A stretch of DNA of 64,000 nt from Rubellicoccus peritrichatus (lineage in GTDB: Bacteria > Verrucomicrobiota > Verrucomicrobiia > Opitutales > Cerasicoccaceae), in contig NZ_CP136920.1 of the NCBI RefSeq assembly GCF_033100135.1, positions 496,001 to 560,000 of the forward strand, given 5' to 3'. The notes beneath the pieces were generated by a model. It was not told the origin of the DNA and did not search any database. It was given only the letters and a program-made list of their open reading frames with translations. Shown piece by piece: positions 1 through 64,000 of this stretch (its first letter is position 1; the number at the start of each line of letters is the position of its first letter). Position numbers and translations under genes: made by a program.

Positions 1-1047
1 TGACTGAACTACAACAACGTTTCTGCGTTCCAGAGTGCTGTCCGCCGTTTCAATCAGAACGGTGTTTCCTTCACGGAGGGCATAGCGAGGGATTACGACC
101 ACGTCATCAATCATGAACCCTTCGATCTCGGCTTTAACGAACATCCCCACCTTGAGTGGCGGACGCCCTGGATGATCCGGGTCTCGCACATAAGGATCGA
201 CTACTTCAGCAACGATAAAAGTGAGACGACTGCGCGGATCAATCGTTGCCTCGGTTCTGACAATCATGCCGTCCCAATGATATTGTTTTCCGCCATGTTC
301 AGCGGAAAGCACGACTTTGGGACCAACGTCATTTGCTTCATTCATGTAGGCAAAAGGCAGGTCAAGTCTTGCAAGCTCTTCGTTCGAAACCGGAAGCCTT
401 ACCTCGGCGACATCCGTTGAATAAATCGTAGCCAGAGCAGTCCCTGGATTTCCGGTAACATATCCACCAAGGTCGACCATCTGCTCCAAGATACGACCGT
501 TATATGGAGCGATGACTTTCGTTCGATCAAGATCCCGCTTTGCTCTTTCAACACGAGCTTCCGCACTTTCCAACGCAGCTTGTGCCTGACGTATCTGTGG
601 CTCCCGCAAGGCAAGCGAAGTTGGCTCGCCGCGTCCCAGATCCTTCCAGTCCAAAGCCGCCTGCTCCGACTGGGCTTGCTCTTCTTCAAGCTGCAGTTCC
701 GCCTGAGCTAGATTTGACTTTTCGAGTGCAAGTTCGGATTCATAGTCTGCCGGATCAATCTCTAAGAGGACTTCACCCTTTTTGAAAAAGCCTCCAGGAC
801 GAAAGGCAGGAGAAACTTTTAGAATACGCCCCGAGACTTCGGCACTAAGCGTTGTTTGTGTGCGGGCCTGCACTGTGCCCTGGGACTTAACGGCAAGCTG
901 AGTTGGCGAGGCTTCCACTTCAATAACTTCAACAAAAGCCATCGGCGGCGAAGGCTCCTTGCGCTCAGGCTCGGGCTTCATCGAAATGATGCCATAACTG
1001 ATGAGTCCTGCTAAGATAAGGACGATGATTGGCAAAATAACTTTCAT
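1..1047 (-). CDS. RND efflux periplasmic adaptor (HlyD/AcrA family), partial
   Basis: This is the membrane-fusion subunit expected to link an inner-membrane RND pump to an outer-membrane channel. The start is ATG at 1047; the frame stays open for 349 codons and runs off the left edge, so the C-terminus is missing. Visible parts are an N-terminal hydrophobic anchor (residues 3-22), a lipoyl-like half with AEVSGRI near residue 70, a charged alpha-hairpin around residues 105-190, and the second lipoyl half with KVIAPYNGRI near residue 195. The gene starts 16 bp after the outer-membrane factor gene on the same strand, giving the order TetR, OMF, adaptor. The RND pump gene is presumably just outside the window. 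The substrate cannot be read from the sequence. Confidence 0.88.
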   Translation of the reverse strand, partial: MKVILPIIVLILAGLISYGIISMKPEPERKEPSPPMAFVEVIEVEASPTQLAVKSQGTVQARTQTTLSAEVSGRILKVSPAFRPGGFFKKGEVLLEIDPADYESELALEKSNLAQAELQLEEEQAQSEQAALDWKDLGRGEPTSLALREPQIRQAQAALESAEARVERAKRDLDRTKVIAPYNGRILEQMVDLGGYVTGNPGTALATIYSTDVAEVRLPVSNEELARLDLPFAYMNEANDVGPKVVLSAEHGGKQYHWDGMIVRTEATIDPRSRLTFIVAEVVDPYVRDPDHPGRPPLKVGMFVKAEIEGFMIDDVVVIPRYALREGNTVLIETADSTLERRNVVVVQS

Positions 1048-1063
1048 GGTAGTGAGTATGAAA

Positions 1064-2605
1064 TTATTCTTTTGACGTTTCCTTAGTCGATTCTGGTGAG
1101 GGAAATTGCTCTGAGCTGAAAGGCGTGTTGACCGTCGCAACTACCTGATCCGGCGTCGGGCCAAAGTCACCGCCGAGAGCGAGATACAGATTAACCCGAT
1201 TTATCAAACGAAGATTACGCGCTTCGATATACGCACTGTGTGATTCGAATGCGCGGCGCTGCGACTCCAGCACAGTAATAATATCAGTAAGGCCGCGCTC
1301 ATAGCGTTGCCAGGCAGTTTCTTCAGCAGCTGCATTTTCAATCGATGCAACGTGCAAGGCTTCCAATCGGCTGTCGAGGAAACGCTCCGAAGCAAGGGCT
1401 TTCTCAACTTCATTGAATGCATCCAGTGCAGACTGGCCATAATTCGCCAATGCTTCAAGTGCCGCCGCACGCGCCCTCTCCAAGGCACCGGTGAGGCGTC
1501 CGCCCTGAAAGATAGGTTGTAATAAGTTACCAGCAATCGACCAAACGGAGAAAGAGTTATCGAGTAGATTCTCGAGCTGAGTCGAAGTCGTACCGTATGA
1601 GCCGGTCAAACTAATCGCAGGGAGAAATGCTTTTTTGGCTTCGGTGATACGCTTGTCGGTCGAGGCAAGCCGACGTTCTGCAGCAATGAGATCCGGGCGC
1701 CGTTCCAACAATTCCGAAGGCAGACCGACAGGCACTGGCTGGTTCAAGTCAGGTAGATCTGGTGCTGCTTCGATCGTTCCTGCTGGATAATCTCCCAGCA
1801 GGACTTCCAAATCGCGCTTGCTGGAATCGAGGTTATTCTTCCTCAATTCAACCGCTGCCAGCGCACTCGCCGTTTGAGCCTTACTCAAGCGAAGGTCCAA
1901 CGCCGGACTGACGCCACTTTCAAAACGGCGCTGAATCGAGCGGGTGGTTTTTTCAAAACTGTCCCAGGTGTTTTCTGCCAGCTCAAGTTGCAAACGTGCT
2001 TCAATCGTATTGAACCAAAGCGTCGCAGTGTTTGCCGCCAGCGACTGACGTGCCCCCTGAAGGTCTGCTGCTGCTGCTTGAGCATCACCAATTGCTGCGG
2101 ACTGTCCATCCCTAACCCGTCCCCAGACATCCAATTCCCAGGAGACATTTGCAGTGAGGCGATAGTTGTTAAAAGTACTTGATTGAATCGCATCACCGAA
2201 GCCCTGGGCACTAAAGTTTTGTTTTTGCCGGGTGCCATCAAGGCCGCCTGAAACTTGCGGATAAAGATCAGCACCGGCGATGAATGCCTCAGCCTCGGCA
2301 ACACCAAGCCTGGCTGATGCAGCCTGAAGATCATAGTTCCTGACCTGTGCACGATAGACCAGATCCATCAAGACCGGATCTTCGAAATCAAGCAGCCAAC
2401 CTCCACCATACGTTTCCGGTGAAACGTTTTCCAATGTTTCCTCGTCGACAGCATCGGCCGTCCACTCAGTCGGATACTCAACTGGCATATCGCCAACTTT
2501 ACTTGGCGGAGCTGTAGCACAACCTGCCAAAATCAAAAGCAGCAAGGCTGGCAACATACGTGCCAATGCTCTTTGAGTGAACAGACTGGAGAAGGCGTTT
2601 CGCAT
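1064..2605 (-). CDS. Outer-membrane efflux lipoprotein, TolC/NodT (OprM-like) family
   Basis: The product is the outer-membrane channel of a tripartite efflux pump. I chose ATG 2605 because it places a clean lipoprotein signal (MRNAF start, lipobox LAGC with Cys about residue 29) at the N-terminus. A longer frame to a TTG at 2647 runs into the TetR gene. The 513-residue length fits the family, and two long helical OEP repeats are visible, with the GVSPALDLRLSKAQ motif in the first and the matching YERGLTDIITVLESQR motif in the second. The TetR gene stops at 2608, only 2 bp from this start, and the adaptor follows 16 bp downstream, so the three genes almost certainly form one operon. Confidence 0.9.
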   Translation of the reverse strand: MRNAFSSLFTQRALARMLPALLLLILAGCATAPPSKVGDMPVEYPTEWTADAVDEETLENVSPETYGGGWLLDFEDPVLMDLVYRAQVRNYDLQAASARLGVAEAEAFIAGADLYPQVSGGLDGTRQKQNFSAQGFGDAIQSSTFNNYRLTANVSWELDVWGRVRDGQSAAIGDAQAAAADLQGARQSLAANTATLWFNTIEARLQLELAENTWDSFEKTTRSIQRRFESGVSPALDLRLSKAQTASALAAVELRKNNLDSSKRDLEVLLGDYPAGTIEAAPDLPDLNQPVPVGLPSELLERRPDLIAAERRLASTDKRITEAKKAFLPAISLTGSYGTTSTQLENLLDNSFSVWSIAGNLLQPIFQGGRLTGALERARAAALEALANYGQSALDAFNEVEKALASERFLDSRLEALHVASIENAAAEETAWQRYERGLTDIITVLESQRRAFESHSAYIEARNLRLINRVNLYLALGGDFGPTPDQVVATVNTPFSSEQFPSPESTKETSKE

Positions 2606-2607
2606 GA

Positions 2608-3249
2608 TTACCTCATCGCCTCCACCTGCCCACGAAACCCGGCACAAAGAAAATCACGAAGACGCCGGAACATGGATTCAATATCAGTCGAACGACCAAG
2701 CCCCTGCATCCGCCTCGCAAACTGGCCATGTTTCACCAAGGTTCCGAGCATTGATGATACAGCAAAATGAAAGCGCCACTCCACATCCTCACGTGGAAGA
2801 TCAGGAAGGGCTTCAGCCAATGCTTCCACAAAGGTTTTACTCAGCTCCTGAAAATTACGAATGAACAGTTCATGCCAAAAATCATCGCTTTCCGAAATTG
2901 CGCGTCCCACCATTTTCAGAAAGTGCATATCAAGCACGCCATTGACCTGGGCCCTTTCAGCAACAGGAATAAGCAGTGCATCAAAAATCCCTTCGAGACT
3001 GGCCACGCCATTGCCGGCCTCACGGGCTTTGTTGAGTCTTTCCAATCGCTCCTCATTCATTGGCATGATGCGCTCCTGGAACATCGCCATGACCAATTCT
3101 TTCTTTGAGCCGAAATGATAATTGACCGATGCGAGGTTGACACCGGCATCAGAAGTCAACGTCCGTAATGACATCCCATCGAAACCATGTTCCGAGTAAA
3201 GCTTCTCGGCCTCCTGCAGCATACGCTGGCGTGTTTCTGTCGCATTCAT
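2608..3249 (-). CDS. TetR/AcrR family regulator of the efflux operon
   Basis: This is a 213-aa one-component repressor. The N-terminal helix-turn-helix is typical of TetR proteins: SLRTLTSDAGVNLASVNYHF at residues 27-46, followed by GSKKELV. The C-terminal ligand domain is of the type common in AcrR-like regulators; the ligand is unknown. ATG 3249 gives the normal N-terminus (MNATETRQRML). It is the first gene of a co-directional operon with the outer-membrane factor and the adaptor, so autorepression of the whole efflux operon is the natural reading. A palindrome about 30 bp upstream of the start is a candidate operator. Confidence 0.9.
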   Translation of the reverse strand: MNATETRQRMLQEAEKLYSEHGFDGMSLRTLTSDAGVNLASVNYHFGSKKELVMAMFQERIMPMNEERLERLNKAREAGNGVASLEGIFDALLIPVAERAQVNGVLDMHFLKMVGRAISESDDFWHELFIRNFQELSKTFVEALAEALPDLPREDVEWRFHFAVSSMLGTLVKHGQFARRMQGLGRSTDIESMFRRLRDFLCAGFRGQVEAMR

Positions 3250-3277
3250 AAATCTAATAGACGAGATAAGGCTAATA

Positions 3278-3289
3278 AAACGACCGTTT
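3278..3289. promoter_or_regulatory. Candidate TetR operator upstream of the efflux operon
   Basis: AAACGACCGTTT is symmetrical in 10 of 12 positions and lies about 30 bp before the TetR start codon. A related half-site, ATTCGTTT, follows 5 bp further upstream of the gene, so on the minus strand two TTAAACG words occur in tandem. The position suits autorepression. That the site is bound by this TetR protein is inference. Confidence 0.45.
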
Positions 3290-3401
3290 AAATCATTCGT
3301 TTAACACTGATCTGAGGAATGTCAACCCCGCCTCATAGAAAAAGATGCAGTGATGCTGAAATTCTCATTACAGGCAGGCAACTAACAGCATCTGATTGCG
3401 A

Positions 3402-3524
3402 TTTTTTACCACGGAGGTCACTGAGGCACGGAGCTTTGATCACCTCACAAAGATACATTCTCCTATGAATCAACTTGCTATGAATCGATTCAAGAATCCT
3501 CTCCGTGCCTCCGTGGTGAAAAAT
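3402..3524. repeat. Imperfect inverted repeat, 'ACCACGGAG' family
   Basis: The left arm (3402-3433) reads as degenerate 9-nt units ACCACGGAG, GTCACTGAG, GCACGGAG. The right arm (3501-3524) is its reverse complement with one unit missing. About 67 bp separates the arms. The right arm ends 5 bp before the dsbD-like stop codon, so the transcript of that gene would carry the hairpin at its 3' end. Confidence 0.75.
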
Positions 3525-3528
3525 ATCT

Positions 3529-5688
3529 TCAACTCGCTCCGGCTTCCTTGAGCTTCTCAAGGACAATGCCAGGAGTGATCAGTTCGGGCATGATGACTGG
3601 CTCTTCGCGATCAGGAGAGTAGATCAGATTAAAAGGAACAGCCGATCGATTGAACTTGGCTAGTTCTTGAGTGATTGCCGGATCCTGGTTCGTCCAGTCA
3701 GCCTTGAGGAGCGCAACATTGTTTTTCAAAAAGGCATCAATCACTTCCTGATTACTATATGCTTTCTTATTAACCTGACAGGTGGCACACCATCTTGCTG
3801 TGAAATCAATATAGACAAATCGCCCTTCTTCGCGGAGCTTAGCTTCTTTCTCCGGAGTCCATTTTTCCCAGATGAGAAAGTCTTGTTCGGCTTCGCCTGA
3901 GGCGATCTTTTCGATCAAGGCCTTCTCACGGGCTTCTTCACTAATCCCGGCATAGACATAGGCAAGAGGCAGCCCAACCAAAGCCAAGGCAACCAGACGC
4001 CCAGCCCACTTGACTCCGGTTTTCTTATGGGGAGCTGCCCAACGACCATAAACCCAACAGCCCATTGCAATGATAACAAGTGAGATAAAAATGCTGAGCA
4101 GTAACTCTGCACCGACTTGCCCGGCAAGCACCCAGGCAAGTGCCACAACCGTTCCATAAAGCAGGAATGCCATGAACTGCTTAAATGTCTCCATCCAGGC
4201 TCCGGGTCGTGGCAGGAGTTTGATCATGGATGGGAAAGCGGAAAGTAAGAGATACGGCCCCGACAGGCCGACTCCGATAGCAGTGAATACAGCAATCGAT
4301 TGGACCGGGGGCAGGGTCAGCGCTCCACCCAATGCAGGAGCAAGAAACGGAGCAGCGCAAGGCGTTGCAACGACGGTGGCAAGCACGCCGGAGAAAAAAG
4401 ATCCAGTGACACCGCTTTTCCCAGTCAAATTGCTTCCGACGCCAACGGCGGATGTTCCGATCTCAAAGAGACCGCTCATATTCAAACCGAAAATCAAAAG
4501 GATCACCGCAAGGGCGAGAACAAATCCCGGCGACTGCAATTGAAAGCCCCAGCCCAATTCCTCGCCACCTGTTCTAAGAGCAATCAACACACCAGCCAAT
4601 ATCCAGAAGCTAATCAAAACACCGGCCGTGAAAACCAAACCATGCAGGACGATCTTTCCGCGTTCTTCTCCTGCCTGATTGACAAAGCTCATGATCTTCA
4701 GACCAAGGACTGGAAAAACGCAGGGCATCAGGTTCAGGATCAATCCACCAACAAAGGCGAGCCCAAGCAGGGAACCAAGCCCAAGTGGATTGGTAGAAAC
4801 TGCGGCTTCCGCTGATGACACAGATGAACCCGTGCCAATGGCCGCAGCACCAACCACTGGTGCGATTAACATGAACTTGTCAGAGCCATCCGCAAGCCAA
4901 CCGTTGCTGGCATATAAGTCGCCTGGCAGTGTATCTAAATCACCGCTGTAATATTGATCCTTTTCCAAAGAGAGTTGATAACTGCCGCTATCTTTGGTCA
5001 GGAACTGCTTTGCGCTTGGAGTGACTTGGGCAGCAGACGAATAAAAGTAAACCTCCCCGGGATCTGAATTTGCTCCGGTCTTTGGTGTTAAAGTCAATGT
5101 GTAGCGATCATCTGTTAGCTGCGCACCAATGGACCAATTGGCAGACAAGTCTTTGGGCCAGGATTCCCGAGTCTTCTCAAAATCTTCGTGCCAGTCACTC
5201 CATTGAGCTTTTTCGGAAACGACGGGGAGCGTCAGGCTTAAATCGGCTCCACCCGGAACACACATCGACGGATCGCACTCCAACCAGTCTGCTCTTGCTT
5301 TAAAAGTCAGCTCTGTGCCGGGCTGAAGCTCTTTGGGTGCAGTTACTTCAAAAAGTAGAAAGACTTCGTCTTCATAAACGTAGTTCATGATGTCTTCTTG
5401 CAGATAGCGCTTGGGCGGCGGCCAGTGAAAATCGCCAGCTTCAAAGCCTTTGGGCAATTCAGTCCATTTCAGCTCTGTCTTCAGGCCGGCCTCACCGGGG
5501 TTTACCCAATAAGTATGCCAGTGATCGTCCATCTTGAGGCGAAGCGCCATCCAGAAGGCCTGACCGGCTTCAATGCCATCGACTTCTGCAACGAGCTCTG
5601 CCTCAGTGTGATCGGAACGAACACTCTCTGCACCAAGCAACAGAGTGAAGAAAAGACTCGAAATGGCAGTAAGGAAAAATTGCCTCAT
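3529..5688 (-). CDS. dsbD: Thiol:disulfide interchange protein, DsbD/ScsB-type
   Basis: This inner-membrane protein is predicted to pass electrons from cytoplasmic thioredoxin to periplasmic partners. Domains in order over 719 residues: signal peptide (1-20); a periplasmic DsbD-alpha-like domain with Cys138 and Cys143; an eight-helix membrane core (about 305-545) with the two redox cysteines in LMPCVFPVLGLK (Cys323) and VATPCAAPFLAPAL (Cys444); and a C-terminal thioredoxin domain with WCATC at 633-637 and cis-Pro at 685. The N-terminal domain resembles the larger alpha domain of ScsB-like proteins more than classical DsbD. It stands alone, followed by an intergenic inverted repeat. Periplasmic partners are not encoded nearby. 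Confidence 0.9.
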   Translation of the reverse strand: MRQFFLTAISSLFFTLLLGAESVRSDHTEAELVAEVDGIEAGQAFWMALRLKMDDHWHTYWVNPGEAGLKTELKWTELPKGFEAGDFHWPPPKRYLQEDIMNYVYEDEVFLLFEVTAPKELQPGTELTFKARADWLECDPSMCVPGGADLSLTLPVVSEKAQWSDWHEDFEKTRESWPKDLSANWSIGAQLTDDRYTLTLTPKTGANSDPGEVYFYSSAAQVTPSAKQFLTKDSGSYQLSLEKDQYYSGDLDTLPGDLYASNGWLADGSDKFMLIAPVVGAAAIGTGSSVSSAEAAVSTNPLGLGSLLGLAFVGGLILNLMPCVFPVLGLKIMSFVNQAGEERGKIVLHGLVFTAGVLISFWILAGVLIALRTGGEELGWGFQLQSPGFVLALAVILLIFGLNMSGLFEIGTSAVGVGSNLTGKSGVTGSFFSGVLATVVATPCAAPFLAPALGGALTLPPVQSIAVFTAIGVGLSGPYLLLSAFPSMIKLLPRPGAWMETFKQFMAFLLYGTVVALAWVLAGQVGAELLLSIFISLVIIAMGCWVYGRWAAPHKKTGVKWAGRLVALALVGLPLAYVYAGISEEAREKALIEKIASGEAEQDFLIWEKWTPEKEAKLREEGRFVYIDFTARWCATCQVNKKAYSNQEVIDAFLKNNVALLKADWTNQDPAITQELAKFNRSAVPFNLIYSPDREEPVIMPELITPGIVLEKLKEAGAS

Positions 5689-5860
5689 ACTTAATTATGA
5701 CGATTTACAGGATAAAGCCTTTCAAGCTGGCACCTGTTGAATGTGATTGGACAGATAAAACGTTGAGAACGGGAAGATAACCGCGACCTTATAAATATGA
5801 CGTTCTTGAGCCTATGCTGATTGCACCTTGAATTTACTTGTTCGATTCATTCGCACCGCA

Positions 5861-5937
5861 TTTTTTGACAGAATTAACGGAATTAACAGAATTAGCTTAC
5901 TTAAAATTCCTTCAATTCCGTTAATTCTGTCAAAAAA
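5861..5937. repeat. Inverted repeat with perfect 24-bp stem, 'GACAGAATTAAC' family
   Basis: Positions 5861-5884 are the exact reverse complement of 5914-5937, with a 29-bp loop. The arm contains 9-nt units AGAATTAAC, GGAATTAAC, AGAATTAG. It lies in the gap between the upstream side of the dsbD-like gene and the 3' end of the lipoprotein gene. A second copy of the same family is at 45736-45827. Confidence 0.85.
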
Positions 5938-5979
5938 CAACGTCACGGGATTGCTTTTAAAGTCTGAAGAAATGTCTAA

Positions 5980-6417
5980 TCAATCGGTAAACTGAATGGC
6001 CATTCCCCGGAAGGTGGTGAGATTACTGTTCGGGTTGGGCCATCGATATGCGTAATAAGAGTCAGTATAATTGGTAGATTGTTCCCGTGACTGTAAAATG
6101 ATGACGCCATCTGCGCCAACTGCAGCCGCCTTCTGCTTGAAAAGCTGGAAGGAACGCTCCTCGTTGGGAATGTAAGCTGCAGTCGAATATGAGAGCACAC
6201 CAAGCTCACGATACGGCTTTTCCGGCTTCTGGGTTACAAAAATCCTGACATCATCCGGAGAGATCGGCCCACGGCTTTCAACTGCCTGCTCAATCGACTC
6301 ACCAGTCGCCGTCACCGGGTTATTGAGCGGAGAATACTGGACCTGGGGTCCAGAGCAGCCCCAAAGTGTGAACACAAATAAAACAGGTAGACTAATGCGA
6401 AAGATATGTCTCATCAT
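5980..6417 (-). CDS. Small lipoprotein of unknown function
   Basis: The 145-residue product has a lipoprotein signal with Cys21 in TLWGCSG, so it should be lipid-anchored in the envelope. The mature part contains the stretch YRELGVLSYS and, further on, KAAAVGADGVIIL, a pattern seen in small envelope lipoproteins whose function is mostly unassigned. I do not assign a function. It is monocistronic on the minus strand, downstream of a small divergent membrane-protein gene. Confidence 0.8.
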   Translation of the reverse strand: MMRHIFRISLPVLFVFTLWGCSGPQVQYSPLNNPVTATGESIEQAVESRGPISPDDVRIFVTQKPEKPYRELGVLSYSTAAYIPNEERSFQLFKQKAAAVGADGVIILQSREQSTNYTDSYYAYRWPNPNSNLTTFRGMAIQFTD

Positions 6418-6494
6418 TGTAAGATGACGTCTATCCGCTGACTTTTCAATCCTGAGAGTCGCTAAATAAAAATACAGCGAAAAGCTTAGAAACC

Positions 6495-6743
6495 ATGGAA
6501 ATCGTTGCCTTAGTTCTCTTCATAATCGGCTTCCTCATAACGTTAATCTACGGAATACTGCTAATCATCGCATTCCAAACGTCGACCCTCTGGGGGCTTG
6601 GATGCCTGCTTGTCCCATTTGTAGGTTTGATATTCATCATCATGCATTGTGAGGCAACCCAATCGCCTTTCCTGAAAAGCCTGCTCGGCATCCCATTTTT
6701 CATTCTGGCCATGCTGATCATGCCTGAAGGCCAGCCAATGTGA
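6495..6743 (+). CDS. Small membrane protein of unknown function, possibly C-terminally truncated
   Basis: The 82-residue product is almost entirely hydrophobic, with three likely membrane segments (about 3-28, 33-50 and 62-77) and a short polar loop HCEATQSP. It is not recognised. The frame ends at TGA 6741-6743 but continues in the same phase with coding-like sequence to TAG at 6921, so the protein may originally have been about 142 residues long with a soluble C-terminal part (see the next entry). No neighbouring gene suggests a role. Confidence 0.6.
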   Translation: MEIVALVLFIIGFLITLIYGILLIIAFQTSTLWGLGCLLVPFVGLIFIIMHCEATQSPFLKSLLGIPFFILAMLIMPEGQPM

Positions 6744-6923
6744 GCACCCCAGAAAGTATTCAGCGAATGTGAGACTCTGTTTGTCCCGCCAACAAGCACA
6801 TTTGTCCCGAATGCAGTTGTCTTTGGCCGGGATGTAATGGTATCTGGTCTAGATACCATTGCAGCTGAAATAGACATAATGACACCCGACACGTATATAA
6901 TCACAGATGAAGTGATTGATTAG
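6744..6923 (+). pseudogene. In-frame continuation after the TGA stop of the small membrane protein
   Basis: Immediately after TGA 6741-6743, 59 sense codons follow in the same frame up to TAG 6921-6923. The translation has a normal soluble-protein composition (for example VVFGRDVMVSGLDTIAAEID) and no strong start codon of its own. This fits a nonsense-interrupted longer gene. Readthrough or a separate remnant is possible. I see no convincing selenocysteine hairpin after the TGA. Confidence 0.4.
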
Positions 6924-7098
6924 TCCAGTGGACTGTTGCGCATTAATTATGTGCTTTTACAGGTGCGAGTAGCATCAAGAATGCTATTGATAAAGATATG
7001 CACTACCTTCGACAGCATCGCGACAGGGGCAATGCACATTCCCGACGAAATGAACTTTAAAAATCCTCTTTTAGCTTTAAATAAAGCTAACTAAAAAA

Positions 7099-7185
7099 TG
7101 GTGGTGAGAACAGGATTCGAACCTGTGAACCGATTACCGGAACAGATTTACAGTCTGCGTGCTTTGGCCGCTTGCATATCTCACC
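7099..7185 (-). tRNA. tRNA-Tyr (anticodon GTA)
   Basis: The minus strand folds as a class II tRNA. The acceptor stem pairs GGTGAGA (5' end at 7185) with TCTCACC, and a genome-encoded ACCA ends at 7099. The anticodon loop CTGTAAA carries GTA (complement of 7149-7151), the variable arm is long as expected for tRNA-Tyr, and the T-arm reads GGTTCGAATCC. The 87-nt length includes CCA. Confidence 0.96.
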
Positions 7186-7353
7186 ATCTGATAAATCAGA
7201 AAAGCGTTGGAAAATGTGGCCTTCATCTAATCTTGCCAAGCTTTTTTTGTGACGATCGTGATTTTGGTCAAGATATGCTTAGGAAAGGAGTTTTAGAGCC
7301 GATTTATACCTTTGCTTGAGACATAAAGGCCTTCGGGCAATATATTTACCCAA

Positions 7354-7788
7354 ATGCGAGTTTACATCATCGAGGACGTTGAATTGATGCTCGAAGTCGT
7401 GCATTCCTATGTCAGCTCTCTGGAAGGCATGGAAATTGTCGGTGAAGCGGAAGATGGCATGGTTGCGATGAATGAAATTGCGGCATTAAAGCCGGATCTG
7501 GTCCTGACCGATATCAATCTCCCCGAAGTGAATGGACTGGAGATTCTCTATCTCCTGAAAAGGAAGTATCCGCAGATGCGCGTAGTATTGTTCACTGGTT
7601 CCATCACCAGGGAACGCGTCAAACTCGCCTATGAAGGTGGTGCCGATGGCTTCATCGAAAAAAGTGCTGATCTGACCGAATTCCGTAACGCGATCGAAGC
7701 CCTTTCCAGTGGTCAACGCTACTTTGGAGGCCCAGCCAAGCATCACCTTGGCGCTATTCTGGCAGATTCTGGCTCCTTTGAAGCATAA
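7354..7788 (+). CDS. Response regulator, receiver domain only
   Basis: A 144-aa CheY-like receiver without an output domain. The acidic pocket (Glu7, Asp8), phospho-acceptor Asp53 in LVLTDINLPEVNG, Thr81 and Lys103 are all present, so the protein should be phosphorylatable. About 20 residues follow the receiver fold without a recognisable HTH. No histidine kinase lies in the window. The next gene downstream, a TPR membrane protein 46 bp away on the same strand, may be co-transcribed. Whether it signals by protein interaction in the manner of CheY or Spo0F cannot be decided from sequence. Confidence 0.88.
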   Translation: MRVYIIEDVELMLEVVHSYVSSLEGMEIVGEAEDGMVAMNEIAALKPDLVLTDINLPEVNGLEILYLLKRKYPQMRVVLFTGSITRERVKLAYEGGADGFIEKSADLTEFRNAIEALSSGQRYFGGPAKHHLGAILADSGSFEA

Positions 7789-7834
7789 TGCTTTGAAGCA
7801 TCCTCTCTTTTAGGCAAAGTAACGGTATAGAGTG

Positions 7835-9535
7835 ATGGTAAAAGAGGAATTTGAACCAGGCATACGTGATCCGAGGAAAACCCGTTTGATTTACGGGGGA
7901 ATCTTTCTTTTGGTCCTGATCGTCCTTGGTGCCTCTACTTTGCCTGCCTACCGTGCCTTCAAAAAATTTCGGGCACACCAAATGACTGAGGAAGCGATCA
8001 TTCATTTGGAGAAAGACAACTTTGAGCAGGCCTGGGAAAAAGCCCAGACTGCGTATCAGCTTTACCCTCTTGATGCGGAGGTTGCGAGAACCGCAGCAAA
8101 GGTCTACAGCCGCCTGGACCCATCCCAGGCTGTTGCTTTCTGGCAGGAAGCCTATGAACTATCCGAGGATCGCGAGGATCTCATTGAGCTAATTGATGCG
8201 GCGATTCTGGCTCGTCAGCTGGATATCGCAGAGGAAAATATTAAAGAGCTCAAAGCACTTGGCCAGCCACTGGGAACAGCGTTCTACCATGAGGCACGGT
8301 TAAAGCTTTTGGAAATGGATGTAACGGAAGCCATTGCAGCTGCTCAGCAGTCTCTGACCGAAGGTGGGGCTCCAGAAGATGCTCCCTTTCTCTATATTCA
8401 ATTGACCCAGTTTTCGCAGGATCCGGCAGTGCGTGCTGAAGGTATCGAATACCTGCGTGAACTTGCCCGTAAGCCCAACACCATAGGGATCAAGGCGCTG
8501 AGGAGAATCGGTGCCTTTCCTGAGAACACCCCCGACGAGCTCAGAGAAGTGATCGATGCAGTGAACAACCATCCTGCACGCGAAAGAAACGATTTGCTTT
8601 ACGCTTTGGAGCTGGAAATGAGACTGCCGGATGCCAGTGCCAAAGATAACCTGCGCAAAGCATCCGAGCTTTTTAACAAGGATGACCTTGGTGAATTGAC
8701 CGAGTATGGCCGCTGGCTGAATCGCCAGCGCCGGTATGGCCAAACGCTTGAGATCATTACAGAAAAGCAGGCATTGTCCCGAAGTGACCTTTTTCTGGTC
8801 TGGGCGGATGCACTGGCAGCCCTGGACAAATGGGACAAAATCGGGGAAGTCCTGTCTCTTTCAAACCTTCCAATTCAGCGTTATCAATTCCTCCTCTTCC
8901 AGGCTCGGCTCTATTTTGAGACCGGACAGTATGACCGAGGGGAATTCGCCTGGACCCGCGCCTTGCTACAGGTTGCCAACCAGCCTAGGCAGCTTTGGTA
9001 TCTTGAGGGATATGCAATGAGGCTTGGACTTTATGAGCAGGCAAGGGAAACCCTCGATCGCCTGACACAACTGGCATCCACTCGAAGGGAAGCCTACGAA
9101 AAGCTGGTTCAACTCGAGCAAAAACATGGCAGCGTAGAATCGCTTCGTGAAGTTCTGAAGCGTATGAGTGAAGCCTATCCGCGTGACCTGATGGTGAAGA
9201 ACGATCTGGCTTATGCGAACTTACTCCTCAATGAGGAGGTCCAGCAATCTGCCGAAGTTGCCCGGGAACTGGTTGATGATGGCTCTCTCTTCCTTGCCAA
9301 TCGGATTACCCTGGCCCTCGCATACTATCGACTGGGGCAGATGTCCAAAGCTGCCGAAGTTCTCGATACACTTGGTATTGACTGGAATCAAGCGCGTCCG
9401 GGCTTCAGGGCAATTTATGCCGCGATTTTGCGCGCCAATGGTCGGACGACGGATGCCAACAAGCTACTCACCAACATTAACGTCGGAGCGCTCCTGAAAG
9501 AAGAACAGGAGCTGCTTGGGCAAACCCGTGGGTAA
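7835..9535 (+). CDS. Membrane-anchored TPR-repeat protein
   Basis: The protein has about 566 residues, with one transmembrane helix (about residues 20-40, IYGGIFLLVLIVLGA) after a short cytoplasmic N-terminus. A long helical region of tetratricopeptide-like repeats follows (for example DNFEQAWEKAQTAYQLYPLD near residue 65, and the final repeat with LALAYYRLGQMSKAAEVLD). Such proteins are usually scaffolds. ATG 7835 is taken as start; an in-frame GTG lies directly before it at 7832. It follows the receiver-only regulator and is convergent with lacI, whose stop is 7 bp away. No enzymatic motif is visible. Confidence 0.82.
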   Translation: MVKEEFEPGIRDPRKTRLIYGGIFLLVLIVLGASTLPAYRAFKKFRAHQMTEEAIIHLEKDNFEQAWEKAQTAYQLYPLDAEVARTAAKVYSRLDPSQAVAFWQEAYELSEDREDLIELIDAAILARQLDIAEENIKELKALGQPLGTAFYHEARLKLLEMDVTEAIAAAQQSLTEGGAPEDAPFLYIQLTQFSQDPAVRAEGIEYLRELARKPNTIGIKALRRIGAFPENTPDELREVIDAVNNHPARERNDLLYALELEMRLPDASAKDNLRKASELFNKDDLGELTEYGRWLNRQRRYGQTLEIITEKQALSRSDLFLVWADALAALDKWDKIGEVLSLSNLPIQRYQFLLFQARLYFETGQYDRGEFAWTRALLQVANQPRQLWYLEGYAMRLGLYEQARETLDRLTQLASTRREAYEKLVQLEQKHGSVESLREVLKRMSEAYPRDLMVKNDLAYANLLLNEEVQQSAEVARELVDDGSLFLANRITLALAYYRLGQMSKAAEVLDTLGIDWNQARPGFRAIYAAILRANGRTTDANKLLTNINVGALLKEEQELLGQTRG

Positions 9536-9542
9536 CAGGAAT

Positions 9543-10604
9543 CTAAGCTCCATCCATCTTTACAGAAGGCGTTGATCCCCTGTCATGCCAGCTGCCTTCG
9601 ACTTGAATGGTTAAGGGACTTTGAGGAACACCACATTCGTTCCGCTGGATTCCCGACATCAGCGCATCGACAGCGACATTGCCCACAGCACGGGAGTTCT
9701 GATCAATACCGCTGACGCCATGGTAATTTTCGTGATTACGATCCAGATCAAGGTCTGCATAGGCAACCTCATCGCCCATTTTAATCCCGACCTGCTCAAA
9801 GAATGATGCCATCCGGATATCTGCGCTGATAACCGCATCAAGCTTCTTCTTCTGGCACCATTCACCGATGTGGGAAGCGTTTAAATCATGGCGAATGAGT
9901 GGCTCGATCCGGTTCACTGGATTATTGGCACAGTAAATCCGATAGGCCGCCTGCCAGCGATGCTTCACGATGCGGTCCATGTGTTTGGTCATGCAAAACC
10001 CGATGCGTTTGTAACCAAGTTGAACCAAGGCATCCATCGCCTCGAGCGTGGAGGTGTAATGATCATGAACCACACGGTTGAGAACTGGGCGGGTCAGCAT
10101 GTCCCCCATCGTAACCGTCGCAAATCGCGATAAATTAAGCTCAATGACAATTTCCCGAGTCCTGTCGGTAATCGATCCGGAAAAAGGATGAAGAATGACC
10201 CCTTGAATGCCGCGACTCCAAAGGATCTGACTCAGGCGTTTCTCACTCATCCCAGGCTCATCGAGCCAGAACTCCATAATGTAAAAGCCGTAAGCTTCGG
10301 CCTGCTGCTGGGCTCCTTCCCAATACTGTCGCTCAGTCGCTGATCTTCGCCACTCTCCCCTGACCTTTCCCGTCGTAATGTAGGCCAGAGGCAAACCGCG
10401 TTCATCGGTAGCCTTTCGTCTTATTGCTGACATGAACCGTGAAAGCTCAGGATTCTTCCTGTAACCCAGCTCTTCAGCAACTGCCTCGACTTTCTCGCGC
10501 GTCGCTTTGCTGATCTTCGGGTTTTTTCTCAATGCCAGAGAAACCGTCATTTTGCACACACCCAGACGGTCTGCGATATCCTGAATACTTGGGCGCTTCT
10601 TCAT
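9543..10604 (-). CDS. LacI-family transcriptional regulator
   Basis: A 353-residue regulator with an N-terminal LacI helix-turn-helix (SIQDIADRLGVCKMTVSLAL at about residues 5-24, hinge helix near 50-60) and a divergent periplasmic-binding-protein-like effector domain. It starts at ATG 10604, where the HTH begins in the usual place. A longer frame to 10661 would add 19 residues translated through the promoter and a palindrome. The palindrome at 10625-10639 lies about 20 bp upstream of the start and is repeated exactly in front of the pseudopilin gene at 14904, so this regulator probably controls itself and the surrounding carbohydrate-type cluster. The effector sugar is unknown. Confidence 0.88.
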   Translation of the reverse strand: MKKRPSIQDIADRLGVCKMTVSLALRKNPKISKATREKVEAVAEELGYRKNPELSRFMSAIRRKATDERGLPLAYITTGKVRGEWRRSATERQYWEGAQQQAEAYGFYIMEFWLDEPGMSEKRLSQILWSRGIQGVILHPFSGSITDRTREIVIELNLSRFATVTMGDMLTRPVLNRVVHDHYTSTLEAMDALVQLGYKRIGFCMTKHMDRIVKHRWQAAYRIYCANNPVNRIEPLIRHDLNASHIGEWCQKKKLDAVISADIRMASFFEQVGIKMGDEVAYADLDLDRNHENYHGVSGIDQNSRAVGNVAVDALMSGIQRNECGVPQSPLTIQVEGSWHDRGSTPSVKMDGA

Positions 10605-10624
10605 TCTTATATTACCAAACCAGC

Positions 10625-10639
10625 TGGTATACGTATACT
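10625..10639. promoter_or_regulatory. Candidate LacI operator, copy 1
   Basis: TGGTATACGTATACT contains the perfect 12-bp palindrome GTATACGTATAC (10627-10638). The same 15-mer occurs in reverse orientation at 14945-14959. This copy lies just upstream of the lacI start and in the divergent region shared with the PEP-CTERM gene. Assignment to the neighbouring LacI protein is inference. Confidence 0.7.
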
Positions 10640-10808
10640 TGAAATTCTCTGGCAAAGACAAGCCGAAAACACATGATTATATCTATGTCCCTATCCATAT
10701 TTATCCAGCGAGAACACACATTAAGTTCTTTAAACGTCGGCATGATAAACCGATAATCTGGATTCACACCTCTAACAAATCACAGAAATCACAACCTCAA
10801 CAAACCCT

Positions 10809-11390
10809 ATGAAATTAGTAAAATACGTTTCCCTCGCAGCTCTTTGCTCAGCCGGAACTCTTTTCGCAGCACCTTTTACCGACCCCCTGGATAACACTGA
10901 CAACCTTAATCCTTTTGGTGGCCTGGTTCTAAACGACAATGGAGGCTCTGGTATCGTTAGCATGACACGCGCTGGTGCAGGTGATGAGGGCGCCGATTGG
11001 AATATCGGAGGCACCACCAATCTTTCATTGGACCTCGCAGATCAGCAATTTGTTCTAAACATTACTCCCGAAGCACAAATTGGCGATGGCCAATGGCACG
11101 TGAACATTCTCTTTTTTGATGGCGGAGGCAGCTTCATCTCAGAAAACAACCTTATTGGTTTCAACAGCAGCACAAGTCTAGCCAGCAATAACATCGCTGA
11201 CTTTGCAACAAACCAGGGCGTCGTTGGTGCAGATAACTATCTTGTTCGGATGCGTATTCAGGGCACAGCTGTGACTGGCGGCTTCAGCTTCAGCGAATTT
11301 GCAGCCGTTCCAGAGCCTGGACATTTTGCACTTTTGATTGGTGGCCTTTCCTTGGGACTCCTTGTCTATCGCAAGAAGTACTCAAAGTAA
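10809..11390 (+). CDS. PEP-CTERM-anchored secreted protein
   Basis: A 193-residue exported protein with a signal peptide (1-20, ending GTLFAA) and a C-terminal sorting signal of PEP-CTERM type: VPEPG near residue 167, a hydrophobic stretch and a basic tail YRKKYSK. Proteins of this class are processed by an exosortase, which is not in the window. The body is a single beta-rich domain (jelly-roll-like by composition) with no recognised catalytic motif. It is divergent from lacI and is followed 69 bp later by a GH99-like lipoprotein on the same strand, so it may take part in carbohydrate binding or display at the surface. Confidence 0.85.
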   Translation: MKLVKYVSLAALCSAGTLFAAPFTDPLDNTDNLNPFGGLVLNDNGGSGIVSMTRAGAGDEGADWNIGGTTNLSLDLADQQFVLNITPEAQIGDGQWHVNILFFDGGGSFISENNLIGFNSSTSLASNNIADFATNQGVVGADNYLVRMRIQGTAVTGGFSFSEFAAVPEPGHFALLIGGLSLGLLVYRKKYSK

Positions 11391-11459
11391 CGCCCCAATA
11401 GAACAGTCTAATTATCACCATGAGTACGAGCCGGACGGGTCTCGTACGCTGCCCCTTAT

Positions 11460-12743
11460 ATGCTCATTTCTCGTATACATAGCTATTTCGCCTTAATAAC
11501 AATGACTGCTTTTTCAGCCTGTGTTCAGGATTCCTCTTCCAATAACGACGTAGAAAACGCGACAGTGTCCAATAGCAATTGGAATATCCAAAGCGATGCG
11601 CCCATCCTGGCCGCACACTACATGCCATGGTTTTCCAATCCAAATACCGCTCAGGGTGACAACCCAAACTGGTCCCATTGGGCATGGAAGGACAGCAAGG
11701 TGGACCGCAACCCGGAAGTACGCCAGGATGACAACCGCCGGGACATCGCATCGATCCAGTATCCACTGATCGGTCCCTACAGCTCAGATAGCGATCATGT
11801 CATTCGCTATCATATGAAGACAGCCAAGTCGGCTGGCATTGATGCATTTTTTGTAATCTGGTATGGGCCAGGCAGCGATACGGATAAAGTCATTCCAAAG
11901 CTTCTGGAAGAAGCCGAACTACAGGACATGAAGCTCGCCATCTGCTACGAGGAGAAACTGAACTGGACACCTTATCGCAAACCCGAATCCCGCGAGGACA
12001 TTGTCGCGACAACCATCGATGACCTCAACTATGTCATCGATGAATACAGCGATCATCCAGCTTACCTAAGACGCGGAGGAAAGCCTTTCATTTACCAGTT
12101 CAATTATTGGGGCGAAGACGATCTTGGCCCACGCTCCATCCAGCCCAACGAGTGGGAAGAGATTTTTAATTCACTAGGCCAGCCAATCGTTTACGCACGA
12201 CAAAACCTGAGCCCGCAGCATCATCCAAACATTGATGGAGCCTATCTGTGGTGGACCACCGACGAGTCCTACATCAAAGACTTCGCATCTTTCTCCCGCC
12301 ATATGATCGACGAGGGGCAGCTCGAATTCTTCATGAGCATGATTGCTCCCGGGTTTGATGACTCTGGTGTGAACGGATGGGGAGAAGGCAGTCGCATCAC
12401 TCCAAGAGCAGGCCTTTCTCTCCTGAAAGACACTTTTGAGCGAGCCTGGCAACATGACCCCGAAGTGATACAAGTAGTCACTTGGAATGACTTTAATGAA
12501 GGAACTGCCCTTGAGCCTACACTTGGCAACGGATTTCAATACCTGGATGCACTCGAATCATGGTGGAGCGAAAAAACCGGTCGCCCGGCTAACCTGGAAG
12601 ACAACCGGGAAGCATTCATGGAATACCTGCAAGTCGCATCTCCGGAAGAACGCTCAGAAGTGCTGCCTCAAGCCCTTCAAGTTGCGAATGAGAACAGCGA
12701 CCTTAAAGTAAGCGTTCCCAATTATCTTGAAACGATTGATTGA
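11460..12743 (+). CDS. GH99/GH71-like glycoside hydrolase lipoprotein
   Basis: A 427-residue protein with a lipoprotein-like signal (Cys21 in FSACVQ), probably surface or periplasmic. The fold signature is that of GH99-like (endo-mannosidase type) barrels: AAHYMPWFSNP at about 51-61, GIDAFFVIWYGPG at about 126-138, and the strongly conserved TWNDFNEGTALEPT at 341-354, where Glu347 and Glu352 are the acidic candidates. The exact catalytic pair and the substrate (an alpha-mannan or another glycan) are not certain. The gene follows the PEP-CTERM gene in a likely operon under the LacI regulator. Confidence 0.78.
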   Translation: MLISRIHSYFALITMTAFSACVQDSSSNNDVENATVSNSNWNIQSDAPILAAHYMPWFSNPNTAQGDNPNWSHWAWKDSKVDRNPEVRQDDNRRDIASIQYPLIGPYSSDSDHVIRYHMKTAKSAGIDAFFVIWYGPGSDTDKVIPKLLEEAELQDMKLAICYEEKLNWTPYRKPESREDIVATTIDDLNYVIDEYSDHPAYLRRGGKPFIYQFNYWGEDDLGPRSIQPNEWEEIFNSLGQPIVYARQNLSPQHHPNIDGAYLWWTTDESYIKDFASFSRHMIDEGQLEFFMSMIAPGFDDSGVNGWGEGSRITPRAGLSLLKDTFERAWQHDPEVIQVVTWNDFNEGTALEPTLGNGFQYLDALESWWSEKTGRPANLEDNREAFMEYLQVASPEERSEVLPQALQVANENSDLKVSVPNYLETID

Positions 12744-12785
12744 GTGCGATTGCTCATTTGTATGATTGCATCAGGTGATGCTTGG

Positions 12786-13084
12786 GCTAACGGACATTCA
12801 GATTCGTTTGTTTTAATGGCCTGAAGGGCCATGGCAAAACAGCTCAGGGTGGAATGAGGAACGAATGAAGCCCTGGGTAACAGGTATCATAAAAAGAAGG
12901 AGCCATGAAGGGATGCCGCAATGGAAGATATGCCTGCGTTCGTACGTCAGCCTTTCAGGCCTCTAAGTTTCCAGGTTCACAGGTCTCAGGGCTACGCTAC
13001 GCTCCACCCTGGGCCTGTTTGCCTCAGCTCTTCGGGCCTCAAAAAACTGGGAAAGAAATCAAGCATCCTTGAATGTCCGTTAGC
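12786..13084. mobile_element. 299-bp MITE-like element with 15-bp terminal inverted repeats
   Basis: GCTAACGGACATTCA at 12786-12800 is repeated as its exact reverse complement at 13070-13084. Inside, a long imperfect inverted repeat continues: GGCAAAACAGCTCAGGGTGG near 12831 faces CCACCCTGGGCCTGTTTGCC near 13003. There is no coding capacity and no clear target-site duplication. It fills most of the 564-bp gap between the GH99-like gene and the secreted-protein gene. A non-autonomous transposon or a large folded RNA are both possible. Confidence 0.65.
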
Positions 13085-13099
13085 TCTAGTGTGTAGTTA

Positions 13100-13152
13100 G
13101 CTCACGCAGAGACGCAAAGGAAACAGGTCAAAAAATACTTTGCGACTTGAGC
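13100..13152. repeat. Short degenerate hairpin, 'CACGCAGAGACGCAAAG' type
   Basis: GCTCACGCAGAGACGCAAAG at 13100-13119 partly pairs with CTTTGCGACTTGAGC starting near 13138. It resembles the other 9-nt-unit intergenic repeats in this window but is shorter and more decayed. The rest of the gap down to 13307 shows nothing recognisable. Confidence 0.4.
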
Positions 13153-13307
13153 GAAGCGAGCGTGATAATACATCATACTTAGTTGACTCCAGAAAGAACT
13201 CAACGACGCAAAAGTCACTCCTAAATTCGGTTACGAACCGGTAATCCGTCCTGCAAGAACTTCATCTTAAGAATCAGAAAAAGTGCCAAGCCCAGGACCG
13301 CTTAAAG

Positions 13308-14180
13308 CTATCCTTGCGAGACCTTCACCTCTGCGGATGAACCCGCATAACCGGAAAGCCAAAACTTGATACTGTATGTGCTGACATCCTTTGGTGCAGT
13401 ACTCATATCAATGACTGCAGGCCCCGTCACCTCAGTCACATCTTTTAACACATCCTGGTGGCCGAGGTATGTCCCCGAAGCATCCCAGTAAAGTAATTGC
13501 ATCGAAAATGATGTCCCGTAAGAAATATCATCAAGCATTACCGAAAGCGCCTTGGTCGATTTGATATTAAAACGACTTGCGGTGTGGATGCTACCACTGG
13601 ACGAGTTTCCTCGAAGCTCAAGATCGACTGCACCATCCTTAAGAATCCGAACTTTCAAATCATCCGTTGGCTCAAAGTCGGCCGGTGTTTGAAACAAAAA
13701 CTTACTAGCAGCTACTCCCTCAGCGATGGCCAAAGACTTCAACTCAAAACTGGGTAATTCCGCCTCGAGCCAAATTTTAATGCGATAAGTTTTAGCATAG
13801 ACCGCAGATTCTGGTTTAACGACGGAGAATTGAGCAGTCGTATTGTCAGAAGTATCCATCCCAAGCTTCGATGTCTCCAGATAGTTGCCGTCCAGGTCAA
13901 ACCAGTTCGCCTGCACAATGACATTACCCGAACGCAACTGATACTCCATCTTTAATGCCGTGCCGGGTTCGTAGGTAAAACTCTCCTTCGGAGACAGCCA
14001 GGTATTATTGGAGAGTGCCTTTACCACTAACCCTTCTGTTGAACCCGAAAGCTTTGCTTTCTCATCCCACTCCCAACCGCTCAAATCAGTGGACACATTG
14101 ACGTTCTTGCCGTGGGACAAACCCGACGCACTCAGTATCGCGGTGCACAGCAGGCACCTGAAAAAAATAGAATTGAGCAT
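13308..14180 (-). CDS. Secreted two-module beta-rich protein, unknown function
   Basis: A 290-residue exported protein. ATG 14180 gives a signal peptide (1-25, ending GLSHG); the longer frame to 14240 would overlap the pseudopilin gene and hide the signal. Two related modules of about 120-130 residues are visible. Each has a run of the type WFDLDGNYL or YWDASGTYLGHQ and ends in YRIKIWL or YSIKFWLSG, suggesting duplicated carbohydrate-binding-like jelly rolls. No catalytic residues are recognised. It starts 4 bp after the pseudopilin stop, so the two are translationally coupled and share the palindromic operator upstream. Confidence 0.7.
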   Translation of the reverse strand: MLNSIFFRCLLCTAILSASGLSHGKNVNVSTDLSGWEWDEKAKLSGSTEGLVVKALSNNTWLSPKESFTYEPGTALKMEYQLRSGNVIVQANWFDLDGNYLETSKLGMDTSDNTTAQFSVVKPESAVYAKTYRIKIWLEAELPSFELKSLAIAEGVAASKFLFQTPADFEPTDDLKVRILKDGAVDLELRGNSSSGSIHTASRFNIKSTKALSVMLDDISYGTSFSMQLLYWDASGTYLGHQDVLKDVTEVTGPAVIDMSTAPKDVSTYSIKFWLSGYAGSSAEVKVSQG

Positions 14181-14184
14181 AAAT

Positions 14185-14904
14185 TTAGTTTTTCCATTTC
14201 CAGGGATCACGAGGATCTCCGCCATAATCCGTATCCGCACGGTATTGCTTCATCTCCTCACTGCTCCTAAAGGCAACACTGCCATCGGCTTTGCCGTAGA
14301 AAGCACCCTGATCATCATAAAAGTCACGAGTGGAAGCATCCAGCCCTTCGTGTTCGGCAATTCCGACAACAGCTCCCGAACCGTCATTACCTCCGCCAAA
14401 GTTCTCACCTACGAGGATGATGTTGGGTGGTATTAAAGCAATTTCAGCAGGCTTTGCGTTGGTATCCCCCAATTTGGGCCACGGTGCCATGTAACCATTT
14501 TGCAGGTAAGTATACTTGGATGAATTGATTGCGTAGCTACGTGCCTCACCATCATAAACCCGCTCAAAAGTGTCTCCTGGGGATGAGAAAACTTCGTTCT
14601 CGGCCAAAAAACCCTCCTCAACCAAAGTCCCGCTCCAGTCCTGACCCGTTGTCGGGTGAACCTGATCCGGCAAACGGCCACCATTATCCAAAGCATACAA
14701 GTTCAGCGTCGTAACGATCTGGCGGACATTGCTGCTTGAGGTGGATTTGTATGCCTGTGTGCGCGCCCGAACCACTCCCAGGGAAATCAGCGCCGAAAGG
14801 ACACCGACAACTGCAATCGCCGTTAACAATTCAACGAGCGAAAATCCCGGCAACTGGCGCATATACTTTCTTTGGTTAATTTGGGGCATCATTTGTATTT
14901 TCAT
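14185..14904 (-). CDS. Type II/IV pseudopilin with H-x-DG-type C-terminus
   Basis: A 239-residue protein with a prepilin peptidase site: a leader of about 20 residues, then G followed by FSLVELLTAIAVVGVL, with Glu at position +5 as usual. The C-terminal part has the style of the very large planctomycete/verrucomicrobial pseudopilin family (GGRLPD, VGENFGGG, EHEG, YGKADGSVAF). The start is ATG 14904; a TTG at 14916 is also in frame. A 15-bp palindrome identical to the one before lacI lies about 40 bp upstream. Such solitary pseudopilins near carbohydrate genes may be surface or secretion components, but their role is unproven. Confidence 0.82.
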   Translation of the reverse strand: MKIQMMPQINQRKYMRQLPGFSLVELLTAIAVVGVLSALISLGVVRARTQAYKSTSSSNVRQIVTTLNLYALDNGGRLPDQVHPTTGQDWSGTLVEEGFLAENEVFSSPGDTFERVYDGEARSYAINSSKYTYLQNGYMAPWPKLGDTNAKPAEIALIPPNIILVGENFGGGNDGSGAVVGIAEHEGLDASTRDFYDDQGAFYGKADGSVAFRSSEEMKQYRADTDYGGDPRDPWKWKN

Positions 14905-14944
14905 AAGAGTAGGCAACAGATGCTAAAATTTCAAATACCATCCT

Positions 14945-14959
14945 AGTATACGTATACCA
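14945..14959. promoter_or_regulatory. Candidate LacI operator, copy 2
   Basis: The minus strand reads TGGTATACGTATACT, identical over 15 bp to the site before lacI, with the 12-bp palindrome at 14946-14957. It lies about 40 bp upstream of the pseudopilin start, a suitable place for repression of the pseudopilin and secreted-protein pair. The remaining gap to 15202 is AT-rich and shows no supported gene. Confidence 0.7.
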
Positions 14960-15202
14960 ATACAGTAAACATGACTCACAATACAGTCACAGACTCAATA
15001 TAGTGATGGACTCAAGCAATGTGCATAAAAAATGAGACATACACCATATGAACGAACACAAACATAAAATGCACATCGAACAATTCCCGGCAAATCATAC
15101 AGAACCAAAGACATACTACACAAACACCTAATTATCAATAAGATGAAGAATTAGAAACTATAGCGCCAATTTATTGGCATGAGGTCAGCATAGGATGTCT
15201 GC

Positions 15203-17479
15203 ATGGAACACGCTATGCAGTCTTCAATTCAAGAAACACCTTCGACTCTAAGCCTGGGATGGGTAAAACGGCCCTTTCGCCGCATCAGTCAAATGGCCTT
15301 CTATGCCTTTTCCTGGATCATAGTCAAAACGCTCTATAGAATTCGCTCCAAAGGCTGGGACAACCTTCCCACCGAAGGGGGTGCCGTGCTGATCTGCAAT
15401 CATGTCTCCTATGTTGATGCCGTTCTGCTGGCGATCGCCTCTCCTCGCAGAATCCGCTTTCTAAGCCTGGATACGCTCCAGAAAGTCCCCGTCGTCGGAA
15501 CATTCCTACGTCTGGCTGACGTTATTCCAGTCTCACCAGAACGCTCAAAGGACGCCATTCGACTGGCTGTCGAGCACGCCAAACGCGGAGAAATTGTAGG
15601 AATATTCCCGGAAGGACATCTGACCCGGGATGGGCATGTCCATGAATTTCAGCGCGGCTACGAGCTGATTGCCCGCCGGGCTGGCGTTCCTGTGGTGCCT
15701 GTTTGTCTTGACGGCCTCTGGGGCTCCATCTTCAGTTTCAAGGGAGGTCGCTTTTTCAAGAAGTGGCCAAGTCGCCTGCCTTATCGAGTTTCGATTCAAG
15801 TAGGAGCCTCATTCAATGCACGTGAAATGAACCCGGAAACAGCCCGTCAAACCATCCTCGACATGGGTGCTGATGCCTTTGCTCAGCGTCCCGAACTACA
15901 AGGCCATATAGGTGGCATGGTTCTTGAGAGCCTCTGCGAAGACCCCAAGCGGGAATGCATTGTCGATTACAGTGCCGGCCGCAAATCGCTCAATGCTGGA
16001 ACTGTCGCTGCACTCGCTATTTGCCTCAGCAAGCACTTCAAAGCCACCATTCCTGAAAAGCGCGTAGCCGTTGTCCTTCCTCCGGGGCTTGGCGGAGCAT
16101 TGGCCAATGTTGCTCTGAGCCTCGCCGGCAAAATCCCGGTGAACCTCAACTTCACCCTCGGGCGCTCAGCGCTTCAAAGCTGCCTGCGCCGTGGAGAGAT
16201 AAAAACCATCATCAGCGCAGCTCCGGTGAAAGAGAAAATCGACCAGAAGTTCCCGGATTTCCCCTGGACCGAGCACGTGATCGACATCAAGAAGGAGATC
16301 GATGCGCTGCCGAAGCCCAAGCTCATCTTCTGGATCCTGGCCGGAAAGCTACTCCCGGCCAAGGTGGTTGCTTCGCTGGCTGGAGCACCAAAACAAGGCG
16401 GTGACGAAGAAGCGGCGCTGCTCTTCACGAGCGGTAGTGATGGTGACCCGAAAGGCGTTGTCCTTACGCACAAGAACATTATTGCAAATGCCAAACAGGT
16501 CCTGGCCTGCGGCGTCTTTCCCCAAAATGAAAGTCTGATGGCCAATCTGCCGATATTCCATAGTTTCGGCTTTACCGTCACGATCTGGTGCCCACTGCTT
16601 GAAAAAGTAAAGGTCACTTACACTCCGAGCCCACTGGATTTCAAACTGGCTGCAAAAGCGATTAAACAGGAGTCCGCCGGTATTCTCCTCGGGACGCCAA
16701 CCTTCTTCCGCCCATACCTAACCCGGGTTCAGCCGGAAGATATGGCCTCTGTCAAAATCGTTGTCGGTGGGGCTGAGAAGACACCAAAGGGCTTTCACGA
16801 AGCCTGGGAGGAACGTTTTCCGAATAGCAGCTATCTCGAAGGCTATGGCCTGACCGAAACATCACCCGTGGCCTCGGTCAATATCCCCAAAGAGTATCTA
16901 CCCAAGGAGTACGAGACAGGGATGCGCAAAGGCTCGGTTGGACGCCTTTTCCCAGGCATGGCAGCGGAGATTGTCGATCCGGATACCGGCGAAGTACTGC
17001 CGATTGGTGAGACTGGCATTCTGAAATTAAAAGGTGCCAACGTATTTAACGGTTACCTGAACGACCCCGAACGCACCGCTCAAGTGCTCGAAGGAGACTG
17101 GTTTACCACCGGTGACCTTGCCCGCCTGGACGAAGAAGGTTTTCTTTTTATAGAAGGTCGCTTGTCCCGCTTTTCCAAAATGGGTGGTGAGATGGTTCCT
17201 CACGGAACGATTGAAACTGCGATCGCCCGTGTCTTCGAAGTCGACAAGGCAGAAACACCGCAAGTCGCCGTCACAGCACGTGTTGATGAATCAAAAGGCG
17301 AAGCCCTGGTCCTGGTTTCAGCGATTGATATAGAACCGGCAGAGTTGCGTAAACGCCTTTCCAGTGACGGCCTTCCGAATCTCTGGATCCCCAAGGAAAT
17401 CAAACGCGTTGATGCAATTCCGACCTTAGCCTCCGGCAAACTCGAACTGGCAGCACTGAAGAAAATCGCGGCAGAGTGA
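15203..17479 (+). CDS. Acyltransferase / acyl-ACP(CoA) ligase fusion (Aas-like)
   Basis: A 758-residue bifunctional protein. Residues about 30-220 form a PlsC-type glycerolipid acyltransferase with the HX4D motif (His67, Asp72 in NHVSYVD) and FPEGH at about 135-139. Residues about 240-755 form an AMP-binding adenylating domain with the P-loop TSGSDGDPKG at 409-418, the GYGLTETSP motif and TGDLARLDEEGFL. This order matches Aas, which re-acylates lysophospholipid, but Aas proteins also carry an MFS transporter domain in some lineages, which is absent here. A role in lysophospholipid recycling or fatty-acid incorporation is likely. ATG 15203 is used; ATG 15215 is an alternative. Confidence 0.85.
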   Translation: MEHAMQSSIQETPSTLSLGWVKRPFRRISQMAFYAFSWIIVKTLYRIRSKGWDNLPTEGGAVLICNHVSYVDAVLLAIASPRRIRFLSLDTLQKVPVVGTFLRLADVIPVSPERSKDAIRLAVEHAKRGEIVGIFPEGHLTRDGHVHEFQRGYELIARRAGVPVVPVCLDGLWGSIFSFKGGRFFKKWPSRLPYRVSIQVGASFNAREMNPETARQTILDMGADAFAQRPELQGHIGGMVLESLCEDPKRECIVDYSAGRKSLNAGTVAALAICLSKHFKATIPEKRVAVVLPPGLGGALANVALSLAGKIPVNLNFTLGRSALQSCLRRGEIKTIISAAPVKEKIDQKFPDFPWTEHVIDIKKEIDALPKPKLIFWILAGKLLPAKVVASLAGAPKQGGDEEAALLFTSGSDGDPKGVVLTHKNIIANAKQVLACGVFPQNESLMANLPIFHSFGFTVTIWCPLLEKVKVTYTPSPLDFKLAAKAIKQESAGILLGTPTFFRPYLTRVQPEDMASVKIVVGGAEKTPKGFHEAWEERFPNSSYLEGYGLTETSPVASVNIPKEYLPKEYETGMRKGSVGRLFPGMAAEIVDPDTGEVLPIGETGILKLKGANVFNGYLNDPERTAQVLEGDWFTTGDLARLDEEGFLFIEGRLSRFSKMGGEMVPHGTIETAIARVFEVDKAETPQVAVTARVDESKGEALVLVSAIDIEPAELRKRLSSDGLPNLWIPKEIKRVDAIPTLASGKLELAALKKIAAE

Positions 17480-17500
17480 GCTATTCATGATATTATTAAA

Positions 17501-17653
17501 CAAGAAGAACGGAAAGATCGAGAAGCACTAAATACAGTGATTCCCAATTTATAAGTAATCTGATTGTTTATTATGATTCAATAAACCATCAGTATCTAGT
17601 GCTTCTACCTAAAGCAGATATATCTTCTTTCCGCCCTTTCGAATCTTCCTGTT
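17501..17653. repeat. Imperfect inverted repeat, 'GAAGCACTA' family
   Basis: The purine-rich left arm 17501-17535 (ending GAAGCACTAAATAC) faces the right arm 17592-17653 (starting GTATCTAGTGCTTC). The inner 14 bp match with one mismatch, and the outer GGAAAG/CTTTCC parts match loosely. It fills the gap between the acyltransferase-ligase gene and the hydrolase gene. Confidence 0.6.
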
Positions 17654-17668
17654 TATATTAACCGAGCA

Positions 17669-18361
17669 ATGCCCTGTTACTTACCAGGTATCACCCGAAC
17701 GAAGATTAATGTTCTTCCAGGGAAAGGTGATCATGTCGTTCTGCTTGATGGAATTGCCCACGATGGTTTGAACATGAAGGGATTCGCAAAGGCGCTTAAT
17801 CAGCAAGGCTACCAGGTTTTGAATCTGGGATATCCATCGACGCAGTTATCCATTAGCGAGATCGCCGAAGATTATTTGACCAGGCACTTTGCCAAACACT
17901 TACCCGAAGACGGGCGGCCCGTTCACTTCATCACGCACTCTATGGGCGGGATTGTCCTACGGCATTATCATCATACCTTTGGCATGGGTCGACTGGGACG
18001 CGTGGTCATGCTGTCGCCTCCCAATCACGGCAGCGAAGTCGCCGAGCATTTGAAGCACTTCTTCGTTTATCAATGGTATTTCGGACCGGCCGGACAGGAA
18101 ATCGGAACAGGACGCGATTCCGTCCCACTGGGTCTGCCGGCTGCTGATTTCGAAGTCGGCGTATTGACAGGAAGTGTCTCTTTTGACCCATGGTTTGACC
18201 CACTATTTGAAGGGACTCATGACGGTAAAGTTTCCGTCGAAAGTGCACGACTCGAAGGGATGAAGGAATTTCGCGTCGTCCCATGCAGTCATTATGGCAT
18301 GACCTTCAGCCGCAAAGTTCAGGCCATGGCGATGCGCTTTCTCGCAGAAGGGGGTTTTTGA
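17669..18361 (+). CDS. Alpha/beta-hydrolase, lipase/PGAP1-like
   Basis: A 230-residue alpha/beta-hydrolase. The nucleophile elbow is HSMGG (THSMGGIVLRHY around residue 90), the oxyanion strand VVLLDGIAHDG is near residue 25, and a C-terminal CSHYGM supplies the probable catalytic His. The pattern resembles small lipase/esterase-like proteins that act on lipids or cell-envelope esters. There is no signal peptide, so a cytoplasmic location is expected. It follows the lipid acyltransferase gene on the same strand across a repeat-containing gap, which suggests but does not prove a lipid-related role. Confidence 0.8.
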   Translation: MPCYLPGITRTKINVLPGKGDHVVLLDGIAHDGLNMKGFAKALNQQGYQVLNLGYPSTQLSISEIAEDYLTRHFAKHLPEDGRPVHFITHSMGGIVLRHYHHTFGMGRLGRVVMLSPPNHGSEVAEHLKHFFVYQWYFGPAGQEIGTGRDSVPLGLPAADFEVGVLTGSVSFDPWFDPLFEGTHDGKVSVESARLEGMKEFRVVPCSHYGMTFSRKVQAMAMRFLAEGGF

Positions 18362-18424
18362 GAGGCTTTAAAGACAAAATAAATTTCTGCAACTTTGCCA
18401 GGCAGAGGTGGTTTACTTTGTTTG

Positions 18425-18916
18425 ATGAAAAACTACAAAACCCTCGCGCTCTCCCTTTTCGCGGCACTGTTCCTCACCTCGGCCTACGCCGGAACGAACG
18501 ACACCGCATCCTATTATCGTGCGCATTTTGAAGAATATGCCGGAAAAACGGTATCCCTTGATGTCGCGTTTATTCGTGTTCTACCCGTTGACATTGGCGA
18601 AGACTATTTTGCCTTTATCGTTTCAACCGTCGATGACGACAATCGCAGCCGTGGTGGTTCCATTGCGGTCGTCGCCTCCAAAGACAAGAAAAACAACATC
18701 GTGAGCCGGTATGGCACCACCGCTGACCGCGACGGTAAGCGATCCGTGGAAACCAAAAAGCTCAATGGCACCCTGGAAAGCATGCCTAATATTAACACCA
18801 ACAGTTATACGCCATACATCGACATGACTGATGGTGAATTCGAGCCCAACGGCGAATTTGGAAAAATTGCCCGTGGCGCTGGAAGCGGAATCGGCAAAAA
18901 GGGCAAAAAGCTCTGA
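18425..18916 (+). CDS. Small exported protein of unknown function
   Basis: A 163-residue protein with a clear signal peptide (MKNYKTLALSLFAALFL, cleavage after about SAYA). ATG 18425 is chosen because the signal begins there; a frame open to 18395 adds ten residues without a signal character. The mature part is polar and ends in a Gly/Lys-rich tail (GSGIGKKGKKL). No family is recognised. It is 63 bp downstream of the hydrolase gene and ends before a strong terminator. Confidence 0.75.
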   Translation: MKNYKTLALSLFAALFLTSAYAGTNDTASYYRAHFEEYAGKTVSLDVAFIRVLPVDIGEDYFAFIVSTVDDDNRSRGGSIAVVASKDKKNNIVSRYGTTADRDGKRSVETKKLNGTLESMPNINTNSYTPYIDMTDGEFEPNGEFGKIARGAGSGIGKKGKKL

Positions 18917-18945
18917 TTGATTAAAATTTAAACTGAAACATGGAT

Positions 18946-18979
18946 GCCGGAGCTGGGATTTTCCCACTCCGGCTTTTTT
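18946..18979 (+). terminator. Rho-independent terminator
   Basis: GCCGGAG and CTCCGGC form a stem that brackets CTGGGATTTTCCCA (itself weakly paired), followed by seven T. It closes the small exported-protein gene and precedes serA. Confidence 0.88.
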
Positions 18980-19092
18980 ATGCCAGATAGTGCCCTTTGG
19001 CTTTTTCACTAAAAGGTACTTCTCTGGGAATCTTCACTCTACCATTGCATTCGCTTCGATGAGGCTTTTAATGCCGCTCTTTTCCAAAGCCA

Positions 19093-20679
19093 ATGAAGAT
19101 CCTAGTCGCAGACAAAATTTCGCCAAAAGGCGTTGATTTTTTCAAGGCCCAGCAAGGCTATACAGTGGTTGAAGCCTATGGCTCGTCACCGGAACAGATT
19201 CTTGAGCTAGTCAAGGATGTGGATGCGATTGCGGTTCGTTCGGAAACGAAAGTCACGGCTGAAGTCGTTGCTGCAGCCCCAAACCTGAAGGTGGTTGGGC
19301 GTGCTGGTGTCGGTGTTGACAATATTGACATTGATGCGGCAACGGAACGCGGAGTCATCGTCATGAACACGCCAGGCGGCAACACGATTGCCACCGCGGA
19401 GTTGACTTTTACGCACATGCTTTGTGGCACACGCCCCATTGCTCAGGCCAACGCGACCATGAAAGGTGGCGGTTGGGGCCGTAAACAGTACTCCGGTTTT
19501 GAGCTTATGGGCAAAACCCTGGGCATCTGCGGGTTTGGCCGTATCGGTGCAGAGGTCGCCAAACGCGCCCAAGCTTTCGGCATGACTGTTCTGGCGTATG
19601 ATCCCTTTCTGACCGACGCCCGCGCTCAAAGCATGGGCATCAGCAAAGTCACACTCGACGATGTCATTGCCCAGAGTGATTACATCACTGTCCACATGCC
19701 ATTGAATGACGAAACCCGTGGCATGATCGGCAAGGATGCTTTCGCCAAGGCCAAGGACGGGCTCCGTGTTTTCAATTGCGCCCGTGGTGGTATTATTGAC
19801 GAGGCTGCACTGATCGAAGCCGTTCAAAGCGGAAAAGTCGCTGCAGCCGGCCTGGATGTTTACGAAGGCGAGCCTCTGGCCGAAGACAGCCCATTGCGCA
19901 AACTCGACAATGTCGTGCTGACACCGCACCTCGGCGCCTCCACTGCGGAAGCACAGGAAAGTGTTGGTGTGGAAGTGGCCGAGCAAATGGTTGAAGCACT
20001 CAACGGCGGAACCGTTCGCAACGCGATCAACATGCCATCTGTTGATGCGAAGGCTCTGGAAGCCCTCAAGCCTTATCTCTCACTCGGTGAAGCCCTTGGC
20101 ACATTCATTCAGCAGTTAGGTGGCGAGTGCATCGAAAGCCTGAAAATCACTTACTTCGGCAAAATTACCGAACTCGACACGCTGCCATTGAGCCGCGCCA
20201 TCCAGCGTGGCTTCCTCAAGCACATCGTTGAGCAAGTGAACGACGTCAACGCTCCAAAGAAGCTCGAAGAACTCGGCGTCAAGGTTGAGACGACTTCCAG
20301 CAATACGGACACCTCTTATCAGGAGCTGGTCGAAGTGCAGACCATTGATGCAACCGGCAAAAGCCGCACCGTCGGTGGGACACTTTTCACCCGCCGTCAG
20401 GAGCCGCGCATCGTCCACATCGATCACCATGGCCTCGAGGTCAATACATCCGGCACACTTCTCGTTCTGAAGAACCAGGACGTTCCTGGCATCATCGGAT
20501 TCATTGGAACCGTTCTGAGCGAAGACGGCATCAATATCGCCAACATGTCACTCAGCCGCGACCAGGGCGAAGGCTTCGCGATCAGCGTCTACGAGCTCGA
20601 CAGTGTCCCCAGTGAGACAACTCAAAGTAAGATCACCGGTCACAAGGACATTGAAAAGTTCCGTGTGATAGAGCTTTAA
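19093..20679 (+). CDS. serA: D-3-phosphoglycerate dehydrogenase
   Basis: This enzyme catalyses the first step of serine biosynthesis: NAD-dependent oxidation of 3-phosphoglycerate. The 528-residue length matches the long type with an intervening domain plus a C-terminal ACT domain. The Rossmann motif GICGFGRIG is at 144-152. The catalytic signatures CARGGIIDE and LTPHLGAST follow, and the ACT region (DVPGIIGFIGTVL, INIANMSLSR) implies serine feedback. ATG 19093 gives the normal N-terminus MKILVADKIS. It is flanked by terminators on both sides, so it is probably monocistronic. Confidence 0.97.
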   Translation: MKILVADKISPKGVDFFKAQQGYTVVEAYGSSPEQILELVKDVDAIAVRSETKVTAEVVAAAPNLKVVGRAGVGVDNIDIDAATERGVIVMNTPGGNTIATAELTFTHMLCGTRPIAQANATMKGGGWGRKQYSGFELMGKTLGICGFGRIGAEVAKRAQAFGMTVLAYDPFLTDARAQSMGISKVTLDDVIAQSDYITVHMPLNDETRGMIGKDAFAKAKDGLRVFNCARGGIIDEAALIEAVQSGKVAAAGLDVYEGEPLAEDSPLRKLDNVVLTPHLGASTAEAQESVGVEVAEQMVEALNGGTVRNAINMPSVDAKALEALKPYLSLGEALGTFIQQLGGECIESLKITYFGKITELDTLPLSRAIQRGFLKHIVEQVNDVNAPKKLEELGVKVETTSSNTDTSYQELVEVQTIDATGKSRTVGGTLFTRRQEPRIVHIDHHGLEVNTSGTLLVLKNQDVPGIIGFIGTVLSEDGINIANMSLSRDQGEGFAISVYELDSVPSETTQSKITGHKDIEKFRVIEL

Positions 20680-20713
20680 GATAGCTTCTCAGAGAGAGAA
20701 ACAGATTTTCAGG

Positions 20714-20750
20714 AGGGACGCTTGTTATTAAGCGTCCCTTCTTTGTTTTT
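20714..20750. terminator. Terminator between convergent serA and VOC gene
   Basis: AGGGACGCTT (20714-20723) pairs perfectly with AAGCGTCCCT (20730-20739), followed by a T-rich tract. It serves serA on the plus strand. On the other strand a shorter A/T context follows, so two-way use is possible but weaker. Confidence 0.88.
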
Positions 20751-20751
20751 A

Positions 20752-21186
20752 TCACCAATCAATCTCCACCGAGCCACCGGCAAACTGCATGCTCTCCGAG
20801 GTATACTGGTGAAACTCAAAACGAACTCCATTCGGATCGGCGACCCAGAATTGCAATGACTGGTCGCAACCCATTTTTATCTCTGTAGGCTCATAACCAG
20901 CTTCTGCGAGTTTGGCTCTTGTCGCTTCAATGTCACTGGTCTCAAGGCAAAAGTGGGCAAAGGCAGCGTTCTCAGCTGGAGGCTGGGGATCGTCGTTGTA
21001 GAAAAACTCAATGAACTGCCGGTCAGCGATTTCCAAATAGAAGCCAGCAAGGTCACCATTGCGGGTAAAGCAAAACTTTATGGGGAACCCTAACGTGTCA
21101 GAATAAAAACGCTGAGTTGCATCGAAATCATTCGTGCGCAGACAAATATGCGCAAGGGCAGTTATTTTGGTGTCAGTTTTCATCAT
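20752..21186 (-). CDS. VOC-superfamily (glyoxalase/dioxygenase-like) protein
   Basis: A 144-residue protein with the paired beta-alpha-beta-beta-beta modules of the vicinal-oxygen-chelate fold. Module one has LAHICLRTNDFDATQRFYSD and ends with FIEFF; module two has FAHFCLETSDIEATRAKL and ends with WVADPNGVRFEFHQY. The metal ligands would be His in AHICL, Glu in IEFF, His in AHFCL and Glu in FEFHQ. It resembles glyoxalase I, but the substrate is not evident. It is convergent with serA, and an inverted repeat lies between its start and the MazG-like gene. Confidence 0.85.
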   Translation of the reverse strand: MMKTDTKITALAHICLRTNDFDATQRFYSDTLGFPIKFCFTRNGDLAGFYLEIADRQFIEFFYNDDPQPPAENAAFAHFCLETSDIEATRAKLAEAGYEPTEIKMGCDQSLQFWVADPNGVRFEFHQYTSESMQFAGGSVEIDW

Positions 21187-21190
21187 TTCA

Positions 21191-21313
21191 GAAAAAGTAA
21201 GAAGATAGAAGTGAGGAGTCAGAAGGATTTAAATAATCTAAAGATTCGATAGTTGAATGGCTCGTTGTCAATTGCAGGAGCCCCCTTCTGCCTTCTTACT
21301 TTTCCCCCTTCCC
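21191..21313. repeat. Imperfect inverted repeat, 'AAGTAAGAAGGCAGAAG' family
   Basis: The left arm (21191-21227) starts GAAAAAGTAAGAAGATAGAA, and the right arm (21284-21313) is CCTTCTGCCTTCTTACTTTT. The right arm ends at the MazG-like stop codon. A second copy of the same word family is at 44222-44346. Confidence 0.7.
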
Positions 21314-21675
21314 TACAGCTCATTATACTTATTGGACCGACCGCGTGCCTTCTCGACAGGATACTTCCGGGCGTTCTGCTCCATTTTGGCAGCGATGGCA
21401 GTGGAAAGATCAATCCCGGCAACGTTGGCAAACTCCATCGAATAGATCACGATATCGGCGAGTTCATCTTCGATCTGACCGCGCTTAGCACCATCGAGTA
21501 TCTTGTGGGAATCTTCAGAATCCGCCCAAAGGAAATGCTCCATCAGCTCAGCCGACTCGGCAGCAATGGCCATGCTCAGGTTTTTCGGAGAGTGAAACTG
21601 CAACCATTCGCGTTCCTGGGCAAAAGCCAGTACACGGGTTTTAAGCTCGGCCAAAGTCATCTCCGTATCAGACAT
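21313..21675 (-). CDS. MazG-like nucleotide pyrophosphohydrolase
   Basis: A 120-residue protein of the compact all-alpha NTP-PPase superfamily (RS21-C6/dCTPase type). The metal-binding helices are visible as AAESAELMEHF and IEDELADIVIY (EExxE and ExxD patterns). Such enzymes hydrolyse non-canonical or excess (d)NTPs to monophosphates. ATG 21675 (MSDTEMTLAELK) is preferred; an ATG at 21687 is a second option. The divergent exported-protein gene begins 66 bp away. Confidence 0.85.
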   Translation of the reverse strand: MSDTEMTLAELKTRVLAFAQEREWLQFHSPKNLSMAIAAESAELMEHFLWADSEDSHKILDGAKRGQIEDELADIVIYSMEFANVAGIDLSTAIAAKMEQNARKYPVEKARGRSNKYNEL

Positions 21676-21741
21676 GACTGAACGCATAAGGACCGATGTC
21701 GCGGCTTGCAAAGCCAAATGGTTTCAGGACATATACTATGC

Positions 21742-22371
21742 ATGATTTTCCGCTCCCTCTTATTCTTCTCCCTCACCTGTGGCTTTGTGGTAAATGTCAG
21801 TGGGCAAGAGACTCCCCAGGCCGACGTAACACCCGAAACAGAAACCGCGAAAGCAATACCCTTTGATGAAATAACCGCGTATAAACTTCTCGAGCGTTTT
21901 GTCGGCCAGTGGCAAGGCAGCTACGACATCCTTTCTCCTGACGGAAAAGTCATTCAGGAAATGGAAGCCGAGATCATCTACAAATGGAGCATAAGCCCAA
22001 AGGGAAGAATCCTCAAAGGCCGGGCAATCTATGCTGCCGAGAATGGAATCGCCCATGCCAATTCTGAAACCTTCATTGAAGATGAGATGATAATCAGTAC
22101 GGTCGAACAAGGCGGGAAAACCCGGACTTACCGAGGGCTCGTTGGCGATTTCGGCAAGAGCATTGCCTGGACTCCATTAGACCGCGGGACAGAGCTTGAT
22201 GAAAGCCTCAGGCAGATCTTTGGCCGTAATGCGGAAGGCGCTGATGTGCTCACAACAACAGGCTACGAGAATGTGCAACGCCAAGGCCTCGAAGCGATGC
22301 TGATCATCCGCGGCGAACTTACTCAAATACCGTTGCAAACTGCTAAAGATGGCCCAGTTCACGATTATTGA
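21742..22371 (+). CDS. Exported protein with DUF1579-like domain
   Basis: A 209-residue exported protein with a signal peptide (MIFRSLLFFSLTCGFVVNVSG). ATG 21742 was chosen for that reason. The body begins with LLERFVGQWQGSYDILSPDG, the opening pattern of DUF1579-type proteins, and then shows a lipocalin-like alternation of strands. Function is unknown. Its 3' end overlaps the convergent lipoprotein gene by 29 bp. Confidence 0.75.
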   Translation: MIFRSLLFFSLTCGFVVNVSGQETPQADVTPETETAKAIPFDEITAYKLLERFVGQWQGSYDILSPDGKVIQEMEAEIIYKWSISPKGRILKGRAIYAAENGIAHANSETFIEDEMIISTVEQGGKTRTYRGLVGDFGKSIAWTPLDRGTELDESLRQIFGRNAEGADVLTTTGYENVQRQGLEAMLIIRGELTQIPLQTAKDGPVHDY

Positions 22372-23407
22372 TACTGGTCCGTTCCGAGGCTCTGCCTATG
22401 GGAGCCATCTCGTCAATTGAAAGCACATAGAGGTCACGTTGCTCATTGCTGATCAAGAGCGTATCCTCGTCAATAAAGGCAATCGCTTCGCACTGTTTGG
22501 CACGGACAGGCTGCCAATACCCATTGCGGAATAGTGGATGCATGGATGTCGTCCCCTCCATCGCAATGGCTTCAATCTGATCGAACACCCAGACGGAGTC
22601 ATAGGTCAAAATGGCGACTTTTCGAGATTGGAAAGCATCGGCAGCTGTCACTATACCGCGCAGGTTGTAAGTATCAGTCAGTCGCAAAGGATAACCACGC
22701 GGATCTTCCGGTCCTTCTTCCAAGCTTGAGTATGGCAGACGATAGAAGGCGCTCAATCGATCCGCCCGGTGCTTGGCTAAAAAGTACAGACTATCGCCAA
22801 AGTAGAAAACAGCCTCACAATCAAAGTTGTTGTTCTCAGGTGGAAAGGCTTTTTGCTCGGGAAAATAAACCGGTATTGTTCTCGTCACCGTAACCTCATG
22901 ATCTTGCAAAGGGTTGGGCTCAGAAATCACATACACGACTAGATCCAGGCGTTTATTGGCATTATTCCCGGTATCCGCGATGAGCAGGGTTCCATCCGGT
23001 CCTTTGGCGATATCCTCCCAATCGATGTTCGATGCGCCCTCAACGGTAATCCCGTCATAAGGCTTACCATCATTAGGCCGAATCAAGCTGCCATCCTCAT
23101 GGATTGCAAAAATCCGCGCCCGGTCACCGCTATCATTGAGCGTCCAAAAAGTATTCGGATAGCGATCACTTTTGGCCAGGCCTGAAGATTCGTTAATGGC
23201 TGGCTCGCTGATATAACCAGTCGCCTGAAGTGCACGTGGAGCCAGTTGAGGCACCGGGATGTTAACGACTGCCCGCTCGGATGCCCAAGGACCCGAACAA
23301 GCCGTTAAAAACACGACACTGAAAAGGCACAAACAGCTTACAATTATTGAGCTGTCTGCATTTGACCAGATGCGACGAAGTGTCCAATCTCTGCGGTTTA
23401 CAATCAT
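22343..23407 (-). CDS. Lipoprotein, beta-propeller-like (SdiA-regulated/phytase-like style)
   Basis: A 354-residue lipoprotein. ATG 23407 leads to a long signal with lipobox LTACSG (Cys about residue 37); the longer frame to 23668 lies inside the divergent gene and is not used. The body contains propeller-like blades: NESSGLAKSDRYPNTFWTLN, DGTLLIADTGNNANKR and CEAIAFIDEDTLLISNEQR. This suggests a sensor or binding propeller rather than an identified enzyme. Its start codon overlaps that of the divergent HTH-metallo-hydrolase gene by two bases, so the promoters of both genes must lie inside each other's coding sequence. Confidence 0.75.
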   Translation of the reverse strand: MIVNRRDWTLRRIWSNADSSIIVSCLCLFSVVFLTACSGPWASERAVVNIPVPQLAPRALQATGYISEPAINESSGLAKSDRYPNTFWTLNDSGDRARIFAIHEDGSLIRPNDGKPYDGITVEGASNIDWEDIAKGPDGTLLIADTGNNANKRLDLVVYVISEPNPLQDHEVTVTRTIPVYFPEQKAFPPENNNFDCEAVFYFGDSLYFLAKHRADRLSAFYRLPYSSLEEGPEDPRGYPLRLTDTYNLRGIVTAADAFQSRKVAILTYDSVWVFDQIEAIAMEGTTSMHPLFRNGYWQPVRAKQCEAIAFIDEDTLLISNEQRDLYVLSIDEMAPIGRASERTSINNRELGHL

Positions 23408-24281
23408 GACAATACGAATTGAAGACTGTTTTGAAGATGTTATTTCAAAAACGCAAGCGGGTCTGGGCCTGAGCAATGATGCACTTGCGAAAAGCAGTGG
23501 CGTCTCCGAAGAAGCATTGTCCTCCCTGAAAGCCGGCAAGTTCGACGAACGCACCGCACGGGATGTCGCAGCTGTGCTCAAGCTGGATGCAGGCTCCCTG
23601 ATCGATCTTGCCAACGACTCATGGTTTCCCCAAGCCGAGGCCCCGGAAGGTGTTCTCTGCTTCAACACGCCTTTCCCGATCCCGGGCTACGAGGAAATGA
23701 CGGTGAATTCCTACATCGTCTTCGATCCGGAGTCGAAATCCGCAGTAGCTTTTGACACCGGAGCCGACGCCGCTGAAATGATTCAAGCAGTCAAAGAGCA
23801 TGGGCTCAAGCTTGAGGCTATTCTGATCACGCACGCCCACTCCGATCACATCAAAGATTTGCTTTCTTTGAAGAGCGAAACTGAAGCCCCCGCCTTTATT
23901 TTCGAAAAAGAATCCGTCGCTGGAGCCAAACCCTTTGCAGCCGACAAAGTCTTCTCCTGCGGCAATCTGATCATCCGCCCGGTTGAAACAAGCGGACACT
24001 CCAAAGGCGGTACCACTTTTGTCATTGAAGGCCTTTCTCGTTTTGTCGCGATTGTTGGTGATGCCCTTTTTGCCGGCTCTGTTGGTGGAGCCGCATCAGC
24101 CTGGGAAGACGCTTTGGCCATGATCCGCGAAAAAATCCTGACACTGCCCGATAATGCAGTCATCTGCCCGGGGCATGGTCCCTTGACTACCGTGGCTGAA
24201 GAGAAGGCCCACAACCCGATCTTTCCGGAATTGAAGGAAAAACAAGCTCCCGTCCTGGACGCAGTTGGTTCAGACGCATAG
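23406..24281 (+). CDS. HTH-metallo-beta-lactamase fusion hydrolase
   Basis: A 291-residue protein with two parts. Residues 10-75 form an XRE-like helix-turn-helix region (LSNDALAKSSGVSEEALSSL, then VLKLDAGSLIDLAN). Residues 85-275 form a metallo-beta-lactamase domain of the glyoxalase II type: THAHSDH gives His143, His145, Asp147 and His148; SGHS gives His198; GDALF gives Asp219; and CPGHGP gives His257. All zinc ligands for a binuclear hydrolase are present. Whether the HTH binds DNA or serves as a structural domain is unknown. ATG 23406 begins exactly before the HTH. Confidence 0.85.
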   Translation: MTIRIEDCFEDVISKTQAGLGLSNDALAKSSGVSEEALSSLKAGKFDERTARDVAAVLKLDAGSLIDLANDSWFPQAEAPEGVLCFNTPFPIPGYEEMTVNSYIVFDPESKSAVAFDTGADAAEMIQAVKEHGLKLEAILITHAHSDHIKDLLSLKSETEAPAFIFEKESVAGAKPFAADKVFSCGNLIIRPVETSGHSKGGTTFVIEGLSRFVAIVGDALFAGSVGGAASAWEDALAMIREKILTLPDNAVICPGHGPLTTVAEEKAHNPIFPELKEKQAPVLDAVGSDA

Positions 24282-24309
24282 TTGAGTCCTCACGCTACAA
24301 GGACCGTTC

Positions 24310-24327
24310 CTTCCGCTACGGCGGAAG
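24310..24327 (+). other. Stem-loop downstream of the HTH-hydrolase gene
   Basis: CTTCCGC and GCGGAAG form a perfect 7-bp stem around the tetraloop TACG. No T-tract follows, so it is not a standard terminator. The surrounding 24290-24375 region (a second GCGGAAGC and CCGGATGC) looks like a further dispersed repeat. Confidence 0.45.
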
Positions 24328-24442
24328 CTCCATACGACATCGCGGAAGCCATTCCCGACACGCCGGATGCTCTCATTACTGGCCAAATTACGTTGAAATT
24401 CTGAGCTGAAAGGCTTTACGCTCCGCCTTTCAGACGAAGGCA

Positions 24443-26827
24443 ATGGTATTTAGAGTTCTTCGGCAAATGCTTAACCCATTAAAACCGAAGGCGCACCCCA
24501 TGCTTTCGGCGGTATCTGCATTATGCTTGTTGGCGAATCCGGGGCTGGCTGAAACCGATGCATTCCATGCGGTAAGCGGGAACGAACTATCATGGAAAGA
24601 GACTCGCGTGATCATGGCCCAGCATTGTTTTGAGTGTCATGGTGGATTTTTGACCGAAGGCGGGATTGACCTGCTGGCCCAACGGGATGAATCCAGCATC
24701 GAAGCAAATCCAGAACAGTGGGAAAAAGTTATCGATGCCTTACGCAACCACTACATGCCACCACTTGAGGGGCGCGCCCTGCCTGATTCCAGACGCAAAG
24801 CGCTGATCTCCAACATCGACCAGCGTCTCATCACTCTCGCAGGTGACGACATTCCTCCATCAGCTGGCTTACGTCGCCTGAATCGGACCGAGTTTGGCAA
24901 CACTCTGAGAGATCTTCTTTTCGTTGATATCAATTTCCATTCCAGCCTTCCGCCCGACGATTCCGGCTACGGCTTTGACAACATTGCTGACGTTTTGACG
25001 GTCTCCCCTCTCCTTCTCGAAAAATACCTCGACGCAGCAGCTATTGCCGGAGAGCAGGCGATTCCGATGGCGAAACCTTCCCGCATCTTGCGCTACGCCG
25101 GAATGGAGTTCGATGGTGCCAATGGCCGCTCTGAAAATGGTGTCCGCTATGTCTACGCAAGTGGACTGGGTAATGCAGGCAAACTGAAGATGAACCTCTC
25201 GACGCCTGGCATTTACAAAGGCAAAATCGCCTTGGCCGCGCAACAGGCTGGAGGCGAAAACGCACGCGCCAAGGCATTCTGGAATCGTAAGGAAGTCGCC
25301 CAATTCGAAGTCCTGTCCGAATCAACCGGCAGTCCTGACATCTTTGAATTCACAGTAACTGCGGAAAAGCCAGGCCCGGCAGAAATACACGTTGAGTTCG
25401 TCAATGATCACTATAATCCCGACGCCCCGGAAGGTGAGGCAAAGGACCGCAACCTCATCGTCGCAGGACTGGATTGGACCGGCCCCGAGCAAAGCGAGCA
25501 GTTCCTCATGACTGAGTTCCTGCGCTATCATTTTGGCGGAGACCCGAAGGATCTTGCTCCTGGAAAAATCCGCGAAGGCATTTGGCGTTTCGCCAGTCGG
25601 GCTTATCGAAGGAAGGCGACCAAGGATGAGATCAACTCGCTTTGGAAAGTCTATCAGGACACAGCAGGATCTGATAACTCATCAGCACGCCTTGGTCTGC
25701 GCGCAGTTGTGGACGCCACCCTCGCTTCACCCAATTTTCTGTTCAGGCGTGATAGCGTCGCCAACCCTGATGACTTCATGCTGGCCAGTTGGCTTTCCTA
25801 TTTTCTTTGGAGCACCTTGCCTGATGACCGCCTGTTCGAACTGGCCCGAAAAAAGCAATTGAGCGAACAACTCGAAGAGGAAGTCCGCCGCATGCTGAAA
25901 GATCCCAAAGCCGCAGCACTGGCGGACAATTTCGCCGCACAATGGTGGCAGTTCCGCGACCTCGCGAACATCAAACCGAACCGAACAACTTATCCTAAGT
26001 ATAACGCTGCTCTGCGTCACTCCATGCAGAAGGAAACGAAATTATTCTTCGAAGATATTGTGGAACATGACCGCTCCATCCTCCGCATCCTTGATGCCGA
26101 CTACACCTTTGCCGACAAACGGCTGAGTGAGTTTTATGGCCTGAAAGAAAGGCCCAAAGGCGGCTTTAAACGCGTCTCGATTGCGGAAACAGAACGGCGT
26201 GGCATATGGAGCCAGGCCAGTATCCTTACGGTGACCTCTCATGCCAACACCACAAGCCCTGTCCTGCGCGGGAAATGGATTCTGGAAAACCTCGTTGGCC
26301 TGACGCCACCTCCGCCTCCCGCTAACGTCCCTTCACTTCCCGGTTCCGAAAAGGACCCAACTCCAACAGATCTTCGTTCACGCCTCGCCCAGCACCGGGA
26401 CAATCCCAACTGCGCATCCTGCCATGCCATCATGGACCCCTTTGGACTTGCCCTCGAAACCTACGACGGAATCGGTGGGTGGCGCCCCGAAGAACAACGG
26501 GCGGAAGTGCAGACGGAAACTCTTTTCGATGGCACCTCGATCGAAAACCCAATGCAACTCGCAGCCTATCTCAGTGAGTACCGCCGCGATGACTTTGTTG
26601 CGACTTTCGCGGAAAAGCTGGTGACCTACGCCAACGGCCGCGGAATCACCTGGCGTGACGGCCCTGCTTTGGCAGACATTGCTGAGGAAACAGCACAAAA
26701 CGGCTACCGGTTTTCTTCGCTTGTTCTTGCTGTAATCGAACGCTATGCTCCCGGTGTCGTCCAACCCAATGCTATTGGTGATACGGCTTGGGTAGAGCCT
26801 GCGAAACCCAAATCAGATAAATCCTAG
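24443..26827 (+). CDS. DUF1592/DUF1588/DUF1585 cytochrome-type protein (planctomycete PSD family)
   Basis: A 794-residue exported protein of the multidomain 'planctomycete cytochrome' family. An N-terminal haem c motif CFECH (Cys62, Cys65, His66) follows the signal region. Then come LRRLNRTEFGNTLRDLL (DUF1587 start), the long DUF1592/1595 region (FLFRRDS, ASWLSYFLWSTLPDD), the DUF1588 motif CASCHAIMDPFGLALETYDG (second CxxCH, Cys657) and the DUF1585 end FSSLVLAVIERYAP. Function is unknown experimentally; haem binding and exported redox chemistry are likely. It is almost always followed by a DUF1552 gene, as here 22 bp downstream. Confidence 0.9.
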   Translation: MVFRVLRQMLNPLKPKAHPMLSAVSALCLLANPGLAETDAFHAVSGNELSWKETRVIMAQHCFECHGGFLTEGGIDLLAQRDESSIEANPEQWEKVIDALRNHYMPPLEGRALPDSRRKALISNIDQRLITLAGDDIPPSAGLRRLNRTEFGNTLRDLLFVDINFHSSLPPDDSGYGFDNIADVLTVSPLLLEKYLDAAAIAGEQAIPMAKPSRILRYAGMEFDGANGRSENGVRYVYASGLGNAGKLKMNLSTPGIYKGKIALAAQQAGGENARAKAFWNRKEVAQFEVLSESTGSPDIFEFTVTAEKPGPAEIHVEFVNDHYNPDAPEGEAKDRNLIVAGLDWTGPEQSEQFLMTEFLRYHFGGDPKDLAPGKIREGIWRFASRAYRRKATKDEINSLWKVYQDTAGSDNSSARLGLRAVVDATLASPNFLFRRDSVANPDDFMLASWLSYFLWSTLPDDRLFELARKKQLSEQLEEEVRRMLKDPKAAALADNFAAQWWQFRDLANIKPNRTTYPKYNAALRHSMQKETKLFFEDIVEHDRSILRILDADYTFADKRLSEFYGLKERPKGGFKRVSIAETERRGIWSQASILTVTSHANTTSPVLRGKWILENLVGLTPPPPPANVPSLPGSEKDPTPTDLRSRLAQHRDNPNCASCHAIMDPFGLALETYDGIGGWRPEEQRAEVQTETLFDGTSIENPMQLAAYLSEYRRDDFVATFAEKLVTYANGRGITWRDGPALADIAEETAQNGYRFSSLVLAVIERYAPGVVQPNAIGDTAWVEPAKPKSDKS

Positions 26828-26849
26828 CCATGCTGAGGACAGAAACGCT

Positions 26850-28217
26850 ATGAAAGCCAAGCAGAACAACAACTCACTACCCCGCCGAGCTTTCCTGCGT
26901 GCAACAGGAGCTGCCGTCGCTTTGCCTCTCCTCCAGTCATGGCCAACTCGTCTGGCAGCGGAAACTCTGACGCCGACGCCACTTGCAATGACTCCCGACG
27001 GGCGTCCATTGCGCCTGGCTTTTGTTTACCACCCCAACGGTGTCATCATGCCCAATTGGCGCCCGGAGAAAATCGGCCAACTATCAAAGTTGCCAGTATC
27101 GCTGGAACCCTTTGAGAAAGTTAAGGATTCGCTCACCGTAGTTTCGGGCCTCAAGCACGATAAAGCGCGCGCCAATGGTGATGGTGCTGGCGATCATGCC
27201 CGCGCAAACGGAACTTTTCTGACCGGCGTCCAGCTCAAGAAAACGGGCGGAAAAGATATCCGGGCTGGTATTTCCATCGATCAAATGATCGCCCGACAAC
27301 TACAGGACGTCACCCCACTGCCTTCGCTTGAGCTATCCTGCAGCAACCAACGGCGCTCGGGGTCTTGTGACAGTGGCTACAGCTGCGCTTATCAATACAA
27401 TCTTTCGTGGCGTGCTCCTGACAGCCCCAATACACCTGAAGTCAACCCACGTGATGCCTTTGCCAGATTATTTGGCGCGGCAGACCCAACCGGCCAATCC
27501 CGCTTAAAGGAGCGCTGGAATCGCAGACAAAGCGTTCTCGATTCTGTCTCCGATGATACACGTCGCCTTTACCGCGAAGTTTCAGTGGAAGAGCGAGGCA
27601 AGCTCGATGCCTACTTTGAATCGATTCGCGCCGTCGAACGTAGAATCTCAGCCCAACAGGCAACTCCGGAACTACCAGACGATTTCAACCCGCCAGCTGG
27701 AATTCCATCCAGCTACGCCGAATACCTTGACGTCATGTATGACATCATGGCCCTGGCCTTCGAAACCGATGCCACGCGCGTGGTCACCTTTCTCCAGGCT
27801 CATGACGGCAGTGGTCGGAAATTTCCTGAACTTGGTATCAGCGAAGGCCACCACCAACTCTCGCATCATCAAAAAGAAGCGGCGAAGATCGAGAAACTGA
27901 AGTTGATCGACCGCTTTTATACTGAAGCATTTGGGCGTTTTCTTGAGCGGATGGCTGACACTCCCGAGGGCCCTGGAGGCAGCCTGCTTGATTCCAGTGT
28001 CATCATTTATGGCGGTGGCATTAGCGATGGCAATCGACACAACCATGATGACCTGCCCGTCCTGTTGGCAGGCAAGGGCGGAGGCCTCCTCAAAGGTGAA
28101 CGGCATGTCCAATACAACAATGAACCCATGTGTAATCTCTACCTGGATCTTGCCAAACGTATGGGCGTTGAGCTTCCCCGCTTTGGTGACAGTACTGAGC
28201 ACCTTCGCATGCTGTAA
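26850..28217 (+). CDS. DUF1552 family Tat-exported protein
   Basis: A 455-residue protein with a twin-arginine signal (PRRAFLRATGAAVALPLL, Arg12-Arg13), so it is exported folded, perhaps with a cofactor. The body shows DUF1552 landmarks such as RLAFVYHPNGVIMPNW, DHARANGTFLTG and LLDSSVIIYGGGISDGNRHN. These proteins resemble the sulfatase-like DUF1501 group in overall style. It is paired with the DUF1592 protein upstream and is probably its partner. ATG 26850 gives the complete Tat signal. Confidence 0.9.
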   Translation: MKAKQNNNSLPRRAFLRATGAAVALPLLQSWPTRLAAETLTPTPLAMTPDGRPLRLAFVYHPNGVIMPNWRPEKIGQLSKLPVSLEPFEKVKDSLTVVSGLKHDKARANGDGAGDHARANGTFLTGVQLKKTGGKDIRAGISIDQMIARQLQDVTPLPSLELSCSNQRRSGSCDSGYSCAYQYNLSWRAPDSPNTPEVNPRDAFARLFGAADPTGQSRLKERWNRRQSVLDSVSDDTRRLYREVSVEERGKLDAYFESIRAVERRISAQQATPELPDDFNPPAGIPSSYAEYLDVMYDIMALAFETDATRVVTFLQAHDGSGRKFPELGISEGHHQLSHHQKEAAKIEKLKLIDRFYTEAFGRFLERMADTPEGPGGSLLDSSVIIYGGGISDGNRHNHDDLPVLLAGKGGGLLKGERHVQYNNEPMCNLYLDLAKRMGVELPRFGDSTEHLRML

Positions 28218-28496
28218 AACAATGGCTAGCGATGAAACAATCGCATTCAACTGTTTAACATCCGCACCTTTTGCTGAATCCAAGAAAGTGGTTAAGTTAA
28301 CTACATCGAAGAAGAAGCCCCAATACCCTCACTTTCTGAAACTCCGGAAGTAATCTCATCCGGCTATGAAGCACCGGTCCGTACCAGAAGGCCGAAAAAA
28401 TCAAAACTGAACCTTCCTTTACTTGAAGTCATAGGTGCGAGTATCGCTGTCCACATTATAGGGATATTCATTCTTGGAGGCCTAACCATTTACCAG

Positions 28497-29288
28497 ATGG
28501 TACAAGAAGAAGAACCGGAATTTGAAGCTCCTCCCGTTCAGGAAGTGGCAACCAAACCCGTGAGAGTGCGTACCGAGATGACAAAGAAGTCATCCGCTAC
28601 TCCGCGGGTGAAACTTTCCGTCACCAATATCTCGGATATCAACCCGCCAGACCTCGCTCTGAATATCCCGGTGATCAATGAGAGAGTGGGACAAACCGGC
28701 TTTGGCAAAGGGAATGGGCTTGGCATTCAAGCAGGTGCCTCTATGGAAAGGATGGCACTCAAGATTGATGATTTTGGCACGACCTCGAAACTGGACTATG
28801 CATGGAGGGGAACTGTCTACCTCTTTGATCATATCTCTCGCTTGCGAACTGACGGTGACTGGTTTGAAGAAACGCAGGATAAGGATCGACAGGGAAAAAA
28901 GATCTACAACTACGCTTTCAACATACCAAACCAGGATTTCACTAAAGGCTTTCCAGGTGTCTCCAAACAATTCGAATGGTTTGCGATCGATTTCGAAGCC
29001 GAGATAAACTGGCCCAGGCAACTCGCTGGTGAATACGAATTCCGTCTCACCTCAGACGATGGATCCATCCTTATTGTAGACCGCAAAGATGTCATAGATA
29101 ACGACGGCATGCACGCCATGGAAAGCAAAGAAGGCAGAGTCCATCTTAATGCAGGCATCCGCAAGTTTCGACTCGTCTACTTCCAGGGTCCGGCAACGCG
29201 TGTTGGTTTGATTCTGGAGTTTCGCCGCGTAGGCGAATCCCAATGGAGGATCTTCGACCTGCAGGAGTATCTCAGATACCAGGCCTGA
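28497..29288 (+). CDS. PA14-domain protein with N-terminal membrane segment
   Basis: The conventional ATG 28497 gives 263 residues. A PA14-like beta domain is clear in the C-terminal half: GEYEFRLTSDDGSILIVD, VIDNDGMH, and a final strand set with FRLVYFQG. The same frame is open and coding-like upstream to 28305 (TAA at 28293). It encodes an acidic tail EEEAPIPSLSETPE, a basic patch RRPKKSK and a transmembrane helix (ASIAVHIIGIFILGGL), without any ATG, GTG or TTG; the first options are ATC 28305 or CTG 28407. The true protein is therefore probably longer and membrane-anchored. It lies downstream of the DUF1592/DUF1552 pair. Confidence 0.7.
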   Translation: MVQEEEPEFEAPPVQEVATKPVRVRTEMTKKSSATPRVKLSVTNISDINPPDLALNIPVINERVGQTGFGKGNGLGIQAGASMERMALKIDDFGTTSKLDYAWRGTVYLFDHISRLRTDGDWFEETQDKDRQGKKIYNYAFNIPNQDFTKGFPGVSKQFEWFAIDFEAEINWPRQLAGEYEFRLTSDDGSILIVDRKDVIDNDGMHAMESKEGRVHLNAGIRKFRLVYFQGPATRVGLILEFRRVGESQWRIFDLQEYLRYQA

Positions 29289-29354
29289 GAATCTCATTTG
29301 GCAACGCAGCCTCATGCCTTGCAATCTGTTATTGGTAAGTAACACTTAACCGAG

Positions 29355-29789
29355 ATGCAGATCACACTCCTGGCAGTTGGAAAGCTGAAGAACCCACATT
29401 GGAAATCACTGGCAAGTGATTATACAGCTCGTATCAACCGACAGGATCGGATCGACACAATCGAGATCAAAGACACAACCCCTGCCAAAGAAGGCGAGCG
29501 CTTTCAGGAATCACTGGCTAAGACAAATAAAGCCAAAGTGTTTGTCCTGTCCGAAGAAGGAAAAACACTGTCATCAAGAAAACTGGCCGAGCGCTTCGAC
29601 CAAAACCTTGGCGCCCCACTCTGCTTTATTATTGGCGGCCCCTATGGGCTTTCTCCTGAAATCAAGTCAGCAGGTGAACTCATCTCGCTGTCACCCATGA
29701 CTTTTACGCACGAAATGGCGCGTGTCATTCTTCTTGAGCAAATCTATCGGGCCCTCAGCATCAACTCGGGCAGCGGCTATCATCACTGA
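29355..29789 (+). CDS. rlmH: 23S rRNA (pseudouridine1915-N3)-methyltransferase
   Basis: A 144-residue SPOUT-class methyltransferase that modifies pseudouridine 1915 of 23S rRNA. The family signatures are ITLLAVGKLK at the start, the SAM-binding knot FIIGGPYGLSPEI, and the C-terminal LLEQIYRALSINSGSGYHH. It is full length. ATG 29355 matches the family N-terminus. Confidence 0.96.
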   Translation: MQITLLAVGKLKNPHWKSLASDYTARINRQDRIDTIEIKDTTPAKEGERFQESLAKTNKAKVFVLSEEGKTLSSRKLAERFDQNLGAPLCFIIGGPYGLSPEIKSAGELISLSPMTFTHEMARVILLEQIYRALSINSGSGYHH

Positions 29790-29853
29790 TGATGGCAGCA
29801 ATGATGAATCGAAACTTTAGTATGTTCAGATAAAATATGTCCTCAATAGTGTA

Positions 29854-30006
29854 ATGAAAACCTGCGTCACCCTCATCCTCAGTCTTGTCATCCTTAGCTT
29901 TCTTGGCTGTTCCGGTCATAGGAATCATCACCCAGGCCCTGGACCTGGCCAGCCGCCTCCACCTCATGCTCCAGGGCCAGCAGGGCCTCCACCGCCCCCA
30001 AGATAA
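29854..30006 (+). CDS. 50-aa Pro/Gly/His-rich lipoprotein
   Basis: This short gene encodes a lipoprotein signal (MKTCVTLILSLVILSFLGC, Cys19) followed by a 31-residue tail made almost only of Pro, Gly and His (HHPGPGPGQPPPPHAPGPAG). The composition recalls tiny proline-rich lipoproteins that span or tether the envelope, and His-rich tails may bind metal. The function is not assigned. It starts 64 bp after rlmH and is convergent with the YfhO-like gene. Confidence 0.6.
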   Translation: MKTCVTLILSLVILSFLGCSGHRNHHPGPGPGQPPPPHAPGPAGPPPPPR

Positions 30007-30048
30007 AGTGAGCCCGCACTTTGGCATAAATGGTCCGCAAAATACTGC

Positions 30049-32499
30049 CTAGGCCGTTACAACATTCCGCTTAAAGCAAAATTTTGGGATCACAAAAAGA
30101 CCGACAATAGCGAAACCGCAAAGGAGCAGGCTAAAGGTGAAAAACGGAGGCCAGTATGCCAGATGAACAACATTCTCACCTGCTTCTAATGGGACTCCCA
30201 TGAATCCGATATTCGCACGCTCAATAGCCACATCCTCGCCATTGACCCATGCGCTCCAGCCTGGATCATACGGTATTGAGAAAACAAGCATCGCTGGCTC
30301 TTCCAAAACAATGTGACCTTCAACCGTATCCTCGCCAAAATGGTCCAACGCAAATGCCTCGTTCGCCTTCGCACGATTCTGAAGTGCTGCATTTCTGGTT
30401 TCATCAGACCATTCTGTTGCAAATGAGGTTACTTCTTCCAGGCCCGTCAAGTCTTCACGCCCAACAGTTTCGTCAAGCATCACGGTATCATAAATAAGCT
30501 GTTGGCGCGCATGCCGGTTGTCATAAAAATCAAAAAGGCTCGAATCGGCGTAGCGATAATAAGGGACCGCCAACGGGAATGCATAAGGATTCTCATAAAC
30601 CCCGATACCCCCAAAGCGGTTCACTTCCGTTACCCACTCGGGGAGCAATTCAGGAAGATACGAAGCATAATATCTCACACCGGAAATATTATCCAACAGA
30701 CCAAACTCATCAAATCCAGGTAGCGCAATCGGCCCCCAAAAGTCAGGTTGCTGGTTTGTAAATGTATAATAGAACTCAACGACGTTTTTGTTATTAAAGC
30801 TATGGTAAGCACGCGTCCCCATATAGTTTTGACTGAGTGATGAATTGTCCCAGCGAGCACCATATTCAGCTGGCTTCGAAATTCGATAAAAGAGAGAAGA
30901 ATCCCTCGCTTTTATATCAGCCAATGCAGCTGACATGTCAGGTTCTGAATAGATGAGATGCGACTCGGCAGGACGTTGCTCAATGGTCCATAAGGAATTC
31001 CTTGTAGTCGAAACGGAACGATTACCCTGAGTTGTCAAATCAAAGAAAGCAATCAATGCCAGAACAATGTAAGCGGCCATGGCCGAACGCAAAGACAGGG
31101 CCAATGTCGCCCCAAACAAACCGAAAACGACAATTCCAATCGTCCATGGGTCAAGTGACAGCCCCCGATATTGATTTAGATAATAGAGGACTCCGGATAA
31201 CAGAACCAACACACTCGCAAGGATGACAACAGGTAACCAGCGAAGCGATCCGATACCCTTCTTAAATAACCAGTCCAACGCACAGGCACCCAATAGCAAA
31301 TAAGCAACCCCAGAATAGTTACAAACCCATCGATAGTAATTTGCCTTACCGCCATAAAAAAGATAGGACCGAATACCAGGCATCAGCAACACGACAACAA
31401 AAGGTAGACAGAAGATCAGAAGCTTGATGAGTCGCACTTGATCATCCCTGTCCCCAGTTCTGAAAACAGAAATAGCATACACCGGTATCCAGACTATCCA
31501 TATGATACCGAAGTAATTAAACGGTATCATAAAATAGTCAGGATAGCTTATCTGCTCATTCCACGAATTCGCAGTTCCGAAGAGATCGTTGGAAAAGGCA
31601 CGCGTAAAGTTGGTAAACAAGTCGATCCATTTCGGCAGTTCAAAAAGCGAAATACTAAAATCACCACCCATCCGAGGGTTCTCAAGAAAGACGTAATACA
31701 ACGTAGGCAGAATAAGTGGCGCCACGAGCATCAACCCCCAGAGACAATAAAGGCCAAACTTCAGGTAGCGCCAAAACAGCTCGGAGAAAGATAAGCGCTC
31801 TTTTGTTTCCGACCACCAATCGTATAAAATAAAGAGGAAGAAGAATACCCCCAGTTGCGGGACGGTAATAAATGCCTGCGTACTGATGATAAAATAAGCG
31901 AAGGCGACGACCAAAGGCAGCGGACTTTTCCCATTACGCCAATATTGATATCCCCAAAGCACCATCGCAAGTGCCGCACTGTGGCTGGGGGTAATCGAGA
32001 CGAACCACGTTGCAATCGCAACGAACATACCGCTCATCGCCCAGCAGCATCCGCCAACCAAACCGGCAAAGGAGCTGAAGCCTCTTAAGCGCAGAAAGGC
32101 GAAAAAAAACACGCCTGCGATAAGAGACTTTATGATCGCAAAGTACTCAAGATGGGCACCAATCCACTCCGGATTGCGTCCTTTAAAAAGCAACAAAAGC
32201 GGATCGTAACCCGTATAAAGGGCACTCATCAAAAACTGATTGTTTCCCAACCCAGTTCGATGCTCCCACAGAGTAGTTATATCCCTGATGTTGGCAAAAT
32301 AATGGGCAAATGGAAGCAACTGAGTCGCAGAGTCACTACCCGCGTCATAAAATAAAAAGAGACGCCGCGTATTAATGAAATCGAAATAGATGGCAAAATT
32401 CCCAAGCAACAGGACTCCCAATGTGATCAACAGCGCATACCGTTGTTGCTCCCAGCACTTTAAGAAAAGCTGTATGATTCGAGATGCCAAATGACGCAT
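30049..32499 (-). CDS. YfhO-like polytopic membrane protein
   Basis: An 816-residue integral membrane protein. The first about 500 residues hold around 12 membrane helices, with the luminal-type motif YDAGSDSATQLLPF near residue 51 and TGLGNNQF near 82, as in YfhO/GT-C-like proteins. A soluble domain follows (about 510-770), and the C-terminus has the family pattern SIPYDPGWSAWVNGEDV and AGENVVHLAYWP before two last helices. Members act in lipid-linked sugar transfer to envelope polymers; the substrate here is unknown. It starts 65 bp after the sigma-factor stop on the same strand. Confidence 0.85.
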   Translation of the reverse strand: MRHLASRIIQLFLKCWEQQRYALLITLGVLLLGNFAIYFDFINTRRLFLFYDAGSDSATQLLPFAHYFANIRDITTLWEHRTGLGNNQFLMSALYTGYDPLLLLFKGRNPEWIGAHLEYFAIIKSLIAGVFFFAFLRLRGFSSFAGLVGGCCWAMSGMFVAIATWFVSITPSHSAALAMVLWGYQYWRNGKSPLPLVVAFAYFIISTQAFITVPQLGVFFFLFILYDWWSETKERLSFSELFWRYLKFGLYCLWGLMLVAPLILPTLYYVFLENPRMGGDFSISLFELPKWIDLFTNFTRAFSNDLFGTANSWNEQISYPDYFMIPFNYFGIIWIVWIPVYAISVFRTGDRDDQVRLIKLLIFCLPFVVVLLMPGIRSYLFYGGKANYYRWVCNYSGVAYLLLGACALDWLFKKGIGSLRWLPVVILASVLVLLSGVLYYLNQYRGLSLDPWTIGIVVFGLFGATLALSLRSAMAAYIVLALIAFFDLTTQGNRSVSTTRNSLWTIEQRPAESHLIYSEPDMSAALADIKARDSSLFYRISKPAEYGARWDNSSLSQNYMGTRAYHSFNNKNVVEFYYTFTNQQPDFWGPIALPGFDEFGLLDNISGVRYYASYLPELLPEWVTEVNRFGGIGVYENPYAFPLAVPYYRYADSSLFDFYDNRHARQQLIYDTVMLDETVGREDLTGLEEVTSFATEWSDETRNAALQNRAKANEAFALDHFGEDTVEGHIVLEEPAMLVFSIPYDPGWSAWVNGEDVAIERANIGFMGVPLEAGENVVHLAYWPPFFTFSLLLCGFAIVGLFVIPKFCFKRNVVTA

Positions 32500-32563
32500 A
32501 CTGATCCGCAGTTAGCACACCAAATAAGAGCCTTTGGCAAGCAGGCATTTCGCGCTGCGCAAC

Positions 32564-33154
32564 TCAGTCTGTCAGGAAATTCTCCTCAAGACATCCACGT
32601 AAAGCCATACGAGCCCGATGAAGAATCGTCCAGAGATTCTGCGGAGTGATGTCGAATTTCTCACAGATCTCAGGGCTCGGAGTCCCATCAATCTCGCGCA
32701 TGATGTAAACCTGGCGAACACGCTCGGGTAGCTTCTTTGCACACTTATGAAAATGCTGCATGAACTCTGAACGATCAAGTTTCTCTACCTGGACCGGGCT
32801 CCACTCTTTCGGAATACCCGGATTATTATAATCCCAGTGGCCGTCTTCACTGAAGAGCTCGGCTTCTTCCTTTTCGTAAAAATTGGCCATTTCAGTCATC
32901 GAACGCATCCGGTCTTTCTTCCGGTAATGGTCAATGATCTTGTTTTTCAAAATGCCTGTTAGCCAGGTTTTCACTGAGGCTCGACCGGAAAAACGCTCCT
33001 TGGCCTTCATCCCGGCGAGGAAGGTGTCCTGAACCAAATCTTCGGCCAAAGCTGCATTGTTGACGCGAAAAAGCGCGAAACGGTACAGGGCATCGCCATA
33101 CTCGTCGATCCAGGTGGACGGGTCTATAGTCGGTGCATCAGGACTATCAGGCAT
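32564..33154 (-). CDS. ECF-type RNA polymerase sigma factor
   Basis: A 196-residue sigma-70-family factor. Region 2 is visible as LAEDLVQDTFLAGMKAKERF and VKTWLTGILKNKIIDHYRKK. Region 4 reads LPERVRQVYIMREIDGTPSP followed by FDITPQNLWTILHRARMALR. The overall style, with a longer linker rich in acidic residues, matches the sigma group usually followed by a short zinc-finger anti-sigma. None is present here; the next gene on the strand is the YfhO-like protein. Control must therefore lie elsewhere. Confidence 0.9.
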   Translation of the reverse strand: MPDSPDAPTIDPSTWIDEYGDALYRFALFRVNNAALAEDLVQDTFLAGMKAKERFSGRASVKTWLTGILKNKIIDHYRKKDRMRSMTEMANFYEKEEAELFSEDGHWDYNNPGIPKEWSPVQVEKLDRSEFMQHFHKCAKKLPERVRQVYIMREIDGTPSPEICEKFDITPQNLWTILHRARMALRGCLEENFLTD

Positions 33155-33335
33155 AAGCAGTAAGTTAGGGAACTGTTGCGGCTTATAGAAACTCGGTCAA
33201 GATTAGTGTTCCAAATGAATGCGGAAAGGGGTTTACTCCGGCACGTGTTCGAACGCGATGCTGTTATGAGGTTTGGAATCCAAAGCTCAAACAGCGTCTA
33301 TCAGAAATCCACCATTAATCACTCACTGACTTGCC

Positions 33336-34196
33336 ATGAAAGAATTCTACGAAAAAGAGAACCTGCCACGTCCGACCCTGCCCGCCTGCCCGATCGTTCG
33401 CCAGTTGAAGGGGCAAAAAGCGCTCATCACCGGTGCCAACTCCGGTATCGGCAAAGCCGTCGCCATTGCACTGGCCAAGGCTGGTGCCGATGTCTGCATC
33501 AACTACGTCACCCGGCCGGAGGTCGCCGAAGAGGTCGCCAATGAGGCAATGGAGTGCGGCGGCAAAGCCATCATTGCCAAGGCCGACGTCAGCAAGGAAG
33601 ACGAAGTCAAAGCAATGTTTGAGAAAACGATCAAGGAATTTGGAACCGTTGACATCGTCGTGCCCAATGCCGGAATCCAAATCGATGGGCCCTTTGACAC
33701 CATGACAGTAGAGATGTGGGACAAACTCATGGGTGTAAACCTTCGTGGTCAGTTCCTTTGCTGTCGGGAAGCGGTCAAGGAGTTCAAACGTCGGGGCGTG
33801 GTCTCGGATGTTTCCTGCGCTGCGGGTAAGATTATTTGCATGAGTTCCGTTCATGACATCATTCCATGGGCCGGGCACGTCAATTACGCCGCATCCAAGG
33901 GCGGAGTCCTGATGCTAATGAAGAGTCTGGCTCAGGAGGTCGCCCCACAACGCATCCGTGTCAACGCGATCAGCCCCGGGGCGATTCGCACGCCGATCAA
34001 TCACGAAGCCTGGAGCACACCTGAAGCCTACGATGCTCTGATGAAACTCGTCCCCTACAAACGCATTGGTGAGCCAGAGGATATTGGCCGCGCCGCCGTC
34101 TGGCTGGCATCGGATGACTCCGACTACGTCACCGGCACGACGCTCTACGTCGATGGCGGTATGACGCTCTACCCTGGATTCGAGACGGGTGGCTGA
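33336..34196 (+). CDS. SDR-family oxidoreductase (glucose 1-dehydrogenase-like)
   Basis: A 286-residue short-chain dehydrogenase. It has the cofactor loop TGANSGIG (32-39), NAG (Asn111) and the catalytic set Ser171, Tyr184 and Lys188 in SSVHDIIPWAGHVNYAASK, followed by VNAISPGAIRTPIN and a C-terminal DGGMTLYPGF. The ADVCINY region suggests NADP use. It is closest in style to glucose/ribitol dehydrogenases; the substrate is not certain. A decayed fragment of a second copy lies at 35052-35143, so this gene was part of a tandem duplication together with the PEP-CTERM gene. Confidence 0.9.
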   Translation: MKEFYEKENLPRPTLPACPIVRQLKGQKALITGANSGIGKAVAIALAKAGADVCINYVTRPEVAEEVANEAMECGGKAIIAKADVSKEDEVKAMFEKTIKEFGTVDIVVPNAGIQIDGPFDTMTVEMWDKLMGVNLRGQFLCCREAVKEFKRRGVVSDVSCAAGKIICMSSVHDIIPWAGHVNYAASKGGVLMLMKSLAQEVAPQRIRVNAISPGAIRTPINHEAWSTPEAYDALMKLVPYKRIGEPEDIGRAAVWLASDDSDYVTGTTLYVDGGMTLYPGFETGG

Positions 34197-34259
34197 TTCT
34201 CAACATTGAGCTAAACCGGTTATAGAGTCTGAGAAACGCCGAATGCAGGCAGTAGGCTT

Positions 34260-34946
34260 TTAGCTCCGCTTCCTGCGAACCCAAGCAATTCCCAGTGCTG
34301 CCATAGCCAGACCCGCCGCGTAGACTGAAGGCTCCGGGACGGCAGTGTAGTCATAAGTAACCGTCAAGGAGGCACCCGCATCACGCTGCACACTGTAGTC
34401 GGTAAAGTACCCGGAAACAAAGAAGTTCCTAATGCCAACCGATTCTTGTGGATCGACACTAAAAGTGACGGTACCAGTACCCACAAAGTCATTGTAGTCG
34501 ACCTGACCCGGCACAGGCTCAATCGTCCTAGAAATCCCAAAATCCAACTCAACAACCTCATTGGGTATTCTAGAAGTTTGGCCACCACCGTTTGCTGCCC
34601 CTCCAAGATCGCTATCTTCGAAGAAAAAATCCACTGGGATATTAATTTGAGAATTCGTGTCGAAACCAGGGTCCGCACTGGTTAGACTGCTAGAAGTCGT
34701 CTCACTACTACACGAAAAAGCCACATCGAATGTCACCTGATCCAGTGTCCCCAGTGTTGGGTCAAACTGATCAAAAACAAATTCAATGTTGGGAAAAGAA
34801 ACTTCAACCGTTTCGTCCGCATTTCCAGAAGAAGTGCCCGTCGCAATGACTTCTGCTGTATTCAGCGTCACGGTTTGCATCTGGATCACCGCCCGAAGAT
34901 GTTGAGTCAAAATGAGTGTTACGACAATGAATGCTGCTGATTTCAT
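34260..34946 (-). CDS. PEP-CTERM protein, paralogue 1
   Basis: A 228-residue exported protein with a signal peptide (MKSAAFIVVTLILTQHLRA) and a C-terminal PEP-CTERM signal: VPEPSVYAAGL, a hydrophobic run and VRRKRS. The mature domain is beta-rich (TLDQVTFDVAFSCSSE, FVSGYFTDYSVQRDAGASLT) and is not recognised as an enzyme. ATG 34946 is chosen over an in-frame GTG at 34955. A close paralogue in the same orientation follows at 35151-35837, so this is a recent tandem duplication. It is convergent with the SDR gene. Confidence 0.85.
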   Translation of the reverse strand: MKSAAFIVVTLILTQHLRAVIQMQTVTLNTAEVIATGTSSGNADETVEVSFPNIEFVFDQFDPTLGTLDQVTFDVAFSCSSETTSSSLTSADPGFDTNSQINIPVDFFFEDSDLGGAANGGGQTSRIPNEVVELDFGISRTIEPVPGQVDYNDFVGTGTVTFSVDPQESVGIRNFFVSGYFTDYSVQRDAGASLTVTYDYTAVPEPSVYAAGLAMAALGIAWVRRKRS

Positions 34947-35051
34947 ACCTACCACGGGCGCAACATAACATAAGCGACCTGAATTCCGGATGAATTCGCC
35001 TCTATATTTTGAGGTAATTGATGACGAAGAGCATGGTTCAGAAGTTAACCC

Positions 35052-35143
35052 CGCGCCCGCAATGCATCCGAGTCAACGCGATTAGACCCAGTGCAATAAG
35101 CACGCTGATCAATCACGAAACCTGAAAAGCCAATAATGCTAGA
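35052..35143 (+). pseudogene. Decayed fragment of the SDR gene
   Basis: About 90 bp match 33941-34042 inside the SDR gene. Blocks such as ATCCG-GTCAACGCGAT and GATCAATCACGAA are kept, with an 11-bp deletion and several substitutions that destroy the frame. It stands in front of PEP-CTERM paralogue 2 just as the SDR 3' end stands beside paralogue 1. This shows that a unit of SDR end plus PEP-CTERM gene was duplicated and the second SDR was lost. Confidence 0.75.
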
Positions 35144-35150
35144 TAGCCCT

Positions 35151-35837
35151 TTAGCTCCGCTTCCTGCGAAACCATGCAAACCCCAGAGCGACAAAAGCCA
35201 GGCCAGCGGCGTAGATGGAAGGCTCCGGAACCGGAGTGTAATCATAAGTAACTGTCAGAGTGGCACCAGCATCACGCTCTACGCTGTAGTCTGTAAAGTA
35301 CCCGGAAACTGAAAAATTAGGAATACCAAAAGTTTTAGATACTCCGACGTCAAAGACGACCGTACCGGTTCCCTCCAGTCCCATAGTCTCGAGCTGCCCG
35401 GTTGAAACAACCGAGCTTTGGGAAACCCCAACATTTACATCAACAACTTCGTCAGGTGTCGTAGAAACTTGTCCATTACCGCCTCCAGTCCCCAAAATAA
35501 AAGTACCATTGATTGAAGGATTTACTCTATAATGAATATCAGAATCCGTGTCGAACCCAGGATCAGCACTGGTTAAACTGCTGGTAGTCACCTCACTGCT
35601 ATACGAGAGGGCATAATCGAATGTCACTTGATCCAGTGTCCCGAGGGCTGGATCAAACTGGTCAAAGACAAAATCAAAGTCGGGAAAAGTAACCTCGACC
35701 GTTTCGTCTGAATTTCCAGAAGAAGTGCCTGATGCAATGACCTCTGCTGTATTCAAGGTAATCGTCTGCATCTGGAGCACAGCCCGAAGATGCTGAGTCA
35801 AAATAAGTGTTAAGACAATGAATGCTACTGATTTCAT
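35151..35837 (-). CDS. PEP-CTERM protein, paralogue 2
   Basis: A 228-residue protein with the same plan as paralogue 1: signal peptide MKSVAFIVLTLILTQHLRA, beta-rich body and VPEPSIYAAGL with a final FRRKRS. Most differences are concentrated in the central part (GTFILGGGG-like loop against FFEDSDLGG), while signal, N-terminal strands and sorting signal are nearly identical. This looks like a duplicated surface protein in which an exposed loop has diverged. ATG 35837 is used; a TTG at 35846 is in frame. The upstream region is also shared over about 40 bp. Confidence 0.85.
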   Translation of the reverse strand: MKSVAFIVLTLILTQHLRAVLQMQTITLNTAEVIASGTSSGNSDETVEVTFPDFDFVFDQFDPALGTLDQVTFDYALSYSSEVTTSSLTSADPGFDTDSDIHYRVNPSINGTFILGTGGGNGQVSTTPDEVVDVNVGVSQSSVVSTGQLETMGLEGTGTVVFDVGVSKTFGIPNFSVSGYFTDYSVERDAGATLTVTYDYTPVPEPSIYAAGLAFVALGFAWFRRKRS

Positions 35838-36027
35838 ACCTACCAAGGGTGCAACATAGCATAAGTCACCTGAACCATAGATGAACTGCTCCCTAAAATT
35901 TTAGAGGGCACAAAGTGAAACCCGACTCGATTTAGAGTGAGGTAAGAATCGGATGGCTCCTCTCAAAAAGCCCCATGAAAAACAGATTGCCGGACGGCCC
36001 GGAAGTCCTCATCCTGCGCGGTTTTCA

Positions 36028-37563
36028 ATGAGTCAGAAACCAGCAGATTCCGCCGTAGACACTAGTGATTTGATGGCCGTGCGCCGTCAGAAGCTCGATG
36101 CCCTGCGCGCCAAAGGCAAGGACCCGTTCCGCAACAACTGGGTCCAGTCCCACACCAGCGCCAAGGCTTATGCCGCCTACGAAGCGTTTGAAAAAGACTT
36201 GCCTGAGTCCGACGATCCTGAAGCCAAAGTGCCAGACGGTCCCGAAGTATCTGTCGCCGGCCGTGTGATCACCTTCCGCGTCATGGGCAAGGCCAGCTTC
36301 ATGAAAATTCAGGATCGCGATGGCGTTATTCAGCTCTATGTCCAGCGCGACTCGCTCCCGGAAGGCCTTTACAACGAAGAGTTTAAGAAACTCGACCTCG
36401 GTGACATCATCGGTGCCCGTGGTGTGCTTTTTAAGACAAAAACCGGCGAGATAACCGTCCGCGTCAGTGCCTACGAACTAGTTTCCAAGTCGATGCGCCC
36501 ACTCCCTGAGAAGTTCCATGGGATGACGGACAGCGAGCAGATTTATCGTCAACGCCACTTGGATCTGATTTCCAACCCGGAATCACGTCAGCGTTTCATT
36601 ACCCGCAGTCGGATCATTCAGGAGATCCGTAAGTTTCTCTGGGAACGTGAATTCGTCGAAGTGGAAACACCATGCCTCCACAACGTGGCGGGTGGGGCCG
36701 CTGCCCGACCTTTCATGACCCATTTCAACGCACTTGATTGTGATTTCACACTGCGTATCGCGCTGGAGTTGCATCTCAAGCGCATGCTCGTGGGCGGATT
36801 TGACCGTGTGTTCGAATTGGGACGCGTCTTCCGAAATGAAGGCCTCTCCCGTCGGCATAACCCGGAATTCACCATGCTTGAACTCTATCAGGCCTACACG
36901 GATCACCGGGGTATGATGGAAGTCATCCACAGCCTGATTCAGCACATCTGCAAAAACGTCCTCGGGACTTTTCAGATCCCCCGTGCCGATAGCGATGAAG
37001 TGATTGATCTGTCCGGCGATTGGCGCGAAGTCACTTACAAAGAGCTGGTCCTTGATGCAACCAAGGACGACAAGTGGTTCTCCCGTACCAAGGAAGAAAA
37101 GCTGGCTGCCTGTGAAAAGCTGGGCATTCAAGTCGACCCTGAGTCAGAAGACTTCGAAGTGACAAACAACGTCTTTGAGAAACTCATCGAGCCGACATTG
37201 ATTCAACCAACCTTCGTCCTCAATATTCCGAAGGAACTTTGCCCGCTGGCCAAGATCAATGAGAACGACCCATCCACGATCGACGTTTTCGAACTTTGCA
37301 TCAATGGACAGGAAATCGCCCCGGCCTACTCGGAGCAAAACGATCCGTTTGTCCAGCGCGAGATGTTTGAAGCACAAGTCGGTGAGGAAACCCAGAACCT
37401 TGATGAGGAATTCCTCTCCGCCCTCGAACACGGCATGCCCCCAGCCGGCGGAATGGGTGTGGGCATCGATCGCCTGATCATCCTGCTGACTGGTGCGGCC
37501 AACATCCGTGACACCATTCTTTTCCCAAGTATGCGGCCGGAAAAACGGGAACAATCCGAGTAG
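36028..37563 (+). CDS. lysS: Lysyl-tRNA synthetase, class II
   Basis: This enzyme charges tRNA-Lys with lysine. The 511 residues from ATG 36028 contain an N-terminal OB-fold (VSVAGRVITFRVMGKASFMK) and a class II catalytic core with motif 2 (FRNEGLSRRHNPEFTMLELYQ) and motif 3 (GMGVGIDRLIILLTG). A frame open to 35953 would add 25 residues without family likeness, so the internal ATG is preferred. It is full length. Confidence 0.96.
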   Translation: MSQKPADSAVDTSDLMAVRRQKLDALRAKGKDPFRNNWVQSHTSAKAYAAYEAFEKDLPESDDPEAKVPDGPEVSVAGRVITFRVMGKASFMKIQDRDGVIQLYVQRDSLPEGLYNEEFKKLDLGDIIGARGVLFKTKTGEITVRVSAYELVSKSMRPLPEKFHGMTDSEQIYRQRHLDLISNPESRQRFITRSRIIQEIRKFLWEREFVEVETPCLHNVAGGAAARPFMTHFNALDCDFTLRIALELHLKRMLVGGFDRVFELGRVFRNEGLSRRHNPEFTMLELYQAYTDHRGMMEVIHSLIQHICKNVLGTFQIPRADSDEVIDLSGDWREVTYKELVLDATKDDKWFSRTKEEKLAACEKLGIQVDPESEDFEVTNNVFEKLIEPTLIQPTFVLNIPKELCPLAKINENDPSTIDVFELCINGQEIAPAYSEQNDPFVQREMFEAQVGEETQNLDEEFLSALEHGMPPAGGMGVGIDRLIILLTGAANIRDTILFPSMRPEKREQSE

Positions 37564-37619
37564 CTAAGAGACTTATTCAGCGACCAACAACAGCCATGCA
37601 GAGCTTCGTCTCATCAAAT

Positions 37620-37643
37620 GACAAATGCCCAACGGCAAATGTC
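37620..37643. repeat. Small hairpin, 'ACAAATGCCCAACGGCAAATGTC' type
   Basis: GACA-AAT-GCC and GGC-AAA-TGTC around the loop CAAC form a hairpin with an internal mismatch, located 13 bp before the Lol permease start. The word pattern resembles the other short-unit intergenic repeats. Confidence 0.35.
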
Positions 37644-37655
37644 TAATCTCGGAAC

Positions 37656-38885
37656 ATGCCCTGGTATCTTTATCTAGCACTTAAACAACTCTTCCCAACC
37701 GGGCGGTTCTTCTCCTTCTTTGCTTTCATCTCAAGCGTTGGTGTGATGCTGGGCGTTGCGGTTCTCTTTGGAGTGCAGAGTGTGATGAATGGTTTCGGTG
37801 CTGAGATAAACGAGAAGCTGGTCAAAACCTTTGGACATGTCCGCGTCGACTCCGGCCGAATCAATTACGAGGCCGATGCACTCGTCGAGAAACTGGAAGC
37901 GATTCCCGAGGCCACTGCCGTCAACAAATTTGCCGAAGGCATGGTGCTCCTGCAATATGGGAACCGCCCAACCTTCCCGGTCATTCGCGGCATTGATGTC
38001 AATGCCGAGGAACAGGTCATCCCGGTTGATGACTTCACCCTGCATGCCGATCTGGAAGATCTGGATGACGAAACGATTTTCATCGGAACCGGTGTTGCCA
38101 TGCAACTTGATATCGCCGTTGGGGACACAGTTGAAGTTTACTCCCCGCTGCTCCTGGACCGGCTCAAGCAGGATGAAGTCATGCTTCCACGTGAACTGGA
38201 AGTGGCCGGACTATTCGAAACGGGCTACGCAAAAATCGATAGCAACACCGTAGTCGTCACACTCCGTCTCATGCAGGAATTGTATGGCCTCGGTGAAGGA
38301 GTCCATGGCGTCATGCTCAATTTGGATGATGAGAACAAAGCAGAGGAAATTGCAGCCCAGCTGAATGAAGAACTGGAGGAACCGTTCCGGGCAATGACCT
38401 GGCTCGATGCGAATCAGGACATGCTCTTTATCCTGCAGTTCGAAAAAGGGATGATGACGCTCATCATGGTATTCATCATTCTCGTCGCTTCGTTTTCCAT
38501 CGTCAGTTCACTCCTGACATCAGTGCTTCGCAAAACCCGGGAAATCGGCTTGCTCGGCGCCATGGGCGGCAGCCCAAAACACATGGGACTCATGTTTGCC
38601 TTTCAAGGCTTTCTGATTGGTTGTGTTGGATCCGTTCTGGGGATATGTTTATCGATGGTCATTCTCTATTTCCGTGATGACATCATCGGCACATTCACTC
38701 GCATAACTGGCTCCGAGGCGATCATGATAAAGTTTTACCAGTTCGCGCGCTTTCCGGTTCAATACCAGTTAAGCGACATGTTCACGGTCGTTGGCATTGC
38801 CATATTCATCTCCACCCTTGCCGGTCTTTTACCTGCATGGCGAGCCGCACGCCTGAAACCTTCCGATGCCCTTCGCAATGAGTGA
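37656..38885 (+). CDS. Lipoprotein-releasing ABC permease (LolC/LolE-like)
   Basis: A 409-residue FtsX/MacB-type permease with four membrane segments: one near residues 20-45, followed by a large periplasmic domain (about 45-255), then three more around 268-300, 315-345 and 370-400. The motifs ISSVGVMLGVAVLF and GLLGAMGGSPKHMGLMF are typical of LolC/E. It probably extracts lipoproteins from the inner membrane for transfer to the outer membrane. A single permease gene with LolD suggests a homodimeric arrangement. Its end overlaps the next ATP-binding protein by 8 bp. Confidence 0.9.
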   Translation: MPWYLYLALKQLFPTGRFFSFFAFISSVGVMLGVAVLFGVQSVMNGFGAEINEKLVKTFGHVRVDSGRINYEADALVEKLEAIPEATAVNKFAEGMVLLQYGNRPTFPVIRGIDVNAEEQVIPVDDFTLHADLEDLDDETIFIGTGVAMQLDIAVGDTVEVYSPLLLDRLKQDEVMLPRELEVAGLFETGYAKIDSNTVVVTLRLMQELYGLGEGVHGVMLNLDDENKAEEIAAQLNEELEEPFRAMTWLDANQDMLFILQFEKGMMTLIMVFIILVASFSIVSSLLTSVLRKTREIGLLGAMGGSPKHMGLMFAFQGFLIGCVGSVLGICLSMVILYFRDDIIGTFTRITGSEAIMIKFYQFARFPVQYQLSDMFTVVGIAIFISTLAGLLPAWRAARLKPSDALRNE

Positions 38886-39576
38886 CGCCATATTACAAAC
38901 CAGGAATCTGGCCAAGACCTTCAAAGGCCCGGACGGCGAAATCCGCGTTCTTGAAAGCGTCGACCTATCAGTTTCTCCAAGCGAAAGCGTCAGTATCCGG
39001 GGAGAATCCGGAGCCGGCAAAACCACTCTGCTCTACCTGATCTCAGCCCTCGAAATCCCCAACCAGGGAGAACTCTTCTGGGAAGGTGAAGATGTCTTGA
39101 AAAAGTCCATCACCTGGCGGGCGCGTCGACGTGGCGCTTTCATGGGTTTTGTTTTTCAGGCGTATTATTTAATACCCGAATTGAATGCACTGGAAAATGT
39201 CATCATCGCAAAACGCCTGCTTGGGCGTGTAACCGCAGAGGATAAAAAACGTGCCAAAGAACTCCTGGAACGAGTCGGCCTGAAGGATCGTTTAAAGCAC
39301 ATGAGCGGACAACTGTCGGGCGGCGAACGCCAACGCATCGCCGTGGCGCGTGCCCTCATCAATCGCCCCAGCCTGATCCTCGCCGATGAGCCCACCGGCA
39401 ATCTTGATGAACATACCGGCGACGAAATGATGGACCTCCTGCTCGGACTTTGCGAAGCAGAGCAAACTTCCCTCGTCCTCGTCACACACAACCCGGAATT
39501 TGCCAAACGAACAGACAGACAACTCTTCCTCCGCGCAGGAGAAATGCAAAAAAGCAACGGCCATTCCCAGAGCTGA
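38878..39576 (+). CDS. lolD: Lipoprotein-releasing ABC ATP-binding protein
   Basis: A 232-residue ABC ATPase of the LolD/MacB group. It has Walker A GESGAGKTT, Q-loop FQAYYLIPELNALENV, signature LSGGERQRIAVARAL, Walker B LILADEPTGNLD and an H-loop VTHNPEFA. It works with the FtsX-like permease directly upstream; the ATG at 38878 lies within the last codons of that gene, which indicates translational coupling. An in-frame ATG at 38866 is an alternative start. Confidence 0.93.
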   Translation: MSDAILQTRNLAKTFKGPDGEIRVLESVDLSVSPSESVSIRGESGAGKTTLLYLISALEIPNQGELFWEGEDVLKKSITWRARRRGAFMGFVFQAYYLIPELNALENVIIAKRLLGRVTAEDKKRAKELLERVGLKDRLKHMSGQLSGGERQRIAVARALINRPSLILADEPTGNLDEHTGDEMMDLLLGLCEAEQTSLVLVTHNPEFAKRTDRQLFLRAGEMQKSNGHSQS

Positions 39577-39579
39577 AGA

Positions 39580-40971
39580 TCAAGTGTAGTGCAACTGCGC
39601 TGTCGCATTACAATCTGCATCTGCAGTCAATCGAACCCAATGTGCGCTGAAACCCTCAGGAAAAATATGTGGGGCGTAACCATTGGCCGGGACTGAAATT
39701 GTTTGATAACTTTTCCATTCGCCACAACCAAGGAAGTCGACCTCGAGCTTAAAGCTGACTGGAGCATCCGCCTTGTGGCTGAGGTGCAGTACTTTTTTAT
39801 CAAAGCCAGTCATCAGGTATGGGTCTGAAGGGACATGCGCTTCGATATCATCCTCCCACCAGGGACCGCCCCACCCTTTTGCTTTGCCAAGATTCCAAAG
39901 ATCATCGGTCCGGCCAAACCAGAGTCCTGATTGAGGTTCGGAGCATTGCTTATTTCCATTGGATTCGCAACTGACATTATCCGCGCCGACAACGAGCATA
40001 CCTTTCCACGAGCAGAAGTCACCATGCACCCACAAGTGAGTGGAAACAGGACGGACTCCGATAAAGGTATTCCCATAAACCCAAGGCGAGAGCTCATACC
40101 ACATCCCGTGATGATCCATGAGCAGACGCTCATGATCGACGGAGCGAATGCGCGGCCATTCGGTTTGCCATTTATGATCCCAGCAATGCGATGCCTTAGG
40201 CAAACGATAAGTACGCCATACCTGATCATCATTAGTGAAAACTTTTAAGATGGCTGAAGCACGATCCCATCCATTGGCAAAAATGGTTTTGCCATAGCGC
40301 CCCAGTCCATTAACACCGACGAACGGCTTGCGCTCTAAAACCGTCCAACATTCGCCATCGTACTCAGCCAAGGTGCCTTCACTTTGCTGTCCCAGAAAAT
40401 CCGGTTCGCTGTAATCATTATTCACGACAACAAGACGGCCTTCGCTTGTGTAGCAATCCTTGAAATGGCATTTCATTTCACCCGGCGTTTCTAAGGCCTC
40501 TGTTAGATTAAACAGCAACTTCGTTTCAAGCGTCCGAACATTAAGCTCAAACAACTCGCCCTCCATCCCGAGCATGTAAACCATATTTTTCGGATCAACC
40601 AAATGCGTTGCCGTTCCGCAAAGGCGCACTTCAACCAAGCCTTCAACAGTGCGGACATCGTGTTCAGTGTCGATCAAGTGAGGGCCGATAATCAGCTGAC
40701 TTGACTCCGAATGAACATAGCGGTTGGCGTAGGTTCCATCCACTGCTTGCGGATGAATGATCATTTGAAAGTCCTCATCAATCACTCTAAGACCAACACC
40801 CGTTCCTGTCTTCTTGCGATGAGAAACATAATTCAGCACGTAAAGCTTTCCCAACCATGGCATGAGACAACCAATGCCGATTTCACTACGTGGCGGGCCA
40901 AAGTCGGCCACTTGGGCCAGCGATGGAACAACACCTGAAAAGGCGAGGGGCATATCAATGGATCTCTTCAT
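39580..40971 (-). CDS. Unknown protein, beta-propeller-like
   Basis: A 463-residue protein without an obvious signal peptide. Repeated short strands of the type LYVLNYVSH, VYMLGMEGELFELN, LVVVNNDYSEP, GMWYELSPWVYG and GLWFGRTDDLW suggest a propeller of several blades, and the last 80 residues look like a separate beta domain (FKLEVDFLGCGEWKSYQTI). No family is recognised with confidence; similar proteins sit beside sugar-related loci in this phylum. It is divergent from a LacI regulator 155 bp away, which makes it a probable target. It is convergent with lolD. Confidence 0.7.
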   Translation of the reverse strand: MKRSIDMPLAFSGVVPSLAQVADFGPPRSEIGIGCLMPWLGKLYVLNYVSHRKKTGTGVGLRVIDEDFQMIIHPQAVDGTYANRYVHSESSQLIIGPHLIDTEHDVRTVEGLVEVRLCGTATHLVDPKNMVYMLGMEGELFELNVRTLETKLLFNLTEALETPGEMKCHFKDCYTSEGRLVVVNNDYSEPDFLGQQSEGTLAEYDGECWTVLERKPFVGVNGLGRYGKTIFANGWDRASAILKVFTNDDQVWRTYRLPKASHCWDHKWQTEWPRIRSVDHERLLMDHHGMWYELSPWVYGNTFIGVRPVSTHLWVHGDFCSWKGMLVVGADNVSCESNGNKQCSEPQSGLWFGRTDDLWNLGKAKGWGGPWWEDDIEAHVPSDPYLMTGFDKKVLHLSHKADAPVSFKLEVDFLGCGEWKSYQTISVPANGYAPHIFPEGFSAHWVRLTADADCNATAQLHYT

Positions 40972-41126
40972 AAGACCATCCTAAATGCTCCTACTGAGTT
41001 GAAAAGAGTCGAAAAATGTTCACAGTAACAAAACGATAATATATTTCACGTAACTGGCAGAGCGCCATCTGAACGCTCGGCTTGCCTGGAGGCTGCGCCC
41101 TACCCCAAATATACTTAAAACCAGTT

Positions 41127-42086
41127 ATGCAGAAACGCCCTACACTACACGATGTGGCCAAAGAAGCCGGTGTCAGCCATATGACGGTTTCACGAGTTTT
41201 GCGGCAGGAAGGAGGCGTGCGTGAGGAAACCCGCGCGAAAGTAGAAGAGGCAATTGCGAAAACTGGCTATCGTCCCGACCCGGCACTCTCTGCTCTGGCA
41301 GCCTACCGAAATCAAGGGAGCATGCAGGGAGAAGGAAGCACACTCGCATTCCTTGATTGTGATAAAAGCACTTTCAGTCAGGAAGTCTTTGAAGGCGTCC
41401 AGACGGAAGCACGTCTGCATGGATACATGACTGAGATTCACAAACTGCCACCTTCAATCGTCGGGCAAAAGAAGATGAACCACGTCCTGTTTAATCGCGG
41501 AGTGCGCGGCCTGCTTTTCGGCCCGTCTGATGATGAGCTTGAGTTCCGCGGATGGGACTGGCCTAACTATGCATCTGTTTCACTCGGTGCCTTGCAACAC
41601 CGTCCCGTAATGCACGCCGTGGCCATGAACTATTTTGATGGCGCTTTTTCCGGTTGTCGAATGCTCCAGCAGCAAGGCTGCAAGCGTATAGGTTTCGCGA
41701 TTGAACCAAAGCTTGAAGCCCGCACCAATCATCAATGGCTCGGTGGATACGCGGCTGCCATGTCGTGCCAGAAGTTAAGAATCTATCGCGGAACCTGGCC
41801 AGCAGGTCCAACATTCAAGCGATGGGTGACCCGGGAAAAGCTGGATGGCCTCCTCGCCATACAAGCCGGGCTATCGGACCAGCTCACAAGTCATAAGACA
41901 ACCATTGTCTTACTCAATGATTACGATAGCAAGCAACTGGACCGCATGACACATCTGCGGCTTGACCGTGCGAGACTCGGCGCGGAAGGCGTTCGTTTTT
42001 TGCATCATCTTTTGTTGCGCCGCGAGTATGGCATTCCCGAACAACCCCATACGGTGGCATTACGCGGAAGCTGGGTCATTCGATAA
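41127..42086 (+). CDS. LacI-family transcriptional regulator
   Basis: A 319-residue regulator with LacI helix-turn-helix LHDVAKEAGVSHMTVSRVLR (about residues 7-26) and the hinge GYRPDPALSALAAYR, followed by a divergent effector domain (GVRGLLFGPSDD, RIGFAIEPK). It resembles the other LacI regulator in this window and both lack close similarity to classical sugar repressors. ATG 41127 (MQKRPTL) is used; the upstream extension to 41082 has no family likeness. It is divergent from the propeller-like gene, which is its likely target. No clear palindrome was found in the shared 155-bp region. Confidence 0.88.
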   Translation: MQKRPTLHDVAKEAGVSHMTVSRVLRQEGGVREETRAKVEEAIAKTGYRPDPALSALAAYRNQGSMQGEGSTLAFLDCDKSTFSQEVFEGVQTEARLHGYMTEIHKLPPSIVGQKKMNHVLFNRGVRGLLFGPSDDELEFRGWDWPNYASVSLGALQHRPVMHAVAMNYFDGAFSGCRMLQQQGCKRIGFAIEPKLEARTNHQWLGGYAAAMSCQKLRIYRGTWPAGPTFKRWVTREKLDGLLAIQAGLSDQLTSHKTTIVLLNDYDSKQLDRMTHLRLDRARLGAEGVRFLHHLLLRREYGIPEQPHTVALRGSWVIR

Positions 42087-42094
42087 TCTGATGC

Positions 42095-42922
42095 TTATCC
42101 AGCAAGTGTCCGCCAGCGAAAACCACCCATTCGCCTTAGGGCAGCGATGACACCGATCAAAAGCAAAGCAGATAGCACAGCGGCAAACCAAAACGACGCA
42201 ACAATGTTGGCCAAAAGGAAAGTCGCGATGATCGTGAAGAGAACGGCAAGCGGTATGACCACGGTATGCAGGTTTTCCCATCGATAAGCCCTCGAAAGAA
42301 AAACACCTGAAGCAAACTGGACACCAAAACTGAGTAGCGTTGCAGTTCCAAACCAACCAAGGAAATTAACCCAGGGTACACCGTACCAAAGCCCACCACC
42401 TGACCAGATCCAGTAACTCCGTTCGATCGTGGCCACCGGCTCCAGAGCCGCATCGATCAAGGTTGCAAACAGGCCAACAATGAACGGCAATGTGCGTGCG
42501 GAAATCCAGTTATGCTCAACAAACCGCAGTAGGCCAATGTGCAGTGGCATCAGGACCGCCCACCAGGCAAATGGAATGGCAAGAGGCAAAACACCAAAAA
42601 GCCTTGGACCGAAATTCTCTGTGTATGCGTAACTTCCAAATGGAAATCCTGTCATGGCACCTATTGCCTCGATGATGCCGGACATACCGGCGACCCAGGC
42701 AAAGGTCACCAGTGCTCTGAGCCAACCAATCCGTCGCGCCACATCAATAAGCAGAACAGTGCCTGCCAAAAACATGAAAAGAAAATCCTCAATCGGACCA
42801 AAAAGTGATGGACGATTGAAACCAACGAAAATCAAACCAACACAAAACCAAATCGCATACCAGGCTCCGAATATTCGGTAGGCAACCAGCAATCTGCTGC
42901 GACGATAACGTTGAGTTCTCAT
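42095..42922 (-). CDS. Carotenoid biosynthesis protein (CruF/DUF422-like)
   Basis: A 275-residue membrane protein with about eight helices. The motifs GFPFGSYAYTENFGPRLFG, PFAWWAVL, DAALEPVA and GVPWVNFLGWF match the DUF422/CruF family, which includes carotenoid hydratases. ATG 42922 overlaps the stop of the methyltransferase gene (ATGA), so the two are co-transcribed. If the assignment holds, this is a tailoring enzyme for an acyclic or C50-type carotenoid. No other carotenoid gene lies in the window, so the pathway is otherwise unseen. Confidence 0.75.
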   Translation of the reverse strand: MRTQRYRRSRLLVAYRIFGAWYAIWFCVGLIFVGFNRPSLFGPIEDFLFMFLAGTVLLIDVARRIGWLRALVTFAWVAGMSGIIEAIGAMTGFPFGSYAYTENFGPRLFGVLPLAIPFAWWAVLMPLHIGLLRFVEHNWISARTLPFIVGLFATLIDAALEPVATIERSYWIWSGGGLWYGVPWVNFLGWFGTATLLSFGVQFASGVFLSRAYRWENLHTVVIPLAVLFTIIATFLLANIVASFWFAAVLSALLLIGVIAALRRMGGFRWRTLAG

Positions 42923-43677
42923 TCGGGATCAGTGTCTGATAATGGTCTTTGCACGACCCAGAATCTTGTGTCGTCGGAAAACTGGCGTACGCGCGCTGGC
43001 TCCGGGGCCAGGTTTGAGCGCAGCACATCCGTCTCATGGCGCAATCCGACAGAAGCGAGATCTTCCAGGATTTCTGCCCGTGTTGCCGAGTGAATATACA
43101 TCTGCCCGCCTTCCGGCATGTCGTGAAAAAGATCACCAAACATTTCAAGGTCAGGATGTTGATTTGACCGATTCCACAGCTTCTGCTGATCACGCCAAAG
43201 TTTCTTGTTACCGTGCACTTCACGATCGTGTCCGGTAAAGACAAACCAACCACCGGGCTTGATCACGCGTTTGATTTCAGCAAGCGCCCGACGGCGATTC
43301 TCTCGCTGCGGAATCATGAGCAATCCATTGAAGCCAAAAATCGCCCCATCAAAAGTTGCTTCATCGAAACCGAGCTTGGTGGCATCGCCATACTGAAAAG
43401 AAATCCCGTACTCCAGGACCTTATTAATACGACGTGCTTCCTTGACCATCTCACGGGAGTAATCCACACCCATCAGGTGTTTGTAACCCAACTCCCAAAG
43501 CCCGATTGCAATACGCCCGGCACCGCAGCCAAGCTCTATAATCGAGTCCTCTTGTTTAAAAAGACGTGTGAAGATTTTTTCCTCAGAAACCCAAAGGCCG
43601 ACCGCATTGGCTGCATGCGCATAATGCTCAACAACGACCTGCTGACGAAAGTACTGCTTCGCGGTTTCAATTTCCAC
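42919..43677 (-). CDS. Class I SAM-dependent methyltransferase
   Basis: A 252-residue methyltransferase with motif I IIELGCGAGRIAIGL, an acidic end of strand 2 (GVDYSREM) and motif IV-like FDGAIFGFNGLLMI. I place the start at GTG 43677 (VEIETAKQYF). The frame is open to 43800, but that part translates an intergenic inverted repeat. The stop overlaps the start of the CruF-like gene, so the target could be a carotenoid or a related lipid; this is inference from position only. Confidence 0.8.
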   Translation of the reverse strand: MEIETAKQYFRQQVVVEHYAHAANAVGLWVSEEKIFTRLFKQEDSIIELGCGAGRIAIGLWELGYKHLMGVDYSREMVKEARRINKVLEYGISFQYGDATKLGFDEATFDGAIFGFNGLLMIPQRENRRRALAEIKRVIKPGGWFVFTGHDREVHGNKKLWRDQQKLWNRSNQHPDLEMFGDLFHDMPEGGQMYIHSATRAEILEDLASVGLRHETDVLRSNLAPEPARVRQFSDDTRFWVVQRPLSDTDPE

Positions 43678-43750
43678 AAGGAAACCGTTTGCGGATATAC
43701 GAGGAAGGCAACCCGGAAATGAAATTTGCCAGTAAGGTACAATCAATTGG

Positions 43751-43847
43751 GACCACAAGGAACACGAAGCGTACACAAAGAGCACAAAGGCTGGTACCAA
43801 AAAGACACTTTGTGGTCTTTGTGCGTGCTTCGTGTTCTTCGTGACCT
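43751..43847. repeat. Imperfect inverted repeat, 'CACGAAGCACACAAAG' family
   Basis: The left arm 43751-43790 and the right arm 43807-43847 match over about 35 of 41 positions, with a short spacer of about 16 bp. The units are CCACAAGGA, ACACGAAGC, GTACACAAAG, AGCACAAAG (about 9 nt). It lies between the methyltransferase start and the rpmB terminator. Confidence 0.8.
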
Positions 43848-43860
43848 AGAAATACAGTAC

Positions 43861-43891
43861 AAAAAAAGCCCGGAAGGCTTTCGCCAACCGG
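43861..43891 (-). terminator. rpmB terminator
   Basis: On the minus strand CCGGTTGGC-GAAA-GCCTTCCGG forms a hairpin with a GAAA tetraloop and one TT/TT mismatch. It is followed by GC and seven T. It closes rpmB, whose stop is at 43918. Confidence 0.9.
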
Positions 43892-43917
43892 ACCAAAATT
43901 GTAAAAAGTCGTTTGCG

Positions 43918-44148
43918 TTATGCTTTTTCGACCAAGCCAGCCTTCATGGCCTTGACGGATACCCATACGCGTTTGACCTGACCACTGGGTAGTTTAACGC
44001 GAACGCGCTGAAGATTTGGGCGAAAAGTGCGCTTAACCGACTTGGTTACGTGCGTGCCAATACCTCCGCTTTTCTTGGACTGACCTTTGCGGTGAATACG
44101 ACGGCCCTTAACTGGACGTTTTCCGGTGACTGAACAAATTCGTGACAT
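43918..44148 (-). CDS. rpmB: 50S ribosomal protein L28
   Basis: A 76-residue L28 with the conserved start MSRICSVTGKRPVKG and the basic loop THVTKSVKRTFRPNLQ. ATG 44148 is preceded by AAGGAG at a good distance, which decides the start. A terminator follows. Only one Cys is retained near the N-terminus, which points to the zinc-free form. Confidence 0.96.
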   Translation of the reverse strand: MSRICSVTGKRPVKGRRIHRKGQSKKSGGIGTHVTKSVKRTFRPNLQRVRVKLPSGQVKRVWVSVKAMKAGLVEKA

Positions 44149-44221
44149 ATCGATCTCCTTTAATTGAGGAAAAACGCGGAAGAATGCCCGTCCAGAAGCA
44201 CTTGGCAAGAAGAAAATGTGG

Positions 44222-44346
44222 CGGAGAAGTAAGAAGTGAACAGGCAGAAGACAGAAGCAGGGCTCAAAATAGCTGAAATATCGACCAAGAGGGGTGATTA
44301 TCTTCTCACTTCTGCCTTCTTACTTCTCACTTTCCTGCTTACTTCC
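44222..44346. repeat. Imperfect inverted repeat, 'AAGTAAGAAGGCAGAAG' family
   Basis: The left arm (44222-44259, AGAAGTAAGAAGTGAACAGG) faces the right arm (44300-44346, starting TCTTCTCACTTCTGCCTTCT). The right arm runs into the mscS gene and supplies its stop codon. It is the second copy of the family also seen at 21191-21313. Confidence 0.75.
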
Positions 44347-45166
44347 CCTCCCCAATCAAATGCACATCGCGCTGTGGAAAAGGAATGGTGATATTGGCAT
44401 CCTTCAAAGTATGGTAAACCGCAAGATTAAGGGCGTAGCGAGTGGCATGCAGCTTTTGAGTTGGCACCATGATCCGATAGGCAATGTTGATCGACGAATC
44501 CGCGAATTCATCAATACCCACATCCGGTTCACGGTCCTGGGCCACTCCCTCAACCTTTTTGATCGCCTCAGTGATCTTTTGAATAGCCAGCTCCGGATCG
44601 GCGGCATAATCGATCCCAACCACACCCTCGACCTTGGAAAATGCATAGGAATTCGTTAAAATCTCGCCCAGGATCTTCCGATTCGGAATCGTAATTCGCT
44701 CATCGTCCTCGTTGATCAACTGGGTGTTGCCAAGCGTCACCGTATCAACCACACCGGAACAGCCGCTAACCAACAAGGTATCCCCAACCACAAAAGGGCG
44801 GGTAATAATCAGGACAACACCGGCACCATAATTGGAAATTGGCCCCTGAACAGCCAGACTTAGACCAAAAGCACTGGCTCCCAAGAGGGCGACGAAGGGT
44901 GTAATCTCGATTCCGATTTTACCCAGCGCCATGATCACGGCAAAGATAATGATGACCGCCTTGGCGGATCCGGCAAAAAAACGTGACAAGGTAACGTCCA
45001 GCTTGCGGTTTTCACAAACCCTCAAAACAAGTCGTGAGATCCCTTTTCCAGCCCAGACCGCGATGATGATGATCAGGATCGCAACTGCGATGCGTATACC
45101 GTTTTCCACGAGGTACATCGCGATTTTGTCCTTCAGAGCCTCAAGTTGCTGTATCTCTTCTTCCAT
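44339..45166 (-). CDS. mscS: Small-conductance mechanosensitive channel (MscS)
   Basis: A 275-residue MscS-type channel. It has three membrane segments (about 24-42, 65-84 and 88-115) with the pore helix GASAFGLSLAVQGPISNYGAG, then the beta domain (FVVGDTLLVSGCSGVVDTVTL) and the C-terminal vestibule. It releases solutes during osmotic downshock. ATG 45166 is used (MEEEIQQLEALKDK). The last codons and stop are part of an intergenic inverted repeat. Confidence 0.93.
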   Translation of the reverse strand: MEEEIQQLEALKDKIAMYLVENGIRIAVAILIIIIAVWAGKGISRLVLRVCENRKLDVTLSRFFAGSAKAVIIIFAVIMALGKIGIEITPFVALLGASAFGLSLAVQGPISNYGAGVVLIITRPFVVGDTLLVSGCSGVVDTVTLGNTQLINEDDERITIPNRKILGEILTNSYAFSKVEGVVGIDYAADPELAIQKITEAIKKVEGVAQDREPDVGIDEFADSSINIAYRIMVPTQKLHATRYALNLAVYHTLKDANITIPFPQRDVHLIGEGK

Positions 45167-45257
45167 CGTAGGCAGTAGTCCAGATTACAAATCTGTTCAT
45201 AAGACTGACCGCTAGCTCGTCCCAAATCAAGCTTCCTCATTTCATAACTTGATAAAC

Positions 45258-45722
45258 ATGGATGCGGTTTTTGTTGAGCTTGCCACTTGTCTTTCCCATA
45301 GAAGTCCCGTGTCAAAGAAATGGAAACGCATTCGAGGATGGAGCTGGCCGGTGTTAATCGCCATCTGCATCACTCTGGTCTCGGGGACCAATAATCTGGT
45401 CGTTCCCAATCTAGGCCTGTTTTCATCCGACAAACTCAAGCATCTGCTTGTCTTCGGCCTCCTCTCAACTGCAATCATCCGGAACTTCTCGCTCGAGCAG
45501 AAAGGCATAACCACGATTCTAATTGCGGGGGTCGCAACCTCCCTCTTTGGCATGGGCGATGAAATATGGCAAAGCTTCACTCCGGGACGCACGCTCGACA
45601 TTTGGGATTGGCTTGCCGATACAATCGGCGCATTCACTGCTGCAATCGCCTACCGCCACTTTCACGCCTACCGACGAATCTTGGAGAAGGATATTTTCCC
45701 AAAGAAGAATGTAGAAAGCTGA
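45258..45722 (+). CDS. VanZ-like membrane protein
   Basis: A 154-residue VanZ-family protein with four hydrophobic segments and the motifs SSDKLKHLLVFGLLS and DEIWQSFTPGRTLDIWDW followed by ADTIGA. VanZ-like proteins are of unclear function outside teicoplanin resistance. ATG 45258 is preferred to the TTG at 45249. Beyond the end an inverted repeat follows, then ligA. Confidence 0.85.
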   Translation: MDAVFVELATCLSHRSPVSKKWKRIRGWSWPVLIAICITLVSGTNNLVVPNLGLFSSDKLKHLLVFGLLSTAIIRNFSLEQKGITTILIAGVATSLFGMGDEIWQSFTPGRTLDIWDWLADTIGAFTAAIAYRHFHAYRRILEKDIFPKKNVES

Positions 45723-45735
45723 CTCTAACTTCTTG

Positions 45736-47889
<2,154 letters not shown>

Positions 47890-47946
47890 GGGAACGCTTT
47901 ACCGCTTAAGAACGCTAAATCTGCGCTAAAACCAGATATAGAGGTT

Positions 47947-48008
47947 CCGGTGGTGTCGGTCGTTCCTCCCTCAACCACCGGCTAATGGCTGGCAAGCCTC
48001 CGGCTTGC
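47947..48008. repeat. Double hairpin downstream of ligA
   Basis: CCGGTGGT (47947-47954) pairs perfectly with ACCACCGG (47974-47981). GCAAGCC-TCC-GGCTTGC (47992-48008) forms a second perfect 7-bp stem. There is no T-tract. It looks like a dispersed repeat. The rest of 47890-48240 shows no supported gene. Confidence 0.5.
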
Positions 48009-48240
48009 TGGACCAACAGCATTCAGGAGGCCCCGTACGTATGCTGAGAGACTTGGAAAAGCTCATATAACAAATCGGAGTCTTCCCCGTCGCTGATAAC
48101 TTCAGCTTTACGGCAGAACAAATGATACCCTCTGCCTAACTTTTAAATTGAGTGAGTCGGACAATTCGGCACCCCACCCAAACAGTAATGCTTATGTAAT
48201 GGATTGGTTAAATTAGGAGAATGACGATTTTGTTTGCCTT

Positions 48241-48260
48241 ATGTCACATTAATGTTACAT
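48241..48260. promoter_or_regulatory. 20-bp palindrome upstream of a small membrane protein
   Basis: ATGTCACATTAATGTTACAT is symmetrical except for one C/T pair. It is followed by a related word, TTATGGCACATTCGTAAC. It lies 26-45 bp before the start of the 39-aa membrane-protein gene, so it is a probable operator. The regulator is not known. Confidence 0.6.
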
Positions 48261-48285
48261 TTATGGCACATTCGTAACAAAAGCC

Positions 48286-48405
48286 ATGGACATACAAATC
48301 ACAGATCTCATTTTTGCAACCGCAGCAACCTTGCTTGCCGTCGTATTATGGCTGGATATCCGCAGCGGTCGTGTGCCAACCAAGTTGGGCAACAAGCACA
48401 GCTAG
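48286..48405 (+). CDS. 39-aa membrane protein
   Basis: A short ORF with one transmembrane helix (LIFATAATLLAVVLWLDI, residues 8-25) and a basic, polar tail RSGRVPTKLGNKHS. The N-terminus is short and acidic, so the tail is probably cytoplasmic. A palindromic site upstream and a hairpin downstream make an independent small gene likely. It lies in the gap between ligA and aguA. Function is unknown. Confidence 0.6.
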   Translation: MDIQITDLIFATAATLLAVVLWLDIRSGRVPTKLGNKHS

Positions 48406-48413
48406 GTTTTTAA

Positions 48414-48464
48414 AGAGAAGGTAGCGCTAAAACATCCTTATCGAGTGATGCGCTGCCTTCTTTG
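48414..48464 (+). terminator. Probable terminator of the 39-aa gene
   Basis: AGAAGGTAGCGC (48415-48426) pairs with GCGCTGCCTTCT (48450-48461), with one mismatch, followed by a short T run. The loop is 23 nt, longer than usual, so the efficiency is uncertain. Confidence 0.55.
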
Positions 48465-48509
48465 CCTATGCTCTCCGACTGGTATAGCCGGATGATAAGC
48501 GACCTCACC

Positions 48510-49502
48510 CTATTGAGGCTGATTTGAAGTCAGGCAGTGGACTGCGCCACCTTCCTCCAATAACAAACGCGAACCAAAGCCTGCCACTTTGCGTCCTGGA
48601 AAAGCTGTCTTAATGATGTCCAGAGCCTTCTCGTCTTGTGAAACACCAAAAGTCGGCACAATAACCGCACCATTCAGAATGACGAAATTCGCATAACTGG
48701 CAGGAACCAATTGTCCGTTGATTGTGACTTCGGGCAATGGCAGGTGAACCACATCTCTAAAACGCGCCATGAGTCGTCGCGCATTGGCTTTTAACTCTTC
48801 ATCTCCATTGCTCTCAACGGTAAGGACACCATTTGGTTGAAAAAAACGGGCGATGTTATCGATGTGGCCATCGGTATCGTCATTGGGCAATCCTTCTCCC
48901 AGCCACAGAATATCTTTGATATTCAAGGCATTACCTAATGCCTGCTTCCAATCAGCGCGGACTCTGCCTCCGCGGTTCCGGTTGAGCATGACGATCTCAG
49001 TGGTCAACAAAACACCTTCACCATTGACTTCGATCGCACCGCCTTCGAGCACTTCCTTACGTGGAAAAGCATGTAAATCGAGGCTCTTGGCCATACTTTG
49101 CGGCACCTGGTCATCACGCTTATAGGGCTCGAACTTCCCACCCCAGGCATTGAACTTCCAATCGCTGATAGCAACTTCGCCAGTATTCGTGTTTTTCAGC
49201 CAAACCGGACCATGGTCGCGACACCAGACATCATCCGTGGTGTGAGGATAGAGCTCAATTTCGTCCAAGTCAGCCTTGGCCTCTTTGAGTTGCTGTAATA
49301 TCAAGTTATGGGCAGCTGGGTCAGCGTTGATTCGCACTCTTTGGTAGCGAGCCATTAACGCTGCCAGAGTAGCAAAACACTTCCAGATTTCCTGACGGGC
49401 ACTAGGCCAGATGTGATCTGAAACCGGCCACGACAGCCAGACAGCTTCCTGAGGCTCCCACTCAGCAGGGACGCGAAAATCTGTGAGTTTCTTGACAATC
49501 AT
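48510..49502 (-). CDS. aguA: Agmatine deiminase
   Basis: This enzyme converts agmatine to N-carbamoylputrescine. The 330 residues show the family's catalytic signatures: CRDHGP (Asp96, His97), DGHIDN (His213) and the nucleophile Cys323 in GGAVHCLTSNQP at the C-terminus. ATG 49502 overlaps the stop of the preceding methyltransferase gene (ATGA); the longer frame to 49670 lies inside that gene and is not used. With aguB upstream this gives the complete route from agmatine to putrescine. Confidence 0.95.
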   Translation of the reverse strand: MIVKKLTDFRVPAEWEPQEAVWLSWPVSDHIWPSARQEIWKCFATLAALMARYQRVRINADPAAHNLILQQLKEAKADLDEIELYPHTTDDVWCRDHGPVWLKNTNTGEVAISDWKFNAWGGKFEPYKRDDQVPQSMAKSLDLHAFPRKEVLEGGAIEVNGEGVLLTTEIVMLNRNRGGRVRADWKQALGNALNIKDILWLGEGLPNDDTDGHIDNIARFFQPNGVLTVESNGDEELKANARRLMARFRDVVHLPLPEVTINGQLVPASYANFVILNGAVIVPTFGVSQDEKALDIIKTAFPGRKVAGFGSRLLLEEGGAVHCLTSNQPQ

Positions 49503-50215
49503 GCAGGCTGCTCCGTTTGAGGACGACTGATGATGTAAAGCGATTTGAACTGACGAACCGCCCGGCCCAGTTTCCAGGCGAGAGGCACCGCCTTGTCTTC
49601 GCCCAAAAGCGAAGTCAAGCGACCAAGCGCAAACGAGTCGTAGATGTAAGCTTGCTGAAGCGGCTGCCAACCACTGGCCAGAAGCAGATTGGTAATGGTC
49701 TGAAAAGTCCAGGTCTGCATGTGACGGTCGTTATCGTAGCAATTGGCTGGCTTCAGATTGATTTCAACCGGCAAAACAAGGACAAAGCGAGCGTTGGGTT
49801 TGGCCCATTGTGCAAAGCGCTTCAAGTCCTCGTGGGGCGTCAACGAATGCTCAAGACAATGCGATGAGAGGATAAGGTCGAAGCGGTTATCTGCGATATC
49901 CCTGGGATCTCCATAAACCGTCCCACCCTTATTTTTGACAAAATCGCGGGCGAAGGGAGAGAAGTCATAAGTCTCCACTTGATCAAGCGCAGCACTGACA
50001 ACTCCGAGACCACAACCAAAGTCGAGACAAAGGCCATCAGTCGGAATACCAAAAACTTCAAAAAGCGCATGACGCCAGTATTTCGAGCGCACCCGGTAAT
50101 AATCCGCATCTGAGTGAATCCTCCCATAATGAGAGTCATAATAAGCTGCGTCGTAAAAGCCGTCTTGATCCACGAAAGTTGAGGAAAAACTAAAACGCGG
50201 CGGTTGGAACCACAA
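49499..50215 (-). CDS. Class I SAM-dependent methyltransferase
   Basis: A 238-residue methyltransferase of the Methyltransf_11/ubiE-like type. It shows LCLDFGCGLGVVSAAL as motif I, DFSPFARDFVKNKG, and FDLILSSHCLEHSLTPHEDL with the SHCLEH word typical of the family. It is placed between aguB and aguA with a 41-bp gap and an ATGA overlap. The start is TTG 50215 with GGGA about 11 nt upstream; a GTG at 50173 is possible. The substrate is not known; a polyamine or surface-sugar target are both conceivable, but neither is shown. Confidence 0.78.
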   Translation of the reverse strand: MWFQPPRFSFSSTFVDQDGFYDAAYYDSHYGRIHSDADYYRVRSKYWRHALFEVFGIPTDGLCLDFGCGLGVVSAALDQVETYDFSPFARDFVKNKGGTVYGDPRDIADNRFDLILSSHCLEHSLTPHEDLKRFAQWAKPNARFVLVLPVEINLKPANCYDNDRHMQTWTFQTITNLLLASGWQPLQQAYIYDSFALGRLTSLLGEDKAVPLAWKLGRAVRQFKSLYIISRPQTEQPA

Positions 50216-50256
50216 AAATCACAGATCCCAGAAAATATGCCCGTACAAAGATAGAT

Positions 50257-51126
50257 TCAAAGCAAAGTTCTTTTCTGCAGGTCGGCAAACTTATCAATCC
50301 GTCGATCGCGGAAGAAAGGCCAGATCCGCCTGAACTCTTCAAGGGCTGTAAAATCGAGTGTTGTTGTCAGAACTTCGGAATCTTCACTTCCAGTAAGCAG
50401 GGATTGGCCATAAAAATCAGAGACAAAACTACGCCCCCAGAATTCTATCTCTCCTTCGATGCCAACGCGATTGATGGCGGCAACGTAACAACCATTGGCC
50501 ACCGCATGGCCATGTTGGACTGTTTTCCAGGCGTTGTATTGAGCTTCGCCCAGCTCGGCCTTCTCTTTGGGAAGCCAGCCGATTGCCGTCGGATATACGA
50601 TAAGCTCTGCTCCACCTAAAGCCATCAAACGAGCAGCCTCAGGAAACCACTGGTCCCAGCAAATAAGGACACCCAGTTTCGCATAACGGGTTTCAAAGAC
50701 AGGATAGCCCAAATCTCCTTCGGTGAAATAAAACTTCTCCTCGAAGCCTGGATCCTGCGGAATGTGAGTTTTGCGGTACTTACCGAGGAAAGAACCGTCT
50801 GCATCGATCACGGCTGCCGTATTGAAATACAGTCCCGCTTTCACTCGCTCGAAGAGTGGAACAACCAGAACCACCTCAAGCTCGACTGCTAGTTTCTGCA
50901 TCCGCTCGGTCGTTGGCCCGGGAACCGTTTCAGCCAAGTCGAAGAAACGGGTTTCCTGAGTCCGGCAAAAGTAACGTGTCGTGACCAACTCCGGGAGCAC
51001 AACAATCTGTGCTCCCTTAGCATGAGCTTCCCGAACAGCATTCTCGGCTCGGAGGATGTTTTCCTCCAAGTGGTCCGTCATCGCCATTTGAATGAGGCCG
51101 AGATTGGCTGTGCGCGGAGTACTCAC
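50257..51126 (-). CDS. aguB: N-carbamoylputrescine amidase
   Basis: This nitrilase-superfamily enzyme releases CO2 and ammonia from N-carbamoylputrescine to give putrescine. The catalytic triad is Glu46 (VVLPEL), Lys119 (YRKTHIP) and Cys156 (LICWDQWFPEAAR). The 289-residue length is normal. The start is GTG 51126 with an AAGGA-like sequence upstream. It is followed by a methyltransferase and aguA, and preceded by hisG 24 bp away. Confidence 0.95.
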   Translation of the reverse strand: MSTPRTANLGLIQMAMTDHLEENILRAENAVREAHAKGAQIVVLPELVTTRYFCRTQETRFFDLAETVPGPTTERMQKLAVELEVVLVVPLFERVKAGLYFNTAAVIDADGSFLGKYRKTHIPQDPGFEEKFYFTEGDLGYPVFETRYAKLGVLICWDQWFPEAARLMALGGAELIVYPTAIGWLPKEKAELGEAQYNAWKTVQHGHAVANGCYVAAINRVGIEGEIEFWGRSFVSDFYGQSLLTGSEDSEVLTTTLDFTALEEFRRIWPFFRDRRIDKFADLQKRTLL

Positions 51127-51150
51127 TGGATGCCTAAAGTCCTTCGAGGC

Positions 51151-52041
51151 TCAATCAGGCACAACCTTGTTCAACGGATACTCAATAATTCCCTCAGCGT
51201 CATGAGCCTTGAGTGTCGGAATGAGTTCACGAACCACATATTCGTCCAGAATCACTTCAAGCGCGACATACTTACTGCAACTCAACGGAGATATTGTCGG
51301 ATTACGCAAAGCAGGCAGGCTCGACATAATGCCATCCACTTTTTCCTTAGGAATGTTGAGCTTGAGGCCAACCATCTTGTCCGCTTGCAAAGCAGAACGT
51401 AAAAGAAGTGCAATATTTTCGATCTTCTTGCGCTTTACCGGGTCTTCCCAGCTCTTACGATTCGCAACCAGCTTGGTGTTTGTCTCAAGCAGCGTATCTA
51501 CGATCCGTAGCTTATTCGCACGGATGGAATTGCCTGTTTCTGTCAGATCCACAATCGCATCGACCAAATCAGGCACCTTGACCTCGGTCGCGCCCCACGA
51601 GAACTCGACCTCGGCGTTGACGTTATTCTCCTTGAGATAGCGCCCAACAATATTCGTGACCTCAGTCGCGATGCGTTTGCCCTCAAGGTCTTTGACCGAC
51701 TGAACAGGCGATGCCTCAGGCACAACGAGAACCCAACGGCTCTTAACCGCTGAAGCCCGGCTGTAGATCAAATCACATACTTCCACGACATCGGATCCGT
51801 TTTCCACGACCCAGTCATGCCCGGTGAGCCCGCAATCGAAATATCCATGCTCGACATAGCGGCTGATCTCCTGAGCGCGCACAAATCTGCCGTCCAGCTC
51901 CGGATCATCGATCGACGGACGGTAAGAGCGCGAACTCTTCGTAATCTTAAAGCCTGCTTTTGCAAACAGGCGCAGAGTCGCTTCTTCAAGGCTACCTTTC
52001 GGTAAGCCGAGCATAACTAGAGGTTTGGCCTCGGTTGACAT
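51151..52041 (-). CDS. hisG: ATP phosphoribosyltransferase, long form
   Basis: This is the first enzyme of histidine biosynthesis. The 296 residues correspond to the long (HisG-L) form with a catalytic part ([44 protein letters not shown]) and a C-terminal regulatory ACT-like domain ([14 protein letters not shown]) for histidine feedback. So no HisZ is needed. ATG 52041 is preferred to a TTG at 52047. It is 24 bp upstream of aguB on the same strand. Confidence 0.95.
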
Positions 52042-52214
52042 AGGCAAAGAGCTAATAGGCAGAGATCACGCGGCGACAAGTCTGAATCGCACTTGTGAAT
52101 TGCATTAATTCGATCCAATCGCTAGCAATAGTTCCCGATAGCCTTGCTGGAGAGTGTTTTAAAACTCAAAATCAGTCTCCATATAAGGCAATTTTGCGAT
52201 ATTCACTCCCACCA

Positions 52215-52703
52215 ATGAGCAAACCAAACCCAATCGTTCCAAGCACTCAGGCGCCGGAATTTCAATACAAAACCGCTGATGGAACAGAGCATTCTACGAG
52301 TGCCCTGAAAGGAAAACCCTATCTGGTGTATTTCTACCCGCGTGACGACACACCCGGCTGTACTAAGGAAGCCTGTGCCTTTAGGGACTCATTTGCAGAG
52401 CTGACCAAGGCCGGAATCACCATTATTGGTGTCAGTGCCGATGACGAGGCGTCACATGAAAAATTTCGTAAGAAATATGACCTTCCCTTCCCTCTGGCAG
52501 CCGATACTGAGAAATCAATCGTCGAAGCCTTTGGTGTCTGGGGTGAAAAAAAGTTTATGGGAAAGATTTATGATGGCATTCATCGCATCTCTTTTCTTGT
52601 CGGACCCGATGGTGTTGTTGTAAAAACATACCTGAAAGTGAAACCTGAGCAACATGCTGCAGAAATACTCGCTGATGCGAAGGAACTCGTTCAACCCATC
52701 TAA
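52215..52703 (+). CDS. bcp: Thiol peroxidase, BCP/PrxQ type
   Basis: A 162-residue peroxiredoxin that reduces H2O2 and organic peroxides. It has the peroxidatic Cys motif YFYPRDDTPGCTKEACAF with the resolving Cys five residues later, as in PrxQ. ATG 52215 is used; the longer frame to 52095 has no family likeness. The OmpR-type regulator starts 3 bp downstream, so the two are probably co-transcribed. Confidence 0.95.
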   Translation: MSKPNPIVPSTQAPEFQYKTADGTEHSTSALKGKPYLVYFYPRDDTPGCTKEACAFRDSFAELTKAGITIIGVSADDEASHEKFRKKYDLPFPLAADTEKSIVEAFGVWGEKKFMGKIYDGIHRISFLVGPDGVVVKTYLKVKPEQHAAEILADAKELVQPI

Positions 52704-52706
52704 ATA

Positions 52707-53453
52707 ATGGCATCCTCCAAACCATTCATACTGGTCGTTGAAGACGAAAAAGAACTCGCCGATTTGGTGACGGAACAACTTGAGTCTGCAGATATGCAGA
52801 TTCAGGTGCATAACAATGGCAGCAATGTCATTCACTTCCTATCACGCAATTTTGTGAATCTGGTCCTGATGGACGTTGGGCTCCCGGATACAACAGGATT
52901 TGACCTCCTTGTGGAAATGCGAAAGCAAGGCATCGAAGTGCCCGTCATATTCCTGACAGCCAATGAATCAGAGCAGGATAAGGTTCGTGGCCTTGAACGC
53001 GGGGCAGATGACTATGTGACCAAACCATTCAACACGAATGAGCTTGTTGCAAGAATCCACGCCGTGTTAAGGCGGACAGAAACTGCCAACGACACCAAGG
53101 TCACTAAAAACACCAGCCTGACTGAGCAGCCATTTGACTTTTGCGGTGCAACGATCAATCCAACTCGCATGGAAGCAGCTTTCCCAAATGGCGAAACCAT
53201 GAAACTCGGCCGTAAGGAACTGGGCATACTGTCATATATGGCGGCAAACCCACACGCAGTGCAAAGCCGTCGTTCGTTAATTCATGCTGTCTGGGGAGTC
53301 CATGCAGATGTCCGTAGTCGGTCTCTCGACCAATACATCGTTAAGATTCGTGAGAATTTCACCAAGCAAGGGTGCGACTTGGAAAACTTCCGAACCATTC
53401 ATGGCGTGGGCTACCTCTACGACCCGGTCAAAGAGAACCTTAGCACATCCTAG
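52707..53453 (+). CDS. OmpR/PhoB-family response regulator
   Basis: A 248-residue regulator. The receiver has Glu12-Asp13, phospho-acceptor Asp56 (LVLMDVGLPD), Thr84 and Lys106-Pro107. The C-terminal winged helix has LGRKELGILSYMAANP, RSRSLDQYIVKIREN and the final FRTIHGVGYLY. No histidine kinase is nearby. It lies 3 bp after bcp, which suggests shared transcription and perhaps a link to oxidative or envelope stress. Confidence 0.92.
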   Translation: MASSKPFILVVEDEKELADLVTEQLESADMQIQVHNNGSNVIHFLSRNFVNLVLMDVGLPDTTGFDLLVEMRKQGIEVPVIFLTANESEQDKVRGLERGADDYVTKPFNTNELVARIHAVLRRTETANDTKVTKNTSLTEQPFDFCGATINPTRMEAAFPNGETMKLGRKELGILSYMAANPHAVQSRRSLIHAVWGVHADVRSRSLDQYIVKIRENFTKQGCDLENFRTIHGVGYLYDPVKENLSTS

Positions 53454-53480
53454 TTCTGGGAAAAGCTTTCCTTGGTCTCT

Positions 53481-54359
53481 TCAACCAAGGCCAAGACCAT
53501 AGCGATCCCAAGCCAGGGAGGCTGACTGGCCCATTTCCATTTCTTCAAGGAGTTTGACCAATTCATTGGTCTTGGGAGCCTGTTTCTCAAGAACTCCAAC
53601 ATCGTGGTCAAACTCAAGAGTCACCAACTTCAGGTTCAACTTTAGCAATTCGGCACTTTCAGCCACTTTTTCCCTGAAACGCGGTGGCGTTAATTGATCT
53701 GCATTCTCCAAAATGCCATCGATGGATTCGTGAGCCAGCAACCATTTCGTTGCCGTCTTTGGCCCGACACCTTGTATGCCGGGGATATTATCAGAAACGT
53801 CACCAACCAGAGCCAAATAATCCGGGACTTGCGCAGGAGGCACTCCAAATTTCTTTTCAACACCAGCACTATCCAGTCTACGCCAGCCGAGCCGAGGATT
53901 GGCCGTAGGAGCCGGTAAAAGCTGAGAAATACTCTGCCCCACACACTGCCCTAAGTCCTTATCCGCGCTCACGATGACAACATTATCTCCTGCCTCAGTA
54001 AATCTTCTGGCTGCAGAAGCAATTAGATCATCCGCCTCGACTCCTTCCCGTGAAACAACTGGAAATCCGATCAATTCCGCAACCTGACGCAAATAAGGTA
54101 ATTGCTGGGACAATGCCTCAGGCATTTCATCGCGATTAGCCTTATAGTCAGGAAGCAGCTCCTGATGTCTATCTGATCCACCTTCGTCGAAAAAAACAAC
54201 GACAAGATCAGGACTCTCCATGTCCTCGAGCTTCCAAAGGGTTTTTACCCAACCATGAATTGCTCCAGTAGGAAAACCATCGCTTCGGGTAAGATCTGGC
54301 AAACCGTAATAACTACGGAATGCCAGATTAAAACCGTCGAGCAGAAGAATTTTGCTCAC
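53481..54359 (-). CDS. Stand-alone 5'-3' exonuclease (Pol I N-terminal type)
   Basis: A 292-residue FEN-like nuclease corresponding to the N-terminal domain of DNA polymerase I. The metal-binding acidic residues are visible in ILLLDGFNLAFRS (start), VVVFFDEGG, GVEADDLIASAA and VSADKDLGQ, and the H3TH region reads VGDVSDNIPGIQGVGPKTA. It may remove RNA primers (ExoIX/Xni-like role). The start is probably GTG 54359 because the TTG at 54365 lies only two codons earlier. It is convergent with the response regulator. Confidence 0.9.
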   Translation of the reverse strand: MSKILLLDGFNLAFRSYYGLPDLTRSDGFPTGAIHGWVKTLWKLEDMESPDLVVVFFDEGGSDRHQELLPDYKANRDEMPEALSQQLPYLRQVAELIGFPVVSREGVEADDLIASAARRFTEAGDNVVIVSADKDLGQCVGQSISQLLPAPTANPRLGWRRLDSAGVEKKFGVPPAQVPDYLALVGDVSDNIPGIQGVGPKTATKWLLAHESIDGILENADQLTPPRFREKVAESAELLKLNLKLVTLEFDHDVGVLEKQAPKTNELVKLLEEMEMGQSASLAWDRYGLGLG

Positions 54360-54408
54360 AATCAAGAAAAACTATCTGCTGCTCAATACTGCGAAGAGAA
54401 AAGCCTCT

Positions 54409-57051
54409 CTATTCTAAATCAAGGCTGAATGCCTCATCCGTGCTCGTGTTATAAAACCAGCTCGGATTGGAAGTTCCTTCATAATAGAAAAGCCATGCCT
54501 TGTATGTATCACTGTAGAGGAACGGATAATCCTGATCGTTAGTAAAGAACCAACCCAATACTGGAGAATAGAACCATACTGCCTCAGGAGAAAGGCTACT
54601 TGTGAAGAGCCAACTCAATGTAAAGTGATAATACCACGGATCCTGTCTTAAATTCGTAAAACTCAACCATGGAGAGTTTACCCAACCATCATCATCGGCT
54701 TCTCCACCCAAGAGGACTGACTGTATTGGAGGGAAGCGATCCAAGTAGCGAGGGTCATCCTGCATTTCTTGAAGCTGAGAGTTCAAATCTTGATCTGTAA
54801 ACTCACGAATCGTGGCATTTGTGGGTTGCTCGTTAAACATCCCAATAACTAAGAATCCAGTTTGCCAATACGGTCTTTGGCTAAATGTATCGATCAATAA
54901 ATCACTACCATCATCGAATGTTTCCTCAGTTATGAATATTTCAGTGTAGTTGATAAAACCACCTAAATTAGCCATCCGGATGGCTCCCTGCTCTTTTTGC
55001 AATTGGCTGGGGCCTGCTCCATATTTTGAAAAGTAAAGTTGATCTACCAAATTTTGGCGATTCAAGATAATTGCAAAATCATTACCAATGACATCAGGAA
55101 CTGGTCCAAACTGAAAAAGGTACTCAGCTGAATCATACAAATTATTCAAAAGTGTAGTTAAGACCAATGAGCCAGTGACGCCACTCCCTGCATCATCCGG
55201 TCCGAATAATGACAAAGTATAAGCACCAGTACCAATACCATCAACATCCAACAGGAAAGTTGCTGTGCCATTTAATGTGGCTGCAAGCTCTGGATTGATA
55301 ACGAAAAAACCATTACCTGAAGAAGCAATCAATCCACCTGTTTCTGTCCTGAAGGTTAATTGCACGAAAAGAGGACTTGTGATGCTTGCAGTAATCAATT
55401 GAGTGCCGGACACCGTAAACTCATAAGTATCAATCTCTCCGATTGTATCTAATGTACCACTGACCGTGTCTCCAATTGAAATAGGAATGTTATCCGTTCC
55501 ACTTCCACCACCGCCACCGGTATTGAGCGAAAGCATCGCTGCTTGAAATTCTGCAGTGCTAGGGAAACGGCGCAAGACAGTGCTGTAAGCACCAACTACA
55601 CTAGTGCCATCTCCCCCCTGGGAAGATTGACCTATCAATTCTGATAAGAATTCAGTTCGAGTTAGCTTGCCCGTATCCAGTTGATCAACGAAATCGTCTC
55701 TAATGACATCATTTGGAGTGTCTCCAAAAAAGTCCAAGAAGCTCTGAGTCACAAAATCAGCATTGTTTGAGAGAGGATTAAAAACTGCCTGCGTTGCTAC
55801 TCCGGGAGAAGAAAATAAAGTGCCATCATCATACTCAACATTAACAACAAAAACAAAATCACCTGGAACGGTTGTATTAAAAACGACCTCGTAAGGCGGA
55901 TCAGTTAAAATGCTAATTTCAGCACCATTTGCCAAAAAAGTCGCCTTGTTTATATTGTTATTTAGAGGATTGATCGTGGCTTCAATCGTAACATCCTCAA
56001 AAACAGAAAACTGGAATCCATTTACTGGAGATGTAATTATTGCCTCTCCTCCAATAATTTCCGGAGTAACAGTAACAGAGTTTGTCGATGTATCTCCCCT
56101 ACTGTCAGTTGCTTCAACTTTAACAACAAGATCACCAGATGTCGTTGGAGTGTAGGAAGCCTGAAACGGATAAAGGTTATCTGTTTCAATAAGTGTGTCG
56201 TTAATGAAGAATTGAACCTGCTCGATCGAAGAGTTACCAGAAGTCGCTGTAGCAAGGATCTGAAATGGACTATTCAGTTTCACTTGCGTGCCATTAATTG
56301 GTGAAGAAACAATTACATTAGTATCTGAGACCTGCACCGTCGAAATATTACTAATATTTGCCATAGTCCACGTAACAGTAACTCTGTTGTCAGCAGGGCC
56401 TTCAGTAACATCTCGTGCGTAATGAGAGAGCACAAAATAAGAAAATGTGCCATCTTCAGACGAAGAGTCAGTGAACGAAAAAGTCGATGCAGTTGGAGAA
56501 ACTGTTTCACTGACAAAAGTCCCATTTCTAAGGAAAATAAGCCCTCCAAGCGCCTCACCAGCAGAATCAACTGAACCTGCCGCACTAATGACAGTGTTAA
56601 GACTAATGCTTGACCCAGTCAGTGGAGTATCTAACTCCACCAAGCTAGGAATAAAGCCACGATTTGCAACGGTCAGGCCACCCAGATTAGAAGTTGCCGT
56701 TTCACCATCACCATCAGTAACAGTAACTGATATTGCTGGATTACCTTCAGTGATTGCTGGATACACATAGAAACTCTGAGTCCCAGTCTGAACCACTGTG
56801 CCATCAACAGAAAACTCGTAATTCACAATATCGGAACCATCGATATCACGAGCAACTGCGGTGCAAACAATATCACTTCCAAGAAGGAATTGTCCAAGAT
56901 TCCCTGAAGGGTAAGGAGCCGTCAAGCTAACGAAGGGTGCGGTTGCATGCAGCGAACCGGCAGCAATGAAGGATAACAAAGCCCCCGAGAAAACATGCGC
57001 TAGCGAACATCTCCTGAGCCTATTTAATTGGAGACTTTGTAATAATTTCAT
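54409..57051 (-). CDS. Large secreted multidomain protein with Ig-like, PPC-like and W/Y-rich C-terminal regions
   Basis: An 880-residue exported protein with a signal peptide (about residues 1-36). Then follow three to four Ig-like or bacterial-adhesin-like modules (about 40-430; INGTQVKLNSPFQILATA, VNGFQFSVFEDVTIEATI), a helical DUF4214-like region (about 430-505; LTRTEFLSELIG), a PPC-like beta domain (about 519-620; TVSGTLDTIGEIDTYEF), a second DUF4214-like region, and a C-terminal block (about 795-880) of repeated aromatic words: SPVLGWFFTNDQDYPFLY, AWLFYYEG, NPSWFYN. The block resembles a C-terminal module seen in other Opitutae surface proteins and may act in anchoring or sorting. It lies 46 bp downstream of the secretin and is a candidate client or accessory part. 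Confidence 0.75.
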   Translation of the reverse strand: MKLLQSLQLNRLRRCSLAHVFSGALLSFIAAGSLHATAPFVSLTAPYPSGNLGQFLLGSDIVCTAVARDIDGSDIVNYEFSVDGTVVQTGTQSFYVYPAITEGNPAISVTVTDGDGETATSNLGGLTVANRGFIPSLVELDTPLTGSSISLNTVISAAGSVDSAGEALGGLIFLRNGTFVSETVSPTASTFSFTDSSSEDGTFSYFVLSHYARDVTEGPADNRVTVTWTMANISNISTVQVSDTNVIVSSPINGTQVKLNSPFQILATATSGNSSIEQVQFFINDTLIETDNLYPFQASYTPTTSGDLVVKVEATDSRGDTSTNSVTVTPEIIGGEAIITSPVNGFQFSVFEDVTIEATINPLNNNINKATFLANGAEISILTDPPYEVVFNTTVPGDFVFVVNVEYDDGTLFSSPGVATQAVFNPLSNNADFVTQSFLDFFGDTPNDVIRDDFVDQLDTGKLTRTEFLSELIGQSSQGGDGTSVVGAYSTVLRRFPSTAEFQAAMLSLNTGGGGGSGTDNIPISIGDTVSGTLDTIGEIDTYEFTVSGTQLITASITSPLFVQLTFRTETGGLIASSGNGFFVINPELAATLNGTATFLLDVDGIGTGAYTLSLFGPDDAGSGVTGSLVLTTLLNNLYDSAEYLFQFGPVPDVIGNDFAIILNRQNLVDQLYFSKYGAGPSQLQKEQGAIRMANLGGFINYTEIFITEETFDDGSDLLIDTFSQRPYWQTGFLVIGMFNEQPTNATIREFTDQDLNSQLQEMQDDPRYLDRFPPIQSVLLGGEADDDGWVNSPWLSFTNLRQDPWYYHFTLSWLFTSSLSPEAVWFYSPVLGWFFTNDQDYPFLYSDTYKAWLFYYEGTSNPSWFYNTSTDEAFSLDLE

Positions 57052-57097
57052 GTGTCTAAACCTTAAAATTGAGAAATAGGTATTTCAGAGATAAATA

Positions 57098-59818
57098 TTA
57101 TTCAGCAATTTGCCGACTAACACCGCCACCTGGGGATACAATAATTGGATTCTGGAAAAGGGAGTTTGGTTCCACATTTTTTAGACGCTGCTTGCTCGGT
57201 GAGCCACCTGGGCTAATCAAATTAGCAGTCACAAAAATGAGGAGATTACGTTTCTGCGAAGTTTCGCCCTTATTTTGGAAAAGGCGTCCAATGAATGGGA
57301 TGTCACCAAGAACAGGAACTTTGTCGTTCACTGTTAGAATCTCTTCACGGGTTAAACCACCAATAACTACCGTTGCACCATCATAAACAGTGACTTCTGT
57401 CCGAACTGCGCGGGTAGAGAAGATCGGCTGGAAGAAACCAGAAGGAACAGTAACCGTTGTGGCACCTGAAATCGCGATACTAGGGCCACCATACTCAACG
57501 AAACCTTCAAACTCTGTCACACGAGGCTCAAGCTTGAGAGAAATATTTTCGTTTTCTTCAACCGTAGGCGTCACTTCCATCTCGACACCAACATTACGAA
57601 CCGTGAAGTCTTGTGGCGTTCCTGCAGTGATGGTAACACCAGCAGAGCCACCGCCATTTGCATTACCTGTTCCAACTTCAGACTCAATGTCTCCAAAGTT
57701 TTCTGGGTAACGAAGCTCTTGAGCCACAACAATTTGTGCGGTTCTTCCAGAAAGAACGGTCAGGCGTGGAGAACTCAACAAGTCACTACCTTCTTCACGC
57801 TGTAGTGCGTTGATAACCAAATCAACATTGACGCCATCAATAATCCCAAATGTTGAGAACAAGCTGGTTGCACCAGTTCCTAAGTCGATTGCATTAGGAA
57901 TTTCCGGAGCAGCGAGATCCGAATTAATGACTGTCTGTCCATTTTGAATAATCTCCAAAGGCAAGGTGCCTGCTCTTGAGATGCTGAAAGCTTGCGAAAG
58001 ACTACGGTTGTCAGTCTGGAATTGAGATTTTGGTGAAGTGATTGGAGCTCCAGTAGTTGGGTTGATACCAGTGGTTACTGAACCACTTCTGATATTCCAG
58101 CTGAAGCCAAGTTCATCCAACGATCCCTGATTCACTTCCATGAACTTTGCCTCAATTTCAACCTGCTTAGGTTGGTCATAACGACGAAGAATATTACGCA
58201 TCTTTTCGAGATTACGAGGAGACTGCGTTACAATCAATTGAGTGCCATCAAATGCCAGACTACTTCCTGGAACACCTTCAAAATCAACACCTGCACGCTG
58301 GAAAAAGCTTTTGAGTCCATCTTCAGTATCACTTGCTGAAGGACCTGCGGAGGGAGCGGCTGCTGGTGCAAATGGATCGGCAGGAGCGCTTCCGCCTCCA
58401 CCACTATCTTCTGCACCAGTCAGACGAATGACAACACCACGTGAGATTGGGAAGAATTCAGTTTCCAAGAGGTTGGTTGTTCCCTTTGTTACGAGAACCG
58501 CTTCATTGCGAATGTCCCACTGAAAACTGACAGTTTCCACTGTAAAATCTAGGATCTTATCTAGCTTAAGGTTGCGCAAAGTAATACTCACTGGTGGATC
58601 TTGACCTGGAGGTGCAATAAGAACCATGTTCACACCACGTTCGTTAAGAGGCAGTGTGGGGTCATCATATTCCACTGAAAGTTCAGAAAGTGTTTCGACT
58701 ACACGAGAAAGAGGCACACCAGAGAACTTTACACTAGGAATTTCAATAGAGCTAATTTTATCAAGCAACACAGTAGGCACTGCCTCTGGTCCAATTTCAG
58801 ACTCACGGTCAAAAATTTGTGGGCGCTGCCATGAACGTGCAATTTCCTGCATCATTTCATCACGAGTCTTCGTGTGATCGAGGTATGAAGTTTCATTAAG
58901 AATCTGTGTCGCTTTTACCTGAAGCGCTTTGGCCGCTGCATTAGTTGGGTCACGTGCCTCAACTTCGCGGAACGTCTGAACGGCACCTTCGATATCTCCA
59001 TAAAGCATTTGAGCTCTACCCTTAACCAAGAGTTGCTCTACGACTTGCTGATTAGCAACATACTCAGGGCTGATGTCTTCTGGATTCTGTCTCCATGGAT
59101 TTTGAGATACTTTTTCGATATCAGCGAGATAAGCTTTCAACTGGTCATCTTCGCCGAGCTTTTCTTCATATTCGTCGGCGATTGCATTAGCCTGGGCTAC
59201 GTTGTTTTTAGCAAGTTCTGCTTCACCTTGATCAACAAGAATCTTTCCACGCATCTCTTGAATGTCTTCGATAACAAAGACGGTTGCAGTATTAAGAGGG
59301 AGGCTTGCCTGTGCCTGGGCGAGAAGATCTTCAGCTTCTTCAGTGCGCCCTACTTTAATTAGCTTCTTAGCTGACGCCAACGCTTCTTCTGCTTGTTCTA
59401 CTTGTGCTTTCTGAGCAGTCGCCTCTGCTTCCAACAATCCATCCAAGCTGGAAGTATCAATTGGTGTTGAGGAAGAAGCTCCCGCTGAGCTCGGAGAAAA
59501 CTCTGACACCGATGCGGCCTGACCATATACTGTTGGTTCTCCAGAACTCTTGCGTTCAATGTCCTTGTTCACTGCGTCCAGAAGATTCTGAACATTGGGA
59601 TCATCGGGATTGATGCGCAGAAGGTCTTCTAGATTCTCCTTTGCTACATTCAAGTCTCCTGCATCACGTGCGCGTAATGCCGCAGACATGAGGCGAATTT
59701 TATCTTTCGTTTCAGTGCTTTGAGCTGCCGCTGAAGGCATGCTAAGCATTGATCCAGCAAGCAAGATAGCCAGGACCAAGTAGGAAACGATGCGTTGTGA
59801 GTTTCCGGGGATTTTCAT
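57098..59818 (-). CDS. Secretin with N-terminal TPR region (Amuc_1098-like)
   Basis: An outer-membrane secretin of the type II/type IV pilus family. From ATG 59818 there are 906 residues with a signal peptide (to about residue 33). Next come TPR-like helices (about 40-300; LRARDAGDLNVAKENLEDLL, VKGRAQMLYGDIEGAVQTF) and N-domains (VKFSGVPLSRVVETLSEL, SITLRNLKLDKILDF). The secretin core follows, with VEIEAKFMEVNQGSLDELGF and VVIGGLTREEILTVNDKVP. The C-terminal signature is VLGDIPFIGRLFQN. An ATG at 59842 adds eight residues. It is the last of five co-directional genes with Amuc_1098-Amuc_1102 order. Confidence 0.88.
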   Translation of the reverse strand: MKIPGNSQRIVSYLVLAILLAGSMLSMPSAAAQSTETKDKIRLMSAALRARDAGDLNVAKENLEDLLRINPDDPNVQNLLDAVNKDIERKSSGEPTVYGQAASVSEFSPSSAGASSSTPIDTSSLDGLLEAEATAQKAQVEQAEEALASAKKLIKVGRTEEAEDLLAQAQASLPLNTATVFVIEDIQEMRGKILVDQGEAELAKNNVAQANAIADEYEEKLGEDDQLKAYLADIEKVSQNPWRQNPEDISPEYVANQQVVEQLLVKGRAQMLYGDIEGAVQTFREVEARDPTNAAAKALQVKATQILNETSYLDHTKTRDEMMQEIARSWQRPQIFDRESEIGPEAVPTVLLDKISSIEIPSVKFSGVPLSRVVETLSELSVEYDDPTLPLNERGVNMVLIAPPGQDPPVSITLRNLKLDKILDFTVETVSFQWDIRNEAVLVTKGTTNLLETEFFPISRGVVIRLTGAEDSGGGGSAPADPFAPAAAPSAGPSASDTEDGLKSFFQRAGVDFEGVPGSSLAFDGTQLIVTQSPRNLEKMRNILRRYDQPKQVEIEAKFMEVNQGSLDELGFSWNIRSGSVTTGINPTTGAPITSPKSQFQTDNRSLSQAFSISRAGTLPLEIIQNGQTVINSDLAAPEIPNAIDLGTGATSLFSTFGIIDGVNVDLVINALQREEGSDLLSSPRLTVLSGRTAQIVVAQELRYPENFGDIESEVGTGNANGGGSAGVTITAGTPQDFTVRNVGVEMEVTPTVEENENISLKLEPRVTEFEGFVEYGGPSIAISGATTVTVPSGFFQPIFSTRAVRTEVTVYDGATVVIGGLTREEILTVNDKVPVLGDIPFIGRLFQNKGETSQKRNLLIFVTANLISPGGSPSKQRLKNVEPNSLFQNPIIVSPGGGVSRQIAE

Positions 59819-59884
59819 CTTTTTGTTCGCGAGAAGCAACATAGCGCGGTTTAGTTCGAAGAGAGTCTTACAAGTAAAGAAGTC

Positions 59885-60817
59885 TCAGTTAAATAGGTTT
59901 TCAAAGCCTTCAGGCAAAGAGGAATTGTTAGGTTGTTGATTATCCCCAGATGAGCTCTCGGGAGTTGTTTGAGTTATAGTTTCAGGCTGAGTCTCGTAGA
60001 GAGTCCGCACCTCAGATGGATCAAGGTAAGGTGCAGCTTTCTCGACATTCACAGAGTTATTGTCAAAATTAAAGTCAAGTAAGGTGAAAGTTGCATCATT
60101 GCTTTGATGTGTATCACCTATTTCGGCCCATTTAAACTCTGCTGGTGCATATGGGTCCAAAGTTCTCATTAAAATGGTCAATTTTCCTTCAAGGAAGAGC
60201 TTACTTTCAGTTGTAAGTGTGACCTGACGACCATCTTGCTCCAAGTCAGCAATAACAACTGTCGGGACACGGCGCATGGTCCCCTCGATATCATCAACAA
60301 TAAGAGGATACGTGACATTGATAACCTCAAAGCCATGCTCCGGAAATTTGTCACCCATTTTTCCACGGATCGATTCACCCAGTTTGGTGTTATAAAATTG
60401 GACTATAGATTCTTCCATTGATCCATCTTGGGCAAGGAAGAAGGCCTCAAGCTGAACCCTGAAAAGATCGCGTTCGATCTTAACAAGCTGAAGACCAAAA
60501 TCAGGAAGCGGCTCAACTGGAGTCACCGGCTTGAACACCAATTCCCCAGCAATAGGGTCCCAGAAAATCTGTGGTGGAGTAAAGATATCGTATACCTGCA
60601 ACCCCTCGGTGTCTTGGGCCTGAGGATCTCCCCACACAGGATTATCCACCAAAATGGCTGGTGGCTGAACCTCAGAGTAAGCCGAACCGGAAGGTTGTTG
60701 TGTCAATAAGGCATCGGCCGAACGAACCTCGCCTGAGCGCATCAGGAAAAATGCGATACCTCCGGCAAGAGCCAGAAGACCAACAACTAGAAGAATTTTA
60801 TCGTAAAGTGCTTTCAT
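59885..60817 (-). CDS. Amuc_1099-like membrane-anchored periplasmic protein
   Basis: A 310-residue bitopic protein with one N-terminal membrane helix (ILLVVGLLALAGGIAFFL) and a periplasmic part. The mature region has PPQIFWDPIAGELVFKP, LQLVKIERDLFRVQLEAFF and LTTESKLFLEGKLTILMRT, and a Ser/Thr/Gln-rich C-terminal tail. Its position between the Amuc_1100-like gene (14 bp upstream) and the secretin gene matches Amuc_1099. It may connect the inner-membrane platform to the secretin, by analogy with PilP/GspC. This is a context-based assignment. Confidence 0.7.
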   Translation of the reverse strand: MKALYDKILLVVGLLALAGGIAFFLMRSGEVRSADALLTQQPSGSAYSEVQPPAILVDNPVWGDPQAQDTEGLQVYDIFTPPQIFWDPIAGELVFKPVTPVEPLPDFGLQLVKIERDLFRVQLEAFFLAQDGSMEESIVQFYNTKLGESIRGKMGDKFPEHGFEVINVTYPLIVDDIEGTMRRVPTVVIADLEQDGRQVTLTTESKLFLEGKLTILMRTLDPYAPAEFKWAEIGDTHQSNDATFTLLDFNFDNNSVNVEKAAPYLDPSEVRTLYETQPETITQTTPESSSGDNQQPNNSSLPEGFENLFN

Positions 60818-60831
60818 GGTACCGTCCTCGG

Positions 60832-61827
60832 TTAGGCATCGATTTTGACCTCGATGTACTCTACAACAACCGAGAATTGGGATATATTTTGATCTACCAC
60901 AGGTTCTTGATTTTCTTCGATAGCAGCAGTCTGCTCTTCAGTATCCTGGTCACCGCCAATATCTCCGAAAATCGCAAAAATGCTGTCTGTGTCATTATTG
61001 GATGCAACCTTTGTTGAATCATCAACTGGCTTAACTTCCACACTGCGGACAACCAAAGGTAACTCAAAAGAAGCAATGTCCTTTAAAAATGCTCTTAAAT
61101 TCTGGGTGTAACCAGTGAAGCCAATCTCAAAAGCCATGGTTTCAACAGCTCCCTTAATGGATGCAGTTTCTGAACCAATCCAAAATTCATCTGCTTCCAG
61201 GGCTTCTGATGAGCCTCTGGCATCTACGGCCCCTGCTGGTCGCTCAATGACCACGGGCTCACGTTTCACACTGACCATTGATTGAGGGCCAGTAGCCAAC
61301 AACTTGCGCAGCAAATAATTCAAGATGATCTTCTGCGTGAAGACATCACTGATGTTTTCTTCCGGAGGCGGCTCTCCTTCACCAGAGGCCAAGAAGCGTG
61401 AAAAGCCCCAATTGAAATCTTCAGGAATAGCAACTCCAGGTTCAGCAGCATTGAATGGCGTGATCAGCTTTGCATCCTTATCAAGTTCGTTTTTGTAAGC
61501 CAGCAAATCATAATACATGTCTGTGCTGCTTAGCGGTGGACGGCTTTCTAAAATAGCTGGATTACGCCCTTCTGTGGCGGCAATCTGCTGGCTCAACGTC
61601 GACTTAAGCGCCTCTATGTTTTCCACCGACGCGGCAAGATTGGCATCAGTCGGAGCTGGTGAAAGTGCGAGGGCAGATTTAAGATTCCGCTCAGCAGTGC
61701 TTAGTTTCTTGGTAGAAGCTTCTGATTTGCCTGCGGCAAGAAAAATGAAGACAACTCCAGCGACGAAAAGTAGCAGCAGCACAATAAGAGTGCTACAGAA
61801 TGCAGGATATTTTTTAAAGAAATTCAC
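60832..61827 (-). CDS. Amuc_1100-like PilO-type protein
   Basis: A 331-residue protein with a short cytoplasmic N-terminus, one membrane helix (STLIVLLLLFVAGVVFIFL) and a coiled coil (about 35-95). A periplasmic ferredoxin-like domain ends with FSVVVEYIEVKID. The same plan, a long insert-rich PilO-like fold, is known from Akkermansia Amuc_1100, the pilus-associated outer-envelope protein with host effects. The sequence is not close enough for a function call, but position and size agree. It is 21 bp downstream of the PilM-PilN fusion gene. Confidence 0.72.
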   Translation of the reverse strand: MNFFKKYPAFCSTLIVLLLLFVAGVVFIFLAAGKSEASTKKLSTAERNLKSALALSPAPTDANLAASVENIEALKSTLSQQIAATEGRNPAILESRPPLSSTDMYYDLLAYKNELDKDAKLITPFNAAEPGVAIPEDFNWGFSRFLASGEGEPPPEENISDVFTQKIILNYLLRKLLATGPQSMVSVKREPVVIERPAGAVDARGSSEALEADEFWIGSETASIKGAVETMAFEIGFTGYTQNLRAFLKDIASFELPLVVRSVEVKPVDDSTKVASNNDTDSIFAIFGDIGGDQDTEEQTAAIEENQEPVVDQNISQFSVVVEYIEVKIDA

Positions 61828-61848
61828 CTTTGCGAGAGAGTCAGATTT

Positions 61849-63486
61849 TTAAAGGGGTTTTTCAGGATTTGTAACCAGTGTAAACTTAAACTGCAGGATA
61901 CGGGGCACAGTATTGTCAAACTTGATGTCTGCGACAGAGTTGATAAAGTCAGAACCTTGGAAACGTTCAAGAAGAGAGTTAACACGTGATGCTGCCGATT
62001 GAGCACTTTTAGTTGGATTATCAGGATCAAAATCCTTGATCAGCATTCTTCCTGACAATTCAAGTCGGTTTCCTGAGGATCGATTGAGATTCAAATCCTC
62101 AAGCCAAACGTCTTGAACGTCTTGTAGCTGCTCCTGAAGATCAGAAAAGAAAATAATCCAGTTTGAACGTGAATTAACAAGTGTTTCCAAGCTGGCAATG
62201 TCCTTACGGATTGCCTCAGCTTTTCCAGTATTTGCAACAATTTCGCCATGAAGCGATTGCAACCCAGGTACACGCGCCTGTAGCTCCTTCGCATCTTTTT
62301 GCACAGCACCAGAAGTTTGCGAATATGCCAAAATCGGTGGTACTGTTGCCAATGCCAATGCTGCTGCTGCCACCACGAGAAACGGTTTTTTCTTCTCGAA
62401 GGCCATTTCACTGGCAAGCGACTGTGGAAGCAAATTGATGCTGACAGGATCGGTAAGCACGTTGCGTGATGCCTCACCAACGGCTTCGGAGAGATTAAAA
62501 CGATGGCTTTCCAGTAAGGCCGTATCAACACCACTACCGATTGCGACTTTTTCAAAACAATTGAAGTAGTCTACGTTTACTTTCTGAGTTTCACTGAGGT
62601 ATTCAGAAAGCCCGGGAAGTAATGAACCACGCCCTGCCAGAAGAATTCGAACGGGGGCCTTGGTTCCTTTTTGGCGGCGATAATTGACAATCGAACGGGT
62701 AATTTCCTGGCTCAAACGCTTTTGAAAAGCCTGGGCATTGTTCTGCAAAATCTGAACACTTGGGTGATCCGGTTCATAGCTGGTTTGACCACCAAAAAAG
62801 GCTGTTTTGATCTGCTCAGCCTCCTGGAATGGCTTTCCGAGATTATCCGCCAGGTTCTGAGTCAGCGAATTACCGCCAAGGGCAATATTCCGAACGAAGA
62901 AACCTGATTCATTAACGAAAAGTAAATTCGATGCACGTGCACCAATGTTGATGAGCAAGGTATCTTCGCTATCATCACCGTAGTTGGCACGGTAAGCATT
63001 ATAATCCAGAATGGAGGACGCCTGAACACTTTCGGTGACAAGGCCTTCCCGCCCCATTGTCTGGCAAAAGCGATTAATGACTTCTGACTTAATGGCAATG
63101 AGCAAAACCTCAGTTTCCACTCCATCATCAGCGATCACCTGGTTATCCCAAACAACCTCCGAGAGTGGATAAGGAATATTCTGCTGTGCCTCAAAAGCAA
63201 TAATCTGCTGCTGCTTCGCCTTTTCGACGTGAGGAACTTTTATACTCTTCGTCAGTAGCTGATAACCGGGCGCAATCAAAGTTGCTTTGCCCTTATAGCC
63301 GCTACTGGTCAGTGATTTTACCGCTTGAACCGTGGCATGAAGCCAATCGTCTTCAATGGAGAAATCATATTCCAGATCAACCGCCTGAAAATCATCAAGG
63401 GTAAGTGAGCCATTGTTAGTGCTATAGTACGAGGCCGAAACATGGCTTGCACCGCAGTTAACAATCAGGGATTTGGAGGAACTCAT
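61849..63486 (-). CDS. PilM-PilN fusion protein (Amuc_1101-like)
   Basis: A 545-residue protein that joins two partners of the type IV pilus platform. Residues 1-345 are an actin-like PilM (LIVNCGASHVSASYY, TLLINIGARASNLLFV, ILLAGRGSLLPGL). Residues 348-545 have the plan of PilN: the PilM-binding peptide SINLLPQSL (349-357), a membrane helix (368-388), a coiled coil and a periplasmic beta domain (SGNRLELSGRMLIKDF). In most bacteria PilN's INLLP peptide docks into PilM from a separate gene. Here the docking is covalent. It begins at ATG 63486. Confidence 0.82.
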   Translation of the reverse strand: MSSSKSLIVNCGASHVSASYYSTNNGSLTLDDFQAVDLEYDFSIEDDWLHATVQAVKSLTSSGYKGKATLIAPGYQLLTKSIKVPHVEKAKQQQIIAFEAQQNIPYPLSEVVWDNQVIADDGVETEVLLIAIKSEVINRFCQTMGREGLVTESVQASSILDYNAYRANYGDDSEDTLLINIGARASNLLFVNESGFFVRNIALGGNSLTQNLADNLGKPFQEAEQIKTAFFGGQTSYEPDHPSVQILQNNAQAFQKRLSQEITRSIVNYRRQKGTKAPVRILLAGRGSLLPGLSEYLSETQKVNVDYFNCFEKVAIGSGVDTALLESHRFNLSEAVGEASRNVLTDPVSINLLPQSLASEMAFEKKKPFLVVAAAALALATVPPILAYSQTSGAVQKDAKELQARVPGLQSLHGEIVANTGKAEAIRKDIASLETLVNSRSNWIIFFSDLQEQLQDVQDVWLEDLNLNRSSGNRLELSGRMLIKDFDPDNPTKSAQSAASRVNSLLERFQGSDFINSVADIKFDNTVPRILQFKFTLVTNPEKPL

Positions 63487-63578
63487 GAAAAAGAAAAATG
63501 ATGCTTATCGAAACTGACTGAGGTTGAAGCAAGGAAAATAGACCCCAGACAACAATCCTATATCACTTAAAATGCGAT

Positions 63579-64000
63579 TTACTGCTGTTCTTTTCGAATA
63601 AATGCAGCTGGTTCACGCTGATCGATGTAAGGATTGGGCGAAAGGTAGGTTGGAACCAGAATTCCGTCGGTTTCCGACAGCTTCCCGGAGGCTTGAGATT
63701 TGAAACCGTTGATGGAATCCAAGTTGGTAAATCCGGAAGAAAAACTTTTCTTGTTGTCGACAAGGAGATTGAGCTGCTGCCCATTGACCTCTAACTCAAC
63801 TATCCAGTACTTCGGCTCTTTCGGCAAATTGTCTCTTTGCACAACGTCATATGGCATCCAAAAGGCGATTTCCTTCTTTTTGCCAGTTTCAAGAGTCACA
63901 AGAGTCGCCTCTGCCTGATAAAAGGTAAAGGGGCTGGCCCCCTTACTTTCATATCCGAGCGTCAAGGTGACAGTGATATTGTCGACATAGCGAGGATTCG
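63579..64000 (-). CDS. Amuc_1102-like protein, partial
   Basis: The frame is open beyond the right edge, so the N-terminus is missing; 140 codons are visible. The start of the visible part, NPRYVDNITVTLTLGYESKG, continues into a beta-rich domain and ends with a short tail PAAFIRKEQQ. In Akkermansia a protein of this kind (Amuc_1102) opens the same gene order. The recognition rests mainly on gene order and length, so the function stays open. It is 92 bp upstream of the PilM-PilN gene. Confidence 0.6.
   Translation of the reverse strand, partial: NPRYVDNITVTLTLGYESKGASPFTFYQAEATLVTLETGKKKEIAFWMPYDVVQRDNLPKEPKYWIVELEVNGQQLNLLVDNKKSFSSGFTNLDSINGFKSQASGKLSETDGILVPTYLSPNPYIDQREPAAFIRKEQQ

Follow-up and report, generated by a model that had tools for sequence, protein, structure and literature searches.

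Pilus clusters of the Akkermansia type have attracted study for their part in glycan attachment and for their effects on the host, and export of folded proteins is known from type II and type IV pilus systems. Among the known modules of exported proteins, choline-binding and SLH modules retain their carriers at the surface by binding a surface component, the choline-binding ones being terminal on varied exported proteins, and PEP-CTERM/exosortase and type IX C-terminal sorting domains are terminal tags that a genome carries either on tens of its exported proteins or not at all. Akkermansia Amuc_1099-1102 have been termed MUL2 and described as a type IV-like pilus that attaches to glycans (PMC13174399), the operon-encoded protein TcpF is exported in a pilus-dependent manner (PMC9565799), and choline-binding modules consist of tandem aromatic beta-hairpins with short linkers that form a beta-beta-solenoid (PMC4471590).

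We analysed a stretch of 64,000 nucleotides of the Rubellicoccus peritrichatus genome (hereafter the window), whose relevant features are collected in Table 1. Between positions 57098 and 63486 it carries the MUL2-like gene order PilM, Amuc_1100, Amuc_1099 and secretin, the Amuc_1099 gene being assigned by position only. The locus thus shares with Akkermansia MUL2 and its secretin Amuc_1098 the gene order and, by NCBIfam, homology of three of the four proteins. It differs in that all window homologues score under the NCBI equivalog cut-offs, in that a protein without sequence match occupies the position of Amuc_1102 (MUL2A, archaeal-pilin-like) and, over the compared range Amuc_1098-1102, in the addition of a large Ig-repeat protein behind the secretin. 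The secretin matches the NF042912 Amuc_1098_fam model with 392 bits (E 3.6e-117) and does not reach its curated cut-off of 750 bits, which is exceeded in 0 of 273 Opitutales genomes; judged by sequence, it is a homologue of the Amuc_1098 family and not an equivalog. For the 218-aa protein at the Amuc_1102 position, neither an NCBIfam match (E<=1) nor a significant PDB sequence match was obtained. Since the equivalog cut-offs are missed and this last protein is unmatched, a pilus function would be carried over to the locus by homology and gene order only. Divergent from the cluster and beyond the window end (L297:1614-4551, and likewise in L298) lie genes for a TolC-like outer-membrane protein, so named from an NCBIfam match of the L298 copy, and for an apparent membrane-fusion protein, a pair whose place beside the pilus-like operon is conserved between R. 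peritrichatus (G000) and G240, a genome of the same family.

Table 1. Features of the secretin cluster and of the 880-aa protein, in window positions.
Feature	Positions	Strand	Basis
Presumed 5'-3' exonuclease-like gene, usual secretin neighbour in relatives without insert	53481..54365	-	ORF listing; synteny
880-aa exported Ig-repeat protein, last gene of secretin cluster	54409..57051	-	ORF, stop codon included; orthologues in same slot
Aromatic five-hairpin domain (predicted), residues 790-880	54412..54684	-	own-genome profile matches and AlphaFold model
DUF4214-like stretch, residues 430-472	55636..55764	-	Pfam PF13946 E 0.015, below cut-off
Best of three Big_7 Ig-like stretches, residues 246-307	56131..56316	-	Pfam PF17957 E 4.7e-19
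N-terminal Sec-type signal peptide, about residues 1-36	56944..57051	-	read from translation; signal-peptide-like by heuristic
914-aa Amuc_1098-type secretin, N-terminal TPR-like part	57098..59842	-	PF00263 2.5e-36; NF042912 3.6e-117
310-aa protein, Amuc_1099 position	59885..60817	-	position; NF042425 only E 0.08, residues 2-34
Amuc_1100-like protein, 331 aa	60832..61827	-	NF038287 6e-21, 75 bits against cut-off of 180
Amuc_1101-like PilM, 545 aa	61849..63486	-	NF045709 4.4e-106, 356 bits against cut-off of 650; PF11104 5.5e-25
218-aa exported protein, Amuc_1102 position, runs past window end	63579..64000	-	L297:580-1236

The cluster closes with a minus-strand ORF of 880 aa (54409-57051 in the ORF listing of the window), which the original prediction had placed 46 bp behind the secretin on the same strand; with the secretin ending at 57098, this distance is exact. 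Two features of the protein were absent from that prediction: a signal peptide visible in the translation at the N-terminus, and three Big_7 Ig domains (Pfam, E 4.7e-19). Of the two DUF4214-like regions it had proposed, one stands as a likeness, the stretch at residues 430-472, which at E 0.015 and 15.8 bits does not reach the PF13946 gathering cut-off of 23.2, and the second is without support; nor did the PPC-like domain find any, the segment showing no Pfam PPC match even at E<=10.

An aromatic block had also been noticed at the C-terminus, and W, Y or F indeed make up 26 of the 88 residues at 793-880, the most aromatic 88-residue stretch of the window among 43 non-overlapping ORFs of at least 200 aa. 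The margin is small (aromatic fraction 0.307 vs 0.273 in the best stretch elsewhere), and the 7 W of these 88 residues compare with up to 9 in another window ORF. Aromatic content was therefore rejected as evidence on its own, another ORF of the window being nearly as aromatic; it is the recurrence of the ~95-residue pattern at 62 places of the genome (E<=0.01) that puts the block beyond chance. Structure prediction, which had been suggested as a check, was carried out with AlphaFold on the window domain and 74 relatives, and gave ten strands arranged as five successive hairpins (pLDDT 89.6, pTM 0.80); in the window protein these span residues 790-803, 806-817, 825-837, 844-856 and 864-877, and we read them as a repeat. 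On this model, the last ~90 residues are predicted to fold on their own, as a domain made up of five aromatic beta-hairpins.

Neither Pfam nor NCBIfam holds a model matching this domain (profiles of 14 members, for Pfam also of 75 members, E<=1). Nothing convincing came from a PDB sequence search with a 75-row profile, whose best match, a photosystem I peptide at E 0.38, was judged to be chance, nor from the domain model in Foldseek (best E 2.1 for the PDB and 0.91 for viral structures) or VIA-align (best Z 2.8 over 65 residues), a lack of relatives that, with these tools, is no proof that the fold is new. No tblastn match was found in plasmids and phages at E<=0.01, and open-access PMC papers yielded no description of the domain or of such surface proteins. 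Within this coverage, the predicted five-hairpin aromatic domain is undescribed and in none of the family libraries searched.

When the 880-aa protein is compared with the whole genome, it matches itself and 31 further places (E<=1.35), almost only with its last ~100 residues. Profile A1, built from 14 of these own-genome matches to the C-terminus, is the one that retrieves the domain at 62 places (E<=0.01). Fifty-seven carriers were recovered whole, after removal of ORFs truncated at a locus end and of duplicate tails: the domain lies at most 20 residues from the C-terminus in 44, is N-terminal and directly behind the signal peptide in 10, and lies 30-146 residues from the C-terminus in the 3 counted in neither terminal group. 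The expected stand-alone terminal module of exported proteins is thereby borne out, nearly always terminal and nearly always in a single copy per protein. A signal-peptide-like N-terminus was scored in 50 of 54 carriers vs 25 of 43 window ORFs, by a heuristic that is lax, as the latter count illustrates. The cargo is varied and includes multicopper oxidases, trypsin-like and subtilisin-like (subtilase) proteases, MauG, a beta-lactamase-fold protein, a cyclophilin, DUF1800, DM13 and a histidine phosphatase, among others. Three tandem paralogues of ~530 aa (L091, own genome 837800-843700) each bear the domain directly behind the signal peptide, the two that were tested having no Pfam match, and domain copies with in-frame stops at 264935-265213 and 765553-765810 of the same genome are likely decaying.

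Beyond R. peritrichatus, the domain was detected in 77 of 273 Opitutales genomes (E<=1e-6) and in 3 of 141 genomes of a class sample, all three in the order Opitutales; the wider profile A4 found it in 7 of 288 genomes of a phylum sample, two of which (G414, G474) lie outside the order. Copies per genome are usually many or none, with at least 18, the upper limit of the scoring, in many positive genomes and 0 in closely related ones. A pattern scan of 84,980 species genomes returned 85 stretches, and the domain was present in all 85; among the 80 listed with titles, all that do not name Opitutales, Opitutia, Puniceicoccales or Verrucomicrobia name Deltaproteobacteria or Syntrophobacteraceae. 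Six genomes with the latter titles contain 2 to 16 copies each, distributed over many contigs of up to 303 kb and forming a sequence type of their own (these are MAGs). The search for an Amuc_1098-type secretin in these six genomes gave a best E of 2.5e-15, compared with a reported E of 0 for the true homologue in G397 in the same search.

Residues 236-777 of the 880-aa protein are orthologous to the proteins that occupy the same slot behind the secretin in the same-family genome G240 (1.6e-72) and, in another family, in G191 (3.7e-37) and G143 (1.1e-24). The slot proteins measure from 562 to about 5,145 aa and carry adhesin-type domains (Big_7, PKD, PD40, DUF4214); in G113 and G230, a DUF4214 match exceeding the cut-off immediately precedes the aromatic domain, and in two f48 genomes proteins of 4,363 and 4,475 aa contain Laminin_G_3, C-type lectin and bacterial surface Ig-like domains. 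In four f2 genomes that lack the aromatic domain (G328, G236, G051 and G216; L187-L190), large proteins lie behind the secretin and share a different end block, YR[SC]...CFF.L.V..PE, which may be a further terminal domain belonging to this slot; in G216, a large gene near the secretin has the opposite orientation. Neighbouring proteins of 632 and 600 aa in G252 (L177:4934-8843) have tails with other aromatic repeats (e.g. SWCWTNYNWYGWIYDY), which did not match the domain profile. Proteins that read as PEP-CTERM-like are found near the secretin locus in G191 and G219 (L157:2648-3193 and L097:199-1904), so that two kinds of terminal tag coexist there.

The association of carriers with the secretin was followed using profile A3, made from nine secretins, with Amuc_1098-type secretins called at E<=1e-60. 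By this measure, 65 of the 77 domain-positive Opitutales genomes have such a secretin and in 12 (7 of 43 if only good-quality genomes are taken) none is detected. Fifty of the 65 entered the reading, the secretin being partial or at a contig end in the other 15, and in a further 15 the ORF downstream of the secretin is cut by a contig end, leaving 35 resolved genomes. In 18 of them the secretin is immediately followed by a carrier gene, and in 23, which represent 13 of 20 genera and six family groups, a carrier lies within three same-strand genes, the additional five comprising two with a split ORF and three with the carrier behind the exonuclease gene; the remaining 12 have no carrier among the first four genes. 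These counts take as linked G220 and G316 on the strength of profile A4 (8e-07 and 2e-05, but only about 1e-3 with A1), and G367 and G309 in spite of split ORFs. For 13 of 20 genera, a null rate of 4% per genus gives a binomial tail of 4e-14 and one of 6% gives 7e-12; the rate is our own estimate, derived from ~60 copies in a 5.8-Mb genome and the inspection of three genes. G158 and G173, which contain a single copy each, carry it at the secretin locus, and of the four secretin matches in G240 (= G397) only the Amuc-type one has a carrier nearby, the others being at least 70 kb from the nearest copy. The gene's place in the secretin cluster is a conserved trait and not a chance neighbourhood, and to this extent the original prediction, which drew on that position, is supported.

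This association has its limits. The protein is in part absent from the locus in relatives: in G219, G122, G183 and G209, all of the same family, the slot gene is missing and the secretin is directly followed by the gene that we take, from its sequence, to be 5'-3' exonuclease-like and that in R. peritrichatus comes after the 880-aa gene. Whether genomes with the block always carry the secretin cluster had been put as a check, and 12 Opitutales and six deltaproteobacterial genomes have it without a detected Amuc_1098-type secretin; to that extent it does occur away from such a cluster, and a strict dependence of the domain on the secretin was rejected. Conversely, the secretin family is matched at E<=1e-10 in 251 of 273 Opitutales genomes (other secretins pass this threshold too), and 182 of these lack the domain (251 less the 69 with both). 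A tree of 148 domains requires 9 changes for the 23 secretin-linked copies, which suggested clustering; thinned to one per genus, with 10 linked rows of the 13 named (three were dropped at length and E limits), it requires 8 vs a shuffle mean of 9.6, with 11 of 300 shuffles as low. A single origin or a clade of their own for the linked copies was not supported.

The lectin, Ig and propeller domains of the slot proteins, taken together with the glycan-attachment role of the homologous locus, are most simply read as those of a surface adhesin working with the pilus-like machine. We propose that the 880-aa gene, as part of an Amuc_1098-1101-like gene cluster of several Opitutales families, would specify a large surface protein with Ig repeats, exported by Sec and most likely acting as an adhesin or as a glycan-binding partner of the MUL2-like machine, that this carrier would cross the outer membrane through the Amuc_1098-type secretin, and that the domain most likely keeps it on the cell surface by attaching to a component there, as a choline-binding or SLH module does. 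The adhesive role, the export through the secretin and the anchoring to a putative surface ligand are each what we infer; the proposal as a whole, an Ig-repeat adhesin or glycan-binding partner of the pilus/secretin machine that ends in a surface-retention domain, has in our estimation about an even chance of being correct. The compact five-hairpin fold of the AlphaFold model, with its surface-type aromatic repeats, was counted in favour of retention, and the presence of the domain at both termini is more in keeping with a binding domain than with a C-terminal sorting signal that is cleaved off. The domain could, however, itself be the export signal that the Amuc_1098-type machine recognises; folded periplasmic carriers would dock through it and leave via the secretin, the slot protein being the founding substrate. 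The conserved linkage in 23 of 35 resolved genomes, the single-copy genomes with their copy at the locus, the one secretin of four with a carrier nearby in G240 and the precedent of TcpF for pilus-dependent export of an operon-encoded protein (PMC9565799) all speak for this, but it is difficult to reconcile with the 182 Opitutales genomes that combine a secretin-family match with absence of the domain, and with the domain in six deltaproteobacterial and 7 of 43 good-quality Opitutales genomes devoid of a detected Amuc-type secretin, and we regard it as rather unlikely. The original suggestion of a C-terminal signal of this machine is also not supported, in view of the 10 of 57 carriers with an N-terminal domain and of the 251 genomes with a secretin match vs 77 with the domain. 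Since the domain is borne by many exported proteins, at either end and also without this secretin, retention or docking is favoured over a secretin-only signal.

A general carbohydrate- or protein-binding domain, shuffled among exported proteins, would account for two positions, diverse cargo and presence in another phylum; the slot would then hold an adhesin and the linkage would be indirect, in agreement with the f2 genomes, whose large slot proteins end in a different block. Nevertheless, a domain that is nearly always terminal, in one copy per protein and in tens per genome, resembles a common tag more than the glycan-binding domains of enzymes, and this explanation appears to us unlikely. 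A broader conception would make the domain the tag of an undescribed display system, with tens of exported carriers per genome tagged at either end, one common surface receptor or polymer on which they dock, transfer between Opitutales and deltaproteobacteria, and its largest client in the exporting MUL2-like operon; we advance it tentatively, as a rather improbable one. A mere aromatic tail beside an unrelated gene could be argued from an aromatic content only marginally the highest of the window and from the four same-family genomes missing the gene at the locus, but such a coincidence is very improbable and is refuted by the 62 profile matches in the genome, the confident predicted fold and the 13 of 20 genera that show the linkage.

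If the proposal of a surface-retained adhesin partner is right, it names a domain held by none of the family libraries searched and present on more than 50 exported proteins of one genome, and offers a way into the surface organisation of Opitutales. For the Akkermansia-type pilus cluster, it would add, from another class, a candidate for an adhesive partner, and a testable link would tie the secretin to one definite client.

Among the described terminal modules, PEP-CTERM/exosortase and type IX domains resemble the aromatic domain as terminal tags of tens of exported proteins with a many-or-none distribution across genomes, but the latter is a folded unit of ~90 residues that also occurs at the N-terminus. 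Of the PEP-CTERM features, neither PEP motif, membrane helix nor basic tail is seen in the translation of the 880-aa C-terminus, and there was no NCBIfam match; the type IX C-terminal sorting model likewise gave none (14 members, E<=1), and the strictly C-terminal location of type IX domains contrasts with the N-terminal one in 10 of 57 carriers. Choline-binding modules differ in that the aromatic domain has no Pfam or Foldseek match, the choline-binding Pfam repeat model included (E<=1, 14- and 75-member searches), and in that its carriers belong to diderm bacteria; with regard to the beta-beta-solenoid, the model has five hairpins and Foldseek and VIA-align gave nothing convincing. With these modules of Gram-positive surface proteins the predicted domain nonetheless shares tandem aromatic beta-hairpins with short linkers and a terminal position on varied exported proteins.

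Follow-up and report, generated by a model that had tools for sequence, protein, structure and literature searches.

A PilM-PilN fusion and a PilO-like Amuc_1100 homologue from Opitutales point to a type IVa pilus-like machine encoded by the Amuc_1098-Amuc_1102 gene cluster

Introduction

Much work on Akkermansia concerns the host-active protein Amuc_1100, which is usually labelled an outer-membrane pilus protein. As presented in PMC13174399 (citing Davey 2023), a role of the MUL2 locus (Amuc_1099-Amuc_1102) in glycan uptake and attachment is reported for Akkermansia only. The same 2026 paper describes MUL2 as conserved in Akkermansiaceae and Verrucomicrobiales and leaves Opitutales unmentioned. 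The Amuc cluster, the role of MUL2 in Akkermansia and the conservation in Verrucomicrobiales are thus already published. A cluster of this kind in Rubellicoccus peritrichatus, a member of Opitutales (Cerasicoccaceae), raises the question of which machine the five genes encode and which motor drives it.

Results

Gene layout

The DNA analyzed is a stretch of 64,000 nucleotides (contig NZ_CP136920.1, positions 496,001 to 560,000), referred to as the window. Five open reading frames on the minus strand were found where the first-pass annotation had placed them, in the order 1102-, 1101-, 1100-, 1099-, 1098-like, and both the identities and the order given there hold:

63579..64000+ (-): Amuc_1102-like (MUL2A-like) protein, 218 aa (ORF; family profile against 7DSZ)
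61849-63486 (-): PilM-PilN fusion, whole ORF, 545 aa
62450..63486 (-): PilM part of the fusion, residues 1 to about 346, Amuc_1101-like (MUL2B-like) (PilM_2, Amuc_1101_fam, M. xanthus PilM)
61849..62449 (-): PilN part of the 545-aa fusion, with INLLP motif at residues 350-354, membrane helix and periplasmic domain (motif alignment, M. xanthus PilN, PF05137)
60832..61827 (-): Amuc_1100-like, PilO-like protein, 331 aa, with one N-terminal membrane helix, coiled coil and periplasmic alpha/beta domain (NCBIfam, 6LAD profile, model)
59885..60817 (-): Amuc_1099-like protein in the PilP position, 310 aa, with N-terminal membrane helix and all-beta domain (family members against NF042425, model)
57098..59842 (-): Amuc_1098-like TPR-secretin (PilQ role), 914 aa, with signal peptide (Secretin, weak TPR, Amuc_1098_fam)

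The cluster had been called complete within the window. All five genes are present, but the 1102-like gene starts 236 bp past the right edge and reaches its full length of 218 aa only in the genome. Beyond it, in divergent orientation, lie TolC-, HlyD- and MacB-like efflux genes; 1102 is therefore the first gene of the block, with neither pilB nor pilC beyond it. Downstream of the secretin gene are an 880-aa Ig-domain protein and then a 5'-3' exonuclease, and in several relatives a gene of roughly exonuclease size directly follows the secretin. The Ig-domain (Big_7) protein between secretin and exonuclease (54409-57051, minus strand) ends in 88 W/Y-rich residues that recur at 28 other places in the genome. 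They possibly represent a sorting or anchoring domain, a candidate cargo tag.

All NCBIfam scores were under the curated equivalog cut-offs (392 against 750 bits, 12.5 against 50, 75 against 180 and 356 against 650), and the proteins are therefore divergent homologues rather than formal equivalogs; the cut-off is a threshold for giving names and no measure of homology. The cluster is a correctly identified, divergent member of the known Amuc_1098-Amuc_1102 cluster. It has the same five genes in the same order as in Akkermansia, and each product is homologous to its Amuc counterpart, Amuc_1099 through relatives only. It differs from the Akkermansia cluster in that the sequences are only distantly similar and that the host belongs to Opitutales.

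The Amuc_1101-like protein is a PilM-PilN fusion

The second gene had been annotated as PilM. The PilM domain was found (PilM_2, 5.5e-25 in Pfam; Amuc_1101_fam, 4.4e-106 in NCBIfam), but the gene does not encode PilM alone. After this domain the 545-aa protein continues with DPVSINLLPQSLASEMAFEKKKPFLVVAAAALALA, that is a cytoplasmic INLLP motif followed by a membrane helix, and this segment has the look of a PilN N-terminus. In a profile search of the PDB, positions 2-346 of the family profile aligned to M. xanthus PilM (6.4e-61) and positions 351-559 to residues 3-220 of M. xanthus PilN, nearly its full length (2.8e-8). The profile also matched 5EOU, an engineered PilM-PilN construct.

The PilN motif [I/V]NLLP was present in all but one of 41 aligned fusion proteins, with the Leu and Pro nearly invariant, and the motif together with the membrane helix after it hardly varies; this alignment spans the whole phylum and takes in locus L096 from genome G024, a close relative of G113. 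Among the proteins from 80 named loci, 79 were of sufficient length; the motif was found in 77 of these and a close variant in one of the remaining two. PF05137 was matched in 8 of the 41 fusion proteins, at best with 8.9e-4. Judged from these alignments, the product is a natural PilM-PilN fusion. In the open-access literature we found no paper naming Amuc_1101 together with PilN, and the fusion may have been described elsewhere before.

GspL of type II secretion systems is itself a fused actin-like and membrane protein. This counts for reading the block as a type II secretion variant that exports enzymes, in which the PilM-PilN protein would be GspL, 1100 GspM and 1099 GspC. The overall layout resembles GspL/M/C/D, the secretin scored 165 bits to GspD against 126 to PilQ, and weak T2SSM-type matches occurred in single relatives. 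However, the PDB search with the fusion family profile matched PilM and PilN chains and no GspL.

The Amuc_1100-like protein is predicted to have a PilO fold

The 331-aa protein matched Amuc_1100_fam with 6e-21 (NCBIfam). Searched alone against PDB sequences it gave no match, and a family profile was required. The profile of the protein and 29 relatives matched the solved Amuc_1100 structure (6LAD) with 3.7e-56, and the 1102-family profile matched solved Amuc_1102 (7DSZ) with 9.8e-33; both profiles include Akkermansia-type members, and these matches confirm the family of the set, not the window protein alone.

A structure check of the 60832-61827 product, as proposed by the first-pass annotation, gave the expected result. 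The AlphaFold2 model (pLDDT 84), compared with solved structures, matched ten Amuc_1100 chains first, with E-values from 5e-8 to 3e-7 (best 4.7e-8). Its only next matches were PilO of P. aeruginosa and M. xanthus, with 4.7e-4 (2RJZ) and 9.5e-4 and a probability of 1.00, whereas GspM was not matched among the solved folds, which again speaks against a type II secretion variant. The model thus assigns a PilO fold to the Amuc_1100-like protein. The crystal structure of Amuc_1100 has been likened to type IV pilus and type II secretion proteins (review PMC13119276). As the PilM-PilN gene lies before 1100 and the secretin gene after it, the order reads pilMN-O-x-Q, which is the canonical pilMNOPQ order.

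The 1102-, 1099- and 1098-like proteins

The module might instead be an adhesive, non-retractable surface structure with 1100 and 1102 as filament subunits, in line with their designation as pili-like proteins. Immunofluorescence placed Amuc_1100 on the exterior of A. muciniphila cells (PMC5332112), and PMC13174399 describes Amuc_1102 as resembling an archaeal pilin in structure. Against this stands the predicted PilO fold of 1100 with its one N-terminal membrane helix. Moreover, 1102-like proteins mostly begin with ordinary Sec signal peptides. The one in the window has an apparently normal Sec signal peptide, and neither a pilin-type N-terminus nor an N_methyl match was found in it. Since its signal peptide looks normal and a pilin signature is missing, 1102 is taken as a putative accessory envelope protein and not as a pilin. 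The genome also encodes 56 true N-methyl proteins elsewhere, and we consider a filament built from 1100 and 1102 very unlikely.

The 310-aa product alone matched Amuc_1099_fam with 0.08 only, while 19 of the 30 aligned members of its family matched Amuc_1099_fam (NF042425), the best with 4e-98. Its relatives and its position therefore suggest an Amuc_1099 identity. The structure check proposed for this product (59885-60817) was successful only in part: the model had a pLDDT of 84, with a confidently modelled all-beta domain and one N-terminal membrane helix, but neither the PDB sequence-profile search nor the fold search against solved structures gave a match, and no PilP fold was detected. 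The assignment of the 1099-like protein as the PilP equivalent rests on position.

The secretin matched Pfam Secretin (2.5e-36), Amuc_1098_fam (3.6e-117) and, weakly, TPR; no AMIN domain was found in the Pfam search. A second tandem secretin-like gene was seen after the Amuc_1098-type secretin in seven loci from several lineages (L104, L105, L107, L109, L112, L113 and L115).

Distribution and conservation of gene order

The Amuc_1101 family was detected in 277 of the 289 Verrucomicrobiota genomes sampled (E<=0.001), and a PilM-type (Amuc_1101) gene in 258 of them at E<=1e-20, a cut-off set to leave out ordinary actin-like proteins. Synteny across the phylum, which the first-pass annotation had proposed as a check, was found throughout. 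Gene order was identical in all 41 loci read, which came from many families; these loci were chosen by their PilM or 1100 gene, and the figure covers order, not presence. The profile detected 1102 in 38 of the 41. Of 45 named loci whose flanks were long enough, 44 also had the full order. Conservation of gene order is far beyond chance.

All but a few vaguely named records among the 80 named loci belonged to Verrucomicrobiota in the broad sense, including Opitutia, Verrucomicrobiales, Limisphaerales/Pedosphaera, Chthoniobacteraceae, Kiritimatiellae and Lentisphaerae. The nearest named relatives in this set were from Cerasicoccus (59-61%). In a PilM-PilN tree a branch with full support has the order of the window, Opitutales, on one side. 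Where several members of a family had been sampled, they grouped together in most cases; both features fit mostly vertical descent. The block is therefore phylum-wide, non-gut bacteria included, and the gut protein is part of an old general-purpose machine. This agrees with the earlier suggestion of an old machine rather than a gut adaptation, which was partly published in 2026, with respect to Akkermansiaceae and Verrucomicrobiales (PMC13174399).

A distant candidate motor operon

The genes for PilB, PilC and PilT had been suspected beyond the right edge of the window. The TolC/HlyD/MacB-type efflux neighbours rule out this location, and motor genes were found near the cluster in none of 121 locus neighbourhoods. 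A pilB-pilT-pilB-pilC operon lies at genome positions 1,705,549-1,711,515, 1.15 Mb from the cluster. No secretin or alignment genes were found in the 20 kb read at this operon. Six other module-bearing genomes carry the pilB-pilT-pilB-pilC set in one stretch, and in Akkermansia-type genomes PilB, PilB and PilC are together, with the strongest PilT-family genes elsewhere.

PilC scores separated into orthologues (at least 330 bits) and paralogues (at most 286 bits). A PilC orthologue was found in 37 of 37 tested genomes with the module compared to 7 of 33 without it (Fisher p about 4e-13; the genomes are related, so that p-values overstate independence). Most of the seven are fragmented assemblies; in addition to the seven, G086 has one that is cut by a contig end. 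PilB2 orthologues (at least 580 bits) were found in 34 of 37 genomes with the module and in 7 of 33 without; the three module-bearing genomes in which none was found are G046, G195 and G212. PilT scored above the curated cut-off in all 37 module-bearing genomes. Within Opitutales, PilC was present in 11 of 11 genomes with and 1 of 9 without the module.

The module-motor link rests on this co-occurrence. It could also be that the type IV pilus-like module pairs with other motors, and that the co-occurrence with PilC reflects genome reduction or shared ancestry. Some module-less genomes (families f8 and f10) lack many systems, and other GspE/PilB genes are also present in the R. peritrichatus genome. 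However, large complete genomes of the Opitutales families f3 and f5 have both module and PilC or neither, the two being jointly absent in some members. Furthermore, genome G284, which is without the module, has kept PilB and PilT beside a truncated PilC, like a decaying operon. A pairing with other motors is therefore not likely, and the missing motor is probably the distant pilB-pilT-pilB-pilC operon.

This operon with its PilT-type ATPase, which accompanies the module, also argues against a type II secretion variant, as do two other secretin clusters in the genome that are of true Gsp type with their own E, F, L and M. Together with the profile and fold matches to PilM, PilN and PilO, this makes the type II secretion reading improbable.

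Discussion

We propose, with a probability of about 0.8, that the block codes for the envelope module of a type IVa pilus-like machine capable of retraction: a fused PilM and PilN, PilO, PilQ, a protein at the position of PilP and, in addition, the exported 1102. The analysis provides the components, the fusion, the modelled PilO fold, the conserved order and the co-occurrence with a retraction-capable motor. The assembly across the envelope, the extension and retraction of an N-methyl filament, and attachment and polymer uptake are inferred.

On the cytoplasmic side, the PilM domain would bind the INLLP segment of its own protein, or that of a neighbour, and couple to the motor. The periplasmic domains of PilN and of 1100/PilO may form an alignment ring, which 1099 would bridge to the TPR-secretin pore. 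A pilus of N-methyl pilins encoded elsewhere (56 candidates) would run through this pore, extended and retracted by the PilB-PilT-PilB-PilC set. For a free-living member of Opitutales, the machine would most likely serve for surface attachment and the pulling in of polysaccharide or other polymers, by analogy with the Akkermansia MUL2 loci and with the fucoidan uptake of marine relatives (PMC13174399).

Compared to the type IVa PilMNOPQ systems of P. aeruginosa and M. xanthus, the module shares homologues of PilM, PilN and PilO and a secretin in M-N-O-x-Q order, and PilB, PilC and the retraction ATPase PilT are encoded in the genome. It differs in that PilM and PilN are one protein, that an all-beta protein without a match takes the place of PilP, which has a beta-sandwich domain, that the secretin carries N-terminal TPR with no AMIN detected, and that 1102 is an extra protein.

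The fold, the gene order and the neighbouring PilM-PilN fusion suggest that Amuc_1100 serves as PilO in a pilus motor complex. There is about an even chance that Verrucomicrobiota ancestrally evolved their own type IVa pilus subtype, with fused PilM-PilN, Amuc_1100 as PilO, a new all-beta protein replacing PilP, a TPR-secretin and a dedicated pilB-pilT-pilB-pilC set. This subtype would be the main polymer-grabbing device of the phylum, and the host-signalling Amuc_1100 would be an inner-membrane alignment protein. If so, 1100 and 1101 should assemble into a ring at the inner membrane, and MUL2 phenotypes should depend on the distant pilB, pilT and pilC genes. With the fusion, a PilO assigned by structure in a distant relative, and a candidate motor operon, the "pili-like proteins" become a specific machine that can be tested.

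The genome holds further systems of related kinds. A sole PilM in the genome would argue for the motor pairing, but this argument does not hold, since another module, which is split and whose actin-like protein is highly divergent, is located at 5.75 Mb (L199, genome 5747080-5752247). Its five genes (352, 226, 199, 189 and 787 aa) end in a secretin and resemble pilM-N-O-P-Q. Among the genomes tested, strong matches to its first gene were found only within Opitutales, including genomes without the fused module or this PilC. The presence of this second module in genomes that lack this PilC means that it cannot account for the co-occurrence of the fused module with PilC. The two type II secretion clusters lie at about 605-617 kb and 3.947-3.958 Mb (L042 and L045). 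Both have long secretins; one of these, 1428 aa in length, contains many repeated N-domains. The 56 N-methyl (prepilin-type) proteins are far more numerous than a single pilus together with two or three secretion systems would seem to require.
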